Below, piece after piece: positions 1 through 64,000 of a stretch of 64,000 bases of DNA. Both the position numbers and the translations under genes were made by a program. A model generated the notes under the pieces. The model was not told the DNA's origin. It did no database searches and worked only from the letters and a program-made list of their open reading frames with translations. The first letter of the stretch is position 1. Every line of letters starts with the position of its first letter. Source of the stretch: Chitinophaga vietnamensis (GTDB taxonomy: Bacteria; Bacteroidota; Bacteroidia; Chitinophagales; Chitinophagaceae). Location of the stretch: NCBI RefSeq assembly GCF_902167635.1, contig NZ_CABHMS010000005.1:310001-374000 (forward strand). Reading direction: 5' to 3'.

Positions 1-22
1 TCAATCAAAGCCGCCAACATGA
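1..22 (+). CDS. 3' tail of a preceding gene (partial)
   Basis: Reading frame 2 is open from the window edge to a TGA at 20-22. That stop overlaps the ATG of the next gene in an ATGA arrangement, which is typical of translational coupling inside an operon. Only about six codons are visible, so the product cannot be named. The existence of this gene is an inference from the overlap alone. Confidence 0.3.
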
Positions 23-891
23 AATCGAAAGTCATTAAAAGCATCTGGCTGCTGCTGATGCTTTGTTTGCCGGCGGCCATATTCGCACAAAACAGGGAAC
101 AACAGCAGGTGGCAGATAGTGCAGAAGCCGCCGCGAACAAAGAGATACAGCAATACATCGATTCTGCCAATCTTCATCCAAGACAATTTCAGGTTGATGA
201 AGCGCAGGACACCGTGCCTGCGGATACAGATGCCGTTGCCGGCAATAATCCCAATTATCAATCTGGTAGCGTATTGCCAGCCTATAACAACCGCCCGGTA
301 TCGGATATTGTTTTGAGGGAATTGAAAGACGATCCACGTTTGCAATATCATCCGGAAGAGAAAAAGGATACCACGCCGGGGTTCTGGACGATGCTCTTCG
401 CCGGTATCTTCCGCTTCATCGCACAAAATATCTTTTTCTTCCGCTGGATCATCATCTTGCTGATAATAGGGCTCATTGCCTACCTCTTGTATGTTTTCCT
501 GAAACGCAATGGCTTGAGCATCTTCCGCAAACCCGTGCTGATAGATGGTGTAGAAGTGGTGCAGGAAGAGGAATTACATCATCCGGCCGAGTACGAAGAG
601 AAGATAAGGGAAGCGGTGCAATCGGGCAATATTCGTCAGGCTACGCGCTGGTGGTATCTCTACACGCTCTTCCTGCTGGCTGGTCGCGAGCTGATCAAAC
701 CGGGCAAAGAAAAAACCAATAACGATTACCTGCGCAGCATGCGTAATACCAGCTACTATAAAGCTTTTGCCATGCTTACGATGGATTATGAATATATCTG
801 GTACGGCGGATTTGAAGTAGGGGAAGATGATTACCGCTTGATCGATCAGCAATTCAGGGATTTTGTAAATCAAATAGGAAAAGCCGCGTGA
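19..891 (+). CDS. DUF4129 domain membrane protein
   Basis: 290 residues. The N-terminus is a signal peptide (positive MKSK, hydrophobic run, cleavage likely after AIFA near residue 24). A low-complexity periplasmic stretch follows, then a membrane segment around residues 133-161. The cytoplasmic C-terminal part carries the DUF4129-like WWYLYTLFLL and YEYIWYGGF signatures. The next three genes are DUF4350, MoxR and DUF58, the usual neighbours of DUF4129 in Bacteroidota. The module is thought to assemble or chaperone a membrane-associated complex, but its substrate is unknown. The stop overlaps the GTG start of the next gene by 4 bp, which indicates co-translation. The frame is open back to the window edge, but the signal peptide supports the ATG at 19. 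Confidence 0.85.
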   Translation: MKSKVIKSIWLLLMLCLPAAIFAQNREQQQVADSAEAAANKEIQQYIDSANLHPRQFQVDEAQDTVPADTDAVAGNNPNYQSGSVLPAYNNRPVSDIVLRELKDDPRLQYHPEEKKDTTPGFWTMLFAGIFRFIAQNIFFFRWIIILLIIGLIAYLLYVFLKRNGLSIFRKPVLIDGVEVVQEEELHHPAEYEEKIREAVQSGNIRQATRWWYLYTLFLLAGRELIKPGKEKTNNDYLRSMRNTSYYKAFAMLTMDYEYIWYGGFEVGEDDYRLIDQQFRDFVNQIGKAA

Positions 892-2144
892 AGTCGAAAT
901 TAGTTTATATCGCCGTAACAATCGGAGCGGTACTGCTCATCCTGCTGGTGATCACCGGCATACGGAGCAATAGCAGTAAAGACCAGACCACCGATATGAA
1001 AAATTCGTCTTTCGCCAGCAAAGACAAAAAAGCCGGTGGCGCCTATGCTGCGGTGAAAATGTTGCCTTCATTGTTTGGCAACCGTCCCGTGCAGATATTG
1101 ACCAAACCGTTCACCCGCTCCTACGACAAGGACGATGAACTGAAACATACCAGCAATGTTTACATCCTGGTGGCCGATGAATTATTCGCCACAGAACAGG
1201 ATGTGGAAGATATGCTGAGCTATGCCATGAATGGCAATGAGCTATTCATCGCCGTGAACAAGCCTGATCCGGTGCTCGCTAAAAAACTGGACCTGAAAGT
1301 AGTAGATGGAGAGAACTTCCAGGATGAGCAGAACAAAGCAGTACAATCTTACTATGATCCCCGTGTTGAGGTCAATGCATATTCCGGCACGCGAGTACCG
1401 TTCAATGCATCTTACCGCTATAACGGGATGGTGAGCGGCAGCTACTTCTCCGGCATGGATAGCACATTCACAACGGTGCTCGGCTCCAACTATAAAGGCA
1501 AACCTAATTTCGTACGCATTGAATATGGCCGTGGCAGGATATTCCTCTTGCTGAACCCTTATACGTTCACCAATTATTTTGTGTTGCATAACAATAATAA
1601 TGAAGCGCTGGCGCATCAATTGTCGTACATGGACCAGGTAGCGGCCAATATTTATTGGGATGATTATTATTCCGCGCAGCATTCGGCCCGCAGTGGCGCC
1701 TTCACCGAGTGGCAGGTGCTTATGCGCTATCCCGCCATGCGCTGGGCATTGTGGCTGATCGTGTTGCTCATGTTGCTGTATGTGATCTTCGAAAGTAAAA
1801 GACGGCAACGCATCATCCCGGATAAACCCGCACTGGCGAATACCTCGCTGGAATTTGTAGATGCGCTCGGGCAATTGTATTATCAACAGCACGATAACTA
1901 CAACCTCGCGCACAAAATGATATTACACCTGTTGGAGTATATCCGTAACCGTTATTATATCAACACCAATGCGCTGAACGAGCAATTCGTGGAAACCTTG
2001 TCCAGAAAGGCTTCCCTGCCAGATAGCGATATCCGCGAACTGCTGGGCATGATCGATCACATTCAGCAGGCAGGTTACGTAAGCGATGAATATCTCCGTG
2101 AATTTTATAAACGCATTCAACTTTTTTATTTAAATACGAAATAA
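888..2144 (+). CDS. DUF4350 domain membrane protein
   Basis: 418 residues, starting with GTG at 888 inside a GTGA overlap with the upstream stop. A membrane segment lies near residues 5-24. A soluble domain follows, with the pattern of a DUF4350/ABC-2-accessory fold: PSLFGNRPVQIL, then the YILVADELF and GRIFLLLNPYTFTN strands. A second membrane segment sits near residues 283-301, and a helical cytoplasmic tail follows. The gene lies between DUF4129 and a MoxR ATPase with a 2-bp gap downstream, so it is part of one operon. The family has no established biochemical activity. Assignment rests on its cluster position and domain architecture. Confidence 0.8.
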   Translation: MKSKLVYIAVTIGAVLLILLVITGIRSNSSKDQTTDMKNSSFASKDKKAGGAYAAVKMLPSLFGNRPVQILTKPFTRSYDKDDELKHTSNVYILVADELFATEQDVEDMLSYAMNGNELFIAVNKPDPVLAKKLDLKVVDGENFQDEQNKAVQSYYDPRVEVNAYSGTRVPFNASYRYNGMVSGSYFSGMDSTFTTVLGSNYKGKPNFVRIEYGRGRIFLLLNPYTFTNYFVLHNNNNEALAHQLSYMDQVAANIYWDDYYSAQHSARSGAFTEWQVLMRYPAMRWALWLIVLLMLLYVIFESKRRQRIIPDKPALANTSLEFVDALGQLYYQQHDNYNLAHKMILHLLEYIRNRYYINTNALNEQFVETLSRKASLPDSDIRELLGMIDHIQQAGYVSDEYLREFYKRIQLFYLNTK

Positions 2145-2146
2145 CA

Positions 2147-3127
2147 ATGGACATCAATACCTTCCAGCCCAGAACTGACTTTTCTGCCTTACATGCCGGT
2201 GTAGAGGCGATCAGGGAGCAAATCGGAAAAGTAATTGTAGGACAGCACCAGATGGTAGACCTGCTCATCGCAGGTTTGCTCACACAGGGTCATGTACTGA
2301 TAGAAGGAGTGCCCGGCGTTGCCAAAACCCTGACAGCCAAGCTGCTGGCCCAGTGCGTGGATGCTAACTTCTCCCGCATCCAGTTCACGCCCGACCTGAT
2401 GCCCGCCGATGTACTGGGCACCTCCGTATTCAATCCGCAAACCCGTGAATTTGAATATAAAAAAGGGCCCGTGTTCAGCAACCTCGTGCTGATCGATGAG
2501 ATCAACCGCGCCCCTGCAAAAACACAATCGGCGCTTTTTGAAGTGATGGAAGAAAGACAGATCACCAACGACGGCGTTACCTACTCGCTGGACCGCCCTT
2601 TTATGGTGATCGCCACCCAGAACCCTATTGAGCAGGAAGGTACTTACCGCCTGCCGGAAGCGCAGCTGGACCGCTTTCTCTTCAAGATAGAAGTGAAATA
2701 TCCTGACCTCCAGGAAGAAGTAGCCGTGCTGCAAAGTATCCACCAGCTGAATGGCGTGACCGATCTCGTGCACATGGCCAGCAAAGTGGTGACCGCCACC
2801 CAGGTGATCGAATACCAGAACCTCGTGCGCCAGGTACGTATCGACGAAAAGCTGCTGCATTATATCGCGTCTATCATCAACGAAACACGTATGAACGCAT
2901 CGCTGTATCTCGGCGCCTCGCCACGTGCTTCCATTGCGGTGATGAACTGCGCCAAAGCCATGGCAGCCATGCGCAACCGCGATTTCGTGATCCCGGATGA
3001 TATCGTGGATATGGTGCCGCATGTGCTCCGCCACCGTATCATGCTCACGCCGGAGCGTGAAATGGAAGGCATCACTACAGATGATGTGATCGCACAGATC
3101 ATCAAGATGATTGAAGTGCCGAGATAA
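2147..3127 (+). CDS. MoxR-family AAA ATPase
   Basis: 326 residues. Walker A is GVPGVAKT, Walker B is LVLIDEINRAP followed by the MoxR hallmark ALFEVMEERQ, and sensor 1 is ATQNPIEQEGTYRLPEAQLDRF. The C-terminal helical lid contains the LGASPRAS sensor-2 region. MoxR ATPases act as chaperone-like remodelling factors for neighbouring von Willebrand or DUF58 proteins, and the next gene is DUF58, so the two probably work together. All nucleotide-binding motifs look intact. It belongs to the operon that starts before position 19. Confidence 0.95.
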   Translation: MDINTFQPRTDFSALHAGVEAIREQIGKVIVGQHQMVDLLIAGLLTQGHVLIEGVPGVAKTLTAKLLAQCVDANFSRIQFTPDLMPADVLGTSVFNPQTREFEYKKGPVFSNLVLIDEINRAPAKTQSALFEVMEERQITNDGVTYSLDRPFMVIATQNPIEQEGTYRLPEAQLDRFLFKIEVKYPDLQEEVAVLQSIHQLNGVTDLVHMASKVVTATQVIEYQNLVRQVRIDEKLLHYIASIINETRMNASLYLGASPRASIAVMNCAKAMAAMRNRDFVIPDDIVDMVPHVLRHRIMLTPEREMEGITTDDVIAQIIKMIEVPR

Positions 3128-3147
3128 TCTGTATAAAAGCGCATAAC

Positions 3148-4500
3148 ATGTCTGCTACCGTAAAAAATAATCTATACCAGATACTCTTCTTCACCAGGCG
3201 GCTGTATTTCGCGCTGGGGGCTAATATCCTGCTGTTTATCTGTGCCTATTTTTTTCCGGCGCTGTATAACGTGGCCCTGATCGCCATTGGCGTGCTGCTG
3301 TTGCTACTCCTGCTGGATATGGCATTGCTGCTTTTGCGCCCCCGGGATATCATTTCGGTGGAACGCAGGATGAGCCCGCGTTTCAGCAATGGCGATGAAA
3401 ACGAAGTACTGGTAGTATTACAGAACCATTATCCATTTCCGCTCGAAGTGTCGATGATCGACGAAGTGCCGTTCCAGTTCCAGCTGCGCGATTTCCTGAT
3501 GGAAGGTCGCGTGGACGCCGGCGCGGAACACATATTCCGTTACGTCCTGCGCCCGGTGGAAAGAGGCACTTACGATTTCGGCTATACGAATATTTTTGTG
3601 AAAAGCGCTTTGGGGTTGATCAGCCGCCGCTTCGTTTTCGATAATGAAAAAACAGTGAGCGTATATCCCAGCTTTTTGCAATTGCGTCATTACACGCTGT
3701 ATTCTTTCATGAACCGCCTCAATGAGCTGGGGGTGCATAAACGCCGTGTAATAGGCCACAGTATGGAGTTTGATCATATCAAGCCTTATACAAAGGGAGA
3801 TGATGTGCGGATGCTCAACTGGAAAGCTACTGCCCGCACTGGTAACCTGATGGTGAATAATTATGTGGAAGAGAAATCGCAGCAGGTATATTGTGTGATC
3901 GATAAAGGCCGCACGATGAAAATGCCTTTCAATGGTATGACCCTGCTGGATTACGCGGTAAACGCTTCGCTGGTGTTCAGCAATGTGGCGTTGAATAAGG
4001 GCGATAAGGCCGGACTGATCACCTTCACGGAAAAACAGGTGGAGATGTTGGCGGCTAACAGCAAAAAAGTACAGTTAAATAATATTCTGGAATCCCTGTA
4101 TTCGCAGCAAACGCAATGGCAGGAGAGCGATTACGAAACGCTGAGCGTACAACTGCGCAGCCGTTTGTCGCAACGTTCTTTGCTGATCCTGTTCACCAAT
4201 TTCGAATCGATGTCGGGCTTGCAGCGGCAATTGCCCTTCCTGCGGCGCCTGGCGCGTTACCACTTGTTGCTGGTGGTGTTCTTTGAAAATACCGAACTGA
4301 AAAAAGTAACGGAAACAACTGCCCGCGATGTAGAGGGCATCTACAAACAAACCATTGCGCAAAAGTTTGCTTACGATAAAAAGCTGATCGTGAAAGAGCT
4401 GGCGAAGTATGGTATCATGTCTTTGTTAACGCCCCCTGAAAACCTCACATTGAATGTGGTGAACAAATACCTGGAGCTGAAGGCGCGGATGTTGATCTGA
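3148..4500 (+). CDS. DUF58 domain protein, MoxR partner
   Basis: 450 residues. Two adjacent N-terminal hydrophobic segments (about residues 18-60) anchor it in the membrane. The central region has the DUF58 signature: FDHIKPYTKGDDVRMLNWKATARTG, here described by its GDD and NWK core. A von Willebrand-like fold follows, with VIDKGRTM, LINFT-like and ILFTNF strands. Members are encoded beside MoxR ATPases and are presumed MoxR clients or adaptors. It is the last gene of the operon. Its stop ends at 4500 and directly abuts the stop of the convergent gene that begins at 4501, with no intergenic base. Confidence 0.88.
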   Translation: MSATVKNNLYQILFFTRRLYFALGANILLFICAYFFPALYNVALIAIGVLLLLLLLDMALLLLRPRDIISVERRMSPRFSNGDENEVLVVLQNHYPFPLEVSMIDEVPFQFQLRDFLMEGRVDAGAEHIFRYVLRPVERGTYDFGYTNIFVKSALGLISRRFVFDNEKTVSVYPSFLQLRHYTLYSFMNRLNELGVHKRRVIGHSMEFDHIKPYTKGDDVRMLNWKATARTGNLMVNNYVEEKSQQVYCVIDKGRTMKMPFNGMTLLDYAVNASLVFSNVALNKGDKAGLITFTEKQVEMLAANSKKVQLNNILESLYSQQTQWQESDYETLSVQLRSRLSQRSLLILFTNFESMSGLQRQLPFLRRLARYHLLLVVFFENTELKKVTETTARDVEGIYKQTIAQKFAYDKKLIVKELAKYGIMSLLTPPENLTLNVVNKYLELKARMLI

Positions 4501-5193
4501 TCAATGTCTGCCCCTGCGGCGGCCCGGGCTTACGCTTTCCATAGGCGGGATATCCTTATCTGGCAATTGTTTCACCGGTATCACCGAACGCAGGTACATA
4601 TTGGGATTAGGCTTGTACCAGGCTTCTACGGTAATCAGCCTGGTGGTATCATTTTTTTCCAACACAAGATTTTGTCCGTTGAGCTGTCCGGCAGAAGTGC
4701 TGAAGCGGATCAACGTGGTATCCAGCGGGAATATCTTTCCGCTGTTGAATTTTCCTTCTACATTGAGATAAAAAGGAATTTCGCGTTTGAGGCTGTCGGT
4801 ATAATGATTGAAGCGGATGCCGATTACGTGCGGCAGGGTGAGTATGGCCTGTAAAGGCTTACCGGCGGCGTTTTCCGGCGTATTCACGGTCAGCAGGATC
4901 TGGTAATGCTGCTGTGCCAGTTGCATGCGGTTGAATACGAGAAAACCATTTTGCAAGTTGCCGTTGGAGGTGGAAACGTCTGCCTGTTTCCATTTGTAGT
5001 CGCCGTGAAGATAGCCGGTGGTAGCGCGGTGCGAGCTATCGCTGTAGGTGAATATCAGTCCGATGGCGGTGCGGTTATACAGTTCTGTAACGGCGGAAGA
5101 ATCGTATACCGCTTTAACGGCTACGATGGTCCGCTGCTGGCTGAATGCCAGCAGCGGCGCCAGTGATATGATCAGCAGCAGCTTTCGTTTCAA
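4501..5193 (-). CDS. secreted protein of unknown function
   Basis: 230 residues. MKRKLLLIISLAPLLAFSQQ is a clear signal peptide. The mature part is rich in beta-strand-type alternation and has no catalytic motif I recognise. The C-terminus is very basic (GRRRGRH). The protein is probably periplasmic or surface exposed. It lies just upstream of ribE on the same strand with a 13-bp gap, but a functional link to riboflavin synthesis is not supported. The stop codon touches that of the convergent DUF58 gene, leaving no room for a terminator between them. Confidence 0.65.
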   Translation of the reverse strand: MKRKLLLIISLAPLLAFSQQRTIVAVKAVYDSSAVTELYNRTAIGLIFTYSDSSHRATTGYLHGDYKWKQADVSTSNGNLQNGFLVFNRMQLAQQHYQILLTVNTPENAAGKPLQAILTLPHVIGIRFNHYTDSLKREIPFYLNVEGKFNSGKIFPLDTTLIRFSTSAGQLNGQNLVLEKNDTTRLITVEAWYKPNPNMYLRSVIPVKQLPDKDIPPMESVSPGRRRGRH

Positions 5194-5206
5194 TATCTGA
5201 AGTGGT

Positions 5207-5797
5207 TTAAGACCTTACTGCCAACTGGCGTGCTACGTATTTCCCGAGGATATCAAATTCCAGGTTCACGCTGTCGCCGGGTTGGATGTACTGGATGTTG
5301 GTATGTTCGTATGTATACGGGATGATGGCCACGGAAAATTCGCTGTTGGTAACGTCGAAGATGGTGAGGCTGATGCCATTGAGGCAGATGGAGCCTTTTT
5401 CTACGAGCAGTCCTGCGAAGGTAGCCGGGTAGCGGAAGCGGAACAGCCAGCTGCCGTCCTGTTCTGCTCTTGAAATGCATTCGCCGGTACTGTCTACATG
5501 GCCTTGCACGAGGTGCCCGTCGATGCGGCCATTGAATACCATGGCTCTTTCGAGGTTCACTTGCTGGCCTGGCGTGAGCTGGCCAAGATTACTTTTTTGT
5601 AATGTTTCGGCTACGGCTACGGTGTCGAAAGTGTCGTGCCCGATGTTGGTAACGGTAAGGCATACACCGTTGTGGGCCACACTCTGATCCACTTTCAATT
5701 CGCCTGCAATGGGCGTCTGTATAGTAATGACCAGGTTACCGCCTTCCTGCCTGGTAGCAATTACTTCTCCTGATGTTTCTATGATTCCTGTGAACAT
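5207..5797 (-). CDS. ribE: riboflavin synthase alpha subunit
   Basis: 196 residues, the normal size. It catalyses dismutation of two 6,7-dimethyl-8-ribityllumazine molecules into riboflavin. It begins with the diagnostic MFTGIIE and contains two tandem lumazine-binding repeats. The first has NGVCLTV and VNLERAM...GHLVQGHVD, the second has NGISLTI and VNLEFDILGKY. No other riboflavin genes are nearby. It is followed on the same strand by the unknown secreted protein. Confidence 0.97.
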   Translation of the reverse strand: MFTGIIETSGEVIATRQEGGNLVITIQTPIAGELKVDQSVAHNGVCLTVTNIGHDTFDTVAVAETLQKSNLGQLTPGQQVNLERAMVFNGRIDGHLVQGHVDSTGECISRAEQDGSWLFRFRYPATFAGLLVEKGSICLNGISLTIFDVTNSEFSVAIIPYTYEHTNIQYIQPGDSVNLEFDILGKYVARQLAVRS

Positions 5798-5817
5798 AAA
5801 GCGAATTTACGGAAATA

Positions 5818-6375
5818 CTAGTTTACTCTCGGCTTCCAGGGTATTTCTTCCACGCCGAGGTGATGGGAAGTCCAGCGGGCAAGCACAAAGAGATAGTCGC
5901 TGAGACGGTTGAGATATTTGATCACCACTGGTTCGATGAACATATCCTGTTCCTGCATACCTACGCAGAGGCGTTCGGTGCGGCGGCATACGCATCTTGC
6001 GATGTGGCAGGTGGATACGGCTACGTGGCCGCCCGGCAGTATGAACGATTTCATGGGCGGCAGTTCGGTGTTCATATCATCGATGCTGCGTTCCAGCAGG
6101 GTAACATCTTCTTCATGCAGGTCGGGTATCTTCATCTTCGTTTCCTTGTCGGGGTCGCAGGCCAGCGCTGCGCCGATGGTGAAGAGGCGGTCCTGAATTT
6201 CTTTCAGCTGCGCTTTTTTCTCCGTGTGGGCGGTATAATCGTTGACGAGACCGATGTAAGAGTTGAGCTCGTCCACGGTGCCATAGGCATCGATACGGAG
6301 ATCACTCTTCGGCACCTTGGTACCGCCTATGAGCGAGGTTTTGCCGCGGTCGCCTGTTTTGGTATATATTTTCAT
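5818..6375 (-). CDS. PduO-type cob(I)alamin adenosyltransferase
   Basis: 185 residues from the ATG at 6373-6375. The frame is open further upstream, but homologues start at MKIYTKTGDRGKTSL, so the longer form was rejected. It transfers the adenosyl group of ATP to cob(I)alamin to make adenosylcobalamin. Visible family motifs are TKTGDRGKTSLIGG (ATP binding), DAYGTVDELNS, ARCVCRRTER and the C-terminal LNRLSDYLFVLAR. It shares its strand with ribE, 20 bp downstream of it, so the two may be cotranscribed. The rejected upstream extension would run into a dispersed repeat. Confidence 0.95.
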   Translation of the reverse strand: MKIYTKTGDRGKTSLIGGTKVPKSDLRIDAYGTVDELNSYIGLVNDYTAHTEKKAQLKEIQDRLFTIGAALACDPDKETKMKIPDLHEEDVTLLERSIDDMNTELPPMKSFILPGGHVAVSTCHIARCVCRRTERLCVGMQEQDMFIEPVVIKYLNRLSDYLFVLARWTSHHLGVEEIPWKPRVN

Positions 6376-6414
6376 AGTGATAAAGTTACGAAGAAGTTTC
6401 TGGAGAGATGACCT

Positions 6415-6593
6415 CGCGCTGCGCGCGTTTTTCACGCAGAGCAGCAGAGAAGCAAAGCAGCAAAGGGCGGGCGAGCCCGCAAGTTTTACCCAATAAAAAG
6501 AGGGCCTTAAAAGCCCTCTCAATGAAATACTTTCATTTATCTTATGTCGCTCTGCTGCTTTGCGCCTCTGCGTGAAAAGCGCGCGCAGCGCGC
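6415..6593. repeat. dispersed inverted-repeat element
   Basis: Two arms of about 45 bp, 6415-6465 and 6549-6593, are near reverse complements. They share the core CACGCAGAG, the GC-rich GCGCTGCGCGCG and CAAAGCAGC. The element fills the gap between the adenosyltransferase and the ABC ATPase and encloses a small terminator hairpin. Similar sequences with a CTCTGCGTGAAAA core are scattered through many bacterial genomes (recollection, not searched here). Confidence 0.75.
6491..6520 (-). terminator. intrinsic terminator of the ABC ATPase / gatC unit
   Basis: A 7-bp stem, AGAGGGC pairing with GCCCTCT, is followed on the minus strand by TTTTTATT. It lies about 90 bp beyond the stop of the leftward ABC ATPase gene, inside the loop of the dispersed repeat. 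Confidence 0.7.
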
Positions 6594-6607
6594 AACTATA
6601 CTTGAAA

Positions 6608-7318
6608 TCAATTCGTTGCTATAACTCTTTTTTCATTGATGCGGTCGGATTCTATTACGCCGTCGCGCAGGCGGATCACGCGCCTGGCATGTTCGGCGAT
6701 ATCTTCTTCGTGGGTAACGAGTACTACGGTATTGCCGGATGCATGTATCTGGCCGAAGATATCCATGATCTCGATAGAAGTTTTGGTATCGAGGTTACCG
6801 GTGGGTTCGTCAGCGAGGATGAGCGCGGGGTCATTTACGAGTGCACGGGCGATGGCTACACGCTGGCACTGGCCACCGGAAAGCTCATTGGGCTTATGGT
6901 CGAAACGGTCTGCCAGTCTTACTTTTTCGAGCATGGCGCGGGCTTTCTCCTCTCTTTCTTTTTTGCCTACGCCGGCATATATCAGCGGGATGGCCACATT
7001 TTCCAGTGCGGTGAGCCTGGGCATCAGGTTAAACTGCTGGAACACAAAACCGATCTCTTTACCGCGAACGGTAGCGAGGGCATTGTCTTCCATCTTGCTC
7101 ACATCATGGCCGCTGAGGATGTAACGTCCGCTGGTAGGGGAGTCCAGGCATCCGAGGATATTCATCAGGGTCGACTTTCCCGAACCGGAAGGCCCCATCA
7201 ATGCTACATATTCGTTCTTGAATATATCCAGGGTTACGCCTTTCAGTACAGGAAGTTCATTTTTTCCGAGATAGTAACTCTTGCGGATGTCCTCGAGATG
7301 AATAACGGACTTTTGCAT
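6608..7318 (-). CDS. ABC transporter ATP-binding protein (LolD/MacB type)
   Basis: 236 residues. Walker A is GPSGSGKST, the Q-loop region is VFQQFNLMP, the signature is [15 protein letters not shown], Walker B is [12 protein letters not shown] and the H-loop is VLVTHEE. The [12 protein letters not shown] context and overall length fit the LolD/MacB/FtsE class. This class powers FtsX-fold permeases in lipoprotein release or peptide and macrolide export. No permease is adjacent. An FtsX-type permease occurs far away at 57.4 kb, but pairing is not implied. gatC lies 6 bp upstream on the same strand. Confidence 0.93.
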
Positions 7319-7324
7319 GCGGAT

Positions 7325-7615
7325 TTATTTCTTAATGATCTTTGGCACCCTGAAATATTCGTCGTTGGCCGCGGGTGCATTCTGCAAGCCTTCTGCACGG
7401 GTAATGGATGGAACCACCTTGTCTTCTCTGAAAACATTATAGTCTTCCGTCAGATGCAGCAAGGGGCTTACATTAGTGGTATCCAGTTCGTTCAGTTTCT
7501 CCACAAAAGTGATCATCCGTTGCAGGTCGCCACGGATATCATTTCTCTCTTCTTCGCTGAATTCCAGTCTGGATAAATCTGCCAGCTGTTGCACCAGGGC
7601 GTCGTTCACTTCCAT
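7325..7615 (-). CDS. gatC: Asp/Glu-tRNA amidotransferase subunit C
   Basis: 96 residues. GatC stabilises the GatAB enzyme that converts Glu-tRNA(Gln) or Asp-tRNA(Asn) to the amide form. The family pattern VQQLADLSRLEFSEEE, then NVSPLLHLT and LRED-like FREDKV, is clear. An in-frame TTG lies two codons upstream, but the ATG at 7613-7615 gives the usual N-terminus. gatA and gatB are not in the window. It is probably cotranscribed with the downstream ABC ATPase. Confidence 0.93.
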   Translation of the reverse strand: MEVNDALVQQLADLSRLEFSEEERNDIRGDLQRMITFVEKLNELDTTNVSPLLHLTEDYNVFREDKVVPSITRAEGLQNAPAANDEYFRVPKIIKK

Positions 7616-7691
7616 ATTCAAATTAAATCAAAAGATAATAAAATATAAGTGCTAAAATGATATGACCCCAAAATTAGGGATAAACGGCCAA

Positions 7692-7785
7692 TAAGTATTT
7701 GAGGATTTATGGATTTACGGATTTATGGATTTGGGGAATTTGAGGATTGGGAAAGAAATTCCCAAATTCTCAAATTCTCCAATGC
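7692..7785. repeat. AT-rich dispersed hairpin repeat
   Basis: Iterated GGATTTAYGGATTTA-like units are followed by an inverted repeat whose arms are GAATTTGAG...GGGA and TCCC...CTCAAATTC. The same GATTTACGGATTTA and AATTCTCAAAT words occur in the larger element at 52960-53056. It lies directly upstream of trpS and creates a spurious in-frame extension of that gene. Confidence 0.7.
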
Positions 7786-7810
7786 ACAAATCATTAAATT
7801 GCGCCTTGTT

Positions 7811-8815
7811 ATGGCTAAAGAAAAAGAAATTGTGGTGAGCGGCATCCGCCCCACTGGTTATTTACACCTCGGAAACTATTTCGGCGCGATCCGTAATTAC
7901 GTGCGGATGCAGGAAGAATTTAATTGCTACTTTTTTGTGGCCGACTGGCATTCACTGACTACGCATCCCGATCCGAAAGACTTGCAAGGCAACGTGATGC
8001 GCGTATTGGCGGAGAACATTGCCTCTGGCCTCGATCCGGAAAAAGTGTCGCTCTATGTACAAAGTGATATCAAAGAGATTGCAGAGCTCTACCTGCTGAT
8101 GAATAACCTGGCCTACATGGGCGAACTGGAAAAAGTACCCACCTTCAAAGACAAGGTACGCCAGCAGCCCGATAACGTAAACGCCGGTCTGCTTACCTAT
8201 CCTGTACTGATGAGCGTGGATATACTCATACAACGTGCCGTGAAAGTACCTGTGGGCAAGGATCAGGGCCAGCACCTCGAAATGGCGCGCAATTTTGCCC
8301 AGCGCTTCAACCGCCGCTATGGTCAGCTATTCCCCGAACCGGAAGCCTTCAATTATGGCGATAGCCTCGTGCGCATCGCCAGCCTCGATGGTAACGGTAA
8401 AATGAGCAAAAGCGAAAACGAAATGGCCACCATCTACCTCGCGGATGATGATGAAAAGATCAGGAAGAAGATCAGCAAAGCCAAAACCGATAGCGGCAAC
8501 GGCGAACCCGGCGCGCCTATGCCGGAATCTGTCCAGAACCTCATCGAATTGATGAAACTCGTATCCACTGCGGATGTGGTGAAGTTTTACGAAGATGCAT
8601 GGACCAACCAGAACATCCGCTTCGGTGATATGAAAAAACAGCTGGGAGAAGATATGGTGAAATTTATTACGCCTATCCGTGAAAAAGCGGCGGCATTGCA
8701 GCAAGACAAAGACTTCCTGCGCAAGATCATGAAAGCGGGCGCCGAAAAAGCCAGGGCGAATGCGGCACAAACTTTGCAACAGGCCCAAAAACTTATCGGT
8801 ATAAATTACTATTGA
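7811..8815 (+). CDS. trpS: tryptophanyl-tRNA synthetase
   Basis: 334 residues, typical for bacterial TrpRS. This class I enzyme charges tRNA-Trp, and that tRNA gene is in this window at 32.1 kb. The HIGH-type motif is PTGYLHLGNYFGA and the KMSKS motif is KMSKSENEM. The GKDQGQHLEMARNFAQRFN tryptophan-pocket region is visible, shown here by its GKDQ and RNFA core. The ATG at 7811 was chosen because the 34 upstream codons fall in a dispersed repeat and add nothing homologous. Confidence 0.97.
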   Translation: MAKEKEIVVSGIRPTGYLHLGNYFGAIRNYVRMQEEFNCYFFVADWHSLTTHPDPKDLQGNVMRVLAENIASGLDPEKVSLYVQSDIKEIAELYLLMNNLAYMGELEKVPTFKDKVRQQPDNVNAGLLTYPVLMSVDILIQRAVKVPVGKDQGQHLEMARNFAQRFNRRYGQLFPEPEAFNYGDSLVRIASLDGNGKMSKSENEMATIYLADDDEKIRKKISKAKTDSGNGEPGAPMPESVQNLIELMKLVSTADVVKFYEDAWTNQNIRFGDMKKQLGEDMVKFITPIREKAAALQQDKDFLRKIMKAGAEKARANAAQTLQQAQKLIGINYY

Positions 8816-8822
8816 AAAAGTC

Positions 8823-8834
8823 GCGACTAGTCGC
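8823..8834. other. 12-bp perfect palindrome GCGACTAGTCGC
   Basis: The sequence reads identically on both strands and sits between the trpS stop and the kinase start. It could be an operator or part of a small hairpin. No function can be assigned. Confidence 0.5.
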
Positions 8835-8866
8835 TATTTTCAATGCTTACTCCTATCCGCGAACGC

Positions 8867-9502
8867 ATGGCAAAACAGAACAAGATCAAACATATCGCTA
8901 TCGCCGGGAATATCGGCGCCGGCAAAACTACGCTGACAGAAATGCTCAGCAAGCATTACAAGTGGAATCCGCAGTATGAGGATGTGGAACACAATCCTTA
9001 CCTGAACGACTTTTACGAGGATATGCCGCGTTGGTCTTTCAACCTGCAGATCTACTTCCTGAACGGCCGCCTGAAACAACTGCTCGAAATACAGAACGGC
9101 AAAGACACTGTTATACAGGACCGTACGATCTATGAAGATGCCCATATTTTCGCGCCCAACCTCTATGAAATGGGCCTGATGACCAAACGTGATTTCGATA
9201 ATTATTTCAATTTCTTCGAAACGCTGAAGTCGATGGTGAAACCACCGGACCTGTTGATCTATCTGCAAGCGTCTGTGCCTACACTGGTGGCCCAGATACA
9301 GAAGCGGGGCAGGGAATATGAAGAGAATATCCGCCTCGACTACCTGAAACGCCTGAACGAATATTACAACAACTGGATCGAGAAATATAAAGAAGGGCCT
9401 TTGCTGGTCATAGATATTGACAAAAATAAGTTCCCTGACAGCGAAGAAGACCTCGGCGAAATCATCTCCCGTATTGACTCACAGCTCTATGGGCTGTTCT
9501 GA
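8867..9502 (+). CDS. deoxynucleoside kinase
   Basis: 211 residues from MAKQNKIKH. An ATG eight codons upstream (8843) would give 219. It phosphorylates deoxynucleosides for dNTP salvage. The P-loop is GNIGAGKTTL, the substrate/base region includes EDVEHNPYL and QDRTIYEDAHIF (DRS-like motif), and the lid is KRGREYEENIRLDYLKRL, described here by its arginines. It is followed by a strong terminator. Substrate preference (dA/dG versus dT/dC) cannot be read with confidence. Confidence 0.93.
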   Translation: MAKQNKIKHIAIAGNIGAGKTTLTEMLSKHYKWNPQYEDVEHNPYLNDFYEDMPRWSFNLQIYFLNGRLKQLLEIQNGKDTVIQDRTIYEDAHIFAPNLYEMGLMTKRDFDNYFNFFETLKSMVKPPDLLIYLQASVPTLVAQIQKRGREYEENIRLDYLKRLNEYYNNWIEKYKEGPLLVIDIDKNKFPDSEEDLGEIISRIDSQLYGLF

Positions 9503-9509
9503 TAAAGAG

Positions 9510-9549
9510 ATCCGGATATGTTGAAGAAAACAGCATATCCGGATTTTTG
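9510..9549 (+). terminator. intrinsic terminator after the kinase
   Basis: An 11-bp stem, ATCCGGATATG pairing with CATATCCGGAT, has a 13-nt loop and is followed by TTTTTGTT. Confidence 0.85.
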
Positions 9550-9671
9550 TTAACATCCAATAAACAATCCCCACCTGCAACGCTATTATTTTTGTATAAG
9601 AAGATAGCGTTTTGTTGACCCAATCCACAACCCTGTCTTGAACTTTTATTGTTTGTTAATCTGGAATTCAC

Positions 9672-11723
9672 ATGAACAGATGTGTGTTAACGATGCTATG
9701 CCTGTGCGGGATACATACCTATGCAATAGCGCAGCAGCAGGAAGAAGAACATATACCTGCCGCCATCACCCAGCAACTGGAAAATGAGGCGGCCAACACC
9801 AATGCAAGCTCCGATGACGACGCCCAGTGGCAACAGCTGGATATGCTGGCTGCACACCGGTTGCAACTCAATGATGCCGATGAGGCGGCACTACAATCGT
9901 TAGGACTGCTAACGCCTTTGCAAGTCGGTAACCTGCTGGCTTACCGCCGCCTGCTCGGCGACCTGGTGAGTATCTACGAGTTGCAGGCAGTGCCTGGCTT
10001 TGAGCCCGAAGTGATACAGCGCATATTGCCGTACGTAAAAGTGGGTAACGACCTGGCCCCGCATTATTCCCTCCGCGATTATTTCAGCAAGGGAGAACGC
10101 ACGCTGCTGCTACGTTACGGCCGTGTGCTGGAGAAAGCCAAAGGCTATCGACATACCGACAGTACCCTGCCTTTTTACCGCGGCAGCCCGGATAAAGCGT
10201 TTATACGTTACCGTTATACATTCGGCAGATATGCCAGCTGGGGTGTAGTGATGAAGAAAGATGCCGGCGAAGCATTTTTTAGGGGCGGGCAGCGCCAGGG
10301 ATTTGATTTTTACAGCGCGCATATTTTCCTGCGTAATTACAGGAAGATAAGGGCTTTCGCATTGGGTGATTATACGGTGAACCTTGGTCAGGGCCTGATA
10401 CAATGGCATGCAATGGCCTATAGCAAAGGCGCCGCCGTGATGCAGGTGAAAAGGGAAGGAGATGTGTTGCGGCCTTACACTTCTGCAGGAGAATATTATT
10501 TCTTCAGGGGCGCAGCTATTACATTACAGCAGCAGGCATGGCAGCTCACTGCCTTCACTTCTTTCCGCCGCCTGGATGGCAGCATGGCTACAGATTCACT
10601 TGATGGCGCACAGGTGAGTGCCATTAACAGCAGTGGTTATCACCGAAGTGAAAAAGAGATAGCGAAAAAAGGTACGCTGCAACAATGGAGTGCAGGCACC
10701 AATATCCGCCACAGTGGCCGCCGTTGGCAGATTGGTATCAATGGTATATGGCATCATTTTACACCGCCGCTGCAAGCGGGAAAAGCAGCCTATGACCAAT
10801 TCGATCCAGGCGGTGATCAGGTGGCTAATGCGAGTATCGACTATAGCGGCAACTGGCGTAACCTGCACCTTTTTGGAGAAGCCGCAGTGGATATGCACGG
10901 CAAACCGGCCGTGGTGCAGGGTTTGCTGATGAGCCTGTCGCCATCGCTGGGCCTTGCTGCGTTATACCGCTATTATGATAAGGCCTATCAAAGTATGTAT
11001 ACCAAAGGTTTTGGCGATAGTTACCGTACCGTCAACGAGCAGGGACTGTACACAGGTATTACGCTCAAGGTAAATGCGCGCCTGCAACTGGATGCATTTG
11101 GCGACCTGTTTTATTTTCCCTGGATAAAGTACCGCGCCAATGCGCCGAGCCAGGGCTATGAATGGTTGCTGGCTGCTACTTATACGCCCAACAAACGCTA
11201 TACCTGGGCGCTGCGTTGCAATAGCCGCCGATATGAAGAAAATGTAACAGTTGGCAGGGTGAAAGTATTGACGCCTATAACGCTGACGCATATACGTTTT
11301 CAGGGCAGTTATCAACCCGGCCGCGTCTTCCATATACAATCACGGCTGGAATGGAGCTATTACAGCGTTAAGGCGGGCGCTGCGCAGCAGGGATGGTTAT
11401 TGGCGCAGGACGTGGCCTGGCATGGCCGGCATTTGCCGCTCGGTGTAAATGCCCGGCTGGCGCGCTTCCTGACGGGAGGCTATCAGTCGCGTATATACGC
11501 TTTTGAGCACAGCGTGCGCTATGATAACGCGGTATCGCAGCTTTATGGAGATGGTTGGCAGTACTATGTAAATGTAAGTTACAAGCTACGCCGCGGTTTG
11601 GTGGCCTGGCTGCGGTGGCATCAAACGATTTATCCTGGTGGCGGCCCTATTGGAACAGGCTGGGATGCGATCCCTGGAGGAAGAAAAACGATGGTCCAAT
11701 GCCAGTTACAACAGCAGTTTTGA
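9672..11723 (+). CDS. helix-hairpin-helix / outer-membrane barrel protein
   Basis: 683 residues. A signal peptide (cleavage near AIAQ, residue 21) is followed by a helix-hairpin-helix region. That region includes LNDADEAALQSLGLLTPLQVGNLLAYR and YELQAVPGFEPEVIQRILPYV, recognised by paired short helices with conserved L-x-x-L and P-G-F. The remaining roughly 500 residues are alternating aromatic beta-strands ending in QCQLQQQF, with the terminal F of a barrel protein. ComEA-like HhH fused to a barrel is common in Bacteroidota. A DNA-uptake or surface role has been suggested but is unproven. A TATTTTTG box lies at about 9587-9594. The gene stands alone between a terminator and the SusC leader region. 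Confidence 0.75.
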   Translation: MNRCVLTMLCLCGIHTYAIAQQQEEEHIPAAITQQLENEAANTNASSDDDAQWQQLDMLAAHRLQLNDADEAALQSLGLLTPLQVGNLLAYRRLLGDLVSIYELQAVPGFEPEVIQRILPYVKVGNDLAPHYSLRDYFSKGERTLLLRYGRVLEKAKGYRHTDSTLPFYRGSPDKAFIRYRYTFGRYASWGVVMKKDAGEAFFRGGQRQGFDFYSAHIFLRNYRKIRAFALGDYTVNLGQGLIQWHAMAYSKGAAVMQVKREGDVLRPYTSAGEYYFFRGAAITLQQQAWQLTAFTSFRRLDGSMATDSLDGAQVSAINSSGYHRSEKEIAKKGTLQQWSAGTNIRHSGRRWQIGINGIWHHFTPPLQAGKAAYDQFDPGGDQVANASIDYSGNWRNLHLFGEAAVDMHGKPAVVQGLLMSLSPSLGLAALYRYYDKAYQSMYTKGFGDSYRTVNEQGLYTGITLKVNARLQLDAFGDLFYFPWIKYRANAPSQGYEWLLAATYTPNKRYTWALRCNSRRYEENVTVGRVKVLTPITLTHIRFQGSYQPGRVFHIQSRLEWSYYSVKAGAAQQGWLLAQDVAWHGRHLPLGVNARLARFLTGGYQSRIYAFEHSVRYDNAVSQLYGDGWQYYVNVSYKLRRGLVAWLRWHQTIYPGGGPIGTGWDAIPGGRKTMVQCQLQQQF

Positions 11724-12195
11724 GTGGATGAATGGTGATAGTGGATTAAAAACCGCTTAATTTTATTCTCATAATTTATTGAAATACAGTTAGTTAATAA
11801 CTAATTGACAACGCTGTTAAAATAATGTTAAGTGTTTTTGATGGTGGAGTTGATTTTTTTTCTAAATTGTGGATGTTCAACCAAAATCTAAATCGAAAAT
11901 TGTTTATGAAAGAGACGACTTAATCTTTTTCAACCCGTTCTACCCGGGGCTCAATCAATGGAAGAGGATCAGAGCACACAACTCGCACTCGATCTGTATT
12001 TTCACAAGTTTCCATTTATTCAGACCTTTTAACTTATTTGTTATTGTGCTCGATTGTCTGTTTTGCAGGCGGTCACTATGGTTTTTGGGGATTATGAGAT
12101 TAGTTTTAGTCAAACAGTTACAACCTGATCATATATAATTTGCTGTTTATCGGAATTATTTAGTTTTTTCTTTTCAACCAAAATCTGAATCATCT
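11724..12195 (+). promoter_or_regulatory. gene-free leader region of the SusC/SusD operon
   Basis: No convincing gene lies in these 472 bases. An 89-codon frame at 11869-12138 has no family resemblance and was rejected. A 15-bp palindrome TTAGTTAATAACTAA occurs at 11790-11804. A 19-base word, TTCAACCAAAATCTRAATC, occurs twice, at 11876-11894 and 12173-12191. Each copy is followed within about 30 bases by ATGAAA. The second ATG is the susC start. The first opens a five-codon frame. The region may hold a duplicated leader or a remnant of an earlier susC 5' end. Confidence 0.5.
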
Positions 12196-15100
12196 ATGAA
12201 AAAGATGCTATTCTTTTTCGTTGTGTTCTTCACCGCATTGAACATGACTTATGCCCAGCAACGCTCCGTTGCGGGCAAGATAACCGGAGCAGATGGTGCT
12301 CCAGTTCCTTATGCCACCATTCAAATCAAAGGCACTACGAAAGGCACTACTGCCGATGCCAGTGGTAATTTCAAATTGAACATTGACGGCGAGGAGGCTG
12401 TACTTGTAATCAGAAGCGTAGGCTTCAATAACAAAGAAGTGACAGCAACAGCCGGTGGTACGTTCAATGTAGTATTGCAGTCGGACCAGAAGAGCCTGGA
12501 AGAAGTGGTGGTAACGGCTTTAGGTATTAAAAGAGAGAAGAAATCTCTCGGTTATTCTGTACAGGAAGTGAAAGGCGACCAGTTGATGAATAACAAGGAT
12601 AACGTTGTTTCTGCCTTGTCTGGTAAGGTTTCCGGCGTGCAGGTGACTAACTCCACAGGTTTGCCTGGTTCTTCTGCCAACATCGTGATCCGTGGTAATC
12701 AGTCCATCACCGGCTCCAACCAGCCACTGTTCGTGATCGACGGTATTCCTATCGATAACAGTGTAAACTCTACAGAAAGCAACCTGCAAGGTGTGCAGAA
12801 CTCTAACCGCGCTATTGACCTGAACCCGGACGATATCGCTACCATGTCTGTCCTGAAAGGCCCTGCTGCCACTGCATTGTACGGTATCGGCGCCTCCAAC
12901 GGTGCGATCGTTATCACCACTAAAAAAGGCGCTAACACCGGCGGTAAGATCAATGTGATCGTGAACTCCGCAGTAACCTGGAGCAAGGTGAACAAGCTGC
13001 CTGAATTTCAGGACACTTATGCACAAGGTACCGGTGGCAAATACAGAGGGCCGGATATTGGCACTTCAAGGTCTTGGGGACCTAATGTAAAAGACCTCAC
13101 TTATTATAACAATACTTCTGATCCCAACGATCCGCTTAATCCGGGTAACTATCTCTGGAGCTATCTTGGTGCACTCACTTATAAGAATGATGTGACTGAT
13201 CCTTCACTACCAGGCAGTACAACAATTGTTGGCCATAAAGATCCACATGGTACTGGCGCACCTGTACGCATATACGATATCAAGGATTTCTTTGTAACGG
13301 GTATGACGTACGATAACTCTGTATCTTTCTTTGGCGGCACTGACAAAGGTTCTTACCGTGTGTCTTTCTCCAACCAACAGAACAATGGTGTGGTACCACA
13401 CAGTGAATTCCGCAAAACCACTTTCAGATTGAGCGCGGATTCCAAACTCACGGATAAATTGAACTCCAACGCTACAATTGCGTATATCAATTCCGGAGGT
13501 ACCCGTATCCCGCAAGGTGGCGGCCTTTCCGGTATTGGCCTGGGTCTGTACCGTACCCCTATCACCTTTGATAATAAAAATGGCGCAACTGATCCTTCCG
13601 ATCCAAAAGCCTACATTCTGCCTGATGGCGCCGGCTCTCAGCGTGCATTTACTGGGGTGAATGGTGATGGATCGCACACGCCTGTATTTGATAATCCTTA
13701 CTGGGTAATCAATAAAGAACAGTTTAAAGATGATGTAAACCGTGTAATGGGATCTGGTACTATCAGCTACGATCCGCTCAGCTGGTTGAACCTCTCTTAC
13801 CGTATCGGTGGCGACGTTTACTCAGACAGACGAAAACAACCTTACCCGATCTATTCCGCCAACCTGCCTGCCGGTCAGCTGTATGAAGATCAATACCTGA
13901 ACAGGATCATCAACTCCGACCTCTTCGTTACATTCAAGAAACAGTTCCGCGACTGGGATTTTGCCTTGATGTATGACAACAACCTTTACAGCTATTACAA
14001 TGAACATATCAACCCGGTTGGTAGCAACCTGACCTTCCAGAACTTCGATAATCTTTCCAATGCTGTAAATATCCAGGCTACAGAGGGTGTGTTCAAACGC
14101 AGAAGAGCTTCCAATATAGGCGACTTGCGTGTAGCATATAAAGACCAACTGTTCCTGCATGCCAGCGGACGTCAGGATAAAAGCTCTACACTGCCTCCCG
14201 GAAATAATATTTTCTTCTATCCTGCCGTGGATCTGGGCTGGGTATTCACAGAGCTGAATGGCCTGAAAAGCAGTAAGGCACTGACTTTCGGTAAACTGCG
14301 CGTATCATATGCAGAAGTAGGTAATGATGCGCCCATCTACTACCTGTATCCTAACTTCGTATCTTCTTTCTTTATAGATGGTTTCACTAACGGTATCACC
14401 TTCCCGTTCCAGACTGCCAACGGTAACGTGGGCGGCTTTATGGCAAACGGTACCAGCAGCGCTGCCGGCTCCCGTTTGAACAATCCGAACCTGAAACCTG
14501 AAAGGATCAAACAATTTGAAACCGGTATCGAACTGCGTTTCTTCGGAGATCGTTTAGGCGCTGACGTTACTTACTACCGCAAAAAAGCCATCGATGAAAT
14601 CCTGGCAGTACCCACTACTGCATCTACCGGTTATGGCGCTGTGGTGCTGAACGCAGGTAATATTACCAACAATGGTGTGGAAGTACAGTTAAATGGTACG
14701 CCAATAAAAACCCGCGACTTCCGCTGGGATATCAATATCAACTGGTCACGCAACCGCAGCCTTGTTGGTGATCTCTATCCTGGAGTAGATCAGATAGGAT
14801 TGGGCGGTTATACCGGTGCAGTTGCCAGTGCGATGAAAGGCCAACCTTTTGGCGCCATCTTCGGTAACAAATACCTGCGCGATTCCAAGGGCAACCTCGT
14901 GATCGAAGATCGCGCTGACCAGGGGGCTGGCGCATACGGTTTCCCGATACCCGATCTATCCAAAAGTGTTTCTCTCGGCGATCCAAACCCCGACTGGCTC
15001 GCAGGTATCGCAAATACCTTTACCTACAAGGGTTTCAGCCTCTATGCCCTGCTGGATATCAAACACGGTGGCATGATGTGGAACGGTACCCGTGGGGCAC

Positions 15101-15546
15101 TCGTTACTTACGGACGTGCTAAAGAAACTGAAAACAGAGGTACTACCACTGTATTCCAGGGAGTAGCTGGTCACCTCGACGATAACGGCAACCTCGTTAC
15201 TTCCGGTAAGACCAATGATGTGAAAGCTGTATTGGGCCAGGCATGGTATACTGGTAATGGTGGTGGCTTCGGGCCTGTTGGCGAACCATTCATGGAAAAC
15301 TCCGGTTTCGTAAGGCTCCGTGAAGTAAACCTCAGTTACAAGTTCAATCCAAGACTGCTCGGCGGTACAAAAGTGATCAAAGGGCTGGAATTAGGATTTG
15401 TTGCCAGGAACCTCTGGCTCCATACTAAATACACTGGTGTAGATCCTGATGGAAGCCTCACCGGTGCTGGTAATGCGCAGGGCCTCGATTATTTCATGTC
15501 GCCCGGTACAAAAAGCTATGCCGTTCAACTGAAATTATCTCTTTGA
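12196..15546 (+). CDS. SusC/RagA-family TonB-linked outer membrane protein
   Basis: 1116 residues. A signal peptide (to about residue 21) is followed by a carboxypeptidase-regulatory-like domain (GKITGADGAPVPYATIQI), then the EVVVTALG linker typical of SusC proteins. The plug domain has LSGKVSGVQV and VIDGIPI...LKGPAATALYG. A large 22-strand-type barrel ends in LKLSL. It should import a ligand captured by its SusD partner, using TonB energy. The SusD-like gene follows after 39 bp. No glycosidase, peptidase, sigma or anti-sigma gene is next to the pair, so the substrate cannot be inferred. Confidence 0.97.
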   Translation: MKKMLFFFVVFFTALNMTYAQQRSVAGKITGADGAPVPYATIQIKGTTKGTTADASGNFKLNIDGEEAVLVIRSVGFNNKEVTATAGGTFNVVLQSDQKSLEEVVVTALGIKREKKSLGYSVQEVKGDQLMNNKDNVVSALSGKVSGVQVTNSTGLPGSSANIVIRGNQSITGSNQPLFVIDGIPIDNSVNSTESNLQGVQNSNRAIDLNPDDIATMSVLKGPAATALYGIGASNGAIVITTKKGANTGGKINVIVNSAVTWSKVNKLPEFQDTYAQGTGGKYRGPDIGTSRSWGPNVKDLTYYNNTSDPNDPLNPGNYLWSYLGALTYKNDVTDPSLPGSTTIVGHKDPHGTGAPVRIYDIKDFFVTGMTYDNSVSFFGGTDKGSYRVSFSNQQNNGVVPHSEFRKTTFRLSADSKLTDKLNSNATIAYINSGGTRIPQGGGLSGIGLGLYRTPITFDNKNGATDPSDPKAYILPDGAGSQRAFTGVNGDGSHTPVFDNPYWVINKEQFKDDVNRVMGSGTISYDPLSWLNLSYRIGGDVYSDRRKQPYPIYSANLPAGQLYEDQYLNRIINSDLFVTFKKQFRDWDFALMYDNNLYSYYNEHINPVGSNLTFQNFDNLSNAVNIQATEGVFKRRRASNIGDLRVAYKDQLFLHASGRQDKSSTLPPGNNIFFYPAVDLGWVFTELNGLKSSKALTFGKLRVSYAEVGNDAPIYYLYPNFVSSFFIDGFTNGITFPFQTANGNVGGFMANGTSSAAGSRLNNPNLKPERIKQFETGIELRFFGDRLGADVTYYRKKAIDEILAVPTTASTGYGAVVLNAGNITNNGVEVQLNGTPIKTRDFRWDININWSRNRSLVGDLYPGVDQIGLGGYTGAVASAMKGQPFGAIFGNKYLRDSKGNLVIEDRADQGAGAYGFPIPDLSKSVSLGDPNPDWLAGIANTFTYKGFSLYALLDIKHGGMMWNGTRGALVTYGRAKETENRGTTTVFQGVAGHLDDNGNLVTSGKTNDVKAVLGQAWYTGNGGGFGPVGEPFMENSGFVRLREVNLSYKFNPRLLGGTKVIKGLELGFVARNLWLHTKYTGVDPDGSLTGAGNAQGLDYFMSPGTKSYAVQLKLSL

Positions 15547-15585
15547 TCCGACCAGGTAGTTTATTAAATTTTAAATGTTGATTTT

Positions 15586-16944
15586 ATGAAATTCAGATAT
15601 ATCGTAACAGGGGTTTTATCAGCGGCGATGTTCTTTGCCGGCAGTTCCTGTAAGAAAGCTTTTGTGGATCCTGATATTAACAAGGATCCCAATAACCCGG
15701 TGTCCGTTTCTTCATCTGCATTGCTGCCAAGTGTGGAAGTAGCCATGGGCTATGCTTTCGGTAGTGACTTTTCACGTTGGGGAAGTTTGTTTGCACAACA
15801 AATTACCGGTGCAGACAGGCAATTTGCTTCTTATCAGCAATACGTTTTCTCTACGCAGGATTTTGATAACGTTTGGTCGCTCGATTATGGTGCTATCATG
15901 AAGAACCTGCAGATCATGATCAAAACATCACCCGCCGGTACAAATGGTTATAACCCATATGCCTCTATCGCCAAGATTCTCATGGCATACACCATTGTAA
16001 CCACAACTGACTATTGGGGTGATGTACCTTATAGTGACGCTTTCAATGGTTTGAGTGGACTACAGCCAAAGTACGACAAGCAACAGGATATCTATACAGC
16101 AGCACATGCATTGTTGGCTGATGCCATAAAAAATCTCAGTAGTAAAGGTGCTACAGCTGGTACAGCCGAACCAGGCGCGGATGACGTAGTGTATGGCGGT
16201 AAAATAAACAGATGGATAAAACTGGCAAACGTCTTACAAGCACGCCTTTACATACATGTTTCGAAATTTGATAACACAGCTCCGCAGAAAGCTCTGGATG
16301 CTATCGCTGCAGGCGGATTTACTAGCAATGACGAAGATTTTCAGGTAATATTTGGTACCGCTGCGACCTCTAATGCGCCTTACTTCCAGTTTGAACAAAA
16401 CCGTGGTGGCTATCTCTCTTATACACAAAGCTACTGGTACAATACGATGGTTAGTATGAATGATCCTCGACTTCCTGTCCTGATCGACACAGCTAACAGC
16501 ACCATTGGCGCGTTCTATGGTAGTGCCGCTTCTCCTGTACCACTGGTGACAAATATGGAGCAAATATTCATACAGGCAGAAGCCTATGCGCGACTGAATA
16601 ACCTGCCGGCTGCCGGAGCCGCCTATGCCGCCGCCGTAACGGCCTCCTTCAAGAAATTTGGTTTAGACACCGCAACTGCCAATACTTACCTCGCAGCCAA
16701 TCCTTTTACGGCTACTACCCAAGCGCAGGCGCTTCAGCAGATCATGTTCCAGAAATACCTGGCCATGTACCTCAGCCCTGAAGTATTCACCGATTGGCGC
16801 AGAACAGGCGTGCCCGCACTCACGCCGTCAGCCGGAACACAGATACCACGCCGGTTCCTTTACCCGCAACAGGAAATCAGCTATAACCTGGCTAACGTAA
16901 ATTCCAAGCTCACCCTCTTCAGCAGAGTATGGTGGGATCAATGA
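15586..16944 (+). CDS. SusD/RagB-like nutrient-binding lipoprotein
   Basis: 452 residues. The lipobox AGSSC puts the lipidated cysteine at residue 22, so the protein should sit on the outer membrane. The start of the mature protein (DPDINKDPNNP) and the QQITGADRQFASYQQY and TTDYWGDVPYSDAFN regions match the SusD-like_2 subgroup, which is shorter than classical SusD. It forms the lid of the SusC transporter encoded just upstream. A strong terminator follows, closing a two-gene operon. Confidence 0.93.
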   Translation: MKFRYIVTGVLSAAMFFAGSSCKKAFVDPDINKDPNNPVSVSSSALLPSVEVAMGYAFGSDFSRWGSLFAQQITGADRQFASYQQYVFSTQDFDNVWSLDYGAIMKNLQIMIKTSPAGTNGYNPYASIAKILMAYTIVTTTDYWGDVPYSDAFNGLSGLQPKYDKQQDIYTAAHALLADAIKNLSSKGATAGTAEPGADDVVYGGKINRWIKLANVLQARLYIHVSKFDNTAPQKALDAIAAGGFTSNDEDFQVIFGTAATSNAPYFQFEQNRGGYLSYTQSYWYNTMVSMNDPRLPVLIDTANSTIGAFYGSAASPVPLVTNMEQIFIQAEAYARLNNLPAAGAAYAAAVTASFKKFGLDTATANTYLAANPFTATTQAQALQQIMFQKYLAMYLSPEVFTDWRRTGVPALTPSAGTQIPRRFLYPQQEISYNLANVNSKLTLFSRVWWDQ

Positions 16945-16967
16945 TAAATTAGAATTTTGCATGAGAT

Positions 16968-16999
16968 AAAAAAAGAGGGCTTTTGAGTCCTCTTTTTTT
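16968..16999 (+). terminator. terminator of the SusC/SusD operon
   Basis: A run of A plus GAGG pairs with CCTC plus a run of T around a short loop. The T tract merges with the promoter box of the next gene. Confidence 0.85.
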
Positions 17000-17006
17000 A
17001 TTTTTG
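16999..17006 (+). promoter_or_regulatory. -7 promoter box TATTTTTG before DUF3467 gene
   Basis: Matches the Bacteroidota TAnnTTTG element and lies 20 bases ahead of the ATG at 17026. No good -33 TTTG is visible because the preceding bases are the SusD terminator. Confidence 0.6.
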
Positions 17007-17025
17007 TACCGCTAAATCTAATATC

Positions 17026-17340
17026 ATGGAAAATCAGCAGGAAGAACAGCATCAACTCAATATTGAGTTGAGTGAAGAAATGGCCGAAGGTCAATATGCC
17101 AATCTCGCTATCATCACACATTCCAACGCAGAATTTGTTGTAGACTTCATAAATGTAATGCCGGGCGTACCTAAAGCGAAAGTCAAATCCCGCATTATCC
17201 TCACTCCACAGCATGCCAAACGCTTCATGAAGGCGATGGTCGATAATATCAAGAAATACGAATCCGTACATGGCCCGATCCAGGATCAGGAGCCGGTTTC
17301 CCTGCCTATGAACTTCGGAGGGCCTACCGCGCAGGCATAA
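17026..17340 (+). CDS. DUF3467 domain protein
   Basis: 104 residues, cytoplasmic, with no signal. The family pattern is LNIELSEEMAEGQYANLAIITHSNAEFVVDFI, then PGVPKAKVKSRIILTPQHAKRF, recognised here by the YANLA, EFVVDF and RIILTP words. DUF3467 proteins are small, widespread in Bacteroidota, and of unknown function. It has its own promoter box and is followed 30 bp later by the Ldh-family oxidoreductase, so cotranscription is possible. Confidence 0.9.
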   Translation: MENQQEEQHQLNIELSEEMAEGQYANLAIITHSNAEFVVDFINVMPGVPKAKVKSRIILTPQHAKRFMKAMVDNIKKYESVHGPIQDQEPVSLPMNFGGPTAQA

Positions 17341-17370
17341 TATCGTATCGCTTTATATTATCGTCATCTC

Positions 17371-18444
17371 ATGGAAAATATCTATTCATACCATCACCTG
17401 AGAGAGTTTACCAGGGAAGTATTTGTACATATGGGCTGCTCGCTCGAACATGCTGCGCTGGCCGCAGATGTGCTGGTGGCCGCAGATCTCCGCGGTATCG
17501 ACTCTCACGGTGTAGCACGGCTCTCCGGCTACTTGCGCCTCTGGGAAGCTAAAAGGATCAATCCTCGACCCAACATACGTATCATACACGAAACGCCCAG
17601 CACTGCTGTAGTGGACGGCGACGCCGGCCTCGGCCTCGTTGTAGCGCCCTTCGCCATGGAAGTAGCCATGCAAAAGGCCGCTGCAGTAGGCAGCGGATGG
17701 GTGAGCGTGAAAAACTCAAATCACTTCGGTATCGCAGGATATCATGCCATGAAAGCGCTGGACCAGGATATGATCGGCATGGCGATGACCAATGCCAGTC
17801 CGCTCGTAGCGCCCACTTTCGCGAAAGAACGCATGCTCGGCACCAATCCCATCGCAGTGGCCATCCCGGCGAAAGAGCAGCCACCTTTTGTGGCCGACTT
17901 TGCCACCACCACCGCCGCCAACGGCAAACTGGAAATTCTTCAACGCAAAAATGAAGAAGCGCCCTATGGCTGGATTCAGGACAAAGACGGCCATCCCAGC
18001 ACCAACCCGCATGAACTCAAAGATGGCGGCGCTTTGCTGCCACTGGGCGGCGACCGCGACCACGGAAGTCATAAAGGGTATTGTTTGGGAGCAATTGTTG
18101 ATATATTTTCGGCTGTCCTTTCCGGCGCCAATTACGGACCATGGGCGCCGCCGTTTGTGAGCTTCCTGCCACTGGCTCCCGATCCCGTAGGAGAGGGACT
18201 AGGCCACTTCTTCGGCGCCATGCGCGTAGATGCCTTCCGCCCGGCAGATGAATTTAAATCACACATGGACAAATGGATCGGCCGATTCCGCGAAGCCACG
18301 CCTGTAGCCGGAAAGCAAGTACTGATCCCCGGCGATCCGGAAAGGGAAATGCAACACCACCGCCTGGAAAACGGTATACCCGTGCTCGAACCCGTAGTAA
18401 AAGACCTCCGGGAAGTAGCGGCCAAACTCAAATTGAATTTTTAA
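17371..18444 (+). CDS. Ldh-family (malate/L-lactate dehydrogenase-like) oxidoreductase
   Basis: 357 residues, typical for the family. These NAD(P)-dependent enzymes reduce 2-oxoacids (malate, lactate, ureidoglycolate, sulfolactate and relatives) and have a fold distinct from classical LDH. Visible motifs are ADLRGIDSHGVARL, SVKNSNHFGIAGYHA (catalytic His region), GTNPIAVAIPA, DFATTTAANGK and DHGSHKGYCLGAIVDI, shown by their cores. The exact substrate is not readable. Aspartate kinase follows, 40 bp downstream. Confidence 0.92.
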   Translation: MENIYSYHHLREFTREVFVHMGCSLEHAALAADVLVAADLRGIDSHGVARLSGYLRLWEAKRINPRPNIRIIHETPSTAVVDGDAGLGLVVAPFAMEVAMQKAAAVGSGWVSVKNSNHFGIAGYHAMKALDQDMIGMAMTNASPLVAPTFAKERMLGTNPIAVAIPAKEQPPFVADFATTTAANGKLEILQRKNEEAPYGWIQDKDGHPSTNPHELKDGGALLPLGGDRDHGSHKGYCLGAIVDIFSAVLSGANYGPWAPPFVSFLPLAPDPVGEGLGHFFGAMRVDAFRPADEFKSHMDKWIGRFREATPVAGKQVLIPGDPEREMQHHRLENGIPVLEPVVKDLREVAAKLKLNF

Positions 18445-18484
18445 ATCTCAATCATTCATAGCGAAGCAAAAACAATAAACTCAG

Positions 18485-19807
18485 ATGAAAGTGTTAAAAT
18501 TTGGCGGAACCTCCGTGGGAAAGCCAGAGCGTATGCATTCGGTAGCTCAACTGATCACCGCAGATAAAGATCGTAAGATCGTCGTACTGTCTGCCCTGTC
18601 AGGCACCACCAACGCCCTCGTGGAAATTAGTCAGTCATTGTCGGAAGGCAAGAAGGAACAGGCCAAGCAGCAGATCGACAAGCTGGAAAAGCACTACCGT
18701 ACTTTCTGTGAGGAGCTGGTGAAGAGCGACGCAGGTCGCGCCAACGCCAAAGCTATCGTAGATGAGCACTTTGAATTTCTGAATATCATCCTGAAGATAT
18801 CTTTCAACGAAGCACTGAACAAGGATATCCTTGCACAAGGCGAATTGCTGTCTACCCGCCTGTTCTGCGTATACCTCGAAGATGCCGGCATCCCCGCAGT
18901 ACTGCTGCCAGCGCTGGATTTCATGAGTATCGATGAATATGAAGAACCGGAAATTCCGAAGATCAAGATCAAACTGGGTAACCTGCTCAATCAGCAAAAA
19001 GATCAAACCATCTTCATCACACAAGGTTATATCTGCCGCAACGCAAGAGGCGAAGTGGATAACCTGAAACGTGGTGGCAGCGACTATTCCGCTTCTCTCA
19101 TCGGCGCTGCTATCCAGGCCAGTGAAGTACAGATCTGGACAGATATCGACGGTATGCACAACAACGATCCGCGCGTAGTAAAGAAAACCTTCCCGATAGA
19201 ACAGCTCTCCTTCGATGAGGCAGCGGAGCTGGCCTACTTCGGCGCCAAGATACTGCACCCGGCCTCTATCTGGCCTGCACAGCATTTCAACATTCCGGTG
19301 AAACTGCTGAACACCATGCAGCCCGAAGCCAAAGGCACCATCATCACTGAGCTGCCCAATGGCAACGGTGTGAAAGCCATCGCGGCAAAAGATGGTATCA
19401 TCGCCATAAAAATCAAGTCCAGCCGCATGTTGCTGGCTTACGGCTTCCTGCGCAAGATATTCGAAGTGTTCGAAAAATACCGCACACCGATCGATATGAT
19501 CACCACCTCCGAAGTAGCTGTTTCCCTCACGATCGATCATGCACAGCATCTCGATCAGATCATCAAGGAACTGCAACCTTTCGGCTCCGTGGAATTGGAT
19601 CATCATCAAACCATCGTTTCTATCGTTGGTAATGAAGTGGCTGCCACGCCATCTATCATTACTAAATTATTCTCCTCCCTGGAAGATGTGCCGCTGCGCA
19701 TGATCTCCTACGGCGGTAGCAGGCATAACGTCTCCATCCTGGTAAATGGCCAGTTCAAGGAGAAAGTACTGCAACTGCTGAACAAAGGATTATTTGGACT
19801 GGAATAG
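18485..19807 (+). CDS. lysC: aspartate kinase
   Basis: 440 residues. It phosphorylates aspartate, the first step to lysine, threonine, methionine and diaminopimelate. The start KFGGTSVG is the nucleotide-binding signature. The substrate/ATP region is GGSDYSASLIGAAI with WTDIDGMHNNDPR. Tandem ACT-type regulatory regions occupy the last 130 residues (ISLTIDHAQHLDQI and MISYGGSRHNVSILV). It is monofunctional, with no homoserine dehydrogenase domain. The gene ends in an exceptional bidirectional terminator. Confidence 0.97.
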   Translation: MKVLKFGGTSVGKPERMHSVAQLITADKDRKIVVLSALSGTTNALVEISQSLSEGKKEQAKQQIDKLEKHYRTFCEELVKSDAGRANAKAIVDEHFEFLNIILKISFNEALNKDILAQGELLSTRLFCVYLEDAGIPAVLLPALDFMSIDEYEEPEIPKIKIKLGNLLNQQKDQTIFITQGYICRNARGEVDNLKRGGSDYSASLIGAAIQASEVQIWTDIDGMHNNDPRVVKKTFPIEQLSFDEAAELAYFGAKILHPASIWPAQHFNIPVKLLNTMQPEAKGTIITELPNGNGVKAIAAKDGIIAIKIKSSRMLLAYGFLRKIFEVFEKYRTPIDMITTSEVAVSLTIDHAQHLDQIIKELQPFGSVELDHHQTIVSIVGNEVAATPSIITKLFSSLEDVPLRMISYGGSRHNVSILVNGQFKEKVLQLLNKGLFGLE

Positions 19808-19816
19808 ATTTTATGC

Positions 19817-19864
19817 GATAAAAGTAAGGGCCTGCCGCAATTGCGGCAGGCCCTTACTTTTATC
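19817..19864. terminator. bidirectional terminator, 48-bp perfect palindrome
   Basis: A 24-bp perfect self-complementary stem is centred between 19840 and 19841, with core AAGGGCCTGCCGCAA on the left arm. A and T runs at the two ends let it terminate both lysC and the convergent RES gene. Its last two bases overlap the RES stop codon (19863-19865). Confidence 0.92.
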
Positions 19865-20327
19865 AGGATTTCCTGCTCAAACGTTGATCAAACAGGAAAG
19901 GCTGGGCATCTTTGATCGTGATATGTACGGCCTCCGGGTGTTGCGGATTGATGAGAAAGTTGAACTCATCAGCAATTACCACAGACGGGATTTTTAATAC
20001 AGCATACTTCGCCGTATCAATCCATTCGTCGCCAATGGCCTGTAGCTCGGGAAAAGGCGCGAGCGATTGCCAGCCGGTGGGCAGATCTTTTTTGGTAAGG
20101 GTTTTAATAGCTATTTCATCAGGGATGTGAATAGTAGCAATACAGAAATCCTGTATGATATTTTTGAGAGGGATGTGAACGAGCACCTCCAGCGCCGATA
20201 GGGCTCTGCTGCCCGCAGTATAAACAATAGAATGACCCGGACTGTTCCAGCGACCGCCATACAGCCGCGCACCCGTGCCACTCAGGTCATTGATGTAAGC
20301 GCACTTACTGATCCTGTAAACTTCCAT
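19863..20327 (-). CDS. RES-domain toxin (NAD+-degrading family)
   Basis: 154 residues. The RES-family core is visible: YRISK at the start, then ARLYGGRWNSPGHSIVYTAGSRALSALEVLVH, marked by the conserved GGRWN, Y36 and E47. RES toxins deplete cellular NAD+ when freed from their Xre antitoxin. The gene lies 23 bp downstream of an Xre/MbcA/ParS-type antitoxin gene, the normal order. Codon composition shows nothing unusual by eye. Confidence 0.92.
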   Translation of the reverse strand: MEVYRISKCAYINDLSGTGARLYGGRWNSPGHSIVYTAGSRALSALEVLVHIPLKNIIQDFCIATIHIPDEIAIKTLTKKDLPTGWQSLAPFPELQAIGDEWIDTAKYAVLKIPSVVIADEFNFLINPQHPEAVHITIKDAQPFLFDQRLSRKS

Positions 20328-20350
20328 GCCGGTTGTTGCTTTGATAAATG

Positions 20351-20815
20351 CTATGCGAATAGACCGTGTTCAATACGCCCCAGCTCATCCTGGATCAGCT
20401 GGAAACCAAATGTAGTGTCTAAAAGCGAAATAGGGAGTTGATAGTTGAAGGCTGGTAATGGAGTTCTCATCCATTCCTTGAAATTCTCGAGGTCACCGAA
20501 AACCTCTGTACCGCGCTGGTAGAGCCGGGAAAGCAGTATAGCTCTTTCAGATGTATCGATAGACAATTTTGCATCATCTGCGTAACGTTGTAATGTTCTC
20601 TCGGAGAGATGTATCACCTGCGCCAGCTCTGCCAGCGAAAAGGAGAGCTGCCGGCTCAGGTTCAATAGCGCCCGTTTGATGATGCCGCTGCGTGAAAGCT
20701 GGATGTAATCAAAGTAGGCACTGCCGCGGCCATAGACTGCGTGCGGGTCCTCCACGATCAACAGGGCATTTTCCTGTACTTGATATCCTTTGGCTTGTTT
20801 CATAAACTCCGACAT
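20351..20815 (-). CDS. Xre/MbcA/ParS-type antitoxin (DUF2384)
   Basis: 154 residues from the ATG at 20815. A TTG three codons upstream and an ATG four codons downstream (20803) are alternatives. A helix-turn-helix-like region includes SFSLAELAQVIHLSERTLQRYA, followed by the toxin-binding C-terminal domain (LLSRLYQRGTEVFGD, FKEWM, LLDTTFG). It neutralises the RES toxin encoded downstream and probably represses the operon. A TATTTTTG box sits only six bases before the chosen ATG, which implies a nearly leaderless mRNA. Confidence 0.9.
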   Translation of the reverse strand: MSEFMKQAKGYQVQENALLIVEDPHAVYGRGSAYFDYIQLSRSGIIKRALLNLSRQLSFSLAELAQVIHLSERTLQRYADDAKLSIDTSERAILLSRLYQRGTEVFGDLENFKEWMRTPLPAFNYQLPISLLDTTFGFQLIQDELGRIEHGLFA

Positions 20816-20821
20816 TTGGCA

Positions 20822-20829
20822 CAAAAATA
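20822..20829 (-). promoter_or_regulatory. -7 promoter box of the RES/Xre module
   Basis: TATTTTTG on the minus strand, matching TAnnTTTG. No clear -33 partner is seen. The likely start of transcription falls within a few bases of the antitoxin start codon. Confidence 0.55.
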
Positions 20830-20856
20830 CAACATTTTGTCGTTATTTGGAAATCG

Positions 20857-23814
20857 TCAGAAATTTTTGTCCTCAAAGTAACCGATCTTCTTCATATGGC
20901 TGATTTCCAGCGTGATCACGCCATAATCCATTACCACCTTGCCCGTCAGGATATAGAAACCATCTTTTTGCAGCGGATAGCGTCGCAGGCTGTCCGGGAA
21001 ATGCACTGTGTCGATGAACGCATCTTCCGCATCCAGGAAGGTCCCGAAACACATGGGCTCTCCTTTGGACGTACGCATGAATTTGCCCGTTACATAATAC
21101 CCCAGCGTAGTAATGGTTTGACCCACATAACGGACGAACTCACGGGCAGGTATATACGATTTTTGATCATGCTGTAAAACCTGGAAGGGAGAAGCCAGCG
21201 GAAAGCCCAGCAGGTCGATCTCGTCAAAGGCGTCTTCATGTGGATGATAAGCCAGCTCAGGCAGCTCGCAGGAAACGCCTTCCTGTTGAAAAAGCTGCAT
21301 ATTGTGCGCGCTCGCCGCTTCCCTGGAACGCACGAGCAGGCTGCTTTTCCACAGCAATTGCTTTTTCGTATAGCCGGTAAAGTGAAAGCAACCGGCACGT
21401 ATCAACAGCTCCATCTGCTCCGGCCCCGGTCCGATACGTTCCGTAAAATCTTCCAGATCCCGGAACGGGCCATAATCTTTCCTTTCCACCAGGATGCGCT
21501 TTGCCAGCGCTTCTTCCAACCCTTCGATGTGTATAAGTCCCACATATACATCCTGGCCCTTGATATTGGTAGGATAGTCACTGTGGTTGATACAGGGCGG
21601 ATGCAGCGCAACACCGGTCTGTTTCAGCTGCCTGAAATACAGCTCCCGGTTATAAAAGCCACCGAAATTATTGATCACCGCCACCATAAATTCCGCAGGG
21701 AAATACGTTTTCAGGTACAGGCTCTGGTAACTCTCTACGGCAAAGCTGGCGGAATGTGCCTTTGAAAAAGAGAAGTTCGCAAAACTGGCGATCTGCCGCC
21801 ATACTTCTATCGTCACTTCTTCCGGATGCCCCATCGCCCGGCAGTTGTCAAAGAAGCGCCGCTGTATATCTTCCATATCTTTCAGTCCTCTGTATTTGCC
21901 CGCCATGGCCCTTCTCAGCGTATCGGCATCGCCAAGCTCCATATTGGCAAACTTGTGCGCTACCTTGATCACATCTTCCTGGTACACCATTACACCAAAA
22001 GTTTCATGTAGCAATTCTTCTATCACCGGGTGCAGGTACTTCACTTTTTCCGGGTGATGAAAACGCTCGATGTATTGCTTCATCATCCCGGATTGCGCCA
22101 CCCCCGGGCGTATAATAGAACTCGCCGCCACCAGTGAAAGATAGTTGTCGCAACGCAGCTTCAGCAATAGTTGCCGCATCGCCGGCGACTCTATATAAAA
22201 ACACCCGATGGTATTGACCGTACTGAGATTTTTCTTCACACGCTCATCCACCATAAATGCTTTCACATTGTGGATATCTATCTCCACACCTTTGTTCTCA
22301 CGGATAATATCGATCGCATCCCGGATATGCCCCAGGCCGCGCTGACTGAGAATATCGAACTTGAATAATCCCACTGCTTCGGCCTGGAACATATCCAGTT
22401 GCGCGGTGCTAAAGCCTTTCGGCGGCAAATAGGTAGTGCAATAATGATGTATCGGCGCCTCGCTGATCAGGATACCGCCAGCATGGATACTGAGGTGATT
22501 GGGAAACGCCTTCACCCCCGGATCATCCATCAGCTTACAGAACTGCTGTATCTTTCGCTGTATATGATCGCCATCCAGCCGGATATCAAAACCATTTTCC
22601 AATATCTTGTCGATCTCTTTTTTAGGCAGCCCGTAAGCCTTGCCCAGCTCACGTATGATGGCATTGGTCTGGAACGTGGTGACCGTTCCTAACAAGGCCG
22701 TATAGTCGTGACCGTATTTTTCAAATACATATTTAATGATCTCGTCACGGTCGCGCCACGAAAAATCAATATCAAAATCCGGGGGAGAGCTGCGGTAGGG
22801 ATTGAGGAAGCGCTCAAAGTACAGATCCAGTTGTATGGGGTCCACATCTGTGATCTGAAGACAATAGGCTACAATAGAATTGGCGCCGCTGCCGCGCCCT
22901 ACGTAAAAGAAACCGCGTTGCTGTGCATAACGGATAATATCCCAGGTGATCAGGAAATAGGCTTCAAAGTTTTGCTGCGCGATGATCTCCAGTTCTTTTT
23001 CAATACGCTCACGTGCTTGCGCATCCTGCAGGCTGTAGCGATAGGCCATGCCTTCAAAGGCAAGCCTGCGCAGTAGTTCCCGGTCTTCTGCCACGCTGGC
23101 GGTGAATGTTTTTTTATTGCGGGAGAGATGGAGATCCGTTGCGATCCCGCAGGCTTCCATCACCATTAACGTGTTTTGCACAATATCCGGATACCGTTCA
23201 AAATGCTCCACCAGCTTCGCCGGATGCTGGAACATTTCGTCCGCATGCGCGATGGTGTGCGCTTCCAGCTGGGAGATGAGAATGTTTTGATCCACTGCGC
23301 GCAGCAGCTGGTGCAGCTCATAATGTTGTTGGTCCTGAAAGGTGACCGGGTGCATGATCACCAGTTTTTCGCGGAGAGCAATGGTGTCTGCACGGAAGAG
23401 TTTATTGATGTCCCGCGGCTTTATGCCTAGCAGCTCATGCGGCGCTAATGCAGCAGCATCGCGGGTTCCCCAGGCATAGACAGCGAAGGTGTGCGGCAAT
23501 GCCGGCGCCTGGTCAGGAAAGGGTTTTTCCGTGCGCAGGTGTTCGGAAAGAAAATGATTGATATGGTACCAGCCTTCCTCGTTGCGTGCCAGCAAGAGGT
23601 ATTTGAAAGCATGCTCATTCCTGAACTCCACGCCCAGTATGGGTTTGATATCATGTTTGCGGCATTCGGCCACAAAGGTCCATGCGTCGGAGGTCATGTT
23701 GATGTTAGTGAGTGCCAGTGTACGGATGCCCAGGTCAAACGCTTGTTTCACCAGTGTTTCCACGTGCATCGTGCCGTAGCGCAGGCTGAAAAATGTTTTG
23801 CAGTTCAGGAACAT
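20857..23814 (-). CDS. dnaE: short DnaE-like DNA polymerase III alpha subunit (error-prone type)
   Basis: 985 residues, clearly shorter than a replicative DnaE of about 1160. The PHP domain is N-terminal, but its first metal motif reads NCKTFFSLRYG, with the usual His residues missing. The polymerase catalytic motifs are intact: GRGSGANSIVAYCL, PDFDIDFSWRDRDEI near residues 343-357, and KFDILSQRG near 485. A helix-hairpin-helix region (LIRAGCF) and an OB fold (TLGYYVTGKFMRT) complete the protein. The gene lies 2 bp downstream of dinB, so both are on one mRNA. The combination fits a damage-inducible mutagenic polymerase set rather than the replicative enzyme. Confidence 0.9.
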   Translation of the reverse strand: MFLNCKTFFSLRYGTMHVETLVKQAFDLGIRTLALTNINMTSDAWTFVAECRKHDIKPILGVEFRNEHAFKYLLLARNEEGWYHINHFLSEHLRTEKPFPDQAPALPHTFAVYAWGTRDAAALAPHELLGIKPRDINKLFRADTIALREKLVIMHPVTFQDQQHYELHQLLRAVDQNILISQLEAHTIAHADEMFQHPAKLVEHFERYPDIVQNTLMVMEACGIATDLHLSRNKKTFTASVAEDRELLRRLAFEGMAYRYSLQDAQARERIEKELEIIAQQNFEAYFLITWDIIRYAQQRGFFYVGRGSGANSIVAYCLQITDVDPIQLDLYFERFLNPYRSSPPDFDIDFSWRDRDEIIKYVFEKYGHDYTALLGTVTTFQTNAIIRELGKAYGLPKKEIDKILENGFDIRLDGDHIQRKIQQFCKLMDDPGVKAFPNHLSIHAGGILISEAPIHHYCTTYLPPKGFSTAQLDMFQAEAVGLFKFDILSQRGLGHIRDAIDIIRENKGVEIDIHNVKAFMVDERVKKNLSTVNTIGCFYIESPAMRQLLLKLRCDNYLSLVAASSIIRPGVAQSGMMKQYIERFHHPEKVKYLHPVIEELLHETFGVMVYQEDVIKVAHKFANMELGDADTLRRAMAGKYRGLKDMEDIQRRFFDNCRAMGHPEEVTIEVWRQIASFANFSFSKAHSASFAVESYQSLYLKTYFPAEFMVAVINNFGGFYNRELYFRQLKQTGVALHPPCINHSDYPTNIKGQDVYVGLIHIEGLEEALAKRILVERKDYGPFRDLEDFTERIGPGPEQMELLIRAGCFHFTGYTKKQLLWKSSLLVRSREAASAHNMQLFQQEGVSCELPELAYHPHEDAFDEIDLLGFPLASPFQVLQHDQKSYIPAREFVRYVGQTITTLGYYVTGKFMRTSKGEPMCFGTFLDAEDAFIDTVHFPDSLRRYPLQKDGFYILTGKVVMDYGVITLEISHMKKIGYFEDKNF

Positions 23815-23816
23815 GA

Positions 23817-25031
23817 TTATGCTTTAAAGTAGCGCATGATATCTTTCTTAACGGGCGGCTGCTTTCTTTTTTCGGGTGGCAGTACGTTGGTGCCTTTCAT
23901 AAGATATTCCCATCCAAAGCGGTTTTTGATATGATCGATCGCTTGATACAAGGCAATCATTTCCTGGCTGTCGTCAAAAAGGCTGATCTGGTAATTGCCA
24001 TGTACCAGGTGGCTGAAACGCACGCCTATCAAGCGTACCAACAGGCGGCGGTCGTACAGTTTCCGGAAAAGTTCTTTCACTTTCTCCAGCAAGACGTGAT
24101 CAGCGCAGCTGTATGGGATGGCCATTTGTTTGGTAACCGTTTCAAAATCCGAGTAACGGATCTTCACGGTAATGCAGCCCGTCAGTTTGTTTTGCTGCCG
24201 CAATTCAAACGCGATCTTTTCTGTCATGCGTACCAGCTCTGCATGAAGAAATGCCATATCGATCGTATCCGCGGGAAAGGTACTTTCAGTGGAGATGGAC
24301 TTCTGCTCAAAATAAGGCACCACGGGGGATTCATCGATGCCATTAGCTTTTTTCCAGAGGGAGATACCGTTTTTTCCCATCCACGCTTCGAGCAGGTTGA
24401 CGGGCACTTCGCTGAGTGTTTTCACAGTTTCCACGCCGCGCCGCCGCAGCTGGGCGGCGGTTTCGCGGCCTACCATGGGTATTTTTTCCACAGGCATTGG
24501 CGCAAGAAATATTTTCTCTTCGCCGAAAGGCACTTCCAGCTGACCATTGGGCTTGGCCTCGTCGGTGGCCACTTTCGAGATCATTTTGTTGGCTGCCAGT
24601 CCGAAAGAGATTGGCAGCCCTGATTCTTTCATGATACGCTTTCGCAATTCGCTTGTCCATTTCAGCGAACCGAAAAATTTGTCCATGCCGGTGAGGTCCA
24701 GGTAAAATTCGTCGATGGATGATTTTTCGTACAAGGGGGCTTTGTCTGCAATGATCTGCGTTACTTCTTTTGATTTCTCGCTGTAGCGTTCCATATCGCC
24801 GCTTCTCACGATTGCCTGCGGACACAGGCGCAGCGCTGTTTTCATGGGCATGGCAGAGTGAATGCCAAAGCGCCGGGCTTCATAACTGCAGGCCGCCACT
24901 ACGGCGCGGTCGCTGCTGCCGCCTATCAGCAGCGGCTTGCCGAGCAGGCTGTTGTCCTGCTGGCACTCTACTGATACAAAAAAACAATCCAGGTCGAAAT
25001 GCGCGATAGCACGCTGTTGTAACGTGATCAT
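23817..25031 (-). CDS. dinB: Y-family DNA polymerase IV
   Basis: 404 residues. The Y-family catalytic acids are present: D13 in HFDLDCFFVSVE, and D107/E108 in SSIDEFYLD. It should therefore be an active translesion polymerase, unlike the inactive ImuB relatives that often precede dnaE2. The thumb/HhH region is VEKIPMVGRETAAQLRRRG. A beta-clamp-binding motif QISLF lies at 348-352, and the C-terminus ends DIMRYFKA. It is the first gene of a two-gene operon with the DnaE-like polymerase. Tandem RCTAA-N5-TTAGY sites lie about 170 bp upstream. Confidence 0.95.
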   Translation of the reverse strand: MITLQQRAIAHFDLDCFFVSVECQQDNSLLGKPLLIGGSSDRAVVAACSYEARRFGIHSAMPMKTALRLCPQAIVRSGDMERYSEKSKEVTQIIADKAPLYEKSSIDEFYLDLTGMDKFFGSLKWTSELRKRIMKESGLPISFGLAANKMISKVATDEAKPNGQLEVPFGEEKIFLAPMPVEKIPMVGRETAAQLRRRGVETVKTLSEVPVNLLEAWMGKNGISLWKKANGIDESPVVPYFEQKSISTESTFPADTIDMAFLHAELVRMTEKIAFELRQQNKLTGCITVKIRYSDFETVTKQMAIPYSCADHVLLEKVKELFRKLYDRRLLVRLIGVRFSHLVHGNYQISLFDDSQEMIALYQAIDHIKNRFGWEYLMKGTNVLPPEKRKQPPVKKDIMRYFKA

Positions 25032-25200
25032 ATTCGGTATTTAAATGGCATCAATGATTCAAATGGCCCTTCATGATGCTTTAAATGGCCCCTTCATGAA
25101 GCGATACGCGGATGGCAGGCCGGGCGTGAGGGTAATCTGGATAGCGATCTGCGGGGCCTGCCAGCCGGAATCACCTTAATGCAATTGTACCTGCTAAAGT
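25032..25200 (-). promoter_or_regulatory. structured 5' leader of the dinB operon
   Basis: This non-coding stretch contains three copies of AAATGGC (25043, 25061, 25083), two of which extend into CCCTTCATGA. It also has a hairpin with 9-bp perfect arms, TGGCAGGCC at 25113-25121 and GGCCTGCCA at 25155-25163. If the operon is transcribed from the operator region, this is a long structured untranslated leader. No known riboswitch pattern was recognised. Confidence 0.4.
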
Positions 25201-25233
25201 ACTAACTTTTTTAGTTTTACTAATATTTTTAGC
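25201..25233. promoter_or_regulatory. tandem repressor operators upstream of dinB
   Basis: Two inverted repeats: ACTAA-CTTTT-TTAGT at 25201-25215 (perfect) and ACTAA-TATTT-TTAGC at 25219-25233 (one half-site base off). They share the form RCTAA-N5-TTAGY with the pair in front of the XRE-S24 repressor at 26657-26691. They lie between the divergent dinB and SdpI-like genes and could control either or both. That these are binding sites is an inference from the repeated pattern. Confidence 0.65.
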
Positions 25234-25372
25234 AAAATAATTCTTGTTTTTTTATCCCCATTTTCAATTTTCGTAACTTTATTACAACATATAGGCAAGG
25301 AATCTGTAGTAGTTAAGAGGATGGAAATGAAGAAAAAGGGATCGTGCACGTTCATCTTTAAATCATGTTCCT

Positions 25373-26041
25373 ATGACAAAAACGGATTATCGAAAAGAAT
25401 TGCTTATCCTGGCCCTGGTACTGGTCCCGATGGTTTATTTAGGCGTCATCTGGAATTATCTCCCGGACGTTATTCCCACTAATTTCAATGTGCAAGGCGT
25501 ACCCGAAAGGGTGGGAGAGAAAAATGATTTTCTGCTCCTGATGATCTTCCTGTTCATCACCAATGCCCTTATTTACGCGCTTTTCCGGTATGTGCCGCGT
25601 ACCGACGGGCAGGGCGTATCGGATGTGGACGTGATGCGAAAGGAATATTACCGGATCCGGTTTATCATTCATGCTTACCAGGCGGTTTTTACCTGTGTGA
25701 TCATATTTATGGTGAGCCAGGGAAAACCTTTTGCAATGGAACGTTGGGCCTTTTGCGGCATCGGCCTGCTGATTGCCGCCATTGGCGCCTATCTGAAAAA
25801 ATTGCGGCCCAATAATTATGTAGGCGTAAGAACGCCCTGGACCCTGCAAAGCACGGATATATGGAGAGAAACACACCGCATGGCCGGCACACTCTGGCTC
25901 AGCGCCGGTATCGTGATCATCATCGCAGGATTCTTTCTGCCGCTGGTTACAGGGGTTTTTGTTATATTCGTAGCAGCCATCGTACTGTCGGCTCTACCGT
26001 ATATCTATTCTTTCAGATTATACAACCAAGACAAAGGCTGA
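25373..26041 (+). CDS. SdpI-family / DUF1648 membrane protein
   Basis: 222 residues with about six hydrophobic segments. The N-terminal DUF1648 region has PTNFNVQGVPERVGEKN, and the C-terminal SdpI-like region has NYVGVRTPWTLQSTDIWRETHRMAG, recognised here by GVRTPWTL and W-x-x-THR. Bacillus SdpI is an immunity protein against a secreted toxin. Most distant relatives have no proven role, and no toxin gene is beside this one. It diverges from dinB across the tandem operators, so it may share their control. Confidence 0.88.
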   Translation: MTKTDYRKELLILALVLVPMVYLGVIWNYLPDVIPTNFNVQGVPERVGEKNDFLLLMIFLFITNALIYALFRYVPRTDGQGVSDVDVMRKEYYRIRFIIHAYQAVFTCVIIFMVSQGKPFAMERWAFCGIGLLIAAIGAYLKKLRPNNYVGVRTPWTLQSTDIWRETHRMAGTLWLSAGIVIIIAGFFLPLVTGVFVIFVAAIVLSALPYIYSFRLYNQDKG

Positions 26042-26061
26042 ATAATTAAGTGGTCAATCAA

Positions 26062-26105
26062 TAAAAAAGAAATGGCGGCTCTGACAAGGCCGCCATTCAT
26101 TTTGT
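26062..26105. terminator. bidirectional terminator
   Basis: A 9-bp stem, AATGGCGGC pairing with GCCGCCATT, is flanked by an A tract on the left and CATTTTGTT on the right. It serves the convergent SdpI-like gene and the small membrane protein gene. Confidence 0.8.
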
Positions 26106-26136
26106 TATGTGAGGATTTGTTTATTTTTTTATTTAC

Positions 26137-26580
26137 TTAAAACCAGCCGCGGCCCAGGGCTTCACGGAAAGGCCATGGAACCAGCGCCAGCACCAGGATC
26201 AGTGCAATGCCGTAAAAGATCAATGCCAGCTTGTGTTTCTGCGCATCGGTAGCCGCTTTCTTCACTTTTGATTTACCAATGTGCACCAGCGCAAATGCGA
26301 TCAGGGCCATGGTTTCGTGCTCTACGATAAAGAAACGCAGCGGCGTGTTTTTCATCGCAGCTCCCATATCTGCCAAACCACTTTTCACCAGCGGGCTGGT
26401 AAAGAAAAGGATCAGCCCTACCAGGAACTGCAAGTCAAAAAATATCATGAAAAAAAGCCCTGCCTTGTTGTCGGCTCCGGTAAAGGGCGTTTTGCCGGAA
26501 ACACCTTTCAGCGCCCGCAGCACAGCCCAGATGCCAGCCAGTACTATAGCCCATCTTAAGAGGGAGTGTAAATATAACAT
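26137..26580 (-). CDS. small four-helix membrane protein
   Basis: 147 residues from MLYLHSLLRW. The upstream extension to 26673 was rejected because it overlaps the repressor operators. Four hydrophobic segments are visible, with charged loops between. The pattern LHSLLRWAIVLAG, KAGLFFMIFFDLQFLVGLILF and HxxxAL is typical of conserved Bacteroidota membrane proteins with no known function. It is divergent from the XRE-S24 repressor and shares the intergenic region that holds two operator copies, so it could be part of that regulon. Confidence 0.75.
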   Translation of the reverse strand: MLYLHSLLRWAIVLAGIWAVLRALKGVSGKTPFTGADNKAGLFFMIFFDLQFLVGLILFFTSPLVKSGLADMGAAMKNTPLRFFIVEHETMALIAFALVHIGKSKVKKAATDAQKHKLALIFYGIALILVLALVPWPFREALGRGWF

Positions 26581-26633
26581 AGTGTTGAGTTGGATTTTTA
26601 CCGGGCAAAAATAAGTGAAGATTATAGATATAA

Positions 26634-26691
26634 TTTGGAAAATGCGAAAAATATTTGCTAATTTTGTTAGCAATGTACTAAAATGTTTAGG
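26634..26691 (+). promoter_or_regulatory. promoter and tandem operators of the XRE-S24 repressor
   Basis: A -33 TTTG at 26634-26637 and a -7 TAATTTTG at 26659-26666 are 21 bp apart. The -7 box lies inside GCTAA-TTTTG-TTAGC (26657-26671), whose arms extend to 7 bp as TTGCTAA and TTAGCAA. A second site, ACTAA-AATGT-TTAGG, is at 26677-26691, ending 2 bp before the ATG. Overlap with the promoter suggests autorepression. Confidence 0.7.
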
Positions 26692-26693
26692 TT

Positions 26694-27446
26694 ATGTCCG
26701 TAGTATGCCAGAATCTCAAGTACTTGCGTAAGCAAAAAGGCTGGACGCAGCAAGAGTTTGCCGACAAATTAGGTATCAAACGTTCCCTGCTGGGAGCATA
26801 TGAAGAGGAGCGCGCAGAACCACGAACCGACATACTGGAACAGGTCAGCGACATGTTCCGCGTATCCATCGACGACTTGCTTCGCCGCGATCTCGGCTCC
26901 CAGAAAGACAGCTTCCTGGAAAAACGCCGCCAGCAGAAACTGGGTAACAGCAGGCAGGCCGTTCAGTTTGTACCCGTGAAGGCTGCAGCAGGTTACCTCG
27001 CCGGCTACAATGATGAAGAGTTCATCGAAGAACTGAACACCTTCACGCTGCCCATGCTCGGCGCTGGCGACTACCGCGCCTTTGAAATCGCCGGCGACTC
27101 TATGTTGCCCGTAACATCAGGCTCCGTCATCGTTTGCCATAAAGTAGATGGCTGGGAAGAGATCAAGAACAACGAAACCTATATCGTAGTTACCTCCCGC
27201 GAAGGGATCGTGTTCAAAAGAGTGCTCAAGAGCAACCGCTCCAAAGCCCGTATCACCTTGGTGTCCGACAATCCGCAGTTCGAACCCTACGCGGTGGAGA
27301 TGGAAGATGTGCTGGAACTGTGGCAGTCCGATGCCGTGATCAGCAAAGCCGGCCCCCAAAGCCGCATGAGCGTCAACCACCTCGCAGATATGGTCAGTCA
27401 TCTGCAAGACCAGGTCAGCCTACTGAAGAAAAAAATCAAAGATTAA
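26694..27446 (+). CDS. CI/LexA-like XRE-S24 transcriptional repressor
   Basis: 250 residues. An N-terminal XRE helix-turn-helix (NLKYLRKQKGWTQQEFADKLGIKRS region, residues 7-62) is joined to an S24 self-cleaving peptidase domain. The catalytic Ser is S136 in AGDSM and the Lys is K175 in VFKRV. Candidate Ala-Gly cleavage sites are A99-G100 and A103-G104. The last 20 residues form a coiled coil (HLADMVSHLQDQVSLLKKK). It resembles phage CI or the functional LexA replacement seen in groups lacking classical LexA. Its own promoter and the dinB upstream region carry the same operator, so it probably represses both and is inactivated by RecA-stimulated cleavage after DNA damage (inference). Confidence 0.92.
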   Translation: MSVVCQNLKYLRKQKGWTQQEFADKLGIKRSLLGAYEEERAEPRTDILEQVSDMFRVSIDDLLRRDLGSQKDSFLEKRRQQKLGNSRQAVQFVPVKAAAGYLAGYNDEEFIEELNTFTLPMLGAGDYRAFEIAGDSMLPVTSGSVIVCHKVDGWEEIKNNETYIVVTSREGIVFKRVLKSNRSKARITLVSDNPQFEPYAVEMEDVLELWQSDAVISKAGPQSRMSVNHLADMVSHLQDQVSLLKKKIKD

Positions 27447-27451
27447 ATAAA

Positions 27452-27483
27452 CAATAGCCCCTGCGCATTCGCGGGGGCTATTG
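27452..27483 (+). terminator. terminator-like hairpin after the repressor
   Basis: The stem CAATAGCCCC.GCG pairs with CGC.GGGGCTATTG over about 13 bp. No strong T tract follows, so efficiency is uncertain. Confidence 0.6.
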
Positions 27484-27637
27484 GCATCACCCCTATGCCC
27501 CAAACCCGCTGCAATACCTGCGCAGGCAATTGCCGCACAGCATTTTTTTAGCGCGGCGGTTGGCTATTATAGCTAAAAATCATAAATTACTTTACATTCT
27601 GACAGTATTTTATCTGAACACGTAAATCACCAATCGG

Positions 27638-27967
27638 ATGAGGTTTCATGTTTCTCTTGCAGAGTCTTTAAGGCAACTGCAGAAAAGCGAAGACGACTTT
27701 GCTGTATTGTTTGAACACGGATCAATGCGGGGAATTATTTTCGGACCTGATGAAATAGATGGCCAGGAACCGCATATACAGGATGAGATTTATATTGTGG
27801 TCAGAGGAAGTGGCGAGTTTGAACTGGAAGGTGAAAAAGTGGTGAACGTAGGGGTAGGGGATTTTCTCTTTGTGCCAGCTAATACAAGGCACCGGTTCCG
27901 CAATTTCAGCCCCGATCTGCTGCTCTGGGCAATATTTTATGGAGAGGAGGGAGGCGAGGCGGAGTAA
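27638..27967 (+). CDS. cupin-domain protein
   Basis: 109 residues, a single cupin fold. The metal-binding pattern is EPHIQDEIYIVVRGSGEFELEG in the first motif (H, E) and GDFLFVPANTRHRF in the second (H). The bound metal and reaction are not readable. Small cupins of this type include dioxygenases, isomerases and sugar or polyketide cyclases, or serve as simple binding proteins. The gene stands alone before rpsU. Confidence 0.88.
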   Translation: MRFHVSLAESLRQLQKSEDDFAVLFEHGSMRGIIFGPDEIDGQEPHIQDEIYIVVRGSGEFELEGEKVVNVGVGDFLFVPANTRHRFRNFSPDLLLWAIFYGEEGGEAE

Positions 27968-27979
27968 TTTTCAATCAGG

Positions 27980-28011
27980 TTTGGTTTTTATTAAATCTTG
28001 TTTTATCTTTG
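27980..28011 (+). promoter_or_regulatory. consensus promoter of rpsU
   Basis: TTTG at 27980-27983 and TATCTTTG at 28004-28011 are separated by 20 bp, a near-perfect Bacteroidota housekeeping promoter 28 bp ahead of the rpsU start. Confidence 0.8.
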
Positions 28012-28038
28012 CGTTCCTAAAAATAAGAGGCAAAAATT

Positions 28039-28236
28039 ATGTTGATAATTGATTCTAAAGATTGCGAAAACATAGACAAGGCGCTTAAGAAGTATAAAAA
28101 GAAATTCGAGAAAGCTCGCATTTTGCTGCAGCTGAGATCGCGCCAGTCTTTCACTAAACCTTCTGTTAAACGTCGTAACGAAGTACTGAAAGCCGTTTAC
28201 AAACAACAGTTGGCTAGTGGCAAGCTCGAAGGTTAA
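28039..28236 (+). CDS. rpsU: 30S ribosomal protein S21
   Basis: 65 residues. bS21 is a late-assembling small-subunit protein near the anti-Shine-Dalgarno end of 16S rRNA. The sequence shows the typical acidic start (DSKDCENIDKALKKYKKKFEK), then the basic helix with RQSFTKPSVKRRNEVLKAVYK, described by its SxKRR core. It is longer at the C-terminus than some minimal forms. It begins the translation-gene block and has its own promoter. Confidence 0.95.
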   Translation: MLIIDSKDCENIDKALKKYKKKFEKARILLQLRSRQSFTKPSVKRRNEVLKAVYKQQLASGKLEG

Positions 28237-28273
28237 TTCCTTCATTCTGTAAGCATATTACAACTCAAAATAT

Positions 28274-28314
28274 TTGATGATTGTAGGGTTATTTTATAAC
28301 TTTACAATCATCAA
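28274..28314. terminator. 12-bp inverted repeat between rpsU and the Xer recombinase
   Basis: TTGATGATTGTA (28274-28285) and TACAATCATCAA (28303-28314) are exact reverse complements with a 17-nt loop, followed by TCTTTTTG. It could be the rpsU terminator or a translational operator for the recombinase, whose TTG start lies 11 bp later. Confidence 0.55.
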
Positions 28315-28324
28315 TCTTTTTGCG

Positions 28325-29263
28325 TTGAACGAAGAACTATACTCCTTAGCCGAGCGCTTCATCTCCTACATCCAGCTCGAAAAGCGATACTCCAGTCATA
28401 CCAGCACTGCATATCGTAACGACTTATTCCAATTTTTTGATTTTATTACTGAAAGCTATAGCACTACGCTCATAGCCGACCTTTCGCATGTCATGGTGCG
28501 TAGCTGGCTGGCAAAGCTCATGGAGAACGCTATCACAGCCAAGAGCGTCAACCGCAAAATATCCTCTCTCAAGTCTTTCTTTAAATTCTGTCTCTTGCAG
28601 GGTCTTATCAAAACGTCGCCCATGGCGAAAGTGGTGGCCCCCAAGGTAAGTCGCCGCCTTCCCGGGTTCATTGAAGAAAAAGGGATGCGCGCCCTGCAGG
28701 ACAACCGTAGTCCCGTGTCTGTCACCAGTGTATCCATCTTCGAAAACGACTTTGAAGGGATTACCCACCGGCTCATCTTCGAGATCTTCTATCAAACCGG
28801 TATCCGCTTATCAGAGCTGATCTCTCTTTTGGAGTTCCGGGTAGACAGGAGTGCGCTCACTATTAAGGTGTTGGGGAAAGGGGGGAAGGAACGCCTGATT
28901 CCTATCAGTCCTGCGCTGAGTGAGCAGATCAGCCGGTATATGGAATTGAAGCGTCAGCAACTGGAGACTTTTGAAGAAGGGGTATTGCTGGTGCATCCGC
29001 TCAGCGGCAAGCGTTTATATCCCAAGTATGTATATCTGACTGTAAGGAAATATCTGACGATGCACGAGATCACGACCCTGAAGAAGAAAAGCCCGCATAT
29101 ACTGCGGCATACATTTGCCACGCACCTTACTAATAATGGTGCGGACCTGAACGCGGTGAAGGAGTTGCTGGGCCACTCTTCGCTGGCGGCCACGCAGGTG
29201 TATACGCACAATACGATTGAACAATTGAAAAAGGTATATCAACAGGCGCACCCGAAAGCATAG
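28325..29263 (+). CDS. xerC: XerC/XerD-type tyrosine recombinase
   Basis: 312 residues if the TTG at 28325 is the start, giving MNEELYSLAERFISYI, the normal SAM-like N-terminus. An ATG at 28277 would add 16 residues but places the start inside a hairpin. Catalytic residues are all visible: R in QTGIRLSELISL, K in LGKGGKERLIPI, H and R in HILRHTFATHL, H in LLGHSSLAATQ and the nucleophile Y in VYTHNT. Xer recombinases resolve chromosome dimers at dif. It is flanked by housekeeping translation genes, so it is not a phage integrase. No dif site was recognised nearby. Confidence 0.92.
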   Translation: MNEELYSLAERFISYIQLEKRYSSHTSTAYRNDLFQFFDFITESYSTTLIADLSHVMVRSWLAKLMENAITAKSVNRKISSLKSFFKFCLLQGLIKTSPMAKVVAPKVSRRLPGFIEEKGMRALQDNRSPVSVTSVSIFENDFEGITHRLIFEIFYQTGIRLSELISLLEFRVDRSALTIKVLGKGGKERLIPISPALSEQISRYMELKRQQLETFEEGVLLVHPLSGKRLYPKYVYLTVRKYLTMHEITTLKKKSPHILRHTFATHLTNNGADLNAVKELLGHSSLAATQVYTHNTIEQLKKVYQQAHPKA

Positions 29264-29323
29264 CTGCGATTATTTTTCATTTTAACAAAATATTACGTTC
29301 GCGAATATCACGGTATCGCAAAA

Positions 29324-29413
29324 ATGACTAAATTAGAAATGAAGTTCTTTCACACCAAGAGAATGCCTATGACCACGGTCAACTTAATAGAACCTAGATT
29401 GTTAAATATTTAA
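29324..29413 (+). CDS. possible 29-residue small ORF before hpf
   Basis: A frame from ATG at 29324 to TAA at 29411-29413 encodes MTKLEMKFFHTKR and a further 16 residues, ending 12 bp before the hpf ATG. It has no recognisable family. It may be a leader peptide or chance. Evidence is limited to position and an uninterrupted frame. Confidence 0.2.
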   Translation: MTKLEMKFFHTKRMPMTTVNLIEPRLLNI

Positions 29414-29425
29414 AAAATTAGTGCT

Positions 29426-29725
29426 ATGAACGTACAAATTCAAACTGTGCATTTTGATGCTGATTCAAAATTGATCGATCATGTGAATAAAAAAGTGCAG
29501 AAGCTCAACACGTTTTACGATCGCATAGTCAGTGTGGATGTGTTTTTAAAGTTGGATAATTTAGCGCATCAGGTTAAAGATAAAATTGCGGAAATAAGAG
29601 TACGCGTTCCCCGCCAGGATCTCTTTGTGAAGCATGAGTCCAAATCCTTCGAAGAATCCTTTGATCTCGCTTTTGATTCTCTCGTTAACCAGGTGAAAAA
29701 ACAAAAGGAGAAGAAATTTCAATAA
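29426..29725 (+). CDS. hpf: ribosome hibernation-promoting factor, short form
   Basis: 99 residues, the short HPF/YfiA class. It binds the 30S subunit at the tRNA and mRNA sites and stabilises inactive ribosomes in starvation. The sequence begins with VQIQTVHFDADSKLIDHV and continues KKVQKLNTFYDRI, then KIAEIRVRVPRQDLFVKHES, with a basic C-terminus. It lacks the long-form dimerisation domain. It lies directly upstream of the tRNA/tuf transcription unit. Confidence 0.93.
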   Translation: MNVQIQTVHFDADSKLIDHVNKKVQKLNTFYDRIVSVDVFLKLDNLAHQVKDKIAEIRVRVPRQDLFVKHESKSFEESFDLAFDSLVNQVKKQKEKKFQ

Positions 29726-29739
29726 TTTTCTAAAATAAT

Positions 29740-29809
29740 TTTGGAAATATTAATCTCTTTGCTACCTTTGCCATCCCGATTCGAAAAGGGGTCGGTAAAG
29801 GTAGCAAAG
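29740..29809 (+). promoter_or_regulatory. promoter embedded in a 13-bp inverted repeat
   Basis: TTTG (29740-29743) and TACCTTTG (29763-29770) are 19 bp apart, an ideal Bacteroidota promoter. The -7 box overlaps the left arm of an exact inverted repeat, CTTTGCTACCTTT at 29757-29769 and AAAGGTAGCAAAG at 29797-29809. It lies upstream of the tRNA-tuf unit. Confidence 0.7.
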
Positions 29810-29880
29810 TTCTTTATGGCAGGGCGTTTTAGCGGAAAACAAATAAATTTTCAATATTTGTAAGAAACTGAAAAAAAGAT

Positions 29881-29910
29881 TTTGAGAATTGAAAAAGATT
29901 CTTAATTTTG
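29881..29910 (+). promoter_or_regulatory. second promoter of the tRNA-tuf unit
   Basis: TTTG at 29881-29884 and TAATTTTG at 29903-29910 are 18 bp apart. The first tRNA begins 52 bp after the -7 box, a normal spacing for a stable-RNA promoter. Confidence 0.7.
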
Positions 29911-29962
29911 CGCTCTCTTTTAACGAGTTACACTTTAAAAGAATGTTTTTTGAAAGAAAGAT

Positions 29963-30037
29963 GCCAGCATAGCTCAGTTGGCCAGAGCTACTGATTTGTA
30001 ATCAGTGGGTCGGGGGTTCGAATCCCTCTGCTGGCTC
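29963..30037 (+). tRNA. tRNA-Thr (anticodon UGU)
   Basis: The acceptor stem GCCAGCA pairs with TGCTGGC, the D-arm is AGCTC..GAGCT, the anticodon arm is ACTGA-TTTGTAA-TCAGT with TGT, and the T-loop is GGTTCGAATCC. The discriminator base is T and CCA is not encoded. It is the first of a cluster upstream of tuf. Confidence 0.97.
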
Positions 30038-30116
30038 ATCGATTAAATTTCGGATTTTCTTACCCGGTAATTTCACGTACGTACGAAGATTCAGAATTTC
30101 AAAATCAAACTATTTC

Positions 30117-30198
30117 GGGCAGGTTCCAGAGCGGCCAAATGGGGCGGACTGTAAATCCGCTGTCTACGACTTCATAGGTTCGAATCCTATCCTGCCCA
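30117..30198 (+). tRNA. tRNA-Tyr (anticodon GUA)
   Basis: The acceptor stem GGGCAGG pairs with CCTGCCC. The anticodon GTA is at 30151-30153 in a CGGACTGTAAATCCG arm. A long variable arm is present, as expected for type II bacterial tRNA-Tyr, and the discriminator is A. Confidence 0.97.
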
Positions 30199-30207
30199 CC
30201 AACGGCG

Positions 30208-30240
30208 TGTTCCGCCTTTGCCCTTCGCAGAGGCGGAACA
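30208..30240 (+). repeat. hairpin between tRNA-Tyr and tRNA-Gly
   Basis: TGTTCCGCCT (30208-30217) pairs exactly with AGGCGGAACA (30231-30240). It lies in the spacer of the tRNA transcript and may act in processing. The rest of the spacer up to 30383 shows no gene. Confidence 0.6.
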
Positions 30241-30383
30241 TAGTTGTGAACGGAAGGTGAGTTTTAAGTTGTTACAACCAATCACCCTGACCCTTTGAGA
30301 CAACAGCCAATCAGGTTCTTTAATTTATTCCATGATTCTTTGAGCGGAGCGACCTTCGTTATTTCCGTTCGGATGAATTACAT

Positions 30384-30456
30384 GCGGGAGTAGCTCAGTT
30401 GGTAGAGCGACAGCCTTCCAAGCTGTAGGTCGCGGGTTCGAACCTCGTCTCCCGCT
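30384..30456 (+). tRNA. tRNA-Gly (anticodon UCC)
   Basis: The acceptor stem GCGGGAG pairs with CTCCCGC, the D-arm is AGCTCAGTTGGTAGAGC, the anticodon arm is ACAGC-CTTCCAA-GCTGT, and the T-arm has GGTTCGAACC. The discriminator base is T and CCA is not encoded. Confidence 0.97.
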
Positions 30457-30482
30457 CGCATGATTTTAATGCAATTTTTCAA

Positions 30483-30554
<72 letters not shown>

Positions 30555-30573
30555 CAATTGAATTTTAGAAGAA

Positions 30574-30610
30574 TAGTTGTAGTGAGTCGTTATATCGCAT
30601 CAACAGCTCC
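30574..30610 (+). pseudogene. tRNA-Thr end fragments (internally deleted copy)
   Basis: TAGTTGTAG at 30574-30582 resembles the 5' end, and TCAACAGCTCC at 30600-30610 matches the 3' end of the preceding tRNA-Thr(GGU) gene, with nearly all of the body missing. It is best read as a collapsed duplicate. Confidence 0.45.
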
Positions 30611-30667
30611 ATAAAATTCGAATTTCGGGATTCGAATTTATTAAATTCCCACTCCGAAATTAAACTT

Positions 30668-30735
30668 AGCGTTGTAGCTCAGCGGAAGAGCATCCCCTTA
30701 AGGGAAGGGCGTGAGTTCAATTCTCATCAACGGTA
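30668..30735 (+). pseudogene. probable pseudo-tRNA upstream of tuf
   Basis: The D-arm (GCTCAGCGGAAGAGC) and T-arm (GTGAG-TTCAATT-CTCAT) are good and close to tRNA-Thr(GGU). The anticodon region is four bases too short (19 instead of 23 between D and T stems), giving only TCCC-CTTAA-GGGA. The acceptor stem AGCGTTG/CAACGGT has a mismatch at its second pair. A canonical seven-base anticodon loop cannot be drawn, so this is probably a decayed paralogue. Confidence 0.55.
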
Positions 30736-30806
30736 CAAGTTTGTAAAACGTGTTTTAAAAACAACTATCAATACAATCTTTACAAACCATCTAAAAAGAA
30801 AATACA

Positions 30807-31994
30807 ATGGCAAAAGAAACCTTTAAGCGGGATAAACCCCACGTAAACATCGGTACCATCGGTCACGTGGACCACGGTAAAACTACCTTGACTGCTGCCA
30901 TTACCAACATTTTGGCAAACAAGGGTCTGGCAGAGAAGAAAGGTTATGATGAGATCGATGCTGCTCCTGAAGAAAAAGAAAGAGGTATTACTATCAATAC
31001 AGCACACGTAGAGTATCAGACAGCTAACCGTCACTACGCACACGTAGACTGTCCAGGCCACGCTGACTATGTGAAAAACATGATCACTGGTGCTGCCCAG
31101 ATGGACGGTGCTATCCTCGTGGTTGCCGCTACTGATGGTCCTATGCCACAAACAAGAGAGCACATCCTGCTGGCTCGCCAGGTAGGTGTACCTCGTATCG
31201 TAGTATTCATGAACAAAGTTGACCTGGTAGACGATCCTGAGCTGCTGGAACTGGTTGAAATCGAGATCCGCGACCTGCTGACCTCTAACGGTTTCGACGG
31301 TGATAACGTTCCTGTTATTCAGGGTTCTGCAACCGGCGCACTCGCTGGCGATGCTAAATGGGTTGAAGCGATCGATAAACTGATGGATGCAGTTGACTCT
31401 TACATTCCTCTGCCTCCCCGTCCAGTTGATCAGCCGTTCCTGATGTCTGTAGAAGACGTATTCTCTATCACCGGTCGTGGTACTGTTGCTACCGGTCGTA
31501 TCGAACGCGGTCGTATCAAAGTTGGTGAGAACGTTGAGATCGTAGGTCTGCAAGCTGAATCACTGAAATCAACTTGTACCGGTGTTGAAATGTTCAAAAA
31601 ACTGCTCGACGAAGGTGAAGCTGGTGATAACGCTGGTCTGCTGCTGCGTGGTATTGAAAAAACTCAGATCCGTCGTGGCATGGTTATCTGCCAACCGGGT
31701 TCTATCACTCCGCACACTGAATTCAAATGCGAAGTTTACGTACTGAGCAAAGAAGAAGGTGGCCGTCACACTCCGTTCTTCAACAAATACCGTCCTCAGT
31801 TCTACTTCCGTACAACTGACGTAACTGGTGAAGTTGAACTGCCTGCAGGTGTTGAAATGGTAATGCCTGGTGATAACGTTTCTCTGACCGTAAAACTGAT
31901 CCAGCCTATCGCGATGGACAAAGGTCTGAAATTCGCTATCCGTGAAGGTGGCCGTACAGTAGGTGCTGGTCAGGTAACTGAAATCCTGAAATAA
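30807..31994 (+). CDS. tuf: translation elongation factor Tu
   Basis: 395 residues. This GTPase delivers aminoacyl-tRNA to the ribosome. G1 is [10 protein letters not shown]3 is [10 protein letters not shown]4 is NKVDLVDD, and domains II and III follow with [12 protein letters not shown] and [21 protein letters not shown], described by their cores. Third-position codon use is visibly more biased than in neighbouring accessory genes, as expected for high expression. It is embedded in a tRNA operon, the arrangement Thr-Tyr-Gly-Thr-tuf-Trp-secE-nusG. Confidence 0.99.
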
Positions 31995-32015
31995 GCAACG
32001 TAATAAAAATATCAA

Positions 32016-32089
32016 AGAGCCATTAGCGTCGGCAATCTCAAATCAGCTATATTTGCTGGTAGCCGAAATGCTGGACCGCTAATGGCTCT
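32016..32089 (+). repeat. nested hairpin between tuf and tRNA-Trp
   Basis: AGAGCCATTAGCG (32016-32028) and CGCTAATGGCTCT (32077-32089) are exact reverse complements. An inner stem TCGGC/GCCGA and a CAGC/GCTG stem fold inside. It may be a processing signal, or a copy of a dispersed repeat related to that in the rpoB-rpoC gap. Confidence 0.7.
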
Positions 32090-32093
32090 ATAC

Positions 32094-32164
32094 ACGGGCA
32101 TGGTGCAACGGTAGCATACGGGTCTCCAAAACCTTTGATCTGGGTTCGAATCCTAGTGCCCGTG
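32094..32164 (+). tRNA. tRNA-Trp (anticodon CCA)
   Basis: The acceptor stem ACGGGCA pairs with TGCCCGT, the anticodon loop is CTCCAAA, the T-arm has GGTTCGAATCC and the discriminator is G. It sits between tuf and secE, a common Bacteroidota arrangement. Confidence 0.97.
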
Positions 32165-32184
32165 CAAGGTTTTTAAAAGTAAAT

Positions 32185-32234
32185 AAATGGTTGAATTGTT
32201 GTTATTTTTAAATAATAGAACAATTCAACCATTT
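32185..32234 (+). terminator. 16-bp inverted repeat between tRNA-Trp and secE
   Basis: AAATGGTTGAATTGTT (32185-32200) pairs exactly with AACAATTCAACCATTT (32219-32234) around an AT-rich loop. The short T run makes it a weak terminator or processing hairpin. Confidence 0.5.
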
Positions 32235-32275
32235 TAGGCTTTAACCAATTGACCATAAAAAGTTAACTTTATAGA

Positions 32276-32479
32276 ATGAATAAGATCAGAAACTATTTCC
32301 GCGAGTCTTATCATGAATTGGTTTACAAGGTGTCCTGGCCTACCTGGCAAGAACTCCAATCCTCTACCATGGTTGTACTGATTGCTACTATCTTCGTAAC
32401 AGCACTGGTATGGGGTATGGATGCCGCCTCCAATTTTGTGTTAACTCACTATTATCAAATATTCAAAGCAGCTAAATAA
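32276..32479 (+). CDS. secE: preprotein translocase subunit SecE
   Basis: 67 residues, the minimal one-helix form. An amphipathic N-terminal helix with YHELVYKVSWPTWQELQSS is followed by a single membrane segment (VVLIATIFVTALVWGMD). SecE clamps the SecY channel. Its stop overlaps the nusG start by one base (TAATG), so the two are translationally coupled. Confidence 0.95.
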   Translation: MNKIRNYFRESYHELVYKVSWPTWQELQSSTMVVLIATIFVTALVWGMDAASNFVLTHYYQIFKAAK

Positions 32480-33045
32480 TGGATGCAGCCAATATTCCTG
32501 CTCAGGAAACAAAGTGGTATGTACTCCGCGTTGTTAGTGGCAAGGAAAAGAAAGTAAAGGAATACCTGGATATCGAAGTACGCCGCTCCGATTGGGGCAA
32601 CGTGATCACACAGGTTTTCCTGCCGGTAGAAAAAGTGTATAAAGTGCAGGCTGGTAAAAAAGTGATGCGCGAAAAGAACTTCTACCCGGGCTATGTGATG
32701 ATCGAAGCGATAGACGGTAAAATGACCGATGAAGTGATACAAGCCATCCGCAACGTATCAGGTGTTATCCACTTCCTCGGAAAAGAAAAACCGATCGCAC
32801 TCCGTAAAGCAGAAGTGAATAAAATGCTGGGTAAAGTAGATGAACTGAGCGATCAGGGCCTCACCATGAGCGAACCATTCATCGTGGGAGAAACCATCAA
32901 AATCATCGACGGACCTTTCAACGACTTCAACGGTGTGATCGAAGAAGTAATCGAAGACAAAAAGAAACTGAAAGTGACTGTGAAGATCTTCGGCCGTGCT
33001 ACGCCGGTAGAACTGAACTTCATGCAGGTAGAGAAACTCTCCTAA
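32479..33045 (+). CDS. nusG: transcription termination/antitermination factor NusG
   Basis: 188 residues. The NGN domain ([18 protein letters not shown], then [10 protein letters not shown] and VSGVIHFLG) is followed by a KOW domain ([21 protein letters not shown] and [14 protein letters not shown]), shown here by short cores. It binds RNA polymerase and couples transcription with translation or Rho. A perfect terminator follows, separating it from rplK, with which it is contiguous in many genomes. Confidence 0.96.
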
Positions 33046-33062
33046 ATACTTTCAACAATATT

Positions 33063-33095
33063 AAAAGCGTTCCGGAATTTCCGGAACGCTTTTTT
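33063..33095 (+). terminator. terminator after nusG
   Basis: AAAAGCGTTCCGG pairs with CCGGAACGCTTTT around AATTT, followed by further T residues. It ends the tuf-secE-nusG transcription unit. Confidence 0.9.
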
Positions 33096-33113
33096 CATGC
33101 AAGCTGTTCCTGT

Positions 33114-34295
33114 ATGAGAGTAATGATATATATCCTGGCCTGCTTCCTGTTATGCAACGGTTTGCAGGCGCAAGTGAGAAAAGCAGTGGCGCCGCCATCC
33201 GCTATTCCTGTTGTACCTATTCCAGATTCGGCTACCGGCTCCGCCGCCAGCATAGCGGCTTATCTGAAGTCGCACACTACTGACCAAACGGCCTTACTGC
33301 GCTCCCTCTATGCCTGGATGGCTGATCATATTGTTTATGATGTGGTGAATACTTTCCGGCCTGACTATTATAAAGATACCACTGACGCTATCGTTAAGAC
33401 CTTACAAACCCGTGCAGGCGTGTGCCAGGGCTATGCAGCCCTGTATATGGCCGTTTGCCGTGCTGCACATATTCCAGCCTGGTTAGTAACGGGCTATACG
33501 ATCACCAACGGCAAGCTGGATAATGCCAGCCATGCCTGGGTGGCGGTGTATGTGAATAACCAGTGGCAGTTCACCGATCCCACCTGGGGAGCGGGATACG
33601 TTAACGGCAATCGTTATGTACAACAATTGAACTGGCGGTATTTCATGGTGCTGCCCTCGGCCTTTATCAGAACGCATGTGCCCTTTGATCCGCTGTTCCA
33701 GTTGCTGGATCATCCTTTCCGGCATGACGAGATCAGGGATGGGCGGCTCACAGAAGCCGCCGGCAGGCCGGTTTTCAATTATTCCGACACGCTCCGGGCC
33801 TTCAATGCCATGGGGCATGTGGCCCGCGCTGCCAATGAGGTGGCCAGGATCGAGCGATATGGGATCACCAACCAGTTTACGTCTGTTGAAGTGAATTACC
33901 TGCATAATGTGGTGGCAATTGGCAAGCAGAATGAACAGGTGCTGGCACAAAATCAATTGATCAACCGGGTGAACGAGGGGAGCAGTATGTATAACGAGGC
34001 GGTGAATGCCTTTAATAGCTATGTGCAGTTCAAGAATCACCAGTTTAGTCCTGCACGGCCGGACGACGAGATCAGGGCCTGGATTGACGGGGTGGCGCGC
34101 AAGCTGGACGAGACGGTGGCGCTGCTGGGGGCGATCCCGGGAGATGATGCCGGAGTAAACCGGACGCGCAACGAGATACTGGCGGCGGCCACTGATTTGA
34201 AGCAGCGGGTAGCGGGAGAGCAGGCTTTTGTATCGAAATATATCAGAACGGGCAGGATGTTCCGGAAGTCTCTATTTTATAAAGTGGTGTTTTAG
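33114..34295 (+). CDS. secreted transglutaminase-like (cysteine protease fold) protein
   Basis: 393 residues. The signal peptide ends near LQAQ (residue 20). A transglutaminase-core domain carries the triad C104 (GVCQGYA), H140 (ASHAW) and D155 (TDPTWG). The C-terminal 200 residues are helical and uncharacterised. Bacterial members act as proteases or in cross-linking at the envelope, and the substrate here is unknown. The start could also be the ATG three codons on. The gene is inserted between nusG and rplK, behind a terminator and before a separate ribosomal promoter. Confidence 0.88.
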   Translation: MRVMIYILACFLLCNGLQAQVRKAVAPPSAIPVVPIPDSATGSAASIAAYLKSHTTDQTALLRSLYAWMADHIVYDVVNTFRPDYYKDTTDAIVKTLQTRAGVCQGYAALYMAVCRAAHIPAWLVTGYTITNGKLDNASHAWVAVYVNNQWQFTDPTWGAGYVNGNRYVQQLNWRYFMVLPSAFIRTHVPFDPLFQLLDHPFRHDEIRDGRLTEAAGRPVFNYSDTLRAFNAMGHVARAANEVARIERYGITNQFTSVEVNYLHNVVAIGKQNEQVLAQNQLINRVNEGSSMYNEAVNAFNSYVQFKNHQFSPARPDDEIRAWIDGVARKLDETVALLGAIPGDDAGVNRTRNEILAAATDLKQRVAGEQAFVSKYIRTGRMFRKSLFYKVVF

Positions 34296-34401
34296 GCGTA
34301 CCTTTGCCAGCTCCGGATAATAAGGAAATTTTCGTGGAATGCAATGGATTTGTAAAAAAAAGGCGTCTCTAAGCAAAAAGGATGCCCAAAATCAAATACT
34401 T

Positions 34402-34432
34402 TTTGTCAATTTCATATTATTATATACCTTTG
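34402..34432 (+). promoter_or_regulatory. consensus promoter of the rplK-rpoC unit
   Basis: TTTG at 34402-34405 and TACCTTTG at 34425-34432 are exactly 19 bp apart. The leader before rplK is about 85 bases. Confidence 0.85.
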
Positions 34433-34522
34433 CATCCCCTTTAAAAGGTTATTTTAGTTCCTTTTAGTTTTGGGAGTTTTCTGCTTTGCAGGGAACGTTT
34501 TAACCAAATTAAATAAAATAGT

Positions 34523-34966
34523 ATGGCAAAAGAGATCGCAACGTACGTGAAATTGCAGGTTAAAGGCGGCCAGGCCAACCCTGCACCTCCAATTGGTCCC
34601 GCGCTGGGTTCCAAAGGTGTGAACATCATGGAGTTCTGCAAACAGTTCAATGCCCGTACCCAGGACAAAATGGGTAAAGTATTGCCTGTGTTGCTGACTG
34701 TTTACACTGACAAATCTTTCGACTTCGTAATCAAAACTCCTCCGGCGCCTGTACAGCTGCTGGAAGCTGCTAAATTGCAAGGTGGTTCCAAAGAACCTAA
34801 CCGTAACAAGGTGGGTAAAGTTACCTGGGCACAGGTGGAAGCTATTGCGCAGGACAAAATGCCTGATCTGAACTGCTTCACCCTGAACAGCGCTATGAAA
34901 ATGGTAGCTGGTACTGCTCGTAGCATGGGTATTACTGTAGAAGGTAAAGCTCCCTGGGAAAACTAA
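34523..34966 (+). CDS. rplK: 50S ribosomal protein L11
   Basis: 147 residues. uL11 forms the GTPase-associated centre with 23S rRNA. The proline-rich N-terminal motif [17 protein letters not shown] and the C-terminal RNA-binding part (SMGITVEG) are standard. It is the first gene of the rplK-rplA-rplJ-rplL-rpoB-rpoC run. Confidence 0.98.
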
Positions 34967-35010
34967 TTGTTTCACCCTGTTAAGGCAGGACTTTAAAATC
35001 ATTTTGACAA

Positions 35011-35700
35011 ATGGCAACTAAAAAGAGAAAAGTAGCTGAAGCAAAGGTGGACAAAAACAAGACGTACACCCTGAAAGAGGCTTCCACTTTAGTAAAAGAT
35101 ATTAACTGTACTAAATTCGACAGCTCTGTCGATTTACATATCCGCTTAGGCGTTGATCCTAAGAAAGCAGACCAGGCTATCCGTGGTTCCGTAACGCTTC
35201 CTCACGGTACTGGTAAAACAAAGAGAGTTTTAGTGCTCTGCACACCCGACAAAGAAGCTTCTGCTAAAGAAGCGGGTGCTGATTACGTTGGTCTGGATGA
35301 ATTCATCCAGAAGATTGAAGCCGGTTGGACTGATGTCGATGTAATCGTTGCTACCCCTGCTGTAATGCCTAAAATCGGTAAACTGGGTAAGATCCTCGGG
35401 CCTCGTAACCTGATGCCGAACCCTAAAACCGGTACTGTTACTAACGACGTTGCAGCAGCTGTGAACGAGGTGAAAGGCGGTAAAATCACCTTCAAGGTGG
35501 ATAAAGCTGGTATCATCCACGCTTCTATCGGCCGTGTATCTTTCGGTTCTGAGAAAATTGAACAGAACTCTATGGAGCTGATCAATGCGATCATCAAACT
35601 GAAACCGGCTACTGCCAAAGGTACCTATCTCAAAGGTCTGTCTATGGCCAGCACCATGAGCCCTGGTATCGTAATCGACACTAAATCTGTTCAAAACTAA
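35011..35700 (+). CDS. rplA: 50S ribosomal protein L1
   Basis: 229 residues. uL1 forms the L1 stalk at the E site and is often an autogenous translational repressor of the rplK-rplA pair. The sequence shows [27 protein letters not shown], and the signature [17 protein letters not shown], reported by short cores. The gap to rplK is 44 bp. Confidence 0.98.
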
Positions 35701-35712
35701 TCTGATCACGAG

Positions 35713-35752
35713 TTGTAGCCCGGAAATCGTTACTGATGGGGGCTTGCTACAA
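35713..35752 (+). promoter_or_regulatory. candidate L10-type leader hairpin before rplJ
   Basis: TTGTAGC pairs with GCTACAA, with an inner GCCC/GGGC stem, directly upstream of the rplJ start. Ribosomal L10 leaders regulate rplJ-rplL in many bacteria. Whether this is the binding site here is inference. Confidence 0.4.
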
Positions 35753-35762
35753 ACGTTTTAAT

Positions 35763-36290
35763 ATGAATAAAGAGCAAAAAAATGAAGTGATCGAACTGCT
35801 GAAAGAGAAATTTTCTCAGTACAGCAACTTTTACATCACTAACACGGAATCACTGACCGTTGCTCAGGTAAACAACCTGAGGAAGGTTTGTTTCGATAAG
35901 AATGTGGAAATGAAGGTGGCTAAGAACACCCTGATCCGCAAGGCACTGGAAGCGCTGGATAAAGAAAAATATGCCGGTATCTACGATGCACTGCATGGTG
36001 TAACTGCCCTGATGTTCTCTGACAGCCCGAAAGAGCCTGCACTGATCATCTCTTCTTTCCGTAAAGAAAACAACAAGCTGGAAAAACCTGTGCTGAAGGC
36101 TGCTTTCGTTGCTGACGAAGTATTCCTGGGCGACAACCAGCTGACTGCCCTGACCAACATCAAGACCAAGAACGAGCTTATCGGCGAAGTTATCGGTCTG
36201 TTGCAGTCTCCTGCAAAACGCGTTATCGCTGCTTTGCTGGAAAAAGGCAAGAAAGAAGAAGCTGGTGCCGAAGCACCCGCAGCAGAGTAA
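35763..36290 (+). CDS. rplJ: 50S ribosomal protein L10
   Basis: 175 residues from MNKEQKNEVIELL. An in-frame ATG nine codons upstream lies in the leader hairpin and was not used. uL10 anchors L7/L12 dimers to the stalk. The body shows YITNTESLTVAQVNNLRK, KVAKNTLIRKAL and a C-terminal helix for L12 binding, then an acidic tail (EEAGAEAPAAE). Confidence 0.97.
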   Translation: MNKEQKNEVIELLKEKFSQYSNFYITNTESLTVAQVNNLRKVCFDKNVEMKVAKNTLIRKALEALDKEKYAGIYDALHGVTALMFSDSPKEPALIISSFRKENNKLEKPVLKAAFVADEVFLGDNQLTALTNIKTKNELIGEVIGLLQSPAKRVIAALLEKGKKEEAGAEAPAAE

Positions 36291-36438
36291 GGGAAATTTC
36301 GGGATTTTGGAATTTAGGTATTTATAAATTTAAAAATATCTAAATAAATAAATTCAAAAATTCTCACATAACATTGGCTTCCAAGTCACAATATAATTTA
36401 ATCACAACATTACAAACATTACATTAAAACATTATAAA
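36291..36438. other. AT-rich spacer between rplJ and rplL
   Basis: No gene. It includes GGATTTTGGAATTTAGG and AAATTCAAAAATTCTC, words similar to the AT-rich dispersed hairpin at 52960-53056, so it may be a decayed copy. Confidence 0.4.
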
Positions 36439-36813
36439 ATGGCAGACGTAAAAGCATTAGCCGAACAATTAGTAGGTTTAACTGTTAAGGAAGTACAGGA
36501 ACTCGCAGATGTACTGAAAACTGAGTATGGCATCGAACCAGCTGCTGCTGCGGTAGTAGTTGCTGCAGGTGGCGACGGTGGTGGTGCTGCTGTTGAAGAG
36601 AAAACTGCTTTCAACGTTATCCTGAAATCTGCAGGTGCTAGCAAACTGAACGTTGTTAAAATCGTTAAAGACCTGACCGGTCTTGGCCTGAAAGAGGCAA
36701 AAGAACTGGTTGACGGCGCTCCAAAACCAGTGAAAGAAGGCGTTAGCAAAGCTGAAGCGGAAGATCTGAAAGCTAAGCTGACCGAAGCTGGTGCTGAAGT
36801 TGAAATTCAGTAA
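36439..36813 (+). CDS. rplL: 50S ribosomal protein L7/L12
   Basis: 124 residues. bL12 recruits translational GTPases. The N-terminal dimerisation helix is followed by an Ala/Gly/Val-rich hinge ([17 protein letters not shown] region), then the C-terminal domain with [46 protein letters not shown], shown by its VKIVKD and LGLKEAK words. All features are normal. Confidence 0.98.
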
Positions 36814-36839
36814 TTCTTTGCTTAGTATATACATCTTTT

Positions 36840-36871
36840 AAGGTCAAAAGTGCGTTTGCACTTTTGGCCTT
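36840..36871 (+). terminator. attenuator-like hairpin between rplL and rpoB
   Basis: TAAGGTCAAAAGTGC pairs with GCACTTTTGGCCTTA (one G-U), with loop GTTT. The weak T tract suits partial termination, like the rplL-rpoB attenuator of other bacteria. Confidence 0.7.
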
Positions 36872-37032
36872 ATTCCCTTTGGGAAAGTGTCTTTTTCAGA
36901 GAGTCAAAACGGGGAATCACTACGAGGTGAATTTGACAATGTGCAAGAGACAGAATAATTTAGGATGGGATATTGGCAAAGAAATCTTAATTTCCCTAAT
37001 TCTTACAAGTCATATAACTGCTAACTTCGAAT

Positions 37033-40000
37033 ATGTCTCTAAAAAAAGCCCAAACAAGCGAAAGAGTAAATTTTGGAAAGATCAAACAAGTTACTGAGAC
37101 ACCGGATCTGTTGGCTATCCAAATCCAATCTTTCAAGGATTTCTTCCAATTAGAAACCACACCAGACAAGCGAAATAACGAAGGCCTTTTTAAAGTATTT
37201 AAAGAGAACTTCCCGATTACGGATACCCGCAATATCTTCAATCTGGAATTCCTTGACTATTTCGTTGATCCTCCGCGCTATACCATCGAGGAATGTATTG
37301 AACGTGGGCTTACCTATTCCGTTCCGTTGAAGGCGAAACTCCGCCTCAGCTGTAACGATGAGGAGCATGTGGATTTTCAGACTATTGTGCAGGATGTGCT
37401 CTTAGGTAACATTCCCTACATGACCCCAAGAGGTACTTTCGTTATCAATGGCGCTGAACGCGTAGTTGTATCCCAACTGCACCGTTCTCCTGGTGTATTC
37501 TTTGGTCAATCCATACATCCGAACGGCACCAAGATCTACTCCGCAAGGGTGATCCCGTTCAAGGGCGCATGGATGGAGTTCGCAACCGACATCAACAATG
37601 TGATGTATGCGTACATCGACCGTAAGAAGAAATTCCCGGTAACCACCCTGTTGCGTGCAATCGGCTATGAAACAGACAAGGATATCCTGCAGCTGTTTGG
37701 CATGGCAGATGAAGTAAAAGCAGACAAGAAAAGCCTTGACAAATATGCCGGCAAAAAACTGGCTGCCCGCGTGCTGAGAAGCTGGGTGGAAGATTTTGTG
37801 GATGAAGATACCGGTGAAGTAGTGAGCATCGAGCGTAATGAAATCATGCTCGAACGCGACAGCATCCTGGACGAAGCGAATATCGAGACCATCGTAGACA
37901 TGGGCCTGAAGAGCGTTTTCGTTCAGAAAGAAGAGGTGAGCGGTGATTTCTCCATCATCTACAATACATTAAATAAGGATACATCTAACTCCGAACTGGA
38001 AGCCGTTCAGCACATCTACCGCCAACTGCGCGGCGCCGATGCGCCGGATGATGAAACAGCAAGGGGTATCATCGATAAATTATTCTTCTCCGATAAACGT
38101 TATGATCTCGGAGATGTTGGTCGTTACAAGATCAACAGAAAACTCGGTCTTCCCACGCCGCTGGATATGAAAGTCCTGACGAAAGAAGACATCATCGCCA
38201 TCATCAAATACCTGGTACAGCTCACCAACAGTAAAGCAGAGATCGACGATATCGATCACCTGTCTAACCGCCGTGTACGTACCGTAGGCGAGCAATTATA
38301 TGCTCAGTTTGGTGTTGGTCTGGCCCGTATGGCCCGTACCATCCGTGAAAGGATGAACGTTCGTGACAACGAGGTATTTACACCGGTAGACCTGATCAAT
38401 GCGAGAACATTATCTTCCGTGATCAACTCCTTCTTCGGTACTTCCCAGCTGTCACAGTTCCTGGATCAAACCAACCCGCTGTCTGAGATCACGCACAAAC
38501 GCCGTATCTCTGCCCTCGGGCCCGGCGGTTTGAGCCGTGAAAGAGCAGGCTTCGAAGTGCGTGACGTTCACTACAGCCACTATGGCCGTTTGTGTACGAT
38601 CGAAACACCGGAAGGCCCGAACATCGGTCTGATCTCTACCCTTTGCGTACACGCGAAAGTGAATGAGATGGGCTTCATCGAAACACCTTACCGTAAAGTA
38701 AAAGAAGGTAAGGTAGACATGAACCGCGTAGAGTTCCTGAGCGCTGAAGAGGAAGATTCTGTGAAGATCGCGCAGGCCAACGCTCCGCTGGATGATAAAG
38801 GTAATTTCCTGAATGAAAAAGTAAAATCCCGCGAAACCGGTGACTTCCCGATCCTGGATAAACAGGAAGTGGAGTACATGGACGTAGCGCCTAACCAGAT
38901 CGTAGGTTTGAGTGCATCGCTGATTCCGTTCCTGGAGCATGATGATGCCAACCGTGCGTTGATGGGATCAAACATGCAACGTCAGGCCGTGCCACTGCTG
39001 AATCCGGAAGTACCTATCGTAGGTACTGGCCTGGAAGCCAAAGCAGCGCGCGACTCCCGTCTGCAAATCACTGCTGAAGGTAAAGGTGTGATCGAGTTTG
39101 TGGATGCAAAAGAAATTCATGTTCGTTACGAGCGTGATGAGCTCCAGAAACTGGTGAGCTTTGAAGATGACCTGGTGATCTACAACCTGACCAAATTCGT
39201 TAAAACCAACCAGAGCACCTGTATCAACCTCAGACCTTGCGTGAAGAAAGGTCAGCGTGTGGTAGAAGGCGACTTCCTCACAGAAGGTTACGCTACCCGC
39301 GGTGGTGAGCTGGCGCTGGGACGCAACATGAAAGTAGCGTTCATGCCCTGGAAAGGTTACAACTTTGAGGATGCGATCGTGATCTCTGAGCGTGTTGCAC
39401 GTGAAGACCTGTTCACTTCTATCCACATCGATGAATACGAACTGGAAGTACGCGATACTAAACTGGGTGAAGAAGAACTGACGCCAGATATTCCGAACGT
39501 GAGCGAAGAGGCCACCAAAGACCTCGACCAGAACGGTATCATCCGTGTGGGCGCGCACATTAAAGAAGGCGATATCCTGATCGGTAAGATCACGCCGCGT
39601 GGCGAATCTGATCCTTCTCCCGAAGAAAAACTGCTCCGTGCGATCTTCGGTGACAAGGCTTCTGATGCGAAAGACGCTTCCCTGAAAGCGCCCCCGTCTA
39701 CTGAAGGTGTGGTGATCGACAAGAAACTGTTCTCCCGCGCGAAGAAAGATAAGAACTCCAAAACCCGTGAAAAAGCGGCGTTGGAGAAACTGGAAAAAGT
39801 GCACCAGAAGAATGAGGAAGACCTGCTGGAAGTGCTGATGGGCAAGCTGTTGACACTGCTGAAGGATAAAACATCCCAGGGCATTACCAACACTTACGGT
39901 GAAGTACTGATCTCCAAAGGTTCCAAGTTCTCCCAGAAAAACCTGGCGAACATTGACTTCCAGAACGTGAATCCGCTGAACTGGACAACCGACGAGGTGA

Positions 40001-40842
40001 CCAATGATCAGATCAATACCCTGCTCCACAACTACAACATCAAGTACAACGAGGAGCTGGGCCGTTATAAACGTGAGAAGTTCAACATCTCTATTGGTGA
40101 TGAGCTGCCTGCGGGCGTGCTGAAACTGGCGAAGGTTTACCTGGCCAGCAAACGTAAGCTGAAAGTGGGTGATAAGATGGCGGGCCGCCACGGTAACAAG
40201 GGTATCGTTGCCAAGATCGTGCGTGATGAAGACATGCCGTTCCTGGAAGATGGTACGCCACTGGATATCGTACTGAACCCGCTGGGGGTACCTTCCCGTA
40301 TGAACCTTGGCCAGATCTACGAAACCGTATTGGGTTGGGCAGGTCTGAAGCTGGGTGTACGCTTTGCTACGCCGATCTTCGACGGTGCTACCACTGAAGA
40401 GATCGCGAAATATATCAACGATGCCGGTTTACCGAGCTTCGGCCACACATACCTGCATGATGGTGAAACCGGTGAACGTTTCCACCAGAAAGCAACAGTA
40501 GGTGTAATCTATATGCTGAAACTGAGCCACATGGTGGATGATAAGATGCACGCGCGTTCTATCGGACCCTACAGCCTCATTACACAGCAACCGCTGGGTG
40601 GTAAGGCGCAGTTTGGTGGTCAGCGTTTTGGTGAGATGGAGGTATGGGCACTGGAAGCGTACGGCGCATCCAATATCCTGCAGGAACTGCTTACCATTAA
40701 ATCAGATGATATCGTAGGTCGTGCAAAAGCATATGAATCTATCGTGAAAGGCGACAACATCCCGAAAGCGGGTGTACCAGAGTCCTTCAACGTATTGATC
40801 CATGAGCTGCGTGGTCTGGGTCTGGATCTGAAATTTGACTAA
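37033..40842 (+). CDS. rpoB: DNA-directed RNA polymerase subunit beta
   Basis: 1269 residues. Canonical regions are present, including the rifampicin pocket [17 protein letters not shown] and [20 protein letters not shown], with no resistance-type change at the usual Q, D, H, R or S positions. The C-terminal regions [24 protein letters not shown] and [18 protein letters not shown] are intact. It starts 219 bp after rplL, behind an attenuator hairpin. Confidence 0.99.
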
Positions 40843-40843
40843 G

Positions 40844-40955
40844 AGCTTTTAGCTACCAGCCATCGGCGCAAGCGCTGATGGCTGATAGCTTTGATATTTC
40901 GCAGGAATAAAATTTTTGTCGCTGGCTAAGCACCAACGGCTAACAGCTAAAAGCT
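40844..40955. repeat. dispersed inverted repeat between rpoB and rpoC
   Basis: AGCTTTTAGCT (40844-40854) and AGCTAAAAGCT (40945-40955) form the outer arms. An inner hairpin pairs CAGCCATC with GATGGCTG, and a CAACGGCTAACAGC word follows. The element fills almost the whole gap between the two polymerase genes. Confidence 0.75.
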
Positions 40956-40963
40956 AATTACAG

Positions 40964-43900
40964 ATGGCTATCAAAAAAGAAAATCGTCCTAAATCAAACT
41001 TTAACAGCATTACCATCAGTCTGGCTTCTCCCGATGTTATTCTGGAGCGTTCATACGGTGAAGTGCTGAAACCTGAAACCATCAACTACCGTACTTACAA
41101 GCCGGAACGTGATGGTTTGTTCTGCGAGAGGATTTTTGGTCCTGTAAAGGATTACGAATGCTATTGCGGAAAGTACAAACGTATCCGTTATAAGGGTATT
41201 GTGTGCGACAGATGCGGTGTGGAAGTAACGGAGAAGAAAGTACGCCGTGAAAGGATGGGACATATTCGTTTAGTCGTTCCCGTTGTACATATCTGGTACT
41301 TCAAATCACTCCCTAACAAAATCGGTTACCTGCTCGGTATGTCTTCCAAGAAATTGGAAACAATCGTTTACTACGAAAGATACGTAGTGATCCAGGCAGG
41401 CGCTAAACAGGAAAAAGGTCTGAACTACGGTGACCTGCTCACAGAAGAAGAATACCTGGATATCCTGGATACCTTACCCAAAGACAATCAGCTGTTACCG
41501 GATGAAGATCCGAACAAGTTCATTGCCAAGATGGGTGCTGAAGCGGTAGAGATGATGCTGGCCCGTATTGATCTGGACAGCCTTTCCTACCAGCTGCGTA
41601 ACCAGGCTGCTACTGAAACTTCCCAGCAACGTAAAGCGGAAGCGCTGAAGCGTTTGAGCGTGGTGGAAGCTTTCCGTGAAGCCAATGGCCGTGTAGAGAA
41701 CCGTCCTGAATGGATGGTAATGCAATATATCCCTGTAGTACCGCCGGAACTGCGTCCGCTGGTTCCGCTGGATGGTGGCCGTTTTGCGTCTTCCGACCTG
41801 AACGACCTGTATCGCAGGGTGATCATTCGTAACAACCGTCTGAAACGTTTGATCGAAATTAAAGCACCGGAAGTGATCCTGCGTAATGAAAAACGTATGC
41901 TGCAGGAAGCGGTGGACTCACTGTTCGACAACTCCCGCAAATCCAATGCGGTGAAGGCAGAAGGCGGTCGTGCACTGAAATCACTGTCTGATGTACTAAA
42001 AGGTAAACAGGGTCGTTTCCGTCAGAACCTCTTGGGTAAACGTGTGGACTACTCCGGTCGTTCTGTTATCGTGGTAGGCCCTGAGCTGAAACTCCATGAG
42101 TGCGGCTTACCTAAAGACATGGCGGCTGAACTGTTCAAACCGTTCATTATCCGTAAACTGATCGAAAGAGGCATCGTGAAAACCGTGAAATCAGCGAAGA
42201 AGCTGGTGGATCGTAAAGAAGCGGTGGTTTGGGATATCCTGGAAAACGTGCTGAAAGGCCACCCGGTATTGTTAAACCGTGCGCCAACGCTGCACCGTTT
42301 GTCTATCCAGGCATTCCAGCCTAAACTCGTGGAAGGTAAAGCGATCCAGCTGCACCCGCTCGTATGTTCTGCGTTCAACGCCGACTTTGACGGTGACCAG
42401 ATGGCGGTACACGTACCGTTGAGCAATGCCGCTATCCTTGAAGCACAGCTGCTGATGCTCTCTTCCCATAACATCCTCAACCCGCAGAATGGTACGCCTA
42501 TCACCCTGCCTTCTCAGGACATGGTGCTTGGTTTGTACTACATCACCAAGGGTAAGAAGACAATGGGTAACGATATCGTGAAAGGTGAAGGAAAAGCTTT
42601 CTACTCTGCTGAGGAAGTGATCATCGCCTACAACGAAGGCCAGGTAGACCTGCACGCACACATCCGCGTAAAAGCTGATGTAAGAAATGCGAACGGTGAA
42701 CTGGAAAGAAAACTGATCGAAACTACTGTAGGCCGCGTATTGTTCAACCAGTTTGTACCAAAAGCTGCTGGTTACGTGAATGCGCTGCTGACTAAAAAAT
42801 CACTGCGTGAAATCATCGGTGATATCATCAAGGCTACCGACATTCCGAAAACTGCGAAGTTCCTGGATGATATCAAACAATTAGGTTTCCGTATGGCATT
42901 CCGTGGTGGTCTGTCCTTCAACATCAATGACCTCATCATCCCTGATGTTAAACAGGATATGATCGATGGCGCTTCTTCTGAAGTAGATGAAGTTTGGGAC
43001 AACTATAACATGGGTCTGATCACCAACAACGAACGTTACAACCAGATCATCGATATCTGGTCACGTGTGGATACGAAAGTGACAGAAACCCTGATCCGCG
43101 AGCTGGCAGCCGACAAGCAAGGATTCAACTCTGTATACATGATGCTGGATTCCGGTGCGCGTGGTTCCAAGCAGCAGATCAAACAGCTGGCAGGTATCAG
43201 AGGTCTGATGGCCAAGCCGCGTAAGAGTGGCTCTACCGGTTCAGAAATTATCGAAAACCCGGTATTGTCCAACTTTAAAGACGGTCTGAACGTATTGGAA
43301 TACTTCATCTCTACGCACGGTGCCCGTAAGGGTCTTGCGGATACGGCGTTGAAAACAGCGGATGCGGGTTACCTGACCCGTCGTCTGGTGGACGTTGCAC
43401 AGGATGTGGTAATCAATGAAGAGGATTGCGGTACGCTGCGTGGTATTGCTACTTCCGCACTGAAAGATAATGAGGAAGTGGTAGAACCGCTGTACGACCG
43501 TATCCTGGGCCGTACTTCTCTCCACGATGTATATGATCCGCACACAGATGAGCTGATCGTTTCAGGTGGTGAAGAGATCACTGAAGAAATTGCACACAGA
43601 ATAGAAGAAAGCGCGATCGAAACTGTTGAGATCCGTTCCGTACTGACTTGCGAAAGCCGTCGTGGTGTGTGTGTGAAATGTTATGGTAAAAACCTGGCTA
43701 CCGGTTATACCGCGCAGAAGGGTGATGCCGTGGGTATCATCGCTGCACAGTCCATCGGCGAGCCTGGTACACAGCTGACACTGCGTACCTTCCACGTGGG
43801 TGGTGTGGCTGGTTCTACATCTGTTGAATCCGGCCTCTCTGCCAAGTTTGAAGGTACTGTACAATTCGATGGTCTGCGTACTACCACCTACGAAAACAAC

Positions 43901-45259
43901 GAAGGTGATAAAGTACAGGTGGTTATCGGACGTACCGGCGAGCTGCGTATCATGGACGTGAAAAACGATCGTCTGCTGGTCACCAACAACATTCCTTACG
44001 GTTCTACCCTGTTGGTGAAAGATGGACAGAAGATCGCGAAAGGCGACCAGATCTGTACATGGGATCCATTCAACGCCGTTATCGTGTCTGAAATCGCTGG
44101 TAGCATCCGTTTCGATAACATCATCGAAGGTATTACCTACCGTGAAGAAGCGGATGAGCAAACAGGTCACCGCGAAAAAGTGGTAATTGAAACCAAAGAC
44201 AAGAACAAGATCCCTTCCATTGTTGTAGAAGGCAACAAGGAAGTGAAATCATACAACTTGCCGGTAGGCTCTCACATCGTGATCGATGAAGGAGATAAAG
44301 TAAGAGCTGGTCAGGTAATCGTGAAGATCCCGCGTGTGATCGGTAAACTCCGAGACATCACGGGTGGTCTGCCACGTGTAACCGAACTGTTCGAAGCACG
44401 TAACCCGAGCAACCCTGCTATCGTTTCTGAAATTGATGGTGTGGTAGCATTTGGTAACATCAAACGTGGTAACCGCGAGATCATCATCGAAAGCCGCGAA
44501 AGCCAGATCAAGAAATACCTGGTGCCGCTGACCCGCCACATCCTGGTACAGGACGGCGACTTCGTAAAAGCAGGTACTTCTCTGTCTGACGGTTCTACTA
44601 CTCCTGCCGACATCCTGGCCATCAAAGGTCCGTTTGCCGTACAAGAGTACCTGGTAAATGAAATCCAGGAAGTATACCGCTTACAGGGTGTGAAGATCAA
44701 CGATAAACACATCGAGGTAATTGTTCGCCAGATGATGCGTAAAGTAAACATCGAAGATCCGGGCGATACCCGCTTCCTCGAAGGCGATACTGAAGACAGG
44801 TTCGACTTCTTTGAAGAGAACGATAACATCTTTGACAAGAAAGTGGTAACTGAAGCTGGTGACTCCACTACCCTGAAAGCTGGTCAGATCGTGACTTTGC
44901 GCCAGGTACGTGAAGAAAACTCCCTGCTGCGCCGCGCCGACAAGAAACTGGTGGAATTCCGTGATGCACAACCGGCTACTTCCAGCCCGCTGCTCCAGGG
45001 TATCACCAAAGCGTCTCTCGGTACACGCAGCTGGATCTCGGCTGCATCGTTCCAGGAAACCACGAAAGTACTGTCACAGGCTGCTATCAACGGTAAGATC
45101 GATGATATGATGGGTCTGAAGGAGAATGTGATCACTGGTCACCTGATCCCTGCCGGTACCGGTTTACGCGAATTCGAAAACATGATCGTAGGTTCGAAAG
45201 AAGAATACGATATCCTGGCATCTTCCAAAGAAGTGTTCCAGTTCGATGAAGAAGAATAG
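40964..45259 (+). CDS. rpoC: DNA-directed RNA polymerase subunit beta'
   Basis: 1431 residues. The N-terminal zinc site is [20 protein letters not shown], the catalytic Mg site is [12 protein letters not shown] near residue 472, the bridge/trigger region is [22 protein letters not shown], and a second zinc cluster is [13 protein letters not shown]. An insert of about 200 residues with beta-barrel-like repeats precedes the C-terminus, as is usual in this phylum. A strong terminator closes the operon. Confidence 0.99.
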
Positions 45260-45285
45260 TGAGTGATCACTTTTCAAAATAAAAG

Positions 45286-45320
45286 GAAAGGCTGCCTGTA
45301 CAGGCAGCCTTTTTCTTTTT
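45286..45320 (+). terminator. terminator of the rpoBC operon
   Basis: The 20-bp perfect palindrome GGCTGCCTGTACAGGCAGCC is flanked by AAA and TTTTTC, giving a 13-bp stem and a T tract. A run of A on the other side allows some function for the convergent gene. Confidence 0.9.
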
Positions 45321-45340
45321 TGATCTGGGAGGGGTCAATT

Positions 45341-47233
45341 TCAATCATGGAAGAAAGTGGTCTGGTATGTGAACGTACCTGCCGTTGTTGTGCCATTGTG
45401 TAATCGCGGGGTAACAAGCATGGTAACAGTGTAGGTGCACCGTGAAAGACCGCTCAATACAATGCCGCCAGGGTTATTGGACATTGTAATAGCCGGATTA
45501 TTATTGCCGCTCAACGGAAGATGCTCGGATGCCAGGCTGCCGGCGAGGTCCACATTGTATCCGCCACTGTTACTTTGCACATGAATGTTCAATGCCTGCA
45601 AATGCAGGTGGTAAGCGGTGTAGGCAACATGTACATCACCTGTAAGGATATCGCAGAAATTACTGTGATCGAGATGTTCCTTCATATTCACCTTGCCGAA
45701 AGGCGCGTTATTATTGATGATGGCGCAGTTCAACGTAGTGCCGTTGGCCACCAGCGGGTTGTATATATGTGCTACAGGGTCCACTACTTCTCTCACTTCA
45801 AATCTGAAAGCGAATTTTTCCAATGGGAAAAGATCGGCCACTGGCACGGGTTGCCCGGCCACAGCTGCCATTACTGGTATATCGGGTGTAGTGGTTAACT
45901 TCGTCGAGTTGATCGTCATCAGGGAGCCATCTCCACTCCAATAGTAATCAGCGATATGTTCCGTGGGATGGGCGGTGAATGTATTGGCGATCACCTTATT
46001 CACATTCAGCCAGCCTTCTGCGTCAAGATCCGCGATGGTGGCGGTGATGGGGATGATGGTGGTAGGGTCTGACAGTTTCACCATGGTACCCAGTGTGGTG
46101 TTGGAGAACAGGCCGCTTTCAACACCGATGCCCACGATCCTGGTGAAGTGGCTTTCCGCTAAAGGCGCAGTGCCGTTGGGCGCAGTGGTATTGCTCACTT
46201 TGAAACGGTATTCCACATCGCGGCCAGCTGCTGTTTTGTTGGGAATGCTGCCGCGCATTTGGAGCTGGCCGAAGAGTGCGTATTGCTGCGTATCATAGGA
46301 CAGTGTGCCGGAATTATAAGGGCTGGCGTAGCCATCGGCATCGAAGCTGTTCATAAAGGTGACGCCTGGCAAATAAATGCTGTTGCCGATCTTGGTCCAG
46401 GCTGGATTTTGTCCGGGAGGCGTTTCCGGATGGATTTTCAGGCAGTAGTCGCCGAGGCAGAAGCAAGGCCCTTGATTGGCGCGCCCCGGATGATGGCCTA
46501 CAGCGCGGTTTTCCCAGTATATTTCTGCGCCATCGGGCGTATCAAAATGGAAGTAAAGATCGGGGCCTGCGGGCCATTCTATATTGAGCCAGGGGATCAA
46601 TGTTTTTTCAAAATCTTCCTGGTTATAGTCGATGCGAAATTCGCCATTACTATTGGTGATGGCGGATCCCAGGGGATCGTCCTGGAGCCAGTCTACATCA
46701 AATGCTGATACTTTGATATGAGCAAGTGGCTGTTTGGTTTCGCAATCGATGATGCGGCCGCAGATCACGTAGGCGCCGAAAAGGCCTCTGATAAAGCACC
46801 ACCACTTTTTTGCGATGCTATAATCCCATGCTGCAACCGCAATACCGTCCTGGCTATTGCGCCACTGTGGCTGTAAGGTAGTGACATGAAAATGAAGGGG
46901 CTCAAATTTTTTGCGTGGCAATTTAGGGCGAGGTACGTTACCGCATACAAAATCGATATCGAAGGCCTCGCCATTGTATTGGCTGTTTTCATCGAGAGAG
47001 AACGAGAAGTTTCCTTTTTCATCAACGGTGGCGGCCGCGATGAGCGAGCTTTCGCGGGCGCGTATAGCGGCTTCGTCCAGGCGGGTGAAAGTGTCTTTCT
47101 CTGGGGCTGCTGCTCTGGCGATGGTGTCGGCATTTATAGCAGTACGATGCAGGCGTATCTCGATACCTGCGAGGTACTCCCAGCAATCGGAGCACAAGTA
47201 ACCGCGGAGGTTACCTTTGAAAAGATATCTCAT
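45341..47233 (-). CDS. large cysteine-rich protein with a carboxypeptidase-regulatory-like domain, function unknown
   Basis: 630 residues with no signal peptide or membrane segment. The N-terminus has LCSDCWEYLAGIEIRL. Near residues 155-200 lies a transthyretin/carboxypeptidase-regulatory-like module (VCGRIIDCETKQPLAHIKV, then GEFRIDY), followed by a cluster CFCLGDYCLKIHPETPP. The last 300 residues alternate as beta-strands and include paired Cys residues. Cysteines occur mostly as C-x2-C or C-x-C-x4-C, which could bind metal. It is alone on its strand, downstream of rpoC in convergent orientation. I do not recognise the full-length family. Confidence 0.6.
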   Translation of the reverse strand: MRYLFKGNLRGYLCSDCWEYLAGIEIRLHRTAINADTIARAAAPEKDTFTRLDEAAIRARESSLIAAATVDEKGNFSFSLDENSQYNGEAFDIDFVCGNVPRPKLPRKKFEPLHFHVTTLQPQWRNSQDGIAVAAWDYSIAKKWWCFIRGLFGAYVICGRIIDCETKQPLAHIKVSAFDVDWLQDDPLGSAITNSNGEFRIDYNQEDFEKTLIPWLNIEWPAGPDLYFHFDTPDGAEIYWENRAVGHHPGRANQGPCFCLGDYCLKIHPETPPGQNPAWTKIGNSIYLPGVTFMNSFDADGYASPYNSGTLSYDTQQYALFGQLQMRGSIPNKTAAGRDVEYRFKVSNTTAPNGTAPLAESHFTRIVGIGVESGLFSNTTLGTMVKLSDPTTIIPITATIADLDAEGWLNVNKVIANTFTAHPTEHIADYYWSGDGSLMTINSTKLTTTPDIPVMAAVAGQPVPVADLFPLEKFAFRFEVREVVDPVAHIYNPLVANGTTLNCAIINNNAPFGKVNMKEHLDHSNFCDILTGDVHVAYTAYHLHLQALNIHVQSNSGGYNVDLAGSLASEHLPLSGNNNPAITMSNNPGGIVLSGLSRCTYTVTMLVTPRLHNGTTTAGTFTYQTTFFHD

Positions 47234-47354
47234 GATGTTTTGGGGTTAATTGCTTGAATAATTATTTCTCTGGATATAAAATTAAGAGATTGGAAAACCG
47301 CGCGGGGTGCGGAATGTACGAAGGAGCCTTTATAATTGACGAACGTACAGGAGA

Positions 47355-47377
47355 AGGGCTGCCTCGCGGGCAGCCCT
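47355..47377. other. 9-bp hairpin without T tract
   Basis: AGGGCTGCC pairs with GGCAGCCCT around TCGCG in the divergent gap between the cysteine-rich protein gene and the DUF4397 lipoprotein gene. It could be a leader structure. The rest of 47234-47515 shows no gene. Confidence 0.45.
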
Positions 47378-47481
47378 GTTGTGATATTGCTTATTTGCTT
47401 GCCAAAATATCTTCTAACGGATAGTAGACGGTTTCCTGCAACATTTGTTTAATCGGTTTTAGTTAGAAGCCAATTAAAAGC

Positions 47482-47489
47482 TATTTTTG
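47482..47489 (+). promoter_or_regulatory. -7 box TATTTTTG before DUF4397 lipoprotein
   Basis: Matches TAnnTTTG and lies 26 bases ahead of the ATG. No convincing -33 TTTG is at the right distance. Confidence 0.5.
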
Positions 47490-47515
47490 GGTTTGTATAA
47501 ACGTTCCGGATATCA

Positions 47516-48250
47516 ATGAAACAACTGATCCTTCCTGTTATTATAGCAATGGCTTTGCTGGCGGCGTGTAAAAAGAGCAGCGACACAGCGGTTCCCGAAA
47601 CGGAGTCGCATTTTATGTTTGTCAATGGTGTGCCGGGTGCAACATTCGGCGTGAAGATGGATACCGCCAATGTGGCTACCAGTGTGGCTTACGGCGGCAG
47701 CTCAGGATACAAGGCATTCAAAGCACAGGCGTACAGAATGTGGATCTACGATGTCAGAACGCCACAGTCGCCGATCTATATGGGGCAGTATAACCTGCGG
47801 AATGCCCGTTATTTTACGGCTTTCCTCGGAGTGGATACCAGCAATACCAGGTTAAGTTTAATGTTCGCGGAAGATGACCTCTCTCCAAACACTACTGGCA
47901 TGGCGCGTTTCAGGGTGGTGGACCTCAGCGATTCCTACAATCCCACCAGGTTTTCTTCCCAACAGGCCGTGTCGATGGATATCTGGTCTGATACTTCTAA
48001 TACCAGTGCTAACTCGTCCAGATTTTTCAGAGGGATGAGCTATCCTTCTATCTCCTCGTTCACGCCTGTGTTTGCCGATAGCACCTACCTGATGTGTGTG
48101 CGCTGGATAGATTTTCGGGCGAAAGACTCCATTTTCGGAACACCCACCATCCACTTTAATAAAGATAAAGTGTATTCACTGGTGCTGACCTCCCGGGCCG
48201 ACAGGTTGGACACCACGAAGCTCAAGAGTTTCGTCATTCAGCACAATTAG
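47516..48250 (+). CDS. DUF4397-like lipoprotein
   Basis: 244 residues. The lipobox LLAAC puts lipidation at C18. The mature part starts with FMFVNGVPGATFGVKMDT and runs through YKAFKAQAYRMWIYD, which resemble the DUF4397 beta-sandwich found in Bacteroidota cell-surface lipoproteins. The function is unknown. It has a promoter box of its own and is followed by another lipoprotein gene 105 bp downstream. Confidence 0.75.
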   Translation: MKQLILPVIIAMALLAACKKSSDTAVPETESHFMFVNGVPGATFGVKMDTANVATSVAYGGSSGYKAFKAQAYRMWIYDVRTPQSPIYMGQYNLRNARYFTAFLGVDTSNTRLSLMFAEDDLSPNTTGMARFRVVDLSDSYNPTRFSSQQAVSMDIWSDTSNTSANSSRFFRGMSYPSISSFTPVFADSTYLMCVRWIDFRAKDSIFGTPTIHFNKDKVYSLVLTSRADRLDTTKLKSFVIQHN

Positions 48251-48355
48251 TTAAATCATAGCTAAAAAAACTGCTACGGATTTGAAAATCCGTTAAAAGC
48301 CTTATTTTAGCCCTTCCATTTAAAAAACGATTAATAGTAAATCTACCTATTAAAC

Positions 48356-48976
48356 ATGCGCACTCGTAGTCAATTAGTGTCCAAAGGAATGATGGCAGCA
48401 TTAGCCGCCGGTTTATTTATGGCTTGTCAAGGTAACAAAGCTGGTAGCAACGCTCCGGCTACTACGCCTGCAGCAGGCAACAGTACTGCACCGGCAGCGG
48501 CAAGCAGCTTTAAGATCGCTTACGTAGACCTGGATACGCTGGAAGCGCATTTCGAATATTTTAAACAGAAAAGGGGAGAGCTGGAAAAGAAACAGCAAGC
48601 CATGGAAAACCAGCTGAATGGTAAAGCCCGTGGCCTTCAGAACGAATATGCCGACCTGCAACGCCGCGCTGCCAGCCTCACACAAGAACAGGGCGAATCC
48701 GCGCAACGCAGTCTGCTGGCCAAACAACAGCAGCTGGAACAGGAAGCCCAACAAGCGCGCGCTACTTTCTCCGAACAACAGGCTAAATTCAACGAAGAAC
48801 TGCAGAAGAAACTGGATGATTTCCTGAAAGTCTATAATGCCGACAAACGTTACGCGTATATCTTCTCTTACCGTACCGGCGTAAGCAATATCCTTTACAG
48901 GGATCCGGCTTACGATGTCACCAATGATGTTATCAAAGGAATGAATGAACAGGGCGCTGCTGCTCCGTCAAAATAA
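48356..48976 (+). CDS. OmpH/Skp-like periplasmic lipoprotein
   Basis: 206 residues. A lipobox-type FMAC places the lipid on C24. A 25-residue Ala/Thr/Pro linker precedes the Skp-type start KIAYVDLDTLEAHFEYF. A long coiled coil rich in Glu and Gln (residues 80-150) follows, and the C-terminal strand region has YAYIFSYRTGVSNILYRDPAYDVT, described by IFSYR and ILYRDP. OmpH/Skp proteins chaperone outer-membrane proteins. The lipid anchor and linker differ from soluble Skp. Confidence 0.9.
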   Translation: MRTRSQLVSKGMMAALAAGLFMACQGNKAGSNAPATTPAAGNSTAPAAASSFKIAYVDLDTLEAHFEYFKQKRGELEKKQQAMENQLNGKARGLQNEYADLQRRAASLTQEQGESAQRSLLAKQQQLEQEAQQARATFSEQQAKFNEELQKKLDDFLKVYNADKRYAYIFSYRTGVSNILYRDPAYDVTNDVIKGMNEQGAAAPSK

Positions 48977-49043
48977 CAATAATGGTAATGCATTATGACA
49001 ATTACAGATATGCATTACTTGGAATTTTTTTTCTACCTTATGG

Positions 49044-49070
49044 TCCCGGTTCTGTAGAGCCGGGATTTTT
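49044..49070 (+). terminator. terminator after the OmpH-like gene
   Basis: TCCCGGT pairs with GCCGGGA (one G-U) around TCTGTAGA, followed by TTTTTTAT, about 70 bp after the OmpH-like stop and 14 bp before the permease start. Confidence 0.75.
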
Positions 49071-49083
49071 TATAAGATAACAT

Positions 49084-50514
49084 ATGGAAGTCAACCAAAC
49101 TAATAGCTTTAAACCCACGCTGGGTTTGCTCGATGCCACGATGGTAGTTGCCGGTTCCATGATCGGTTCCGGTATTTTTATTGTAACCGCCGAAATAGCG
49201 CGCAGTGTGGGCGGCGCCGGATGGGTTACCGCTATGTGGGTGCTCGCCGGCGTGGTAACGCTGATCGCTGCACTCAGCTATGGCGAATTATCGGGTATGT
49301 TCCCCAAAGCCGGCGGACAATACGTTTACCTGCGTGAAGCCTACAATCCGTTCATTGCATTCCTCTTTGGCTGGACACAGTTCGGTGTGATACAAACAGG
49401 CACCATCGCCGCTGTGGCAGTGGCTTTCGCCAAGTTTACCGCTTATCTCATTCCGGGTTTCAGTGAAAAGAACATCCTGCTGCATACGCCCATTGCGGAT
49501 ATTTCTGCTGCGCAGATCGTGGCGATTGTTTCTATCATCTTACTAACGTATATCAATACACGTGGTGTAAAACATGGTAAGGTGATTCAAACAGTATTCA
49601 CCCTGGCTAAATTGTTGTCGCTCTTCGGTCTGATCATCTTCGGCCTGCTGCTGGGCGCCAGCAAAGAAGTGTGGAACGCCAACTGGCAACATGCCTGGGA
49701 CGCGGCGGCTGTGAAAATGATCGACGGTAGTACTACCACCAGCGCATTGTCCGGACTGGCGCTGCTGGGCGCTATCGCCGTATCTATGAAAGGCACCCTG
49801 TTCTCCAGCGATGCCTGGAATAACGTGACTTTCATTGCTGCGGAGATCAAAAATCCGAAGAAAAATATCGGCCGTTCCCTTTTCCTTGGTACGCTCATCG
49901 TTACGATTATCTATGTAAGCGCCAACCTGATGTATCTCTCCGTATTACCCTTACACGATATCGCCTTTGCCGCCAACGACCGTGTGGGCGTGGCTGCGGC
50001 GGAAAAGATCTTCGGTCATAGCGGTTCCATTATTATCGCAGTGATGATCATGATCTCCACTTTTGGTTGTAACAATGGTCTGATTCTCTCCGGTGCGCGC
50101 ATTTACTATACCATGGCAGAAGATAAGTTGTTCTTCAAAAAAGCCGGTGAGCTGAACAAGAACAGCGTACCTGCCTACGGTCTCTGGATACAGTGTGCAT
50201 GGGCTTCTTTCCTTTGTTTAACAGGCCGTTACAATGATTTGCTGGCACTGGTGATCTTCGGTGTGCTCATTTTTTATGTGCTCACCATCATGGGGATATT
50301 TGTGTTGAGAAGAAAACGTCCTGATATTGAAAGACCTTACAAAGCATTCGGTTATCCGGTGATCCCGCTGATCTATGTGCTGGTGGCCTTGTCGCTGGCA
50401 GTGCTGCTGCTGAAGTTTGAGGCTAACTATACCTTGCCTGGCCTGGGTATCATTCTGCTGGGTATCCCGCTTTATTACATCGCATTGGGAAGGCAGAAAA
50501 AAGCACAAAACTAA
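49084..50514 (+). CDS. APC-family amino acid permease
   Basis: 476 residues with 12 predicted membrane segments. The family signature is near the N-terminus: DATMVVAGSMIGSGIFIVTAEIA, with the unwound GSGIF substrate-binding loop in helix 1, then GELSGMFPKAGGQYVYLREAYN. The C-terminal YKAFGYPVIPLIYVL block is also typical. The subfamily resembles the SteT/YfnA serine-threonine or cationic amino-acid exchangers, but the substrate is not readable. The gene has terminators on both sides. Confidence 0.93.
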   Translation: MEVNQTNSFKPTLGLLDATMVVAGSMIGSGIFIVTAEIARSVGGAGWVTAMWVLAGVVTLIAALSYGELSGMFPKAGGQYVYLREAYNPFIAFLFGWTQFGVIQTGTIAAVAVAFAKFTAYLIPGFSEKNILLHTPIADISAAQIVAIVSIILLTYINTRGVKHGKVIQTVFTLAKLLSLFGLIIFGLLLGASKEVWNANWQHAWDAAAVKMIDGSTTTSALSGLALLGAIAVSMKGTLFSSDAWNNVTFIAAEIKNPKKNIGRSLFLGTLIVTIIYVSANLMYLSVLPLHDIAFAANDRVGVAAAEKIFGHSGSIIIAVMIMISTFGCNNGLILSGARIYYTMAEDKLFFKKAGELNKNSVPAYGLWIQCAWASFLCLTGRYNDLLALVIFGVLIFYVLTIMGIFVLRRKRPDIERPYKAFGYPVIPLIYVLVALSLAVLLLKFEANYTLPGLGIILLGIPLYYIALGRQKKAQN

Positions 50515-50568
50515 TTTGGACAAAAAAATAGCAATTTTCACACGAAAGTTGTACGAAAAAGGGCATAA

Positions 50569-50610
50569 AAACGGGGCCACTGCAATATTATATGCAGTGG
50601 CCCCGTTTAA
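50569..50610 (+). terminator. terminator after the permease
   Basis: AAACGGGGCCACTGCA pairs exactly with TGCAGTGGCCCCGTTT around ATATTATA, a 16-bp stem with a short T run. Confidence 0.85.
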
Positions 50611-50612
50611 TT

Positions 50613-51102
50613 TGCACTAAGACATCCGGAAGAAGTGAGTGAGAAATTTTGATGACCCTGTTTTTAGTTTGCCTTGCCGAAAACCCTTTAGTAAATGAAA
50701 TCAGAACTCGGCGCGATCGTATAATGAAGTGGAAGAATGGTGTTGGGCGCAGCTTTTCACGGAATGGACAAAAAGATTGTTGATTACTGGTCAGGACATG
50801 AGTGATGAACGAATGAACTGAACTTGATTTACGAACCCTCAAAATATTTAATTCTTTAGAGTGAATTTTAACTGCTGTTAAAAACAAAATATCATTTCAA
50901 ATTTATTATTGCCAACTGCTGATATGATGTGTATATCACACGTCGTGTCCTTTAGAGTAATCGAAGTTATAAGGTGGTATACCTTGAAGGAATCTCAACC
51001 CCAAGATAACCATTAAAAAGCCTACACGATTTGCATTCTCGAACATTCACATGACAATCTTTTACAATAAGCGTATGGTTTCTACCATGCGCTTCTTTTT
51101 TT
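50613..51102 (+). ncRNA. gene-free stretch ending in an orphan terminator (candidate small RNA)
   Basis: No plausible protein gene is present in about 450 bp. The stretch ends in a strong intrinsic terminator: AAGCGTATGGT (51069-51079) pairs with ACCATGCGCTT (51084-51094), with loop TTCT, followed by C and seven T. The upstream permease already has its own terminator, so a separate transcript is implied. Small self-complementary pieces occur (TGTGTATATCACA near 50929, AAGGTGGTATACCTT near 50970). No known RNA family was recognised. Confidence 0.35.
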
Positions 51103-51115
51103 ATGTAGAGAGATT

Positions 51116-51123
51116 TACATTTG
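51116..51123 (+). promoter_or_regulatory. -7 box TACATTTG before the DUF4254 gene
   Basis: Matches TAnnTTTG and ends only four bases before the ATG at 51128, suggesting a leaderless transcript. The expected -33 position is a T-rich terminator tail without a G. Confidence 0.55.
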
Positions 51124-51127
51124 CTGC

Positions 51128-51733
51128 ATGTTTACACAATTGTGCAATAAAATATTTGACCAATCTATACTGGACTATCACCAGTATAATGATGTGCATC
51201 AGACCATCAGCAATCCCTATGAAAAGAGCAGCATTGAGCACCTGCTTTACCTGAAGAACTGGATCGATACGGTGCAGTGGCACCTGGAGGATATTATCCG
51301 CGATCCGAAAATTGATCCGGTAGAAGCCCTGGGCATCAAGCGCTGGATCGATCGCTCCAACCAGGAACGCACAGACGTAGTGGAATATATCGACAGTTAT
51401 TTTCTGGAACAATATAAATCCGTAACGCCTGCTGCCGATGCGGCTATCAATACGGAGAGCCCGGCATGGGCCATCGACCGCCTCTCTATTCTTGCGTTGA
51501 AGATCTATCACATGCATGAAGAGGCTACCCGCGAAGATGCCAGTCCCGAGCACCGCGCGGCCTGCCAGCGCAAGCTGGATATCCTGCTGGAACAACGTAA
51601 AGACCTGGGAACAGCCATAGAAGCGCTGTTACAGGATATTGCCGCCGGCAAAAAATACATGAAAGTGTATAAACAGATGAAGATGTACAACGATCCTTCC
51701 CTGAACCCGGTGTTGTATAAAGGCGAACAATAA
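51128..51733 (+). CDS. DUF4254 domain protein
   Basis: 201 residues, all helical, with no signal. The pattern includes YHQYNDVHQTISNPYEKSSIEHLLYLKNWIDTVQWHLED, then DRLSILALKIYHM and the C-terminal GKKYMKVYKQMKMYNDPSLNP, given by short cores. DUF4254 genes are repeatedly found beside glycosyltransferase family 9 genes in Bacteroidota, and this one has such a neighbour 12 bp downstream. A role in lipopolysaccharide or surface-glycan assembly is likely but not proven. Confidence 0.9.
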   Translation: MFTQLCNKIFDQSILDYHQYNDVHQTISNPYEKSSIEHLLYLKNWIDTVQWHLEDIIRDPKIDPVEALGIKRWIDRSNQERTDVVEYIDSYFLEQYKSVTPAADAAINTESPAWAIDRLSILALKIYHMHEEATREDASPEHRAACQRKLDILLEQRKDLGTAIEALLQDIAAGKKYMKVYKQMKMYNDPSLNPVLYKGEQ

Positions 51734-51745
51734 AATCCGCAATCA

Positions 51746-52783
51746 TTGGCAGCTGCTGATCAATACACACGTACTATCCTCGTAACGCGCCTGTCGGCAC
51801 TGGGCGACGTAGCCATGACCATTCCCGTCATGAAACAGGTGCTGGAAAGCAATCCTGGGCTTCGCATCGTTTTTGTTTCCAACAAGAACTGGAGCGCCCT
51901 CTGTGCGGGCATTCCAGGGCTTACTTTCTTTCCTGCCGATGTGAAAGGACCGCATAAAGGTGTGAAAGGGCTGTACCGCTTGTTCCGTGAAATCAGCCAG
52001 CAGCACCGGATTGACGCTGTTGCAGATTTGCATAATGTGTTACGTTCGAAAATCGTGCGTACTTTCTTTCGCCTGAAAGGCGTGCCGGTAGCGGCGATCG
52101 ACAAAGGCCGTGCTGAAAAGAAAGCGCTCACGCGCAGGGAAAATAAAATATTACAACCTCTTACCAGTACTATCGAAAGATATGCGCAAGTGTTCCGCAC
52201 CTTGGGACTGACCTGCGAAATGGGCCGCCAGCCTGTATTTGCGCCGCAGCCTTTGCATGAGGGCATCACGGCCGTCACCGGTGTTAAAGGAACGGACAAA
52301 TGGATTGGGGTGGCGCCTTTTGCCACCTATCGTGAAAAAATGTATCCGTTGGAGAAAATGTCGGAAGTGATAGGCTTGCTGGCAAAGCAGCCAGGGCAGC
52401 GGATATTGCTCTTTGGCGGCGGCAAGCAGGAGGTAGCGCAATTGGCTGCATTGGCTGCCCAACATCCGCAAACGATCACTGTGGCCGGGCGTTTTGCTTT
52501 GAAAGAAGAGATGAGCGTCATCAGCCAGTTGGATATGATGATCAGCATGGACTCCGCAAACATGCACCTGGCTTCACTCTTCGGGGTACCGGTTATTTCT
52601 GTATGGGGAGCTACGCATCCTTACGCCGGTTTTATGGGGTATGGACAGTCAGCGGAGAATGCCGTTCAACTGGATCTCTATTGCCGTCCTTGTTCGGTAT
52701 TTGGAAACAAGCCCTGCTTCCGTGGCGACTACGCTTGCATGGAGTGGATCAAACCCGCACAGATAGCTGATTTGGTACGATAA
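51746..52783 (+). CDS. glycosyltransferase family 9 (heptosyltransferase-like)
   Basis: 345 residues with a TTG start at 51746. No ATG lies between the upstream stop and the essential N-terminal strand TILVTRLSALGDVAMTIPV. The nucleotide-sugar domain is C-terminal: IGVAPFATYREKMYPLEKM, ILLFGGGKQE, and MISMDSANMHLASLFGVPVISVWGATHP with the conserved D-S-x-x-M-H. A Cys-containing tail (YCRPCSVFG) is typical of the family. It probably adds a core sugar to lipopolysaccharide together with the DUF4254 partner. Confidence 0.93.
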   Translation: MAAADQYTRTILVTRLSALGDVAMTIPVMKQVLESNPGLRIVFVSNKNWSALCAGIPGLTFFPADVKGPHKGVKGLYRLFREISQQHRIDAVADLHNVLRSKIVRTFFRLKGVPVAAIDKGRAEKKALTRRENKILQPLTSTIERYAQVFRTLGLTCEMGRQPVFAPQPLHEGITAVTGVKGTDKWIGVAPFATYREKMYPLEKMSEVIGLLAKQPGQRILLFGGGKQEVAQLAALAAQHPQTITVAGRFALKEEMSVISQLDMMISMDSANMHLASLFGVPVISVWGATHPYAGFMGYGQSAENAVQLDLYCRPCSVFGNKPCFRGDYACMEWIKPAQIADLVR

Positions 52784-52794
52784 GAAAACTTTTT

Positions 52795-52824
52795 TTTGAA
52801 GAAAGAAAAAAAGTTATACATTTG
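52795..52824 (+). promoter_or_regulatory. promoter of the first tRNA-Gln gene
   Basis: TTTG at 52795-52798 and TACATTTG at 52817-52824 are 18 bp apart, 23 bp before the tRNA. Confidence 0.75.
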
Positions 52825-52847
52825 CCATCCCAAATAACAAGGGAGAT

Positions 52848-52918
52848 TGCCCAATAGTATAATGGTAGTACGACAGATTTTGGTTCTGTTTGTCTAGGTT
52901 CGAATCCTGGTTGGGCAA
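52848..52918 (+). tRNA. tRNA-Gln (anticodon UUG), copy 1
   Basis: The acceptor stem TGCCCAA pairs with TTGGGCA, the anticodon arm is ACAGA-TTTTGGT-TCTGT, and the T-arm has GGTTCGAATCC. The discriminator is A. The 71-base gene is identical to the copy at 63024-63094. Confidence 0.97.
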
Positions 52919-52920
52919 CA

Positions 52921-52957
52921 AAAAGAAACCCGCTCTTTAAGAGCGGGTTTCTTTTTG
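52921..52957 (+). terminator. terminator after tRNA-Gln copy 1
   Basis: AGAAACCCGCTCTT pairs with AAGAGCGGGTTTCT, followed by TTTTTG. Confidence 0.88.
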
Positions 52958-52959
52958 TT

Positions 52960-53056
52960 GATTTACGAATTTCTTGATTTACGGATTTATAAATTTGTGG
53001 CAGGTTTCAGATTCGCTACAAATTTATAAATCCGTAAATCAAGAAATCCGTAAATC
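52960..53056. repeat. 97-bp AT-rich dispersed hairpin
   Basis: Arms of 39 bp (52960-52998 and 53018-53056) are reverse complements with a single mismatch, around a 19-bp loop. Each arm contains GATTTACGGATTTATAAATT. The words match the smaller element at 7692-7785. It lies between the tRNA-Gln terminator and the end of phnA. Confidence 0.88.
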
Positions 53057-53074
53057 AAGAAATTCTCAAATATT

Positions 53075-53629
53075 TCAGCTTCCTTGTTTGCGTAAATATT
53101 TTGTGAGGATCACAATTGTCTGTCCTTCTATCTTTCCTTCGATCTGTTCTGTATTATTTTCTACCAGCCGGATATTCTTCACGACGGTGCCTAATTTAGC
53201 GTTGAGGGTGGATCCTTTTACATCCAGTGATTTCGTGAGCACTACGGTGTCGCCGTGTTGGAGGATGGCGCCGTTGCAATCACGGTGCAGGTCAACGGTG
53301 GCGTCATTTTCGTGATCGCCGGAGGCTTTGGCCCAGGCGAGCATGTCGTCGTCGAGGTACATCATGTCAAGGTTGTCGGCGGCCCAGCTCTCATTTTTGA
53401 GGCGTTGGAGCATACGCCAGGCAGTTACCTGTACGGCTGGTTTCTCGCTCCACATCGCATCGGAAAGGCATTTCCAATGCTGGCTGTCCAGCTCCGCTTT
53501 CTTCTCGATCTGGGCGCGGCATTTGTCGCAGATCAGGATCTTGTTATCCAGGCTGGTGGCTGGTTCCGGGAGTACTTCGTACAGTTTCAAGGCATCGCCG
53601 GATTGGCAAAGTTCACATTGATTTGTCAT
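53075..53629 (-). CDS. PhnA-domain zinc-ribbon protein
   Basis: 184 residues. An N-terminal zinc ribbon has C5-x2-C8 (CELC) and C34-x2-C37 (CDKC). A helical middle follows (WKCLSDAMWSEKPAVQVTAWRML). The C-terminal PhnA domain is VDLHRDCNGAILQHGDTVVLTKSLDVKGSTLNAKLGTVVKNIRL, recognised by GDTVVL-x-KSLxVKG. Despite the name, PhnA/YjdM proteins are not proven phosphonate hydrolases. It is alone on its strand. Confidence 0.93.
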   Translation of the reverse strand: MTNQCELCQSGDALKLYEVLPEPATSLDNKILICDKCRAQIEKKAELDSQHWKCLSDAMWSEKPAVQVTAWRMLQRLKNESWAADNLDMMYLDDDMLAWAKASGDHENDATVDLHRDCNGAILQHGDTVVLTKSLDVKGSTLNAKLGTVVKNIRLVENNTEQIEGKIEGQTIVILTKYLRKQGS

Positions 53630-53693
53630 AGTGCTTGAAAAAACGCGAAGGTAGTGTTTTTCCCGGGCAGCGGGCTTATAATCTTAAAATGAG

Positions 53694-53730
53694 AACAGCA
53701 ACCAGGGAATACCCTGGTTGCTGTTTTTTT
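53694..53730 (+). terminator. orphan terminator between divergent genes
   Basis: AACAGCAACCAGGG pairs with CCCTGGTTGCTGTT around AATA, followed by a T tract on the plus strand. No plus-strand gene lies immediately upstream. On the minus strand it would sit in a long phnA leader. The remaining 53631-53899 sequence shows a possible leftward -7 box (TACTTTTG, 53858-53865) but no gene. Confidence 0.6.
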
Positions 53731-53899
53731 CTGTGATATCAGAGTGGAATTGGGTAACGTACAATAGAATCAGGCCGTAAAATGCGTGGAGGTGTTCAAA
53801 AATGGCAGGATTCCGGTTTTTCAATCAAAATGTCCTAGCTGACCACCTTGTATGATGCAAAAGTACAGTGCCATGGCGGATTTCAGCTATTTTGTATAT

Positions 53900-53949
53900 C
53901 TACAACGCAACTACAGCCTGGCGAAATAGATATCTACAAAACATCTACA
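53900..53949 (+). promoter_or_regulatory. CTACA operator array before the TPR/LuxR regulator
   Basis: CTACA begins at 53900, 53911, 53934 and 53945, spacings 11, 23 and 11 bp. Three copies extend to AYMTCTACAR-like words. It immediately precedes the -7 box of the regulator gene, where a -33 element would be expected. The same arrangement (11, 22, 11) occurs at 56414-56462. Confidence 0.65.
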
Positions 53950-53966
53950 GGTTGATGTAGAAACTG

Positions 53967-53974
53967 TATTTTTG
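53967..53974 (+). promoter_or_regulatory. -7 box TATTTTTG of the TPR/LuxR regulator
   Basis: Ends four bases before the ATG at 53979, so transcription probably starts at or next to the start codon. No -33 TTTG is present. The CTACA array occupies that place. Confidence 0.6.
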
Positions 53975-53978
53975 TGAC

Positions 53979-55916
53979 ATGGACCGTATCATAAAAACCG
54001 TATCTAGACTCCTGACTATAGTAGTAGCTCTCCTGTTGTTTGTATATCATGCTACTGCACAAACGCCAGCCGACTCACTGAAACGCGTGTTAGCCCAGCC
54101 TAACCTCACCCCTGAAGAGCAGGTGGTGACCCGTATCCGCTTGAGCCGCGCCCTGGTGAGTACCGACCGCAAAGAAGCCCTGGCTGTTGCTGAAGTTGCG
54201 CTGAATATGAGCCGTTCCCTGAAAGATGTGAAATATGAGGCCCAGGTGCATTCCTCTTTGGTGTCCTTATTATATGCTCAGGAAGATATCAGCCGCTCGC
54301 ACCGGGAACTGGATTCTGCCTTCATGCTGGCCGAAAAATCCGGTGATAAAACTACGCTGATCAATGTCTGGTACCGTAAAGGATGGCTGGAAAGCCGCGA
54401 AGGCAAGCCGCATGATGCCGTAAAAAGTTTTCAGACCGCCCTCAAAACAGGCGAGGGGCTGAAAGAAAGTACTTTCACCACCAGTATATATTATAACCTG
54501 GCTGCTATTTACGCCGACTGGAACGATCTCGAAAACCAGTATCGTTACGCTTCCATGGCCCTGGTAACAGCCCGCCGCAACAATGACCCCGACGATCTCG
54601 TAAATGCTTACCAGGCGCTGGCCACCAGCTTCGAGCACCAGTTTACCAGCGATACTACCAATCGTGTGAAGCTGGATTCCGCCCTGTACTACAACCGTGT
54701 TGCCATTGAATTATATAAGGAAAAGAAATCTGCGATCAGCTTTCCCAGCACCATGGGCGTTTTGGCCCTGAACAACGCCAACCTGTATGCAGAGTTCTTT
54801 CCGCGCAGCTACCGCGATTCCGCCCAACACTACCTGGATATCGCACTGGAAAATGGCAAGGCCACAGATCAGCAGGAGCTCATCGCCAGTTGCTACGGCA
54901 TGATGAGCAGCTTTGCACTGGCCGATGGCAACTATGACCGTGCCTCCGACCTGTTGCTGGTTGCCATGGAAACGATGTTGCGCTACCCCGCGCCCAACAA
55001 CAGTATCATGGCCCATCTTACGGAGGCCTTGTCTGACGTGGCCGAAAGAAAACATGATTATCCTCTGGCCCTCAAATATGCAAGAGATCATAATAAATAT
55101 TACGCTGCTGCCTTCGATGCCGAGAAAATGAGCATTGCCAAGCGGCTGGAAGCCCAGTACCAGGCCCGCGAGCGCGAGCAACAGCTGCTTGTCTTGCAGG
55201 AGAAAGCGGCTTTCAACAAACATCTCAATACTATCTATGTTATCCTGATCATTATCTGTATCCTCGCGCTGTTGTTCCTCTTCCGCTCGTACCACTTCCG
55301 GCTGAAATCTACGATACAACAACAAAAGTTACTGGAGCAGGAGAAAGAAGATGCCGCTTTGCAGGCCCGTTTGAAGGCAGAAGAGAGCCGCCGCCTCCAG
55401 CTGGAAAAGCAGGAAGCCGAGCTACAGGTGCGTCTTGCAGCAGAAGAAGCAGCCCGCCTGCAAGCCGAGCAAGAGCTGATGCAGGCCCAGAAAGAACAAT
55501 TACAGAAAGACCTGCTGGCAGGTACTCTACAGGTAGAAGAAAAGAACGAGCTGCTGCAGACGCTTCAAAATAAACTCTCCGACAAGGCCGTAGACCGTGG
55601 CCTGGCGGGGCAGATCACGCGTATGATAGACCAGCACCGCCGTCTGGATGAAGACCTGGAAACTGCCAAAACAGAACTGGAAAATATTCATCCGGAATTT
55701 TTTAACCGTTTGCTGGAGAAATCTGCCAATACGCTTACCCGCCTGGATCTGAAGCATTGTTCCTATATTTCTATGGGACTTACTACAAAGGAAATTTCTG
55801 TGCGTATGGGTGTGGCGCCCAAGAGCATCCTGATGTCGAGGTATCGTATCAAGCAGAAGTTGGGCCTCGGGAAAGATGAGGGCCTGGATGCTTATCTGAT
55901 GGGGCTCGGGAAATGA
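53979..55916 (+). CDS. TPR sensor with LuxR-like C-terminal helix-turn-helix
   Basis: 645 residues. A signal peptide or signal anchor (residues 5-27) is followed by about eight TPR-like helical hairpins (residues 30-400) predicted in the periplasm. A membrane helix (NTIYVILIIICILALLFLF) lies near 415-435, then a long charged coiled coil with EEAARLQAEQE-type repeats. The C-terminal DNA-binding region contains CSYISMGLTTKEISVRMGVAPKSILMSRYRIKQKLGL, similar to GerE/LuxR helices. It resembles the one-protein sensor-regulators common in Chitinophagaceae. The CTACA array upstream suggests autoregulation (inference). Confidence 0.85.
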   Translation: MDRIIKTVSRLLTIVVALLLFVYHATAQTPADSLKRVLAQPNLTPEEQVVTRIRLSRALVSTDRKEALAVAEVALNMSRSLKDVKYEAQVHSSLVSLLYAQEDISRSHRELDSAFMLAEKSGDKTTLINVWYRKGWLESREGKPHDAVKSFQTALKTGEGLKESTFTTSIYYNLAAIYADWNDLENQYRYASMALVTARRNNDPDDLVNAYQALATSFEHQFTSDTTNRVKLDSALYYNRVAIELYKEKKSAISFPSTMGVLALNNANLYAEFFPRSYRDSAQHYLDIALENGKATDQQELIASCYGMMSSFALADGNYDRASDLLLVAMETMLRYPAPNNSIMAHLTEALSDVAERKHDYPLALKYARDHNKYYAAAFDAEKMSIAKRLEAQYQAREREQQLLVLQEKAAFNKHLNTIYVILIIICILALLFLFRSYHFRLKSTIQQQKLLEQEKEDAALQARLKAEESRRLQLEKQEAELQVRLAAEEAARLQAEQELMQAQKEQLQKDLLAGTLQVEEKNELLQTLQNKLSDKAVDRGLAGQITRMIDQHRRLDEDLETAKTELENIHPEFFNRLLEKSANTLTRLDLKHCSYISMGLTTKEISVRMGVAPKSILMSRYRIKQKLGLGKDEGLDAYLMGLGK

Positions 55917-55920
55917 AAAA

Positions 55921-55947
55921 ACCCGCACAGCAAATGCTATGCGGGCC
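55921..55947. terminator. bidirectional terminator between convergent genes
   Basis: CCCGCA-c-AGCA pairs with TGCT-a-TGCGGG around AA, with one mismatch. The A tract on the left gives a T tract for the leftward DUF4870-like gene. On the right, CCTCTTTC is weaker. Confidence 0.75.
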
Positions 55948-55990
55948 TCTTTCGGGATTAACATGGGTTAACAACTGTGTGTGTTAGCGC

Positions 55991-56329
55991 TTAATTTGTC
56001 TGGAGAAAAACAAACTTGTTTTCAAATAATTTTCCGATCAATGGTAATGGCTTGTTGGTGCCGCTGTTTGCATTGATGATACCAAACACCATAAAAATGA
56101 ATGGTAACAGGGATAAAATGGACAGCGGGGTTTTTAATGCCGGTACAATAACTAATACGATACTTATTGCGATACTCCAGACAATGCCTGCAATCATGAG
56201 GCCCAGCGCTTGTTCCAGGTGGTAGCTGATCAATCCGTTCTTTTCGCGTTCATCTTTGGTTTTTACAAAAGCAATGATCCAGCCTATCAGTGTAATGTAA
56301 GAGATGATCGCCCACTGTTTCGGTTTCAT
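55991..56329 (-). CDS. DUF4870/Tic20-like small membrane protein
   Basis: 112 residues from MKPKQWAIISYIT. The longer open frame to 56401 was rejected because the promoter box lies inside it. Three membrane helices are visible, with the family pattern SYITLIGWIIAF, YHLEQALGLMI and LPLIGKLF. The function of DUF4870 proteins is unknown. The gene converges on the TPR/LuxR regulator, and its promoter carries the same CTACA array, making it the prime candidate target. Confidence 0.85.
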   Translation of the reverse strand: MKPKQWAIISYITLIGWIIAFVKTKDEREKNGLISYHLEQALGLMIAGIVWSIAISIVLVIVPALKTPLSILSLLPFIFMVFGIINANSGTNKPLPLIGKLFENKFVFLQTN

Positions 56330-56371
56330 GGTAGTTAATCGTTTAACAATTGATAAAAAATGATAACGAGG

Positions 56372-56379
56372 CAAAGGTA
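56372..56379 (-). promoter_or_regulatory. -7 box TACCTTTG of the DUF4870-like gene
   Basis: Perfect TAnnTTTG on the minus strand, 43 bp before the start codon. The -33 position reads TTATG rather than TTTG, consistent with activator dependence. Confidence 0.6.
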
Positions 56380-56413
56380 TCCCCGGAAGTATTCCGTGCA
56401 TAATTTGGGGCTA

Positions 56414-56462
56414 CTACACGCTATCTACAGGAGAAAAAAAGAGGTACTACAAAACCTCTACA
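56414..56462. promoter_or_regulatory. CTACA operator array before the DUF4870-like gene
   Basis: CTACA begins at 56414, 56425, 56447 and 56458, spacings 11, 22 and 11 bp, all multiples of 11. It lies about 50-100 bp upstream of the expected transcription start. Its orientation relative to the gene is opposite to that of the array at 53900-53949. Confidence 0.65.
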
Positions 56463-56484
56463 AGTAGGGTTAATCAATTGATTT

Positions 56485-56844
56485 TTAATTGCTTAGTTCT
56501 CTTCTTATGCGAACGGTTTTGGGTTGGATGACTGTGAAAGCCTGAGAGATTTTGCTTTGGTGTTGTTGTATCACGTGGTTAACTATCTCGGCTTGTATCA
56601 GTGATGGGGCATTGCCTAATCTGATAAGCACGATGCCTGAATGTAATTTCTTCAATCGGAAAACGAGTTCTCCAAAATCTTTATCCTGGGTTATCAAAAT
56701 GCTCGAGGTTTGATTGGCCATATCAAGAACGGTATCATCATCTGCGCCGGGACACAATTCCAATATATATTGCACCTCGAAACCCGATTGGCGGAGTAAT
56801 GTTACAATAGGTCGGTCAACGCCTTCGTCTGCCAGAAACTTCAT
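56485..56844 (-). CDS. DUF5615 PIN-like toxin
   Basis: 119 residues. The short PIN-like fold has acidic residues in MKFLADEGVD and ITQDKDFGELVF. DUF5615 proteins are predicted ribonucleases paired with DUF433 antitoxins. The DUF433 gene overlaps it by 4 bp upstream. The pair resembles VapBC modules in layout but is a different antitoxin class. Confidence 0.9.
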   Translation of the reverse strand: MKFLADEGVDRPIVTLLRQSGFEVQYILELCPGADDDTVLDMANQTSSILITQDKDFGELVFRLKKLHSGIVLIRLGNAPSLIQAEIVNHVIQQHQSKISQAFTVIQPKTVRIRRELSN

Positions 56845-57071
56845 ATAGCCGTAGAATAAATCTCGTCACCTCTCAACAACTGGGCTGCAAAGATTAAAGC
56901 AGCTTGAACTTGTTCTTTGGTTAAATGAGGATGTGCCTGTAAAACATCGTCGATAGATTCGCTTACAGCAAGCTTTTCCAGGATTTGCTCTACTGTTATC
57001 CGGGTCCCTTTAATAACAGGCTTGCCCATCATTATTTTAGGGTTGATTTCAATAAGATTAAGCTGATCCAT
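56841..57071 (-). CDS. DUF433 antitoxin
   Basis: 76 residues from the ATG at 57071. The frame continues upstream but MDQLNLIEINPKIMMGKPVIKGTRITVEQIL is the normal DUF433 start. DUF433 is a winged-helix DNA-binding family that accompanies DUF5615. The stop overlaps the toxin start by 4 bp. A TATTTTTG box 25 bp upstream (57097-57104) supports the start. Confidence 0.9.
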   Translation of the reverse strand: MDQLNLIEINPKIMMGKPVIKGTRITVEQILEKLAVSESIDDVLQAHPHLTKEQVQAALIFAAQLLRGDEIYSTAI

Positions 57072-57096
57072 GTGCTTTATGTTTTTGTCTTTATAA

Positions 57097-57104
57097 CAAA
57101 AATA
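57097..57104 (-). promoter_or_regulatory. -7 box of the DUF433/DUF5615 module
   Basis: TATTTTTG on the minus strand with a 25-bp gap to the antitoxin ATG. No -33 TTTG was found at the normal spacing. Confidence 0.5.
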
Positions 57105-57376
57105 CTGAATTTCCTGTCGGCTCTTCAGCCGGAATATCTTCCTCATGGACTATCTTGTTAGGTGAAGAAACTGGTTAACAACGGCCAAAATTACTGCTCA
57201 TAAATTTTTGATTTGTAAATTGTTTCTTAACAGAAGAGGCATGATGCCAGATGCTCTTCGTCCATTTTCATGCAACATCTGTCCATTAACGAACATTCCG
57301 TTCCGATCTTTCTATTGAAAATCAATGTATCTTCTCACTGGCATTTTATTCGTAGCAGCAGCTACAAATTGTTTTT

Positions 57377-59746
57377 ATGTTCAGGAACTATTTGAAAACG
57401 GCATGGAGAAACCTGCTGAACAACAAGGCTTACAGCGCATTGAATATCTTCGGGCTGGCCATTGGTATGGCGGTAGCTCTGCTGATCTCACTATGGGCGT
57501 ACAATGAGTTTACTTATGACCGCTTTCTTCCCGGATATGAGAATAATTACCAGGTGATGATGAATTACCGAAGCAATGAAGGCGGTATCACCACGATGAA
57601 TGCCAGCTCCCTGGCCCTTGCCGACGCTATCCGCAAAAATGTGCCGGGCATACAATATGCAATCGAAACAGACTGGATGGGGAGTCATGGCCTGATGGTG
57701 GGCGACAAAAAAATGGTGCTCCCCGGTGGCGGCGTACAGGAAGACTTTCTCAATATGTTCCGTTTCCCTTTACTGCAGGGCAATCCCGGGCAGGTACTGA
57801 AAGAGCCTTATAGTATTGTGCTCACAGCTTCTACTGCCAGATCGTTGTTTGGCAATGAGGACCCTATGAATAAAATCGTACGTTTCGAAAACCGCCACGA
57901 CCTGAAAGTAACCGGTGTATTAGCCGATCTACCCACTAATTCCACCTTTGATTTCAAATATCTTGTACCATTTAAATATTTTGAACAGAACAATGACTGG
58001 ATGAAAAAAGCCCGTAGTGAATGGGGTAATAACTCTTTCCAGATATTTGTGGCGCTTCAGCCAGGTGTGAACAGTGCGGTGGTATCCAAAAAGCTTTGCG
58101 ATATATTGGCGAACCGCGTTCATGATATTCCAATGAAGGCATTCCTGCACCCGATGAGCCAATGGCGCCTCTACAGCCAGTTTGAGAACGGTCAATCATC
58201 CGGCGGATATATTACCTATGTGCGTATGTTCTGTATTATCGGGGCGCTGGTGCTGTTGATTGCCTGCATTAATTTTATCAATCTGGCTACAGCCCGGTCT
58301 GAGAAGAGGGCGCGGGAAGTAGGCGTGAGAAAAGCGATCGGTTCCAGCCGTTCAGATCTTATCATACAGTTCCTTATGGAGTCGCTGTTGCTGACAGTGA
58401 TTGCGGCGGTTATCAGCATTTTGATATTGCAATTAGTATTGCCATATTTCAACACGCTGATCGGTACTACTATCGTGATCCCCTATACGAAACCGGCAGC
58501 CTGGGCGCTGGTGATCTCCTTTATCTTATTGACAGGCTTGCTGGCAGGAAGCCGGCCAGCTTTCCATTTGTCGGCTTTCAGGCCGGTGAAGGTGCTGAAA
58601 GGCGCCGTGTTGCCGGGCAGGCGGGCATCGCTGCCCCGCAAAGTGATGGTGGTAACGCAGTTCGCGGCATCGGTGGCTTTGATCATCAGCACCATTATCA
58701 TCTATCAACAAATTAATTATGCCAAAAAAAGGCCTACAGGTTATAATCCGTCCCGTTTGATGGTGACCTCACTTTCCGATGACCTGTCCCGTAATTATGA
58801 TGCCATCCGTGGAGAATTACTCCAAACAGGCCTGGTAGCGAGCGTTTCAAGGGCAACCAGCCCGGTAACAGGAGTATGGTCGCATAATGTGATATCAACA
58901 TGGCCGGGGAAAACGGACAATAGTTTTATTTCCGTGACGGACGTAAGTGTATCAGACGATTATTTTAAATCTATGGGCATGACGATGACCGCGGGCCGCG
59001 ACTTCTACCCGGAGTGGTCGTCAGACACGGGAACGGCTATATTAAATGAGACGGCTGTTAAAAAGATGGGATTGAAAGATCCTATTGGGCAAAAGATCAC
59101 CTGGGACCGCGGCCTGCGCGCCACGGTTGTAGGTGTAGTAAAAGATGCGGTGGTGGCTTCTCCCTTCTCTCCGGTGGAGCCGGCGATCTTTGTCCATGGC
59201 CGCGAGGGCGGCGTGATGATGTATCGCCTCGTGTCGCAGGCGGATATTAAGTCGGCCATTAAAAAACTGACAGCCATCTTTAATAAATATAATCCAGCCT
59301 ATCCCTATCAATATTATTTCGCGGATGTTTCATATGCACAGAAATTCGACCTCGAAACGCTGGTGGGCAAGCTGGCGGCCATTTTCGCGGCGCTGGCCAT
59401 TTTTATCTCCTGCCTTGGTTTGTTAGGACTGGCTGCTTATACCGCTGCACAAAAAACGAAGGAGATTGCGGTGAGAAAGGTGATGGGCGCCTCTGTGGCG
59501 CAACTGTGGCTGCTCCTGAGCCGTGAGTTTATGTTGCTCGTGATAGTAGGAGGCGCTATTGCATCGCCGTTAGCGTTTTATTTTCTGCATAACTGGTTAA
59601 ATCATTACAACTACCGGATCGAGATCGGGCCTGGCGTATTTATTATTGCTATTGGTGGTGCATTGCTCATTACTGTTTTCACGATCAGTTACCAGGCAAT
59701 ACGCGTAGCGCTCAGCAATCCGGTGAAGAGTTTAAGATCAGAATAG
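57377..59746 (+). CDS. FtsX-like ABC transporter permease (MacB-type, two-domain)
   Basis: 789 residues. The order is an N-terminal membrane helix (YSALNIFGLAIGMAVALLISLW), a periplasmic MacB-PCD-like domain, an FtsX domain with three helices, a second periplasmic domain and a final FtsX domain ending VALSNPVKSLRSE. The KTKEIAVRKVMGAS and KRAREVGVRKAIGSS motifs, present in both halves, are hallmarks of these large Bacteroidota permeases. No ATPase is adjacent. Many such genes lie far from an ATPase. Substrate unknown. Confidence 0.92.
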   Translation: MFRNYLKTAWRNLLNNKAYSALNIFGLAIGMAVALLISLWAYNEFTYDRFLPGYENNYQVMMNYRSNEGGITTMNASSLALADAIRKNVPGIQYAIETDWMGSHGLMVGDKKMVLPGGGVQEDFLNMFRFPLLQGNPGQVLKEPYSIVLTASTARSLFGNEDPMNKIVRFENRHDLKVTGVLADLPTNSTFDFKYLVPFKYFEQNNDWMKKARSEWGNNSFQIFVALQPGVNSAVVSKKLCDILANRVHDIPMKAFLHPMSQWRLYSQFENGQSSGGYITYVRMFCIIGALVLLIACINFINLATARSEKRAREVGVRKAIGSSRSDLIIQFLMESLLLTVIAAVISILILQLVLPYFNTLIGTTIVIPYTKPAAWALVISFILLTGLLAGSRPAFHLSAFRPVKVLKGAVLPGRRASLPRKVMVVTQFAASVALIISTIIIYQQINYAKKRPTGYNPSRLMVTSLSDDLSRNYDAIRGELLQTGLVASVSRATSPVTGVWSHNVISTWPGKTDNSFISVTDVSVSDDYFKSMGMTMTAGRDFYPEWSSDTGTAILNETAVKKMGLKDPIGQKITWDRGLRATVVGVVKDAVVASPFSPVEPAIFVHGREGGVMMYRLVSQADIKSAIKKLTAIFNKYNPAYPYQYYFADVSYAQKFDLETLVGKLAAIFAALAIFISCLGLLGLAAYTAAQKTKEIAVRKVMGASVAQLWLLLSREFMLLVIVGGAIASPLAFYFLHNWLNHYNYRIEIGPGVFIIAIGGALLITVFTISYQAIRVALSNPVKSLRSE

Positions 59747-59800
59747 CAGCAGTTGTTTATATATAGCGAGAGGATTATATTCAATATAATTTTCATAAAA

Positions 59801-59830
59801 TGTTGATAATGTTTATTTTAGATATCTTTG
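59801..59830 (+). promoter_or_regulatory. promoter of the OmpA-like gene
   Basis: TATCTTTG at 59823-59830, 19 bp before the ATG, preceded at 17 bp by TTG (59803-59805). The -33 element is shorter than consensus. Confidence 0.6.
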
Positions 59831-59849
59831 CGGCAAATCTCATCAACAT

Positions 59850-60383
59850 ATGAAAAAGTTGTTAAGCTCCTCTCGTGTGTGGGTTTCCGTTATTACCGCT
59901 ATTGCAATATTTACTTCCTGCGCTTCTTCCAGGAAATCGGGCAGTCAACATGCCTACATGAACAAACAGTATCAAGAGCTAAAAAATGTATTGAATGAAG
60001 CTGATGTTACTTTGATCAAAGACAGTCTGAAAGTGATCTTCCCGAACAATGTAATGTATGCATCTTCATCTGCTGATCTGAAACCAGAGATCAAACCAGC
60101 CTTTGAACGTTTTGCCAACGTATTGAACAAATATGACAAGACCAAGATCATGATTACTGGTCATACTGACAACACCGGCAATGGTGATTTTAATCGTGAA
60201 CTGTCTGAAAAGCGCGCTGCTGGCGCCAAGCAGCTGCTGGTAGATGATAAAGTAGATGGAGGCCGTATTGATACCTGGGGCCAGGGCGACCGTCATCCGA
60301 TTGCGACCAACAATACAGAAGAAGGTAAAGCAAAGAACCGTCGTGTGGAGTTTGTGATTCTTTATAATGTAGCTCAACAATAG
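59850..60383 (+). CDS. OmpA-family lipoprotein
   Basis: 177 residues. The lipobox FTSC puts lipidation at C24. The OmpA peptidoglycan-binding domain is C-terminal: VMYASSSADLKPEIKPAFERFANVL, then ITGHTDNTGNGDFNRELSEKRAAGAKQLL, with the conserved D and R of TGHTDNTG and NRRVEF. It tethers the outer membrane to the cell wall, like Pal. The last 10 bp overlap the 3' end of the convergent LytTR gene. Confidence 0.93.
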   Translation: MKKLLSSSRVWVSVITAIAIFTSCASSRKSGSQHAYMNKQYQELKNVLNEADVTLIKDSLKVIFPNNVMYASSSADLKPEIKPAFERFANVLNKYDKTKIMITGHTDNTGNGDFNRELSEKRAAGAKQLLVDDKVDGGRIDTWGQGDRHPIATNNTEEGKAKNRRVEFVILYNVAQQ

Positions 60384-61126
60384 TCCAATAATTTTTTTAC
60401 GTTTTCGCGGTGCGGCCTGGATACGGGGATCTTGGTAAGATCTTCTAATAGCAGTGTACCGCCATCTTCCCTCAGCCAGCTTTTTACTGCCAGCCTGTTT
60501 ACCAGGTGTGATTGGTGCGTGCGGATAAAATCGTATGGTGCCAGCAACTCCGCAAACTCTTTCAGGGTGCGGCTTACCAATACTTTTTCTTTATTGGAAA
60601 GGAATACGTGTGTGTAGTTGCTGGTAGCCTCGCAGCGCACAATTTCATGTACAGGCACATAACGCGTTTCCTGTTGTAATGGCAGGGCAATGCGCGGGTT
60701 TTCTTTTTTTCGTGGTTGAAGGTATTCCAGCAGGTTTTCGAGATTGGTGTTTTTTCTTTTCCGGGAAATCTTTTCTGAAGCCTTCTGAACTGCCGCTTGT
60801 AATTCTGCCGTAGACAAGGGTTTGAGGAGATAGTCGAGCGCAGAGAATTTTACCGCCTGGATGCCATATTGATCATGTGCTGATACGAAGATCACTTCAA
60901 GGTCGGTACGGTCTAATTGTTTGAGCAGGTCGAAGCCGGTGCCATCAGGTAACTGGATATCCAGGAAAAGCAGGTCCGGTTGGTATTGCTGCACTGCTGC
61001 TACACCCTTGGCTACAGTGGCCGCTTCCGACACTACTTCAATACCGTTGCAGCAGGAATGAAGCAGCCCGCGGAGGTTTTCGCGGTTGTTAGCCTCGTCA
61101 TCTATAATTATACTACGTATCGTCAT
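60374..61126 (-). CDS. LytTR-family response regulator
   Basis: 250 residues. The receiver domain has acidic D9/D10, phospho-acceptor D56 in LLFLDIQLP and K102 in LLKPL. The LytTR DNA-binding domain is C-terminal (HEIVRCEATSNYTHVFL and FIRTHQSHLVNRLAVKSW). It is encoded directly downstream of a LytS-type kinase with a 1-bp gap, so the two form a two-component system. The targets are unknown. LytTR proteins usually bind paired direct repeats. Confidence 0.96.
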   Translation of the reverse strand: MTIRSIIIDDEANNRENLRGLLHSCCNGIEVVSEAATVAKGVAAVQQYQPDLLFLDIQLPDGTGFDLLKQLDRTDLEVIFVSAHDQYGIQAVKFSALDYLLKPLSTAELQAAVQKASEKISRKRKNTNLENLLEYLQPRKKENPRIALPLQQETRYVPVHEIVRCEATSNYTHVFLSNKEKVLVSRTLKEFAELLAPYDFIRTHQSHLVNRLAVKSWLREDGGTLLLEDLTKIPVSRPHRENVKKLLDYC

Positions 61127-61127
61127 A

Positions 61128-62849
61128 TCAGCACCATTCTTTTAATAATAACTCAACGGTGGTACCGCTGCTGCCTGTTGCAACGTGGCAGCTGATAACG
61201 TTTTCACGGTACATCCGGTTTAATAAATTTATTCTTTCTTCGCCTAATTTCAAGCCCCAGGATGTTCTGCCAGTTGTGGATGTTTTGTCCGTATAACCGT
61301 ACCCGTTATCTTTTATACTAAGGTACAGGTCTTTATCGGTCATTTTCACCTGGATGTGGATAAATCCCTTTTCTCCCAGAGCGGATGCTCCGTGAATAAC
61401 GGCATTTTCTACATAAGGTTGCAGGAGCAATGCGGGAATCTCAGTACTGGACAGGTTTTCCGGCAATTGTATCTCATAATGGAAATTAAAGCGTAGCTGT
61501 TCCATCTGCAGGTATTCATCCAACAACTGCCGTTCATCTCCCAGGCTGATCATCTCTTCATTATGTTGATCCAATACCTTTCTGGTAAGGGAAGAGAAGA
61601 TTTGGAGATAGTGATTGGCCCGTGGATCCTGACGGTTTACCAGATTTTGAATGGAAGTGAGTGCGTTGAAGATAAAATGAGGATTGAGCTGATTGCGGAC
61701 AGATTGTAACCTCCACTGGGCCATTTGCTTGTCACGGGCCAGCAGCTTCATTTTGCGTTGATTGTAGAAATAATAAACGCAAAACAGGAAAGCGGCAACC
61801 AGGGTTGCCGCTAAGATTTGAAGAGATGATGGCGCCCACCCATGGTAGGTTATCTCAGGTGGAAGTATCTCTATAGGTAGTTCAATCACTTTGTTTTGTT
61901 CATAGCGGATCACGCCATTATTATCAGGCAGGGGCCGTGTAATACCGTTGGGATACACTACGAGCTTGTATTTGCCGGGAACATTGAAATCGGTCGGTAC
62001 GATGAGAGAGGAGCCGATGAGATTATCTTCCCATTTCAGAAAACTTTTGCCGTCTTCTTTCAGCAGGATGTAGCCGTACTGCGTGCCCTGCGGTACATGC
62101 AGGTTGCAGGCAAGGATCAGATGGCTGGCGGTATTGATGTGGAAACGGAGACTGACGGGCAAGCCGGTAACAGTGGATATGCTGCTGGCAAAGGATGGTA
62201 GCGCCAGGGGTTTAAGCGATGAAGCCTCCATTATTTCAACACCTGTGAGCCGGGGGAGATAGTCTTTATTCCAGCTCACCAGGATACCATTTCTTTTCGT
62301 ATAATCTTTTACGTTATATACCTCCACCATCACATTACCGGAATCCTGCTGATAGTTACCCAGACAGGCGAAAGGCAGACGCCCATTATATTCCAGCGTA
62401 TCTATGCGTTTGTAAAATGCCTCCGGCGCCTTTGAGGGAGCAACAATTTCCCGGAAATTCCTGATCACCTGGTATCTGAATTGCCCGGCATTTTCGGGTG
62501 TGATATTAGCCGCATAGAAAGTAATATTTTCTCCGGGCGATAACAGGTAATGGTCATAGGCGTAATAATCATGCACATAGGGTGCGCCAACATTTTTGTT
62601 CATCAGATTTTTACCCTTGATGCATAGATACGGCCAGGGATTGCTACCAGCAAGGTTTTGGGAGATAGAACGCAACACCGCTGGTATTTCACCATTAGCC
62701 TTGCGCGGGTAATGGCAGTTAGGTAAGAGTAATGCCGAATCCATGGCGGTGATCACCACCAGATCGTAGGGCGCCTTGGGGTGATATTGCGCAACCGCAC
62801 ACAGTGCCAGGTATAAGGAGAAAAATTTCAACAGGATGATTCTTTTCAT
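61128..62849 (-). CDS. LytS-like sensor histidine kinase
   Basis: 573 residues. A signal peptide (cleavage near CAVAQ) precedes a 310-residue periplasmic sensor domain rich in beta-strands. One membrane helix (about 341-361) leads to the His_kinase domain. The phospho-accepting His is H391 in NQLNPHFIFNAL, and the HATPase motifs are LLQPYVENAVIHG and DNGYG. It pairs with the LytTR regulator immediately downstream. The sensor domain does not match a ligand-binding family I can name. Confidence 0.93.
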   Translation of the reverse strand: MKRIILLKFFSLYLALCAVAQYHPKAPYDLVVITAMDSALLLPNCHYPRKANGEIPAVLRSISQNLAGSNPWPYLCIKGKNLMNKNVGAPYVHDYYAYDHYLLSPGENITFYAANITPENAGQFRYQVIRNFREIVAPSKAPEAFYKRIDTLEYNGRLPFACLGNYQQDSGNVMVEVYNVKDYTKRNGILVSWNKDYLPRLTGVEIMEASSLKPLALPSFASSISTVTGLPVSLRFHINTASHLILACNLHVPQGTQYGYILLKEDGKSFLKWEDNLIGSSLIVPTDFNVPGKYKLVVYPNGITRPLPDNNGVIRYEQNKVIELPIEILPPEITYHGWAPSSLQILAATLVAAFLFCVYYFYNQRKMKLLARDKQMAQWRLQSVRNQLNPHFIFNALTSIQNLVNRQDPRANHYLQIFSSLTRKVLDQHNEEMISLGDERQLLDEYLQMEQLRFNFHYEIQLPENLSSTEIPALLLQPYVENAVIHGASALGEKGFIHIQVKMTDKDLYLSIKDNGYGYTDKTSTTGRTSWGLKLGEERINLLNRMYRENVISCHVATGSSGTTVELLLKEWC

Positions 62850-62978
62850 AAGGTACGTTTTTGATATCCCCCTAAAGTTGCGCTACAGCAGGGTTTTCAG
62901 CAATATACAGTTATTATCACGCAGATTTGAATGAGTATTATATCATCTCTGGTGAGTATCGGGAATTTTTTCCCCAAC

Positions 62979-63008
62979 TTGTTTTTTTTCAGAAAATTAC
63001 TACATTTG
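62979..63008 (+). promoter_or_regulatory. promoter of the second tRNA-Gln gene
   Basis: TTG at 62979-62981 and TACATTTG at 63001-63008 are 19 bp apart, 15 bp before the tRNA. The -7 box is identical to that of copy 1. Confidence 0.8.
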
Positions 63009-63023
63009 CGTCCCGTTTTACGG

Positions 63024-63094
63024 TGCCCAATAGTATAATGGTAGTACGACAGATTTTGGTTCTGTTTGTCTAGGTTCGAATCCTGGTTGGGCAA
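63024..63094 (+). tRNA. tRNA-Gln (anticodon UUG), copy 2
   Basis: Identical in all 71 bases to the copy at 52848-52918: acceptor TGCCCAA/TTGGGCA, anticodon TTG, discriminator A. Confidence 0.97.
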
Positions 63095-63099
63095 CTGGC

Positions 63100-63137
63100 A
63101 GGACAAGCGCGATCCGTCGCGGCTTGTCCTTTTTTAT
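63100..63137 (+). terminator. terminator after tRNA-Gln copy 2
   Basis: AGGACAAGC pairs with GCTTGTCCT, with an inner GCGA/TCGC stem, followed by TTTTTATTTT. Unrelated to the terminator of copy 1. Confidence 0.85.
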
Positions 63138-63240
63138 TTTAAGCCCTCCGAAATATCTTCCGTCACATTTATCCGGTATTATATCACATCAATAAAATAT
63201 TACTATCAAATAAACTGAACTTATCGGAAAAACACCCGCT

Positions 63241-64000
63241 ATGAAAAAGTTTTTCCTGATCATGTTCCTGTCTGTTCTGTTGCTGGATGCATATGCGCAG
63301 ATGACCCGGCCCCTGGTGTCTTTCGGGCAGGCGGACAGTATTTATTCAACGATATTAAAAGAGAAAAGGCCTTTATGGGTCTACACGCCAACTGTTGACA
63401 CCAACTATTTTGTGAAAGTGGCGTATCCTGTACTGTATGTGCTGGATGGCGACGGGTATTTTGCATCGCTGCAAACCATGATACATCAGTTAAGCTGGAT
63501 CAATGGCAATACTGCTTTGCCACGGATGATCATCGTAGGTATTCCGAATACGAATGGCAACCGTCCCAGAGATCTCACGCCCTCTGTGGATACGATGGTG
63601 AAGGGTTCCGGCGGGGGAGAAAAATTTATTTCATTCCTGGAAAAAGAACTGATACCATATATCGATAAAAATTATTCCACAGCCCCTTACCGTGTATTCA
63701 TCGGACATTCATTGGGCGGCTTGCTGGTAACGAACACGCTGCTGCATCATCCGCATATCTTTAATGCCTACGTGGCCATCGACCCGAGTATATTCTGGCA
63801 TAACAGTGAATTGCTGTCGGAAATCGGGCAGTTATTGCAAAAAGATATGAATAACAAGAATTTTTTTCTTGCCATCGCCCATACCATGAATGCCAGTCTG
63901 GATACGGTACAGGTAAGAAAAGATAAAGCTATGGGCTCCATCCATACCAGTGCTATTTTACAATTGAAAGATCAATTAATTGCGCACCCGGACAATCATT
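63241..64000 (+). CDS. alpha/beta-hydrolase esterase (3' end beyond window)
   Basis: At least 253 codons with no stop before the window edge. The signal peptide ends near AYAQ (residue 20). The fold is that of the esterase D/IroE-type putative esterases: YPVLYVLDGDGYF, the MIIVGIPNTNGNRPRDLTP strand and the nucleophile S157 in GHSLGG, followed by AIDPSIFWH with a candidate acid. The catalytic His is expected beyond the window. Natural substrates could be siderophore or carbohydrate esters. The reading frame was translated by hand. Confidence 0.88.
   Translation, partial: MKKFFLIMFLSVLLLDAYAQMTRPLVSFGQADSIYSTILKEKRPLWVYTPTVDTNYFVKVAYPVLYVLDGDGYFASLQTMIHQLSWINGNTALPRMIIVGIPNTNGNRPRDLTPSVDTMVKGSGGGEKFISFLEKELIPYIDKNYSTAPYRVFIGHSLGGLLVTNTLLHHPHIFNAYVAIDPSIFWHNSELLSEIGQLLQKDMNNKNFFLAIAHTMNASLDTVQVRKDKAMGSIHTSAILQLKDQLIAHPDNH

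Follow-up and report, generated by a model that had tools for sequence, protein, structure and literature searches.

What are two matched sets of short direct repeats doing around a regulator gene and a small membrane-protein gene in Chitinophaga vietnamensis, and which protein reads them? The window, i.e. the whole analysed stretch of 64,000 nucleotides, holds two arrays of the form CTACA-N6-CTACA-N17/18-CTACA-N6-CTACA, and a TPR/LuxR-type regulator gene and a DUF4870 gene lie between them (Table 1). All eight CTACA starts were re-located exactly where the first-pass annotation had put them.

Table 1. Features of the locus, in window coordinates
Feature	Position	Strand	Remarks
Candidate small RNA, ~165 nt	53686..53853	-	terminator-like hairpin at ~53694-53725; T-run weak in the window
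Leftward -7 box TACTTTTG	53858..53865	-	34 bp left of array 1; in 17/17 loci, window included
Array 1	53900..53949	+	CTACA at 53900, 53911, 53934, 53945; points at the regulator gene; seen in 16 examined window-clade orthologous loci
Extra inverted CTACA (TGTAG)	53956..53960	-	within the stretch by which the window's array 1-to-box spacing (17 bp) exceeds the 5 bp of 16 orthologues
Regulator -7 box TATTTTTG	53967..53974	+	ATG 4 nt later; same layout in orthologues
Regulator gene, 645 aa	53979..55916	+	N-terminal signal/TM-like segment, TPR solenoid, hydrophobic ~418-435, predicted coiled coil, C-terminal LuxR/GerE-like HTH
DUF4870 (HOTT/Tic20-like) small membrane protein gene, 112 aa	55991..56329	-	start taken at 56329 (MKPKQ...), aligned in relatives
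DUF4870 -7 box TACCTTTG	56372..56379	-	34 bp from array 2
Array 2	56414..56462	+	CTACA at 56414, 56425, 56447, 56458; points away from DUF4870; in 7/7 first-fetched orthologues and further ones

The two arrays are real and far above the chance expectation. CTACA-N6-CTACA occurs four times in the window against 0.05 expected, and four or more were reached in 0 of 100 shuffles. The whole 6.3 Mb genome has nine such pairs, four of them in arrays 1 and 2, against 17 in the read-backwards control, so the pair by itself is without general enrichment. A composite-pattern scan of this genome found no wider CTACA regulon, returning arrays 1 and 2 and one unsupported two-site match (G000:C8).

The regulator appears to be membrane-anchored, with sensor and HTH domains in one chain. 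Its N-terminal segment and the hydrophobic residues 418-435 are read directly off the sequence, and its C-terminus is helical in the structure model. TPR and GerE are the only Pfam families matched. The window protein matches the GerE HTH (PF00196) with E 8.6e-5 and 22.5 bits, 1 bit under the Pfam cut-off of 23.5; 37 of 38 family members match it at E<=0.001 (best 1.7e-7), and a profile match connects the HTH to EL222 in the PDB (E 1.7e-4). In this GerE-type HTH the protein agrees with the LuxR/GerE regulators. Pfam gave no receiver or kinase domain in it, and neither it nor its family matched an OmpR-type DNA-binding domain (winged-helix Trans_reg_C plus receiver), the feature of PhoB/OmpR members.

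The DUF4870 protein of the window matches PF09685 with E 3.1e-4 and 21.1 bits, below the cut-off of 25, and at E<=0.001 the domain is recognised in 22 of its 29 relatives, the best at 6.7e-7. Its top fold match is weak, to the TOC-TIC complex 7xzi_B (E 1.3). According to a 2024 paper, DUF4870 is the HOTT family of the Tic20/MamF superfamily, widely distributed and uncharacterised save for magnetosome members (PMC11628618).

TAnnTTTG boxes had been claimed before both genes and are there, TATTTTTG for the regulator and TACCTTTG for DUF4870. The -7 box is placed at -12 to -5 (PMC9723704). With 4 nt between TATTTTTG and the ATG, the regulator mRNA is predicted to be leaderless. Transcription is predicted to start at 53979 (plus) for the regulator, at 56367 (minus) for DUF4870 and at 53853 (minus) for the candidate RNA. 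Both arrays had also been assigned to the -33 position. Array 1 indeed overlaps the regulator's -33 region, but array 2 stays clear of that position, its edge being 34 bp away from the -7 box and a little upstream of the -33 region. A third box, TACTTTTG, lies left of array 1 and was absent from the first-pass annotation.

The opposite orientations of the two arrays, previously left unexplained, are real and follow a general rule across loci. An array points at the regulator and has its target behind it, and the target TAnnTTTG starts 34 bp, rarely 35 bp, from the array edge. Among 62 strict Chitinophaga arrays, the regulator is on the pointed-to side of 36, DUF4870 on the reverse side of 23, both are present at 9 and neither at 12; the 50 arrays with either neighbour include no exception. 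All 12 with neither have a TAnnTTTG-like box 34 or 35 bp away on the reverse side (5/6 letters at L081), and 11 of them have a reverse-side gene. Outside the genus, all 43 array loci carry a -7 box of at least 5/6 letters, at 34 bp in 40 and at 35 bp in 3, and any other offset occurs at most three times. Among the DUF4870 promoters listed, at least two that bear an array (L192 and L229) have no -7 match at 34 bp. One offset tally that was conditioned on 34/35 bp is left out of the evidence.

The arrays go with the regulator in the genus. Three genomes (G003, G085 and G015) match the strict pattern by perfect or near-perfect 11-bp tandem repeats, which were removed before the 62 arrays were counted in 38 of 79 genomes. 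Regulator homologues occur in 55 of the 79, and strict arrays in 38 of these 55 against 0 of the 24 without the regulator (Fisher p 1.4e-9); with the tandem repeats counted in, the numbers are 39/55 and 2/24, the latter two being G015 and G085. Of the 17 regulator-bearing genomes without a strict array, 14 were looked at: 11 have a degenerate array at the regulator, two have an array only at DUF4870 (L120, L190) and G062 has none. An array with at most 3/20 mismatches stands at 65 of 85 regulator genes, which is not an unbiased rate as L069-L107 were mostly fetched around arrays. The misses at L087 and L102 are start-codon artefacts and that at L208 probably is; six regulator genes (L202-L204, L210-L212) have no array. 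The 'HK' and 'full' regulator labels were set by hand from the aligned query range; the tree labels were hand-set too. No array was found at seven loci of a DUF4870 paralogue group.

Beyond the genus, arrays recur in several Bacteroidota genera beside the regulator and DUF4870 at the fixed promoter distance. Eighty loci were chosen by protein, these being the top 80 among 194 relatives; [Flexibacter] sp. ATCC 35208 was grouped with Chitinophaga. An array is present at 68 of them, the misses at L300, L304 and L311 being start-codon artefacts, and at 43 of the 46 outside Chitinophaga. In 40 of those 46, DUF4870 is divergent and upstream of the regulator. Sixteen genomes outside the genus match a looser family-level pattern; in 10 of them the regulator gene is next to the array, and the other 6 are seemingly spurious (G380 is a tandem repeat). 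The arrays are kept with the regulator and DUF4870 in relatives, and the refutation that a lack of conservation would have brought did not come about. In the window's clade, the two genes are convergent with two arrays, and on the loci compared this is one clade's variant of the more widespread divergent layout.

In that clade, array 2 faces DUF4870 and array 1 faces an unannotated candidate small RNA, the regulator lying behind. A conserved block to the left of array 1 carries a -7 box and a terminator-like hairpin, differing in sequence among loci, at all 17 loci including the window. No common reading frame runs through the 17 blocks. The block thus has the features expected of a small RNA gene, as far as sequence goes. 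A model of it (R1) has a single match, always at this locus, in each of 15 genomes out of the 79 of the genus, which rejects a wide spread; it was built from 13 of those 15 and misses two orthologues with insertions. Membership in Rfam is rejected as well, six weak matches being all far below the gathering scores, and so is pairing with the start of either mRNA (regulator or DUF4870), with z of +1.8 to -2.7 over the 17 loci and no consistent signal.

We propose that the TPR/LuxR protein encoded between the arrays is a transmembrane regulator with these arrays as its operator. A periplasmic TPR domain would sense a signal on the envelope side. In the cytoplasmic part, about residues 440-645, a coiled coil would align HTH domains on the four phased CTACA sites. 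Once occupied, the array would end ~47 bp upstream of the target transcript start, beside the -33 element, and recruit or stabilise RNA polymerase, for DUF4870 at array 2 and for the ~165-nt RNA at array 1. Array 1 lies across the regulator's core promoter, ending 5 bp from its -7 box in the 16 window-clade orthologues and 17 bp in the window. This overlap favors autorepression over autoactivation, and the regulator probably represses its own gene. In the divergent clade, ~70-90 bp separate the array from the regulator -7 box wherever the latter was seen, which would keep autorepression from being a general feature; the longer 17-bp distance in the window speaks against it as well.

That these arrays are docking sites of the membrane-spanning regulator is very likely. 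We also consider it fairly likely that it occupies the two arrays, switches on DUF4870 as well as the small RNA, and probably holds down its own synthesis. An activator-dependent, autoregulated two-gene circuit had been suggested for this locus and is supported in part. The DUF4870 geometry is as expected of an activator site, but the leftward box 34 bp from array 1, before the candidate RNA, makes at least three predicted transcripts, and the autoregulation is more probably negative.

Several other explanations can be weighed against this proposal. The arrays could be chance or simple tandem repeats, as are the matches in G003, G085 and G015, and the looser pattern has a background (29 matches vs 10 in the control over 394 genomes). 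However, the shuffles, the single match of the read-backwards strict control in 79 genomes, the constancy of CTACA amid varying spacers and the conservation in several genera refute such an origin of arrays 1 and 2, which has practically no chance of being right. Another DNA-binding protein, e.g. a PhoB/OmpR- or NarL-type response regulator, could occupy the arrays with the TPR/LuxR gene as merely one target. LuxR/GerE proteins usually bind dyads, and a row of four direct repeats with an 11-bp pitch looks like a Pho box, such repeats being typical of PhoB/OmpR-type regulators; both count against the regulator as the binder, as do the 17 regulator-bearing genomes without a strict array and G010, which has one composite site and no regulator at E<=1e-20. 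Conversely, the 24 regulator-less genomes are free of strict arrays once tandem repeats are left out, arrays track the regulator across genera, and DUF4870 has no array in the two examined operons (L125, L126) where a TPR histidine kinase and a NarL-type response regulator replace the TPR/LuxR regulator. Moreover, ComA, a LuxR-type HTH protein, can use direct repeats (PMC4797271), and a different binder seems unlikely.

The arrays might instead be repressor sites at all three promoters, with a signal lifting the repression. In the window clade, array 1 does overlap the promoter of the regulator gene, but the target arrays lie upstream of the -33 region at the rigid 34/35-bp spacing, which repressor sites seldom require, so this is improbable. 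The block left of array 1 could also hold a small ORF, form a 5' leader or act as regulatory DNA without being transcribed. The next leftward gene in the window (YjdM/PhnA family) is on the strand of the predicted RNA, the hairpin T-run there is weak, and RNAalifold gives the internal structure weak support of only -1.1 kcal/mol. Against these stand the hairpins kept with differing sequences, left neighbours that vary among orthologues and are sometimes on the opposite strand, near-relative indels mostly of 1 nt (one of 11), and identity of 0.55-0.71 that drops to 0.09-0.37 past 140 bp from the array. A block without an RNA of its own is therefore rather doubtful, and we infer that a small RNA is made from it.

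A broader reading is more tentative, its chance slightly below even. The locus may belong to a Bacteroidota-wide envelope-sensing regulon with a membrane-anchored TPR/LuxR regulator, a four-site CTACA operator, the 34-bp spacing and the Tic20/MamF-like DUF4870 as its core output, to which one Chitinophaga clade added, as a second output, a dedicated small RNA transcribed back-to-back with the regulator gene, itself leaderless and autorepressed. Among the papers listed on DUF4870, on CTACA, on small RNAs of Chitinophaga and on TPR/LuxR or one-component TPR regulators and LuxR direct repeats, no title or abstract opening describes such a regulon or the RNA, and PMC10197871 has no bearing on them. 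For DUF4870 (HOTT) the proposal supplies a regulator, an operator and a promoter rule that can be tested. It also offers a search pattern for candidate members in unannotated Bacteroidota genomes (98 sites vs 3 control matches in 79 genomes) and predicts a new small RNA. Finally, it ties one TPR sensor type to DUF4870 through two outputs, one-component and two-component.

Among known systems, the LuxR/GerE tetrahelical HTH activator ComA of Bacillus subtilis shares the GerE-like HTH and the use of direct repeats (PMC4797271). Unlike ComA-type proteins, the regulator here is seemingly membrane-anchored with an N-terminal TPR, and has four sites at 11-bp pitch and the rigid 34-bp spacing. The predicted union of sensor and DNA-binding domain within one membrane protein is that of ToxR and CadC, but the domain order is opposite (sensor N-terminal, HTH C-terminal), with a TPR sensor and a LuxR-type HTH. 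Pho boxes of the PhoB/PhoP type are likewise direct repeats of 11-bp pitch upstream of the promoter, whereas the arrays have CTACA in two pairs with a skipped turn and the regulator has no matched OmpR-type domain. The window DUF4870 protein compares with the HOTT family through the sub-cut-off PF09685 match and the weak 7xzi_B fold match. The operon of TPR histidine kinase, NarL response regulator and DUF4870 in the same genus (L126) differs by its two-component output and array-free DUF4870, yet links the same type of TPR sensor to DUF4870.

The eight CTACA sites of the window stand exactly where the first-pass annotation had placed them, in two four-site arrays of CTACA-N6-CTACA-N17/18-CTACA-N6-CTACA. 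The window's four CTACA-N6-CTACA pairs compare with 0.05 expected, a number reached in none of 100 shuffles. Genome-wide there are nine pairs, four of them in these arrays, and the control motif read backwards occurs 17 times, i.e. not less often. As judged from these counts, the arrays are a private operator-like element and no common motif.

Coordinates of the features in the window and of one operon-like row in a compared locus
Feature	Location	Strand	Remark
Candidate small RNA	53686..53853	-	~165 nt, left of array 1
Array 1	53900..53949		four CTACA sites
Predicted leaderless start, TAnnTTTG-N4/5-ATG	53967-53981		at the regulator
TPR/LuxR regulator gene	53979..55916	+	645 aa
DUF4870 gene	55991..56329	-	112 aa, convergent
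Array 2	56414..56462		four CTACA sites
DUF5615 + DUF433 gene pair	56485-57146	-	toxin-antitoxin-like
TPR-kinase row, locus L126	7952-11260		TPR histidine kinase, NarL-type response regulator, DUF4870

The arrays follow an orientation rule. Among 62 surveyed, with tandem repeats excluded, the regulator adjoins 36, always where the CTACA strand points, and DUF4870 adjoins 23, always on the reverse side and the opposite strand; nine are shared by both from a single divergent intergenic region. Eleven of the 12 arrays adjoining neither have a reverse-side gene of another kind, including those for a 324-aa repeat protein, an SPFH/Band 7 protein, a WG-repeat protein and a 136-aa protein, and none was found beside the array of locus L081. 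The opposite directions of the two window arrays, previously called unexplained, are thus real and are the normal state rather than an anomaly.

A 324–325-aa YWKNG-repeat protein with a signal-peptide-like start is a recurrent target (L070, L071, L072, L082, L086, L251, L252, L263). Its L070 copy has no Pfam match, and no regulator homologue lies within 4 kb of L070, L071, L072 or L086. Some DUF4870 genes are unlinked to the regulator yet have an array and the 34-bp box (L162–L168, L171, L172), which fits a regulator acting in trans.

The reverse-side TAnnTTTG box starts 34 bp, seldom 35, from the array edge. This spacing is obeyed by the window DUF4870 promoter, by the DUF4870 promoters among those listed except L192 and L229, and by 12/12 other-target arrays (the L081 box matches 5 of 6 letters). 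Outside Chitinophaga, it holds at 43/43 arrays, any other offset occurring at most three times. In Flavobacterium psychrophilum, the -7 box covers -12 to -5 (PMC9723704); by analogy, the target-side edge of the array would fall at about -47, next to the -33 element, where an activator would sit. Searched for in the 79 genus genomes, the composite pattern made from the rule hits 98 sites in 43 of them, against three control matches.

On the regulator side, all 16 orthologues of the window clade, with convergent genes and two arrays, read array-N5-TATTTTTG-N4-ATG; their array would span about -67 to -18 with the ATG at +1. The window has N17 between array and box. The layout favours autorepression and a leaderless regulator mRNA. 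In the divergent clade (DUF4870 <- array -> regulator), the regulator box, where seen, is 70–90 bp from the array. The predicted leaderless start is shared by the window clade and by several members with the divergent layout.

Is the regulator the binder? Both arrays are kept in all seven close orthologues first compared (66–72% identity); in several orthologues other genes occupy the place of the DUF5615/DUF433 pair. The strict four-site pattern occurs in 41/79 genus genomes, or 38 without the tandem repeats of genomes G003, G085 and G015, against one match of the read-backwards control. Regulator homologues (E<=1e-20, aligned beyond the TPR part alone) are found in 55/79, including all 38 array genomes, and none of the 24 others has a strict array; with tandem repeats included, the figures are 39/55 versus 2/24. 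Among the 17 genomes that have the regulator but no strict array, 11 carry a degenerate array at the regulator and two carry one at DUF4870 only. Against the regulator as binder counts genome G010, with a composite site and no regulator at threshold, and against the regulator–array link count the array-less regulators of L202–L204, L210–L212 and several further loci. The L202 regulator gene lies immediately downstream of an apparent ABC transporter gene, and AATACTC repeats precede its TATTTTTG box. Perfect 11-bp tandem repeats of CTACACCGGGT occur in L107 and other contigs of G003, at contig ends and in the interior; they are regarded as unrelated to the operator.

The composite-pattern search revealed a leftward box belonging to array 1 itself, TACTTTTG, again at 34 bp, from which a third transcript is predicted; a box of this kind is present at 17/17 loci (the window and 16 orthologues). 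Next comes a conserved block of ~100 nt; in L073 and L090, inserted repeats have taken the place of most of it. A terminator-like hairpin follows, its sequence varying between groups. Identity among nine representatives is 0.55–0.71, dropping to 0.09–0.37 past 140 bp from the array. Indels in near relatives are mostly of 1 nt (one of 11), and no shared reading frame was found among the compared loci. A 5′ stem GAGUUCA/UGAACUY is possible in 15/15 sequences without large insertions, a count with no shuffle control, and the window's pairs differ. RNAalifold support is weak (-1.1 kcal/mol), the predicted window RNA folds more stably than shuffles (z -3.1) with the strong terminator hairpin counted in, and no Rfam family matches at gathering score. 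Searching with a covariance model gives one hit per genome in 15/79 genus genomes, only at the array 1 locus, 13 of the 15 having also built the model.

The system extends beyond the genus. A looser array occurs in 20/394 family genomes, of which 16 lie outside the genus (29 matches in all versus 10 control matches). Nine of these 16 have the divergent layout (L214, L216, L220–L223, L225, L229, L230), L215 has the regulator only and six appear spurious. At 46 loci chosen by protein from Pedobacter, Mucilaginibacter, Sphingobacterium, Olivibacter, Parapedobacter, Filimonas, Taibaiella, Chryseobacterium, Salegentibacter, Sinomicrobium, Algoriphagus, Parachryseolinea and a Sphingobacteriaceae member, the array (<=3 of 20 mismatches) is present at 43, all except L318, L324 and L363, and DUF4870 lies divergently upstream of the regulator at 40. 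In a maximum-likelihood tree of 71 regulators (quick method, midpoint root), the 17 convergent loci form one clade (SH-aLRT 100) and divergent loci fall on either side of the root, which makes a derived window layout the likeliest reading.

The 645-aa regulator matches TPR and GerE, every match slightly below the Pfam cut-off (GerE 22.5 bits, cut-off 23.5). Of 38 family members, 37 match GerE (best 1.7e-7) and 23 match TPR_12. The regulator's AlphaFold2 model, built from 38 sequences (mean pLDDT 81.9), combines a TPR solenoid and a long helix, hydrophobic over ~418-435, with low-confidence helices and a C-terminal domain that is also helical. Solved structures matching it are TPR proteins, including the peptide sensors NprR and Rap; its C-terminus matches the LuxR-type HTH of EL222. 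The 112-aa DUF4870 protein scores under its own Pfam cut-off, the family being matched in 22/29 relatives. Its model is all-helical and confident (pLDDT 91.2), and the top fold match is weak (TOC-TIC complex 7xzi chain B, E 1.3); DUF4870 is assigned to the Tic20/HOTT superfamily (PMC11628618).

Taken together, the most fitting account of the anatomy is a putative activator operator bound by the membrane regulator, whose predicted outputs are DUF4870 and a candidate small RNA and which would repress its own gene at array 1. No description of this regulon or RNA was found in the literature searched, as judged from listings of matching papers. A DUF4870 paralogue group (MKNQTLAIIAYITLIGW...; L173, L289–L294), whose members have the upstream end in common, shows no array at any of its seven loci. 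Arrays are also absent at the DUF4870 genes of two TPR-kinase operons, L125 and L126, arranged in an operon-like row with domains checked in L126 only. These operons share the sensor type with the regulator loci but have a two-component output.
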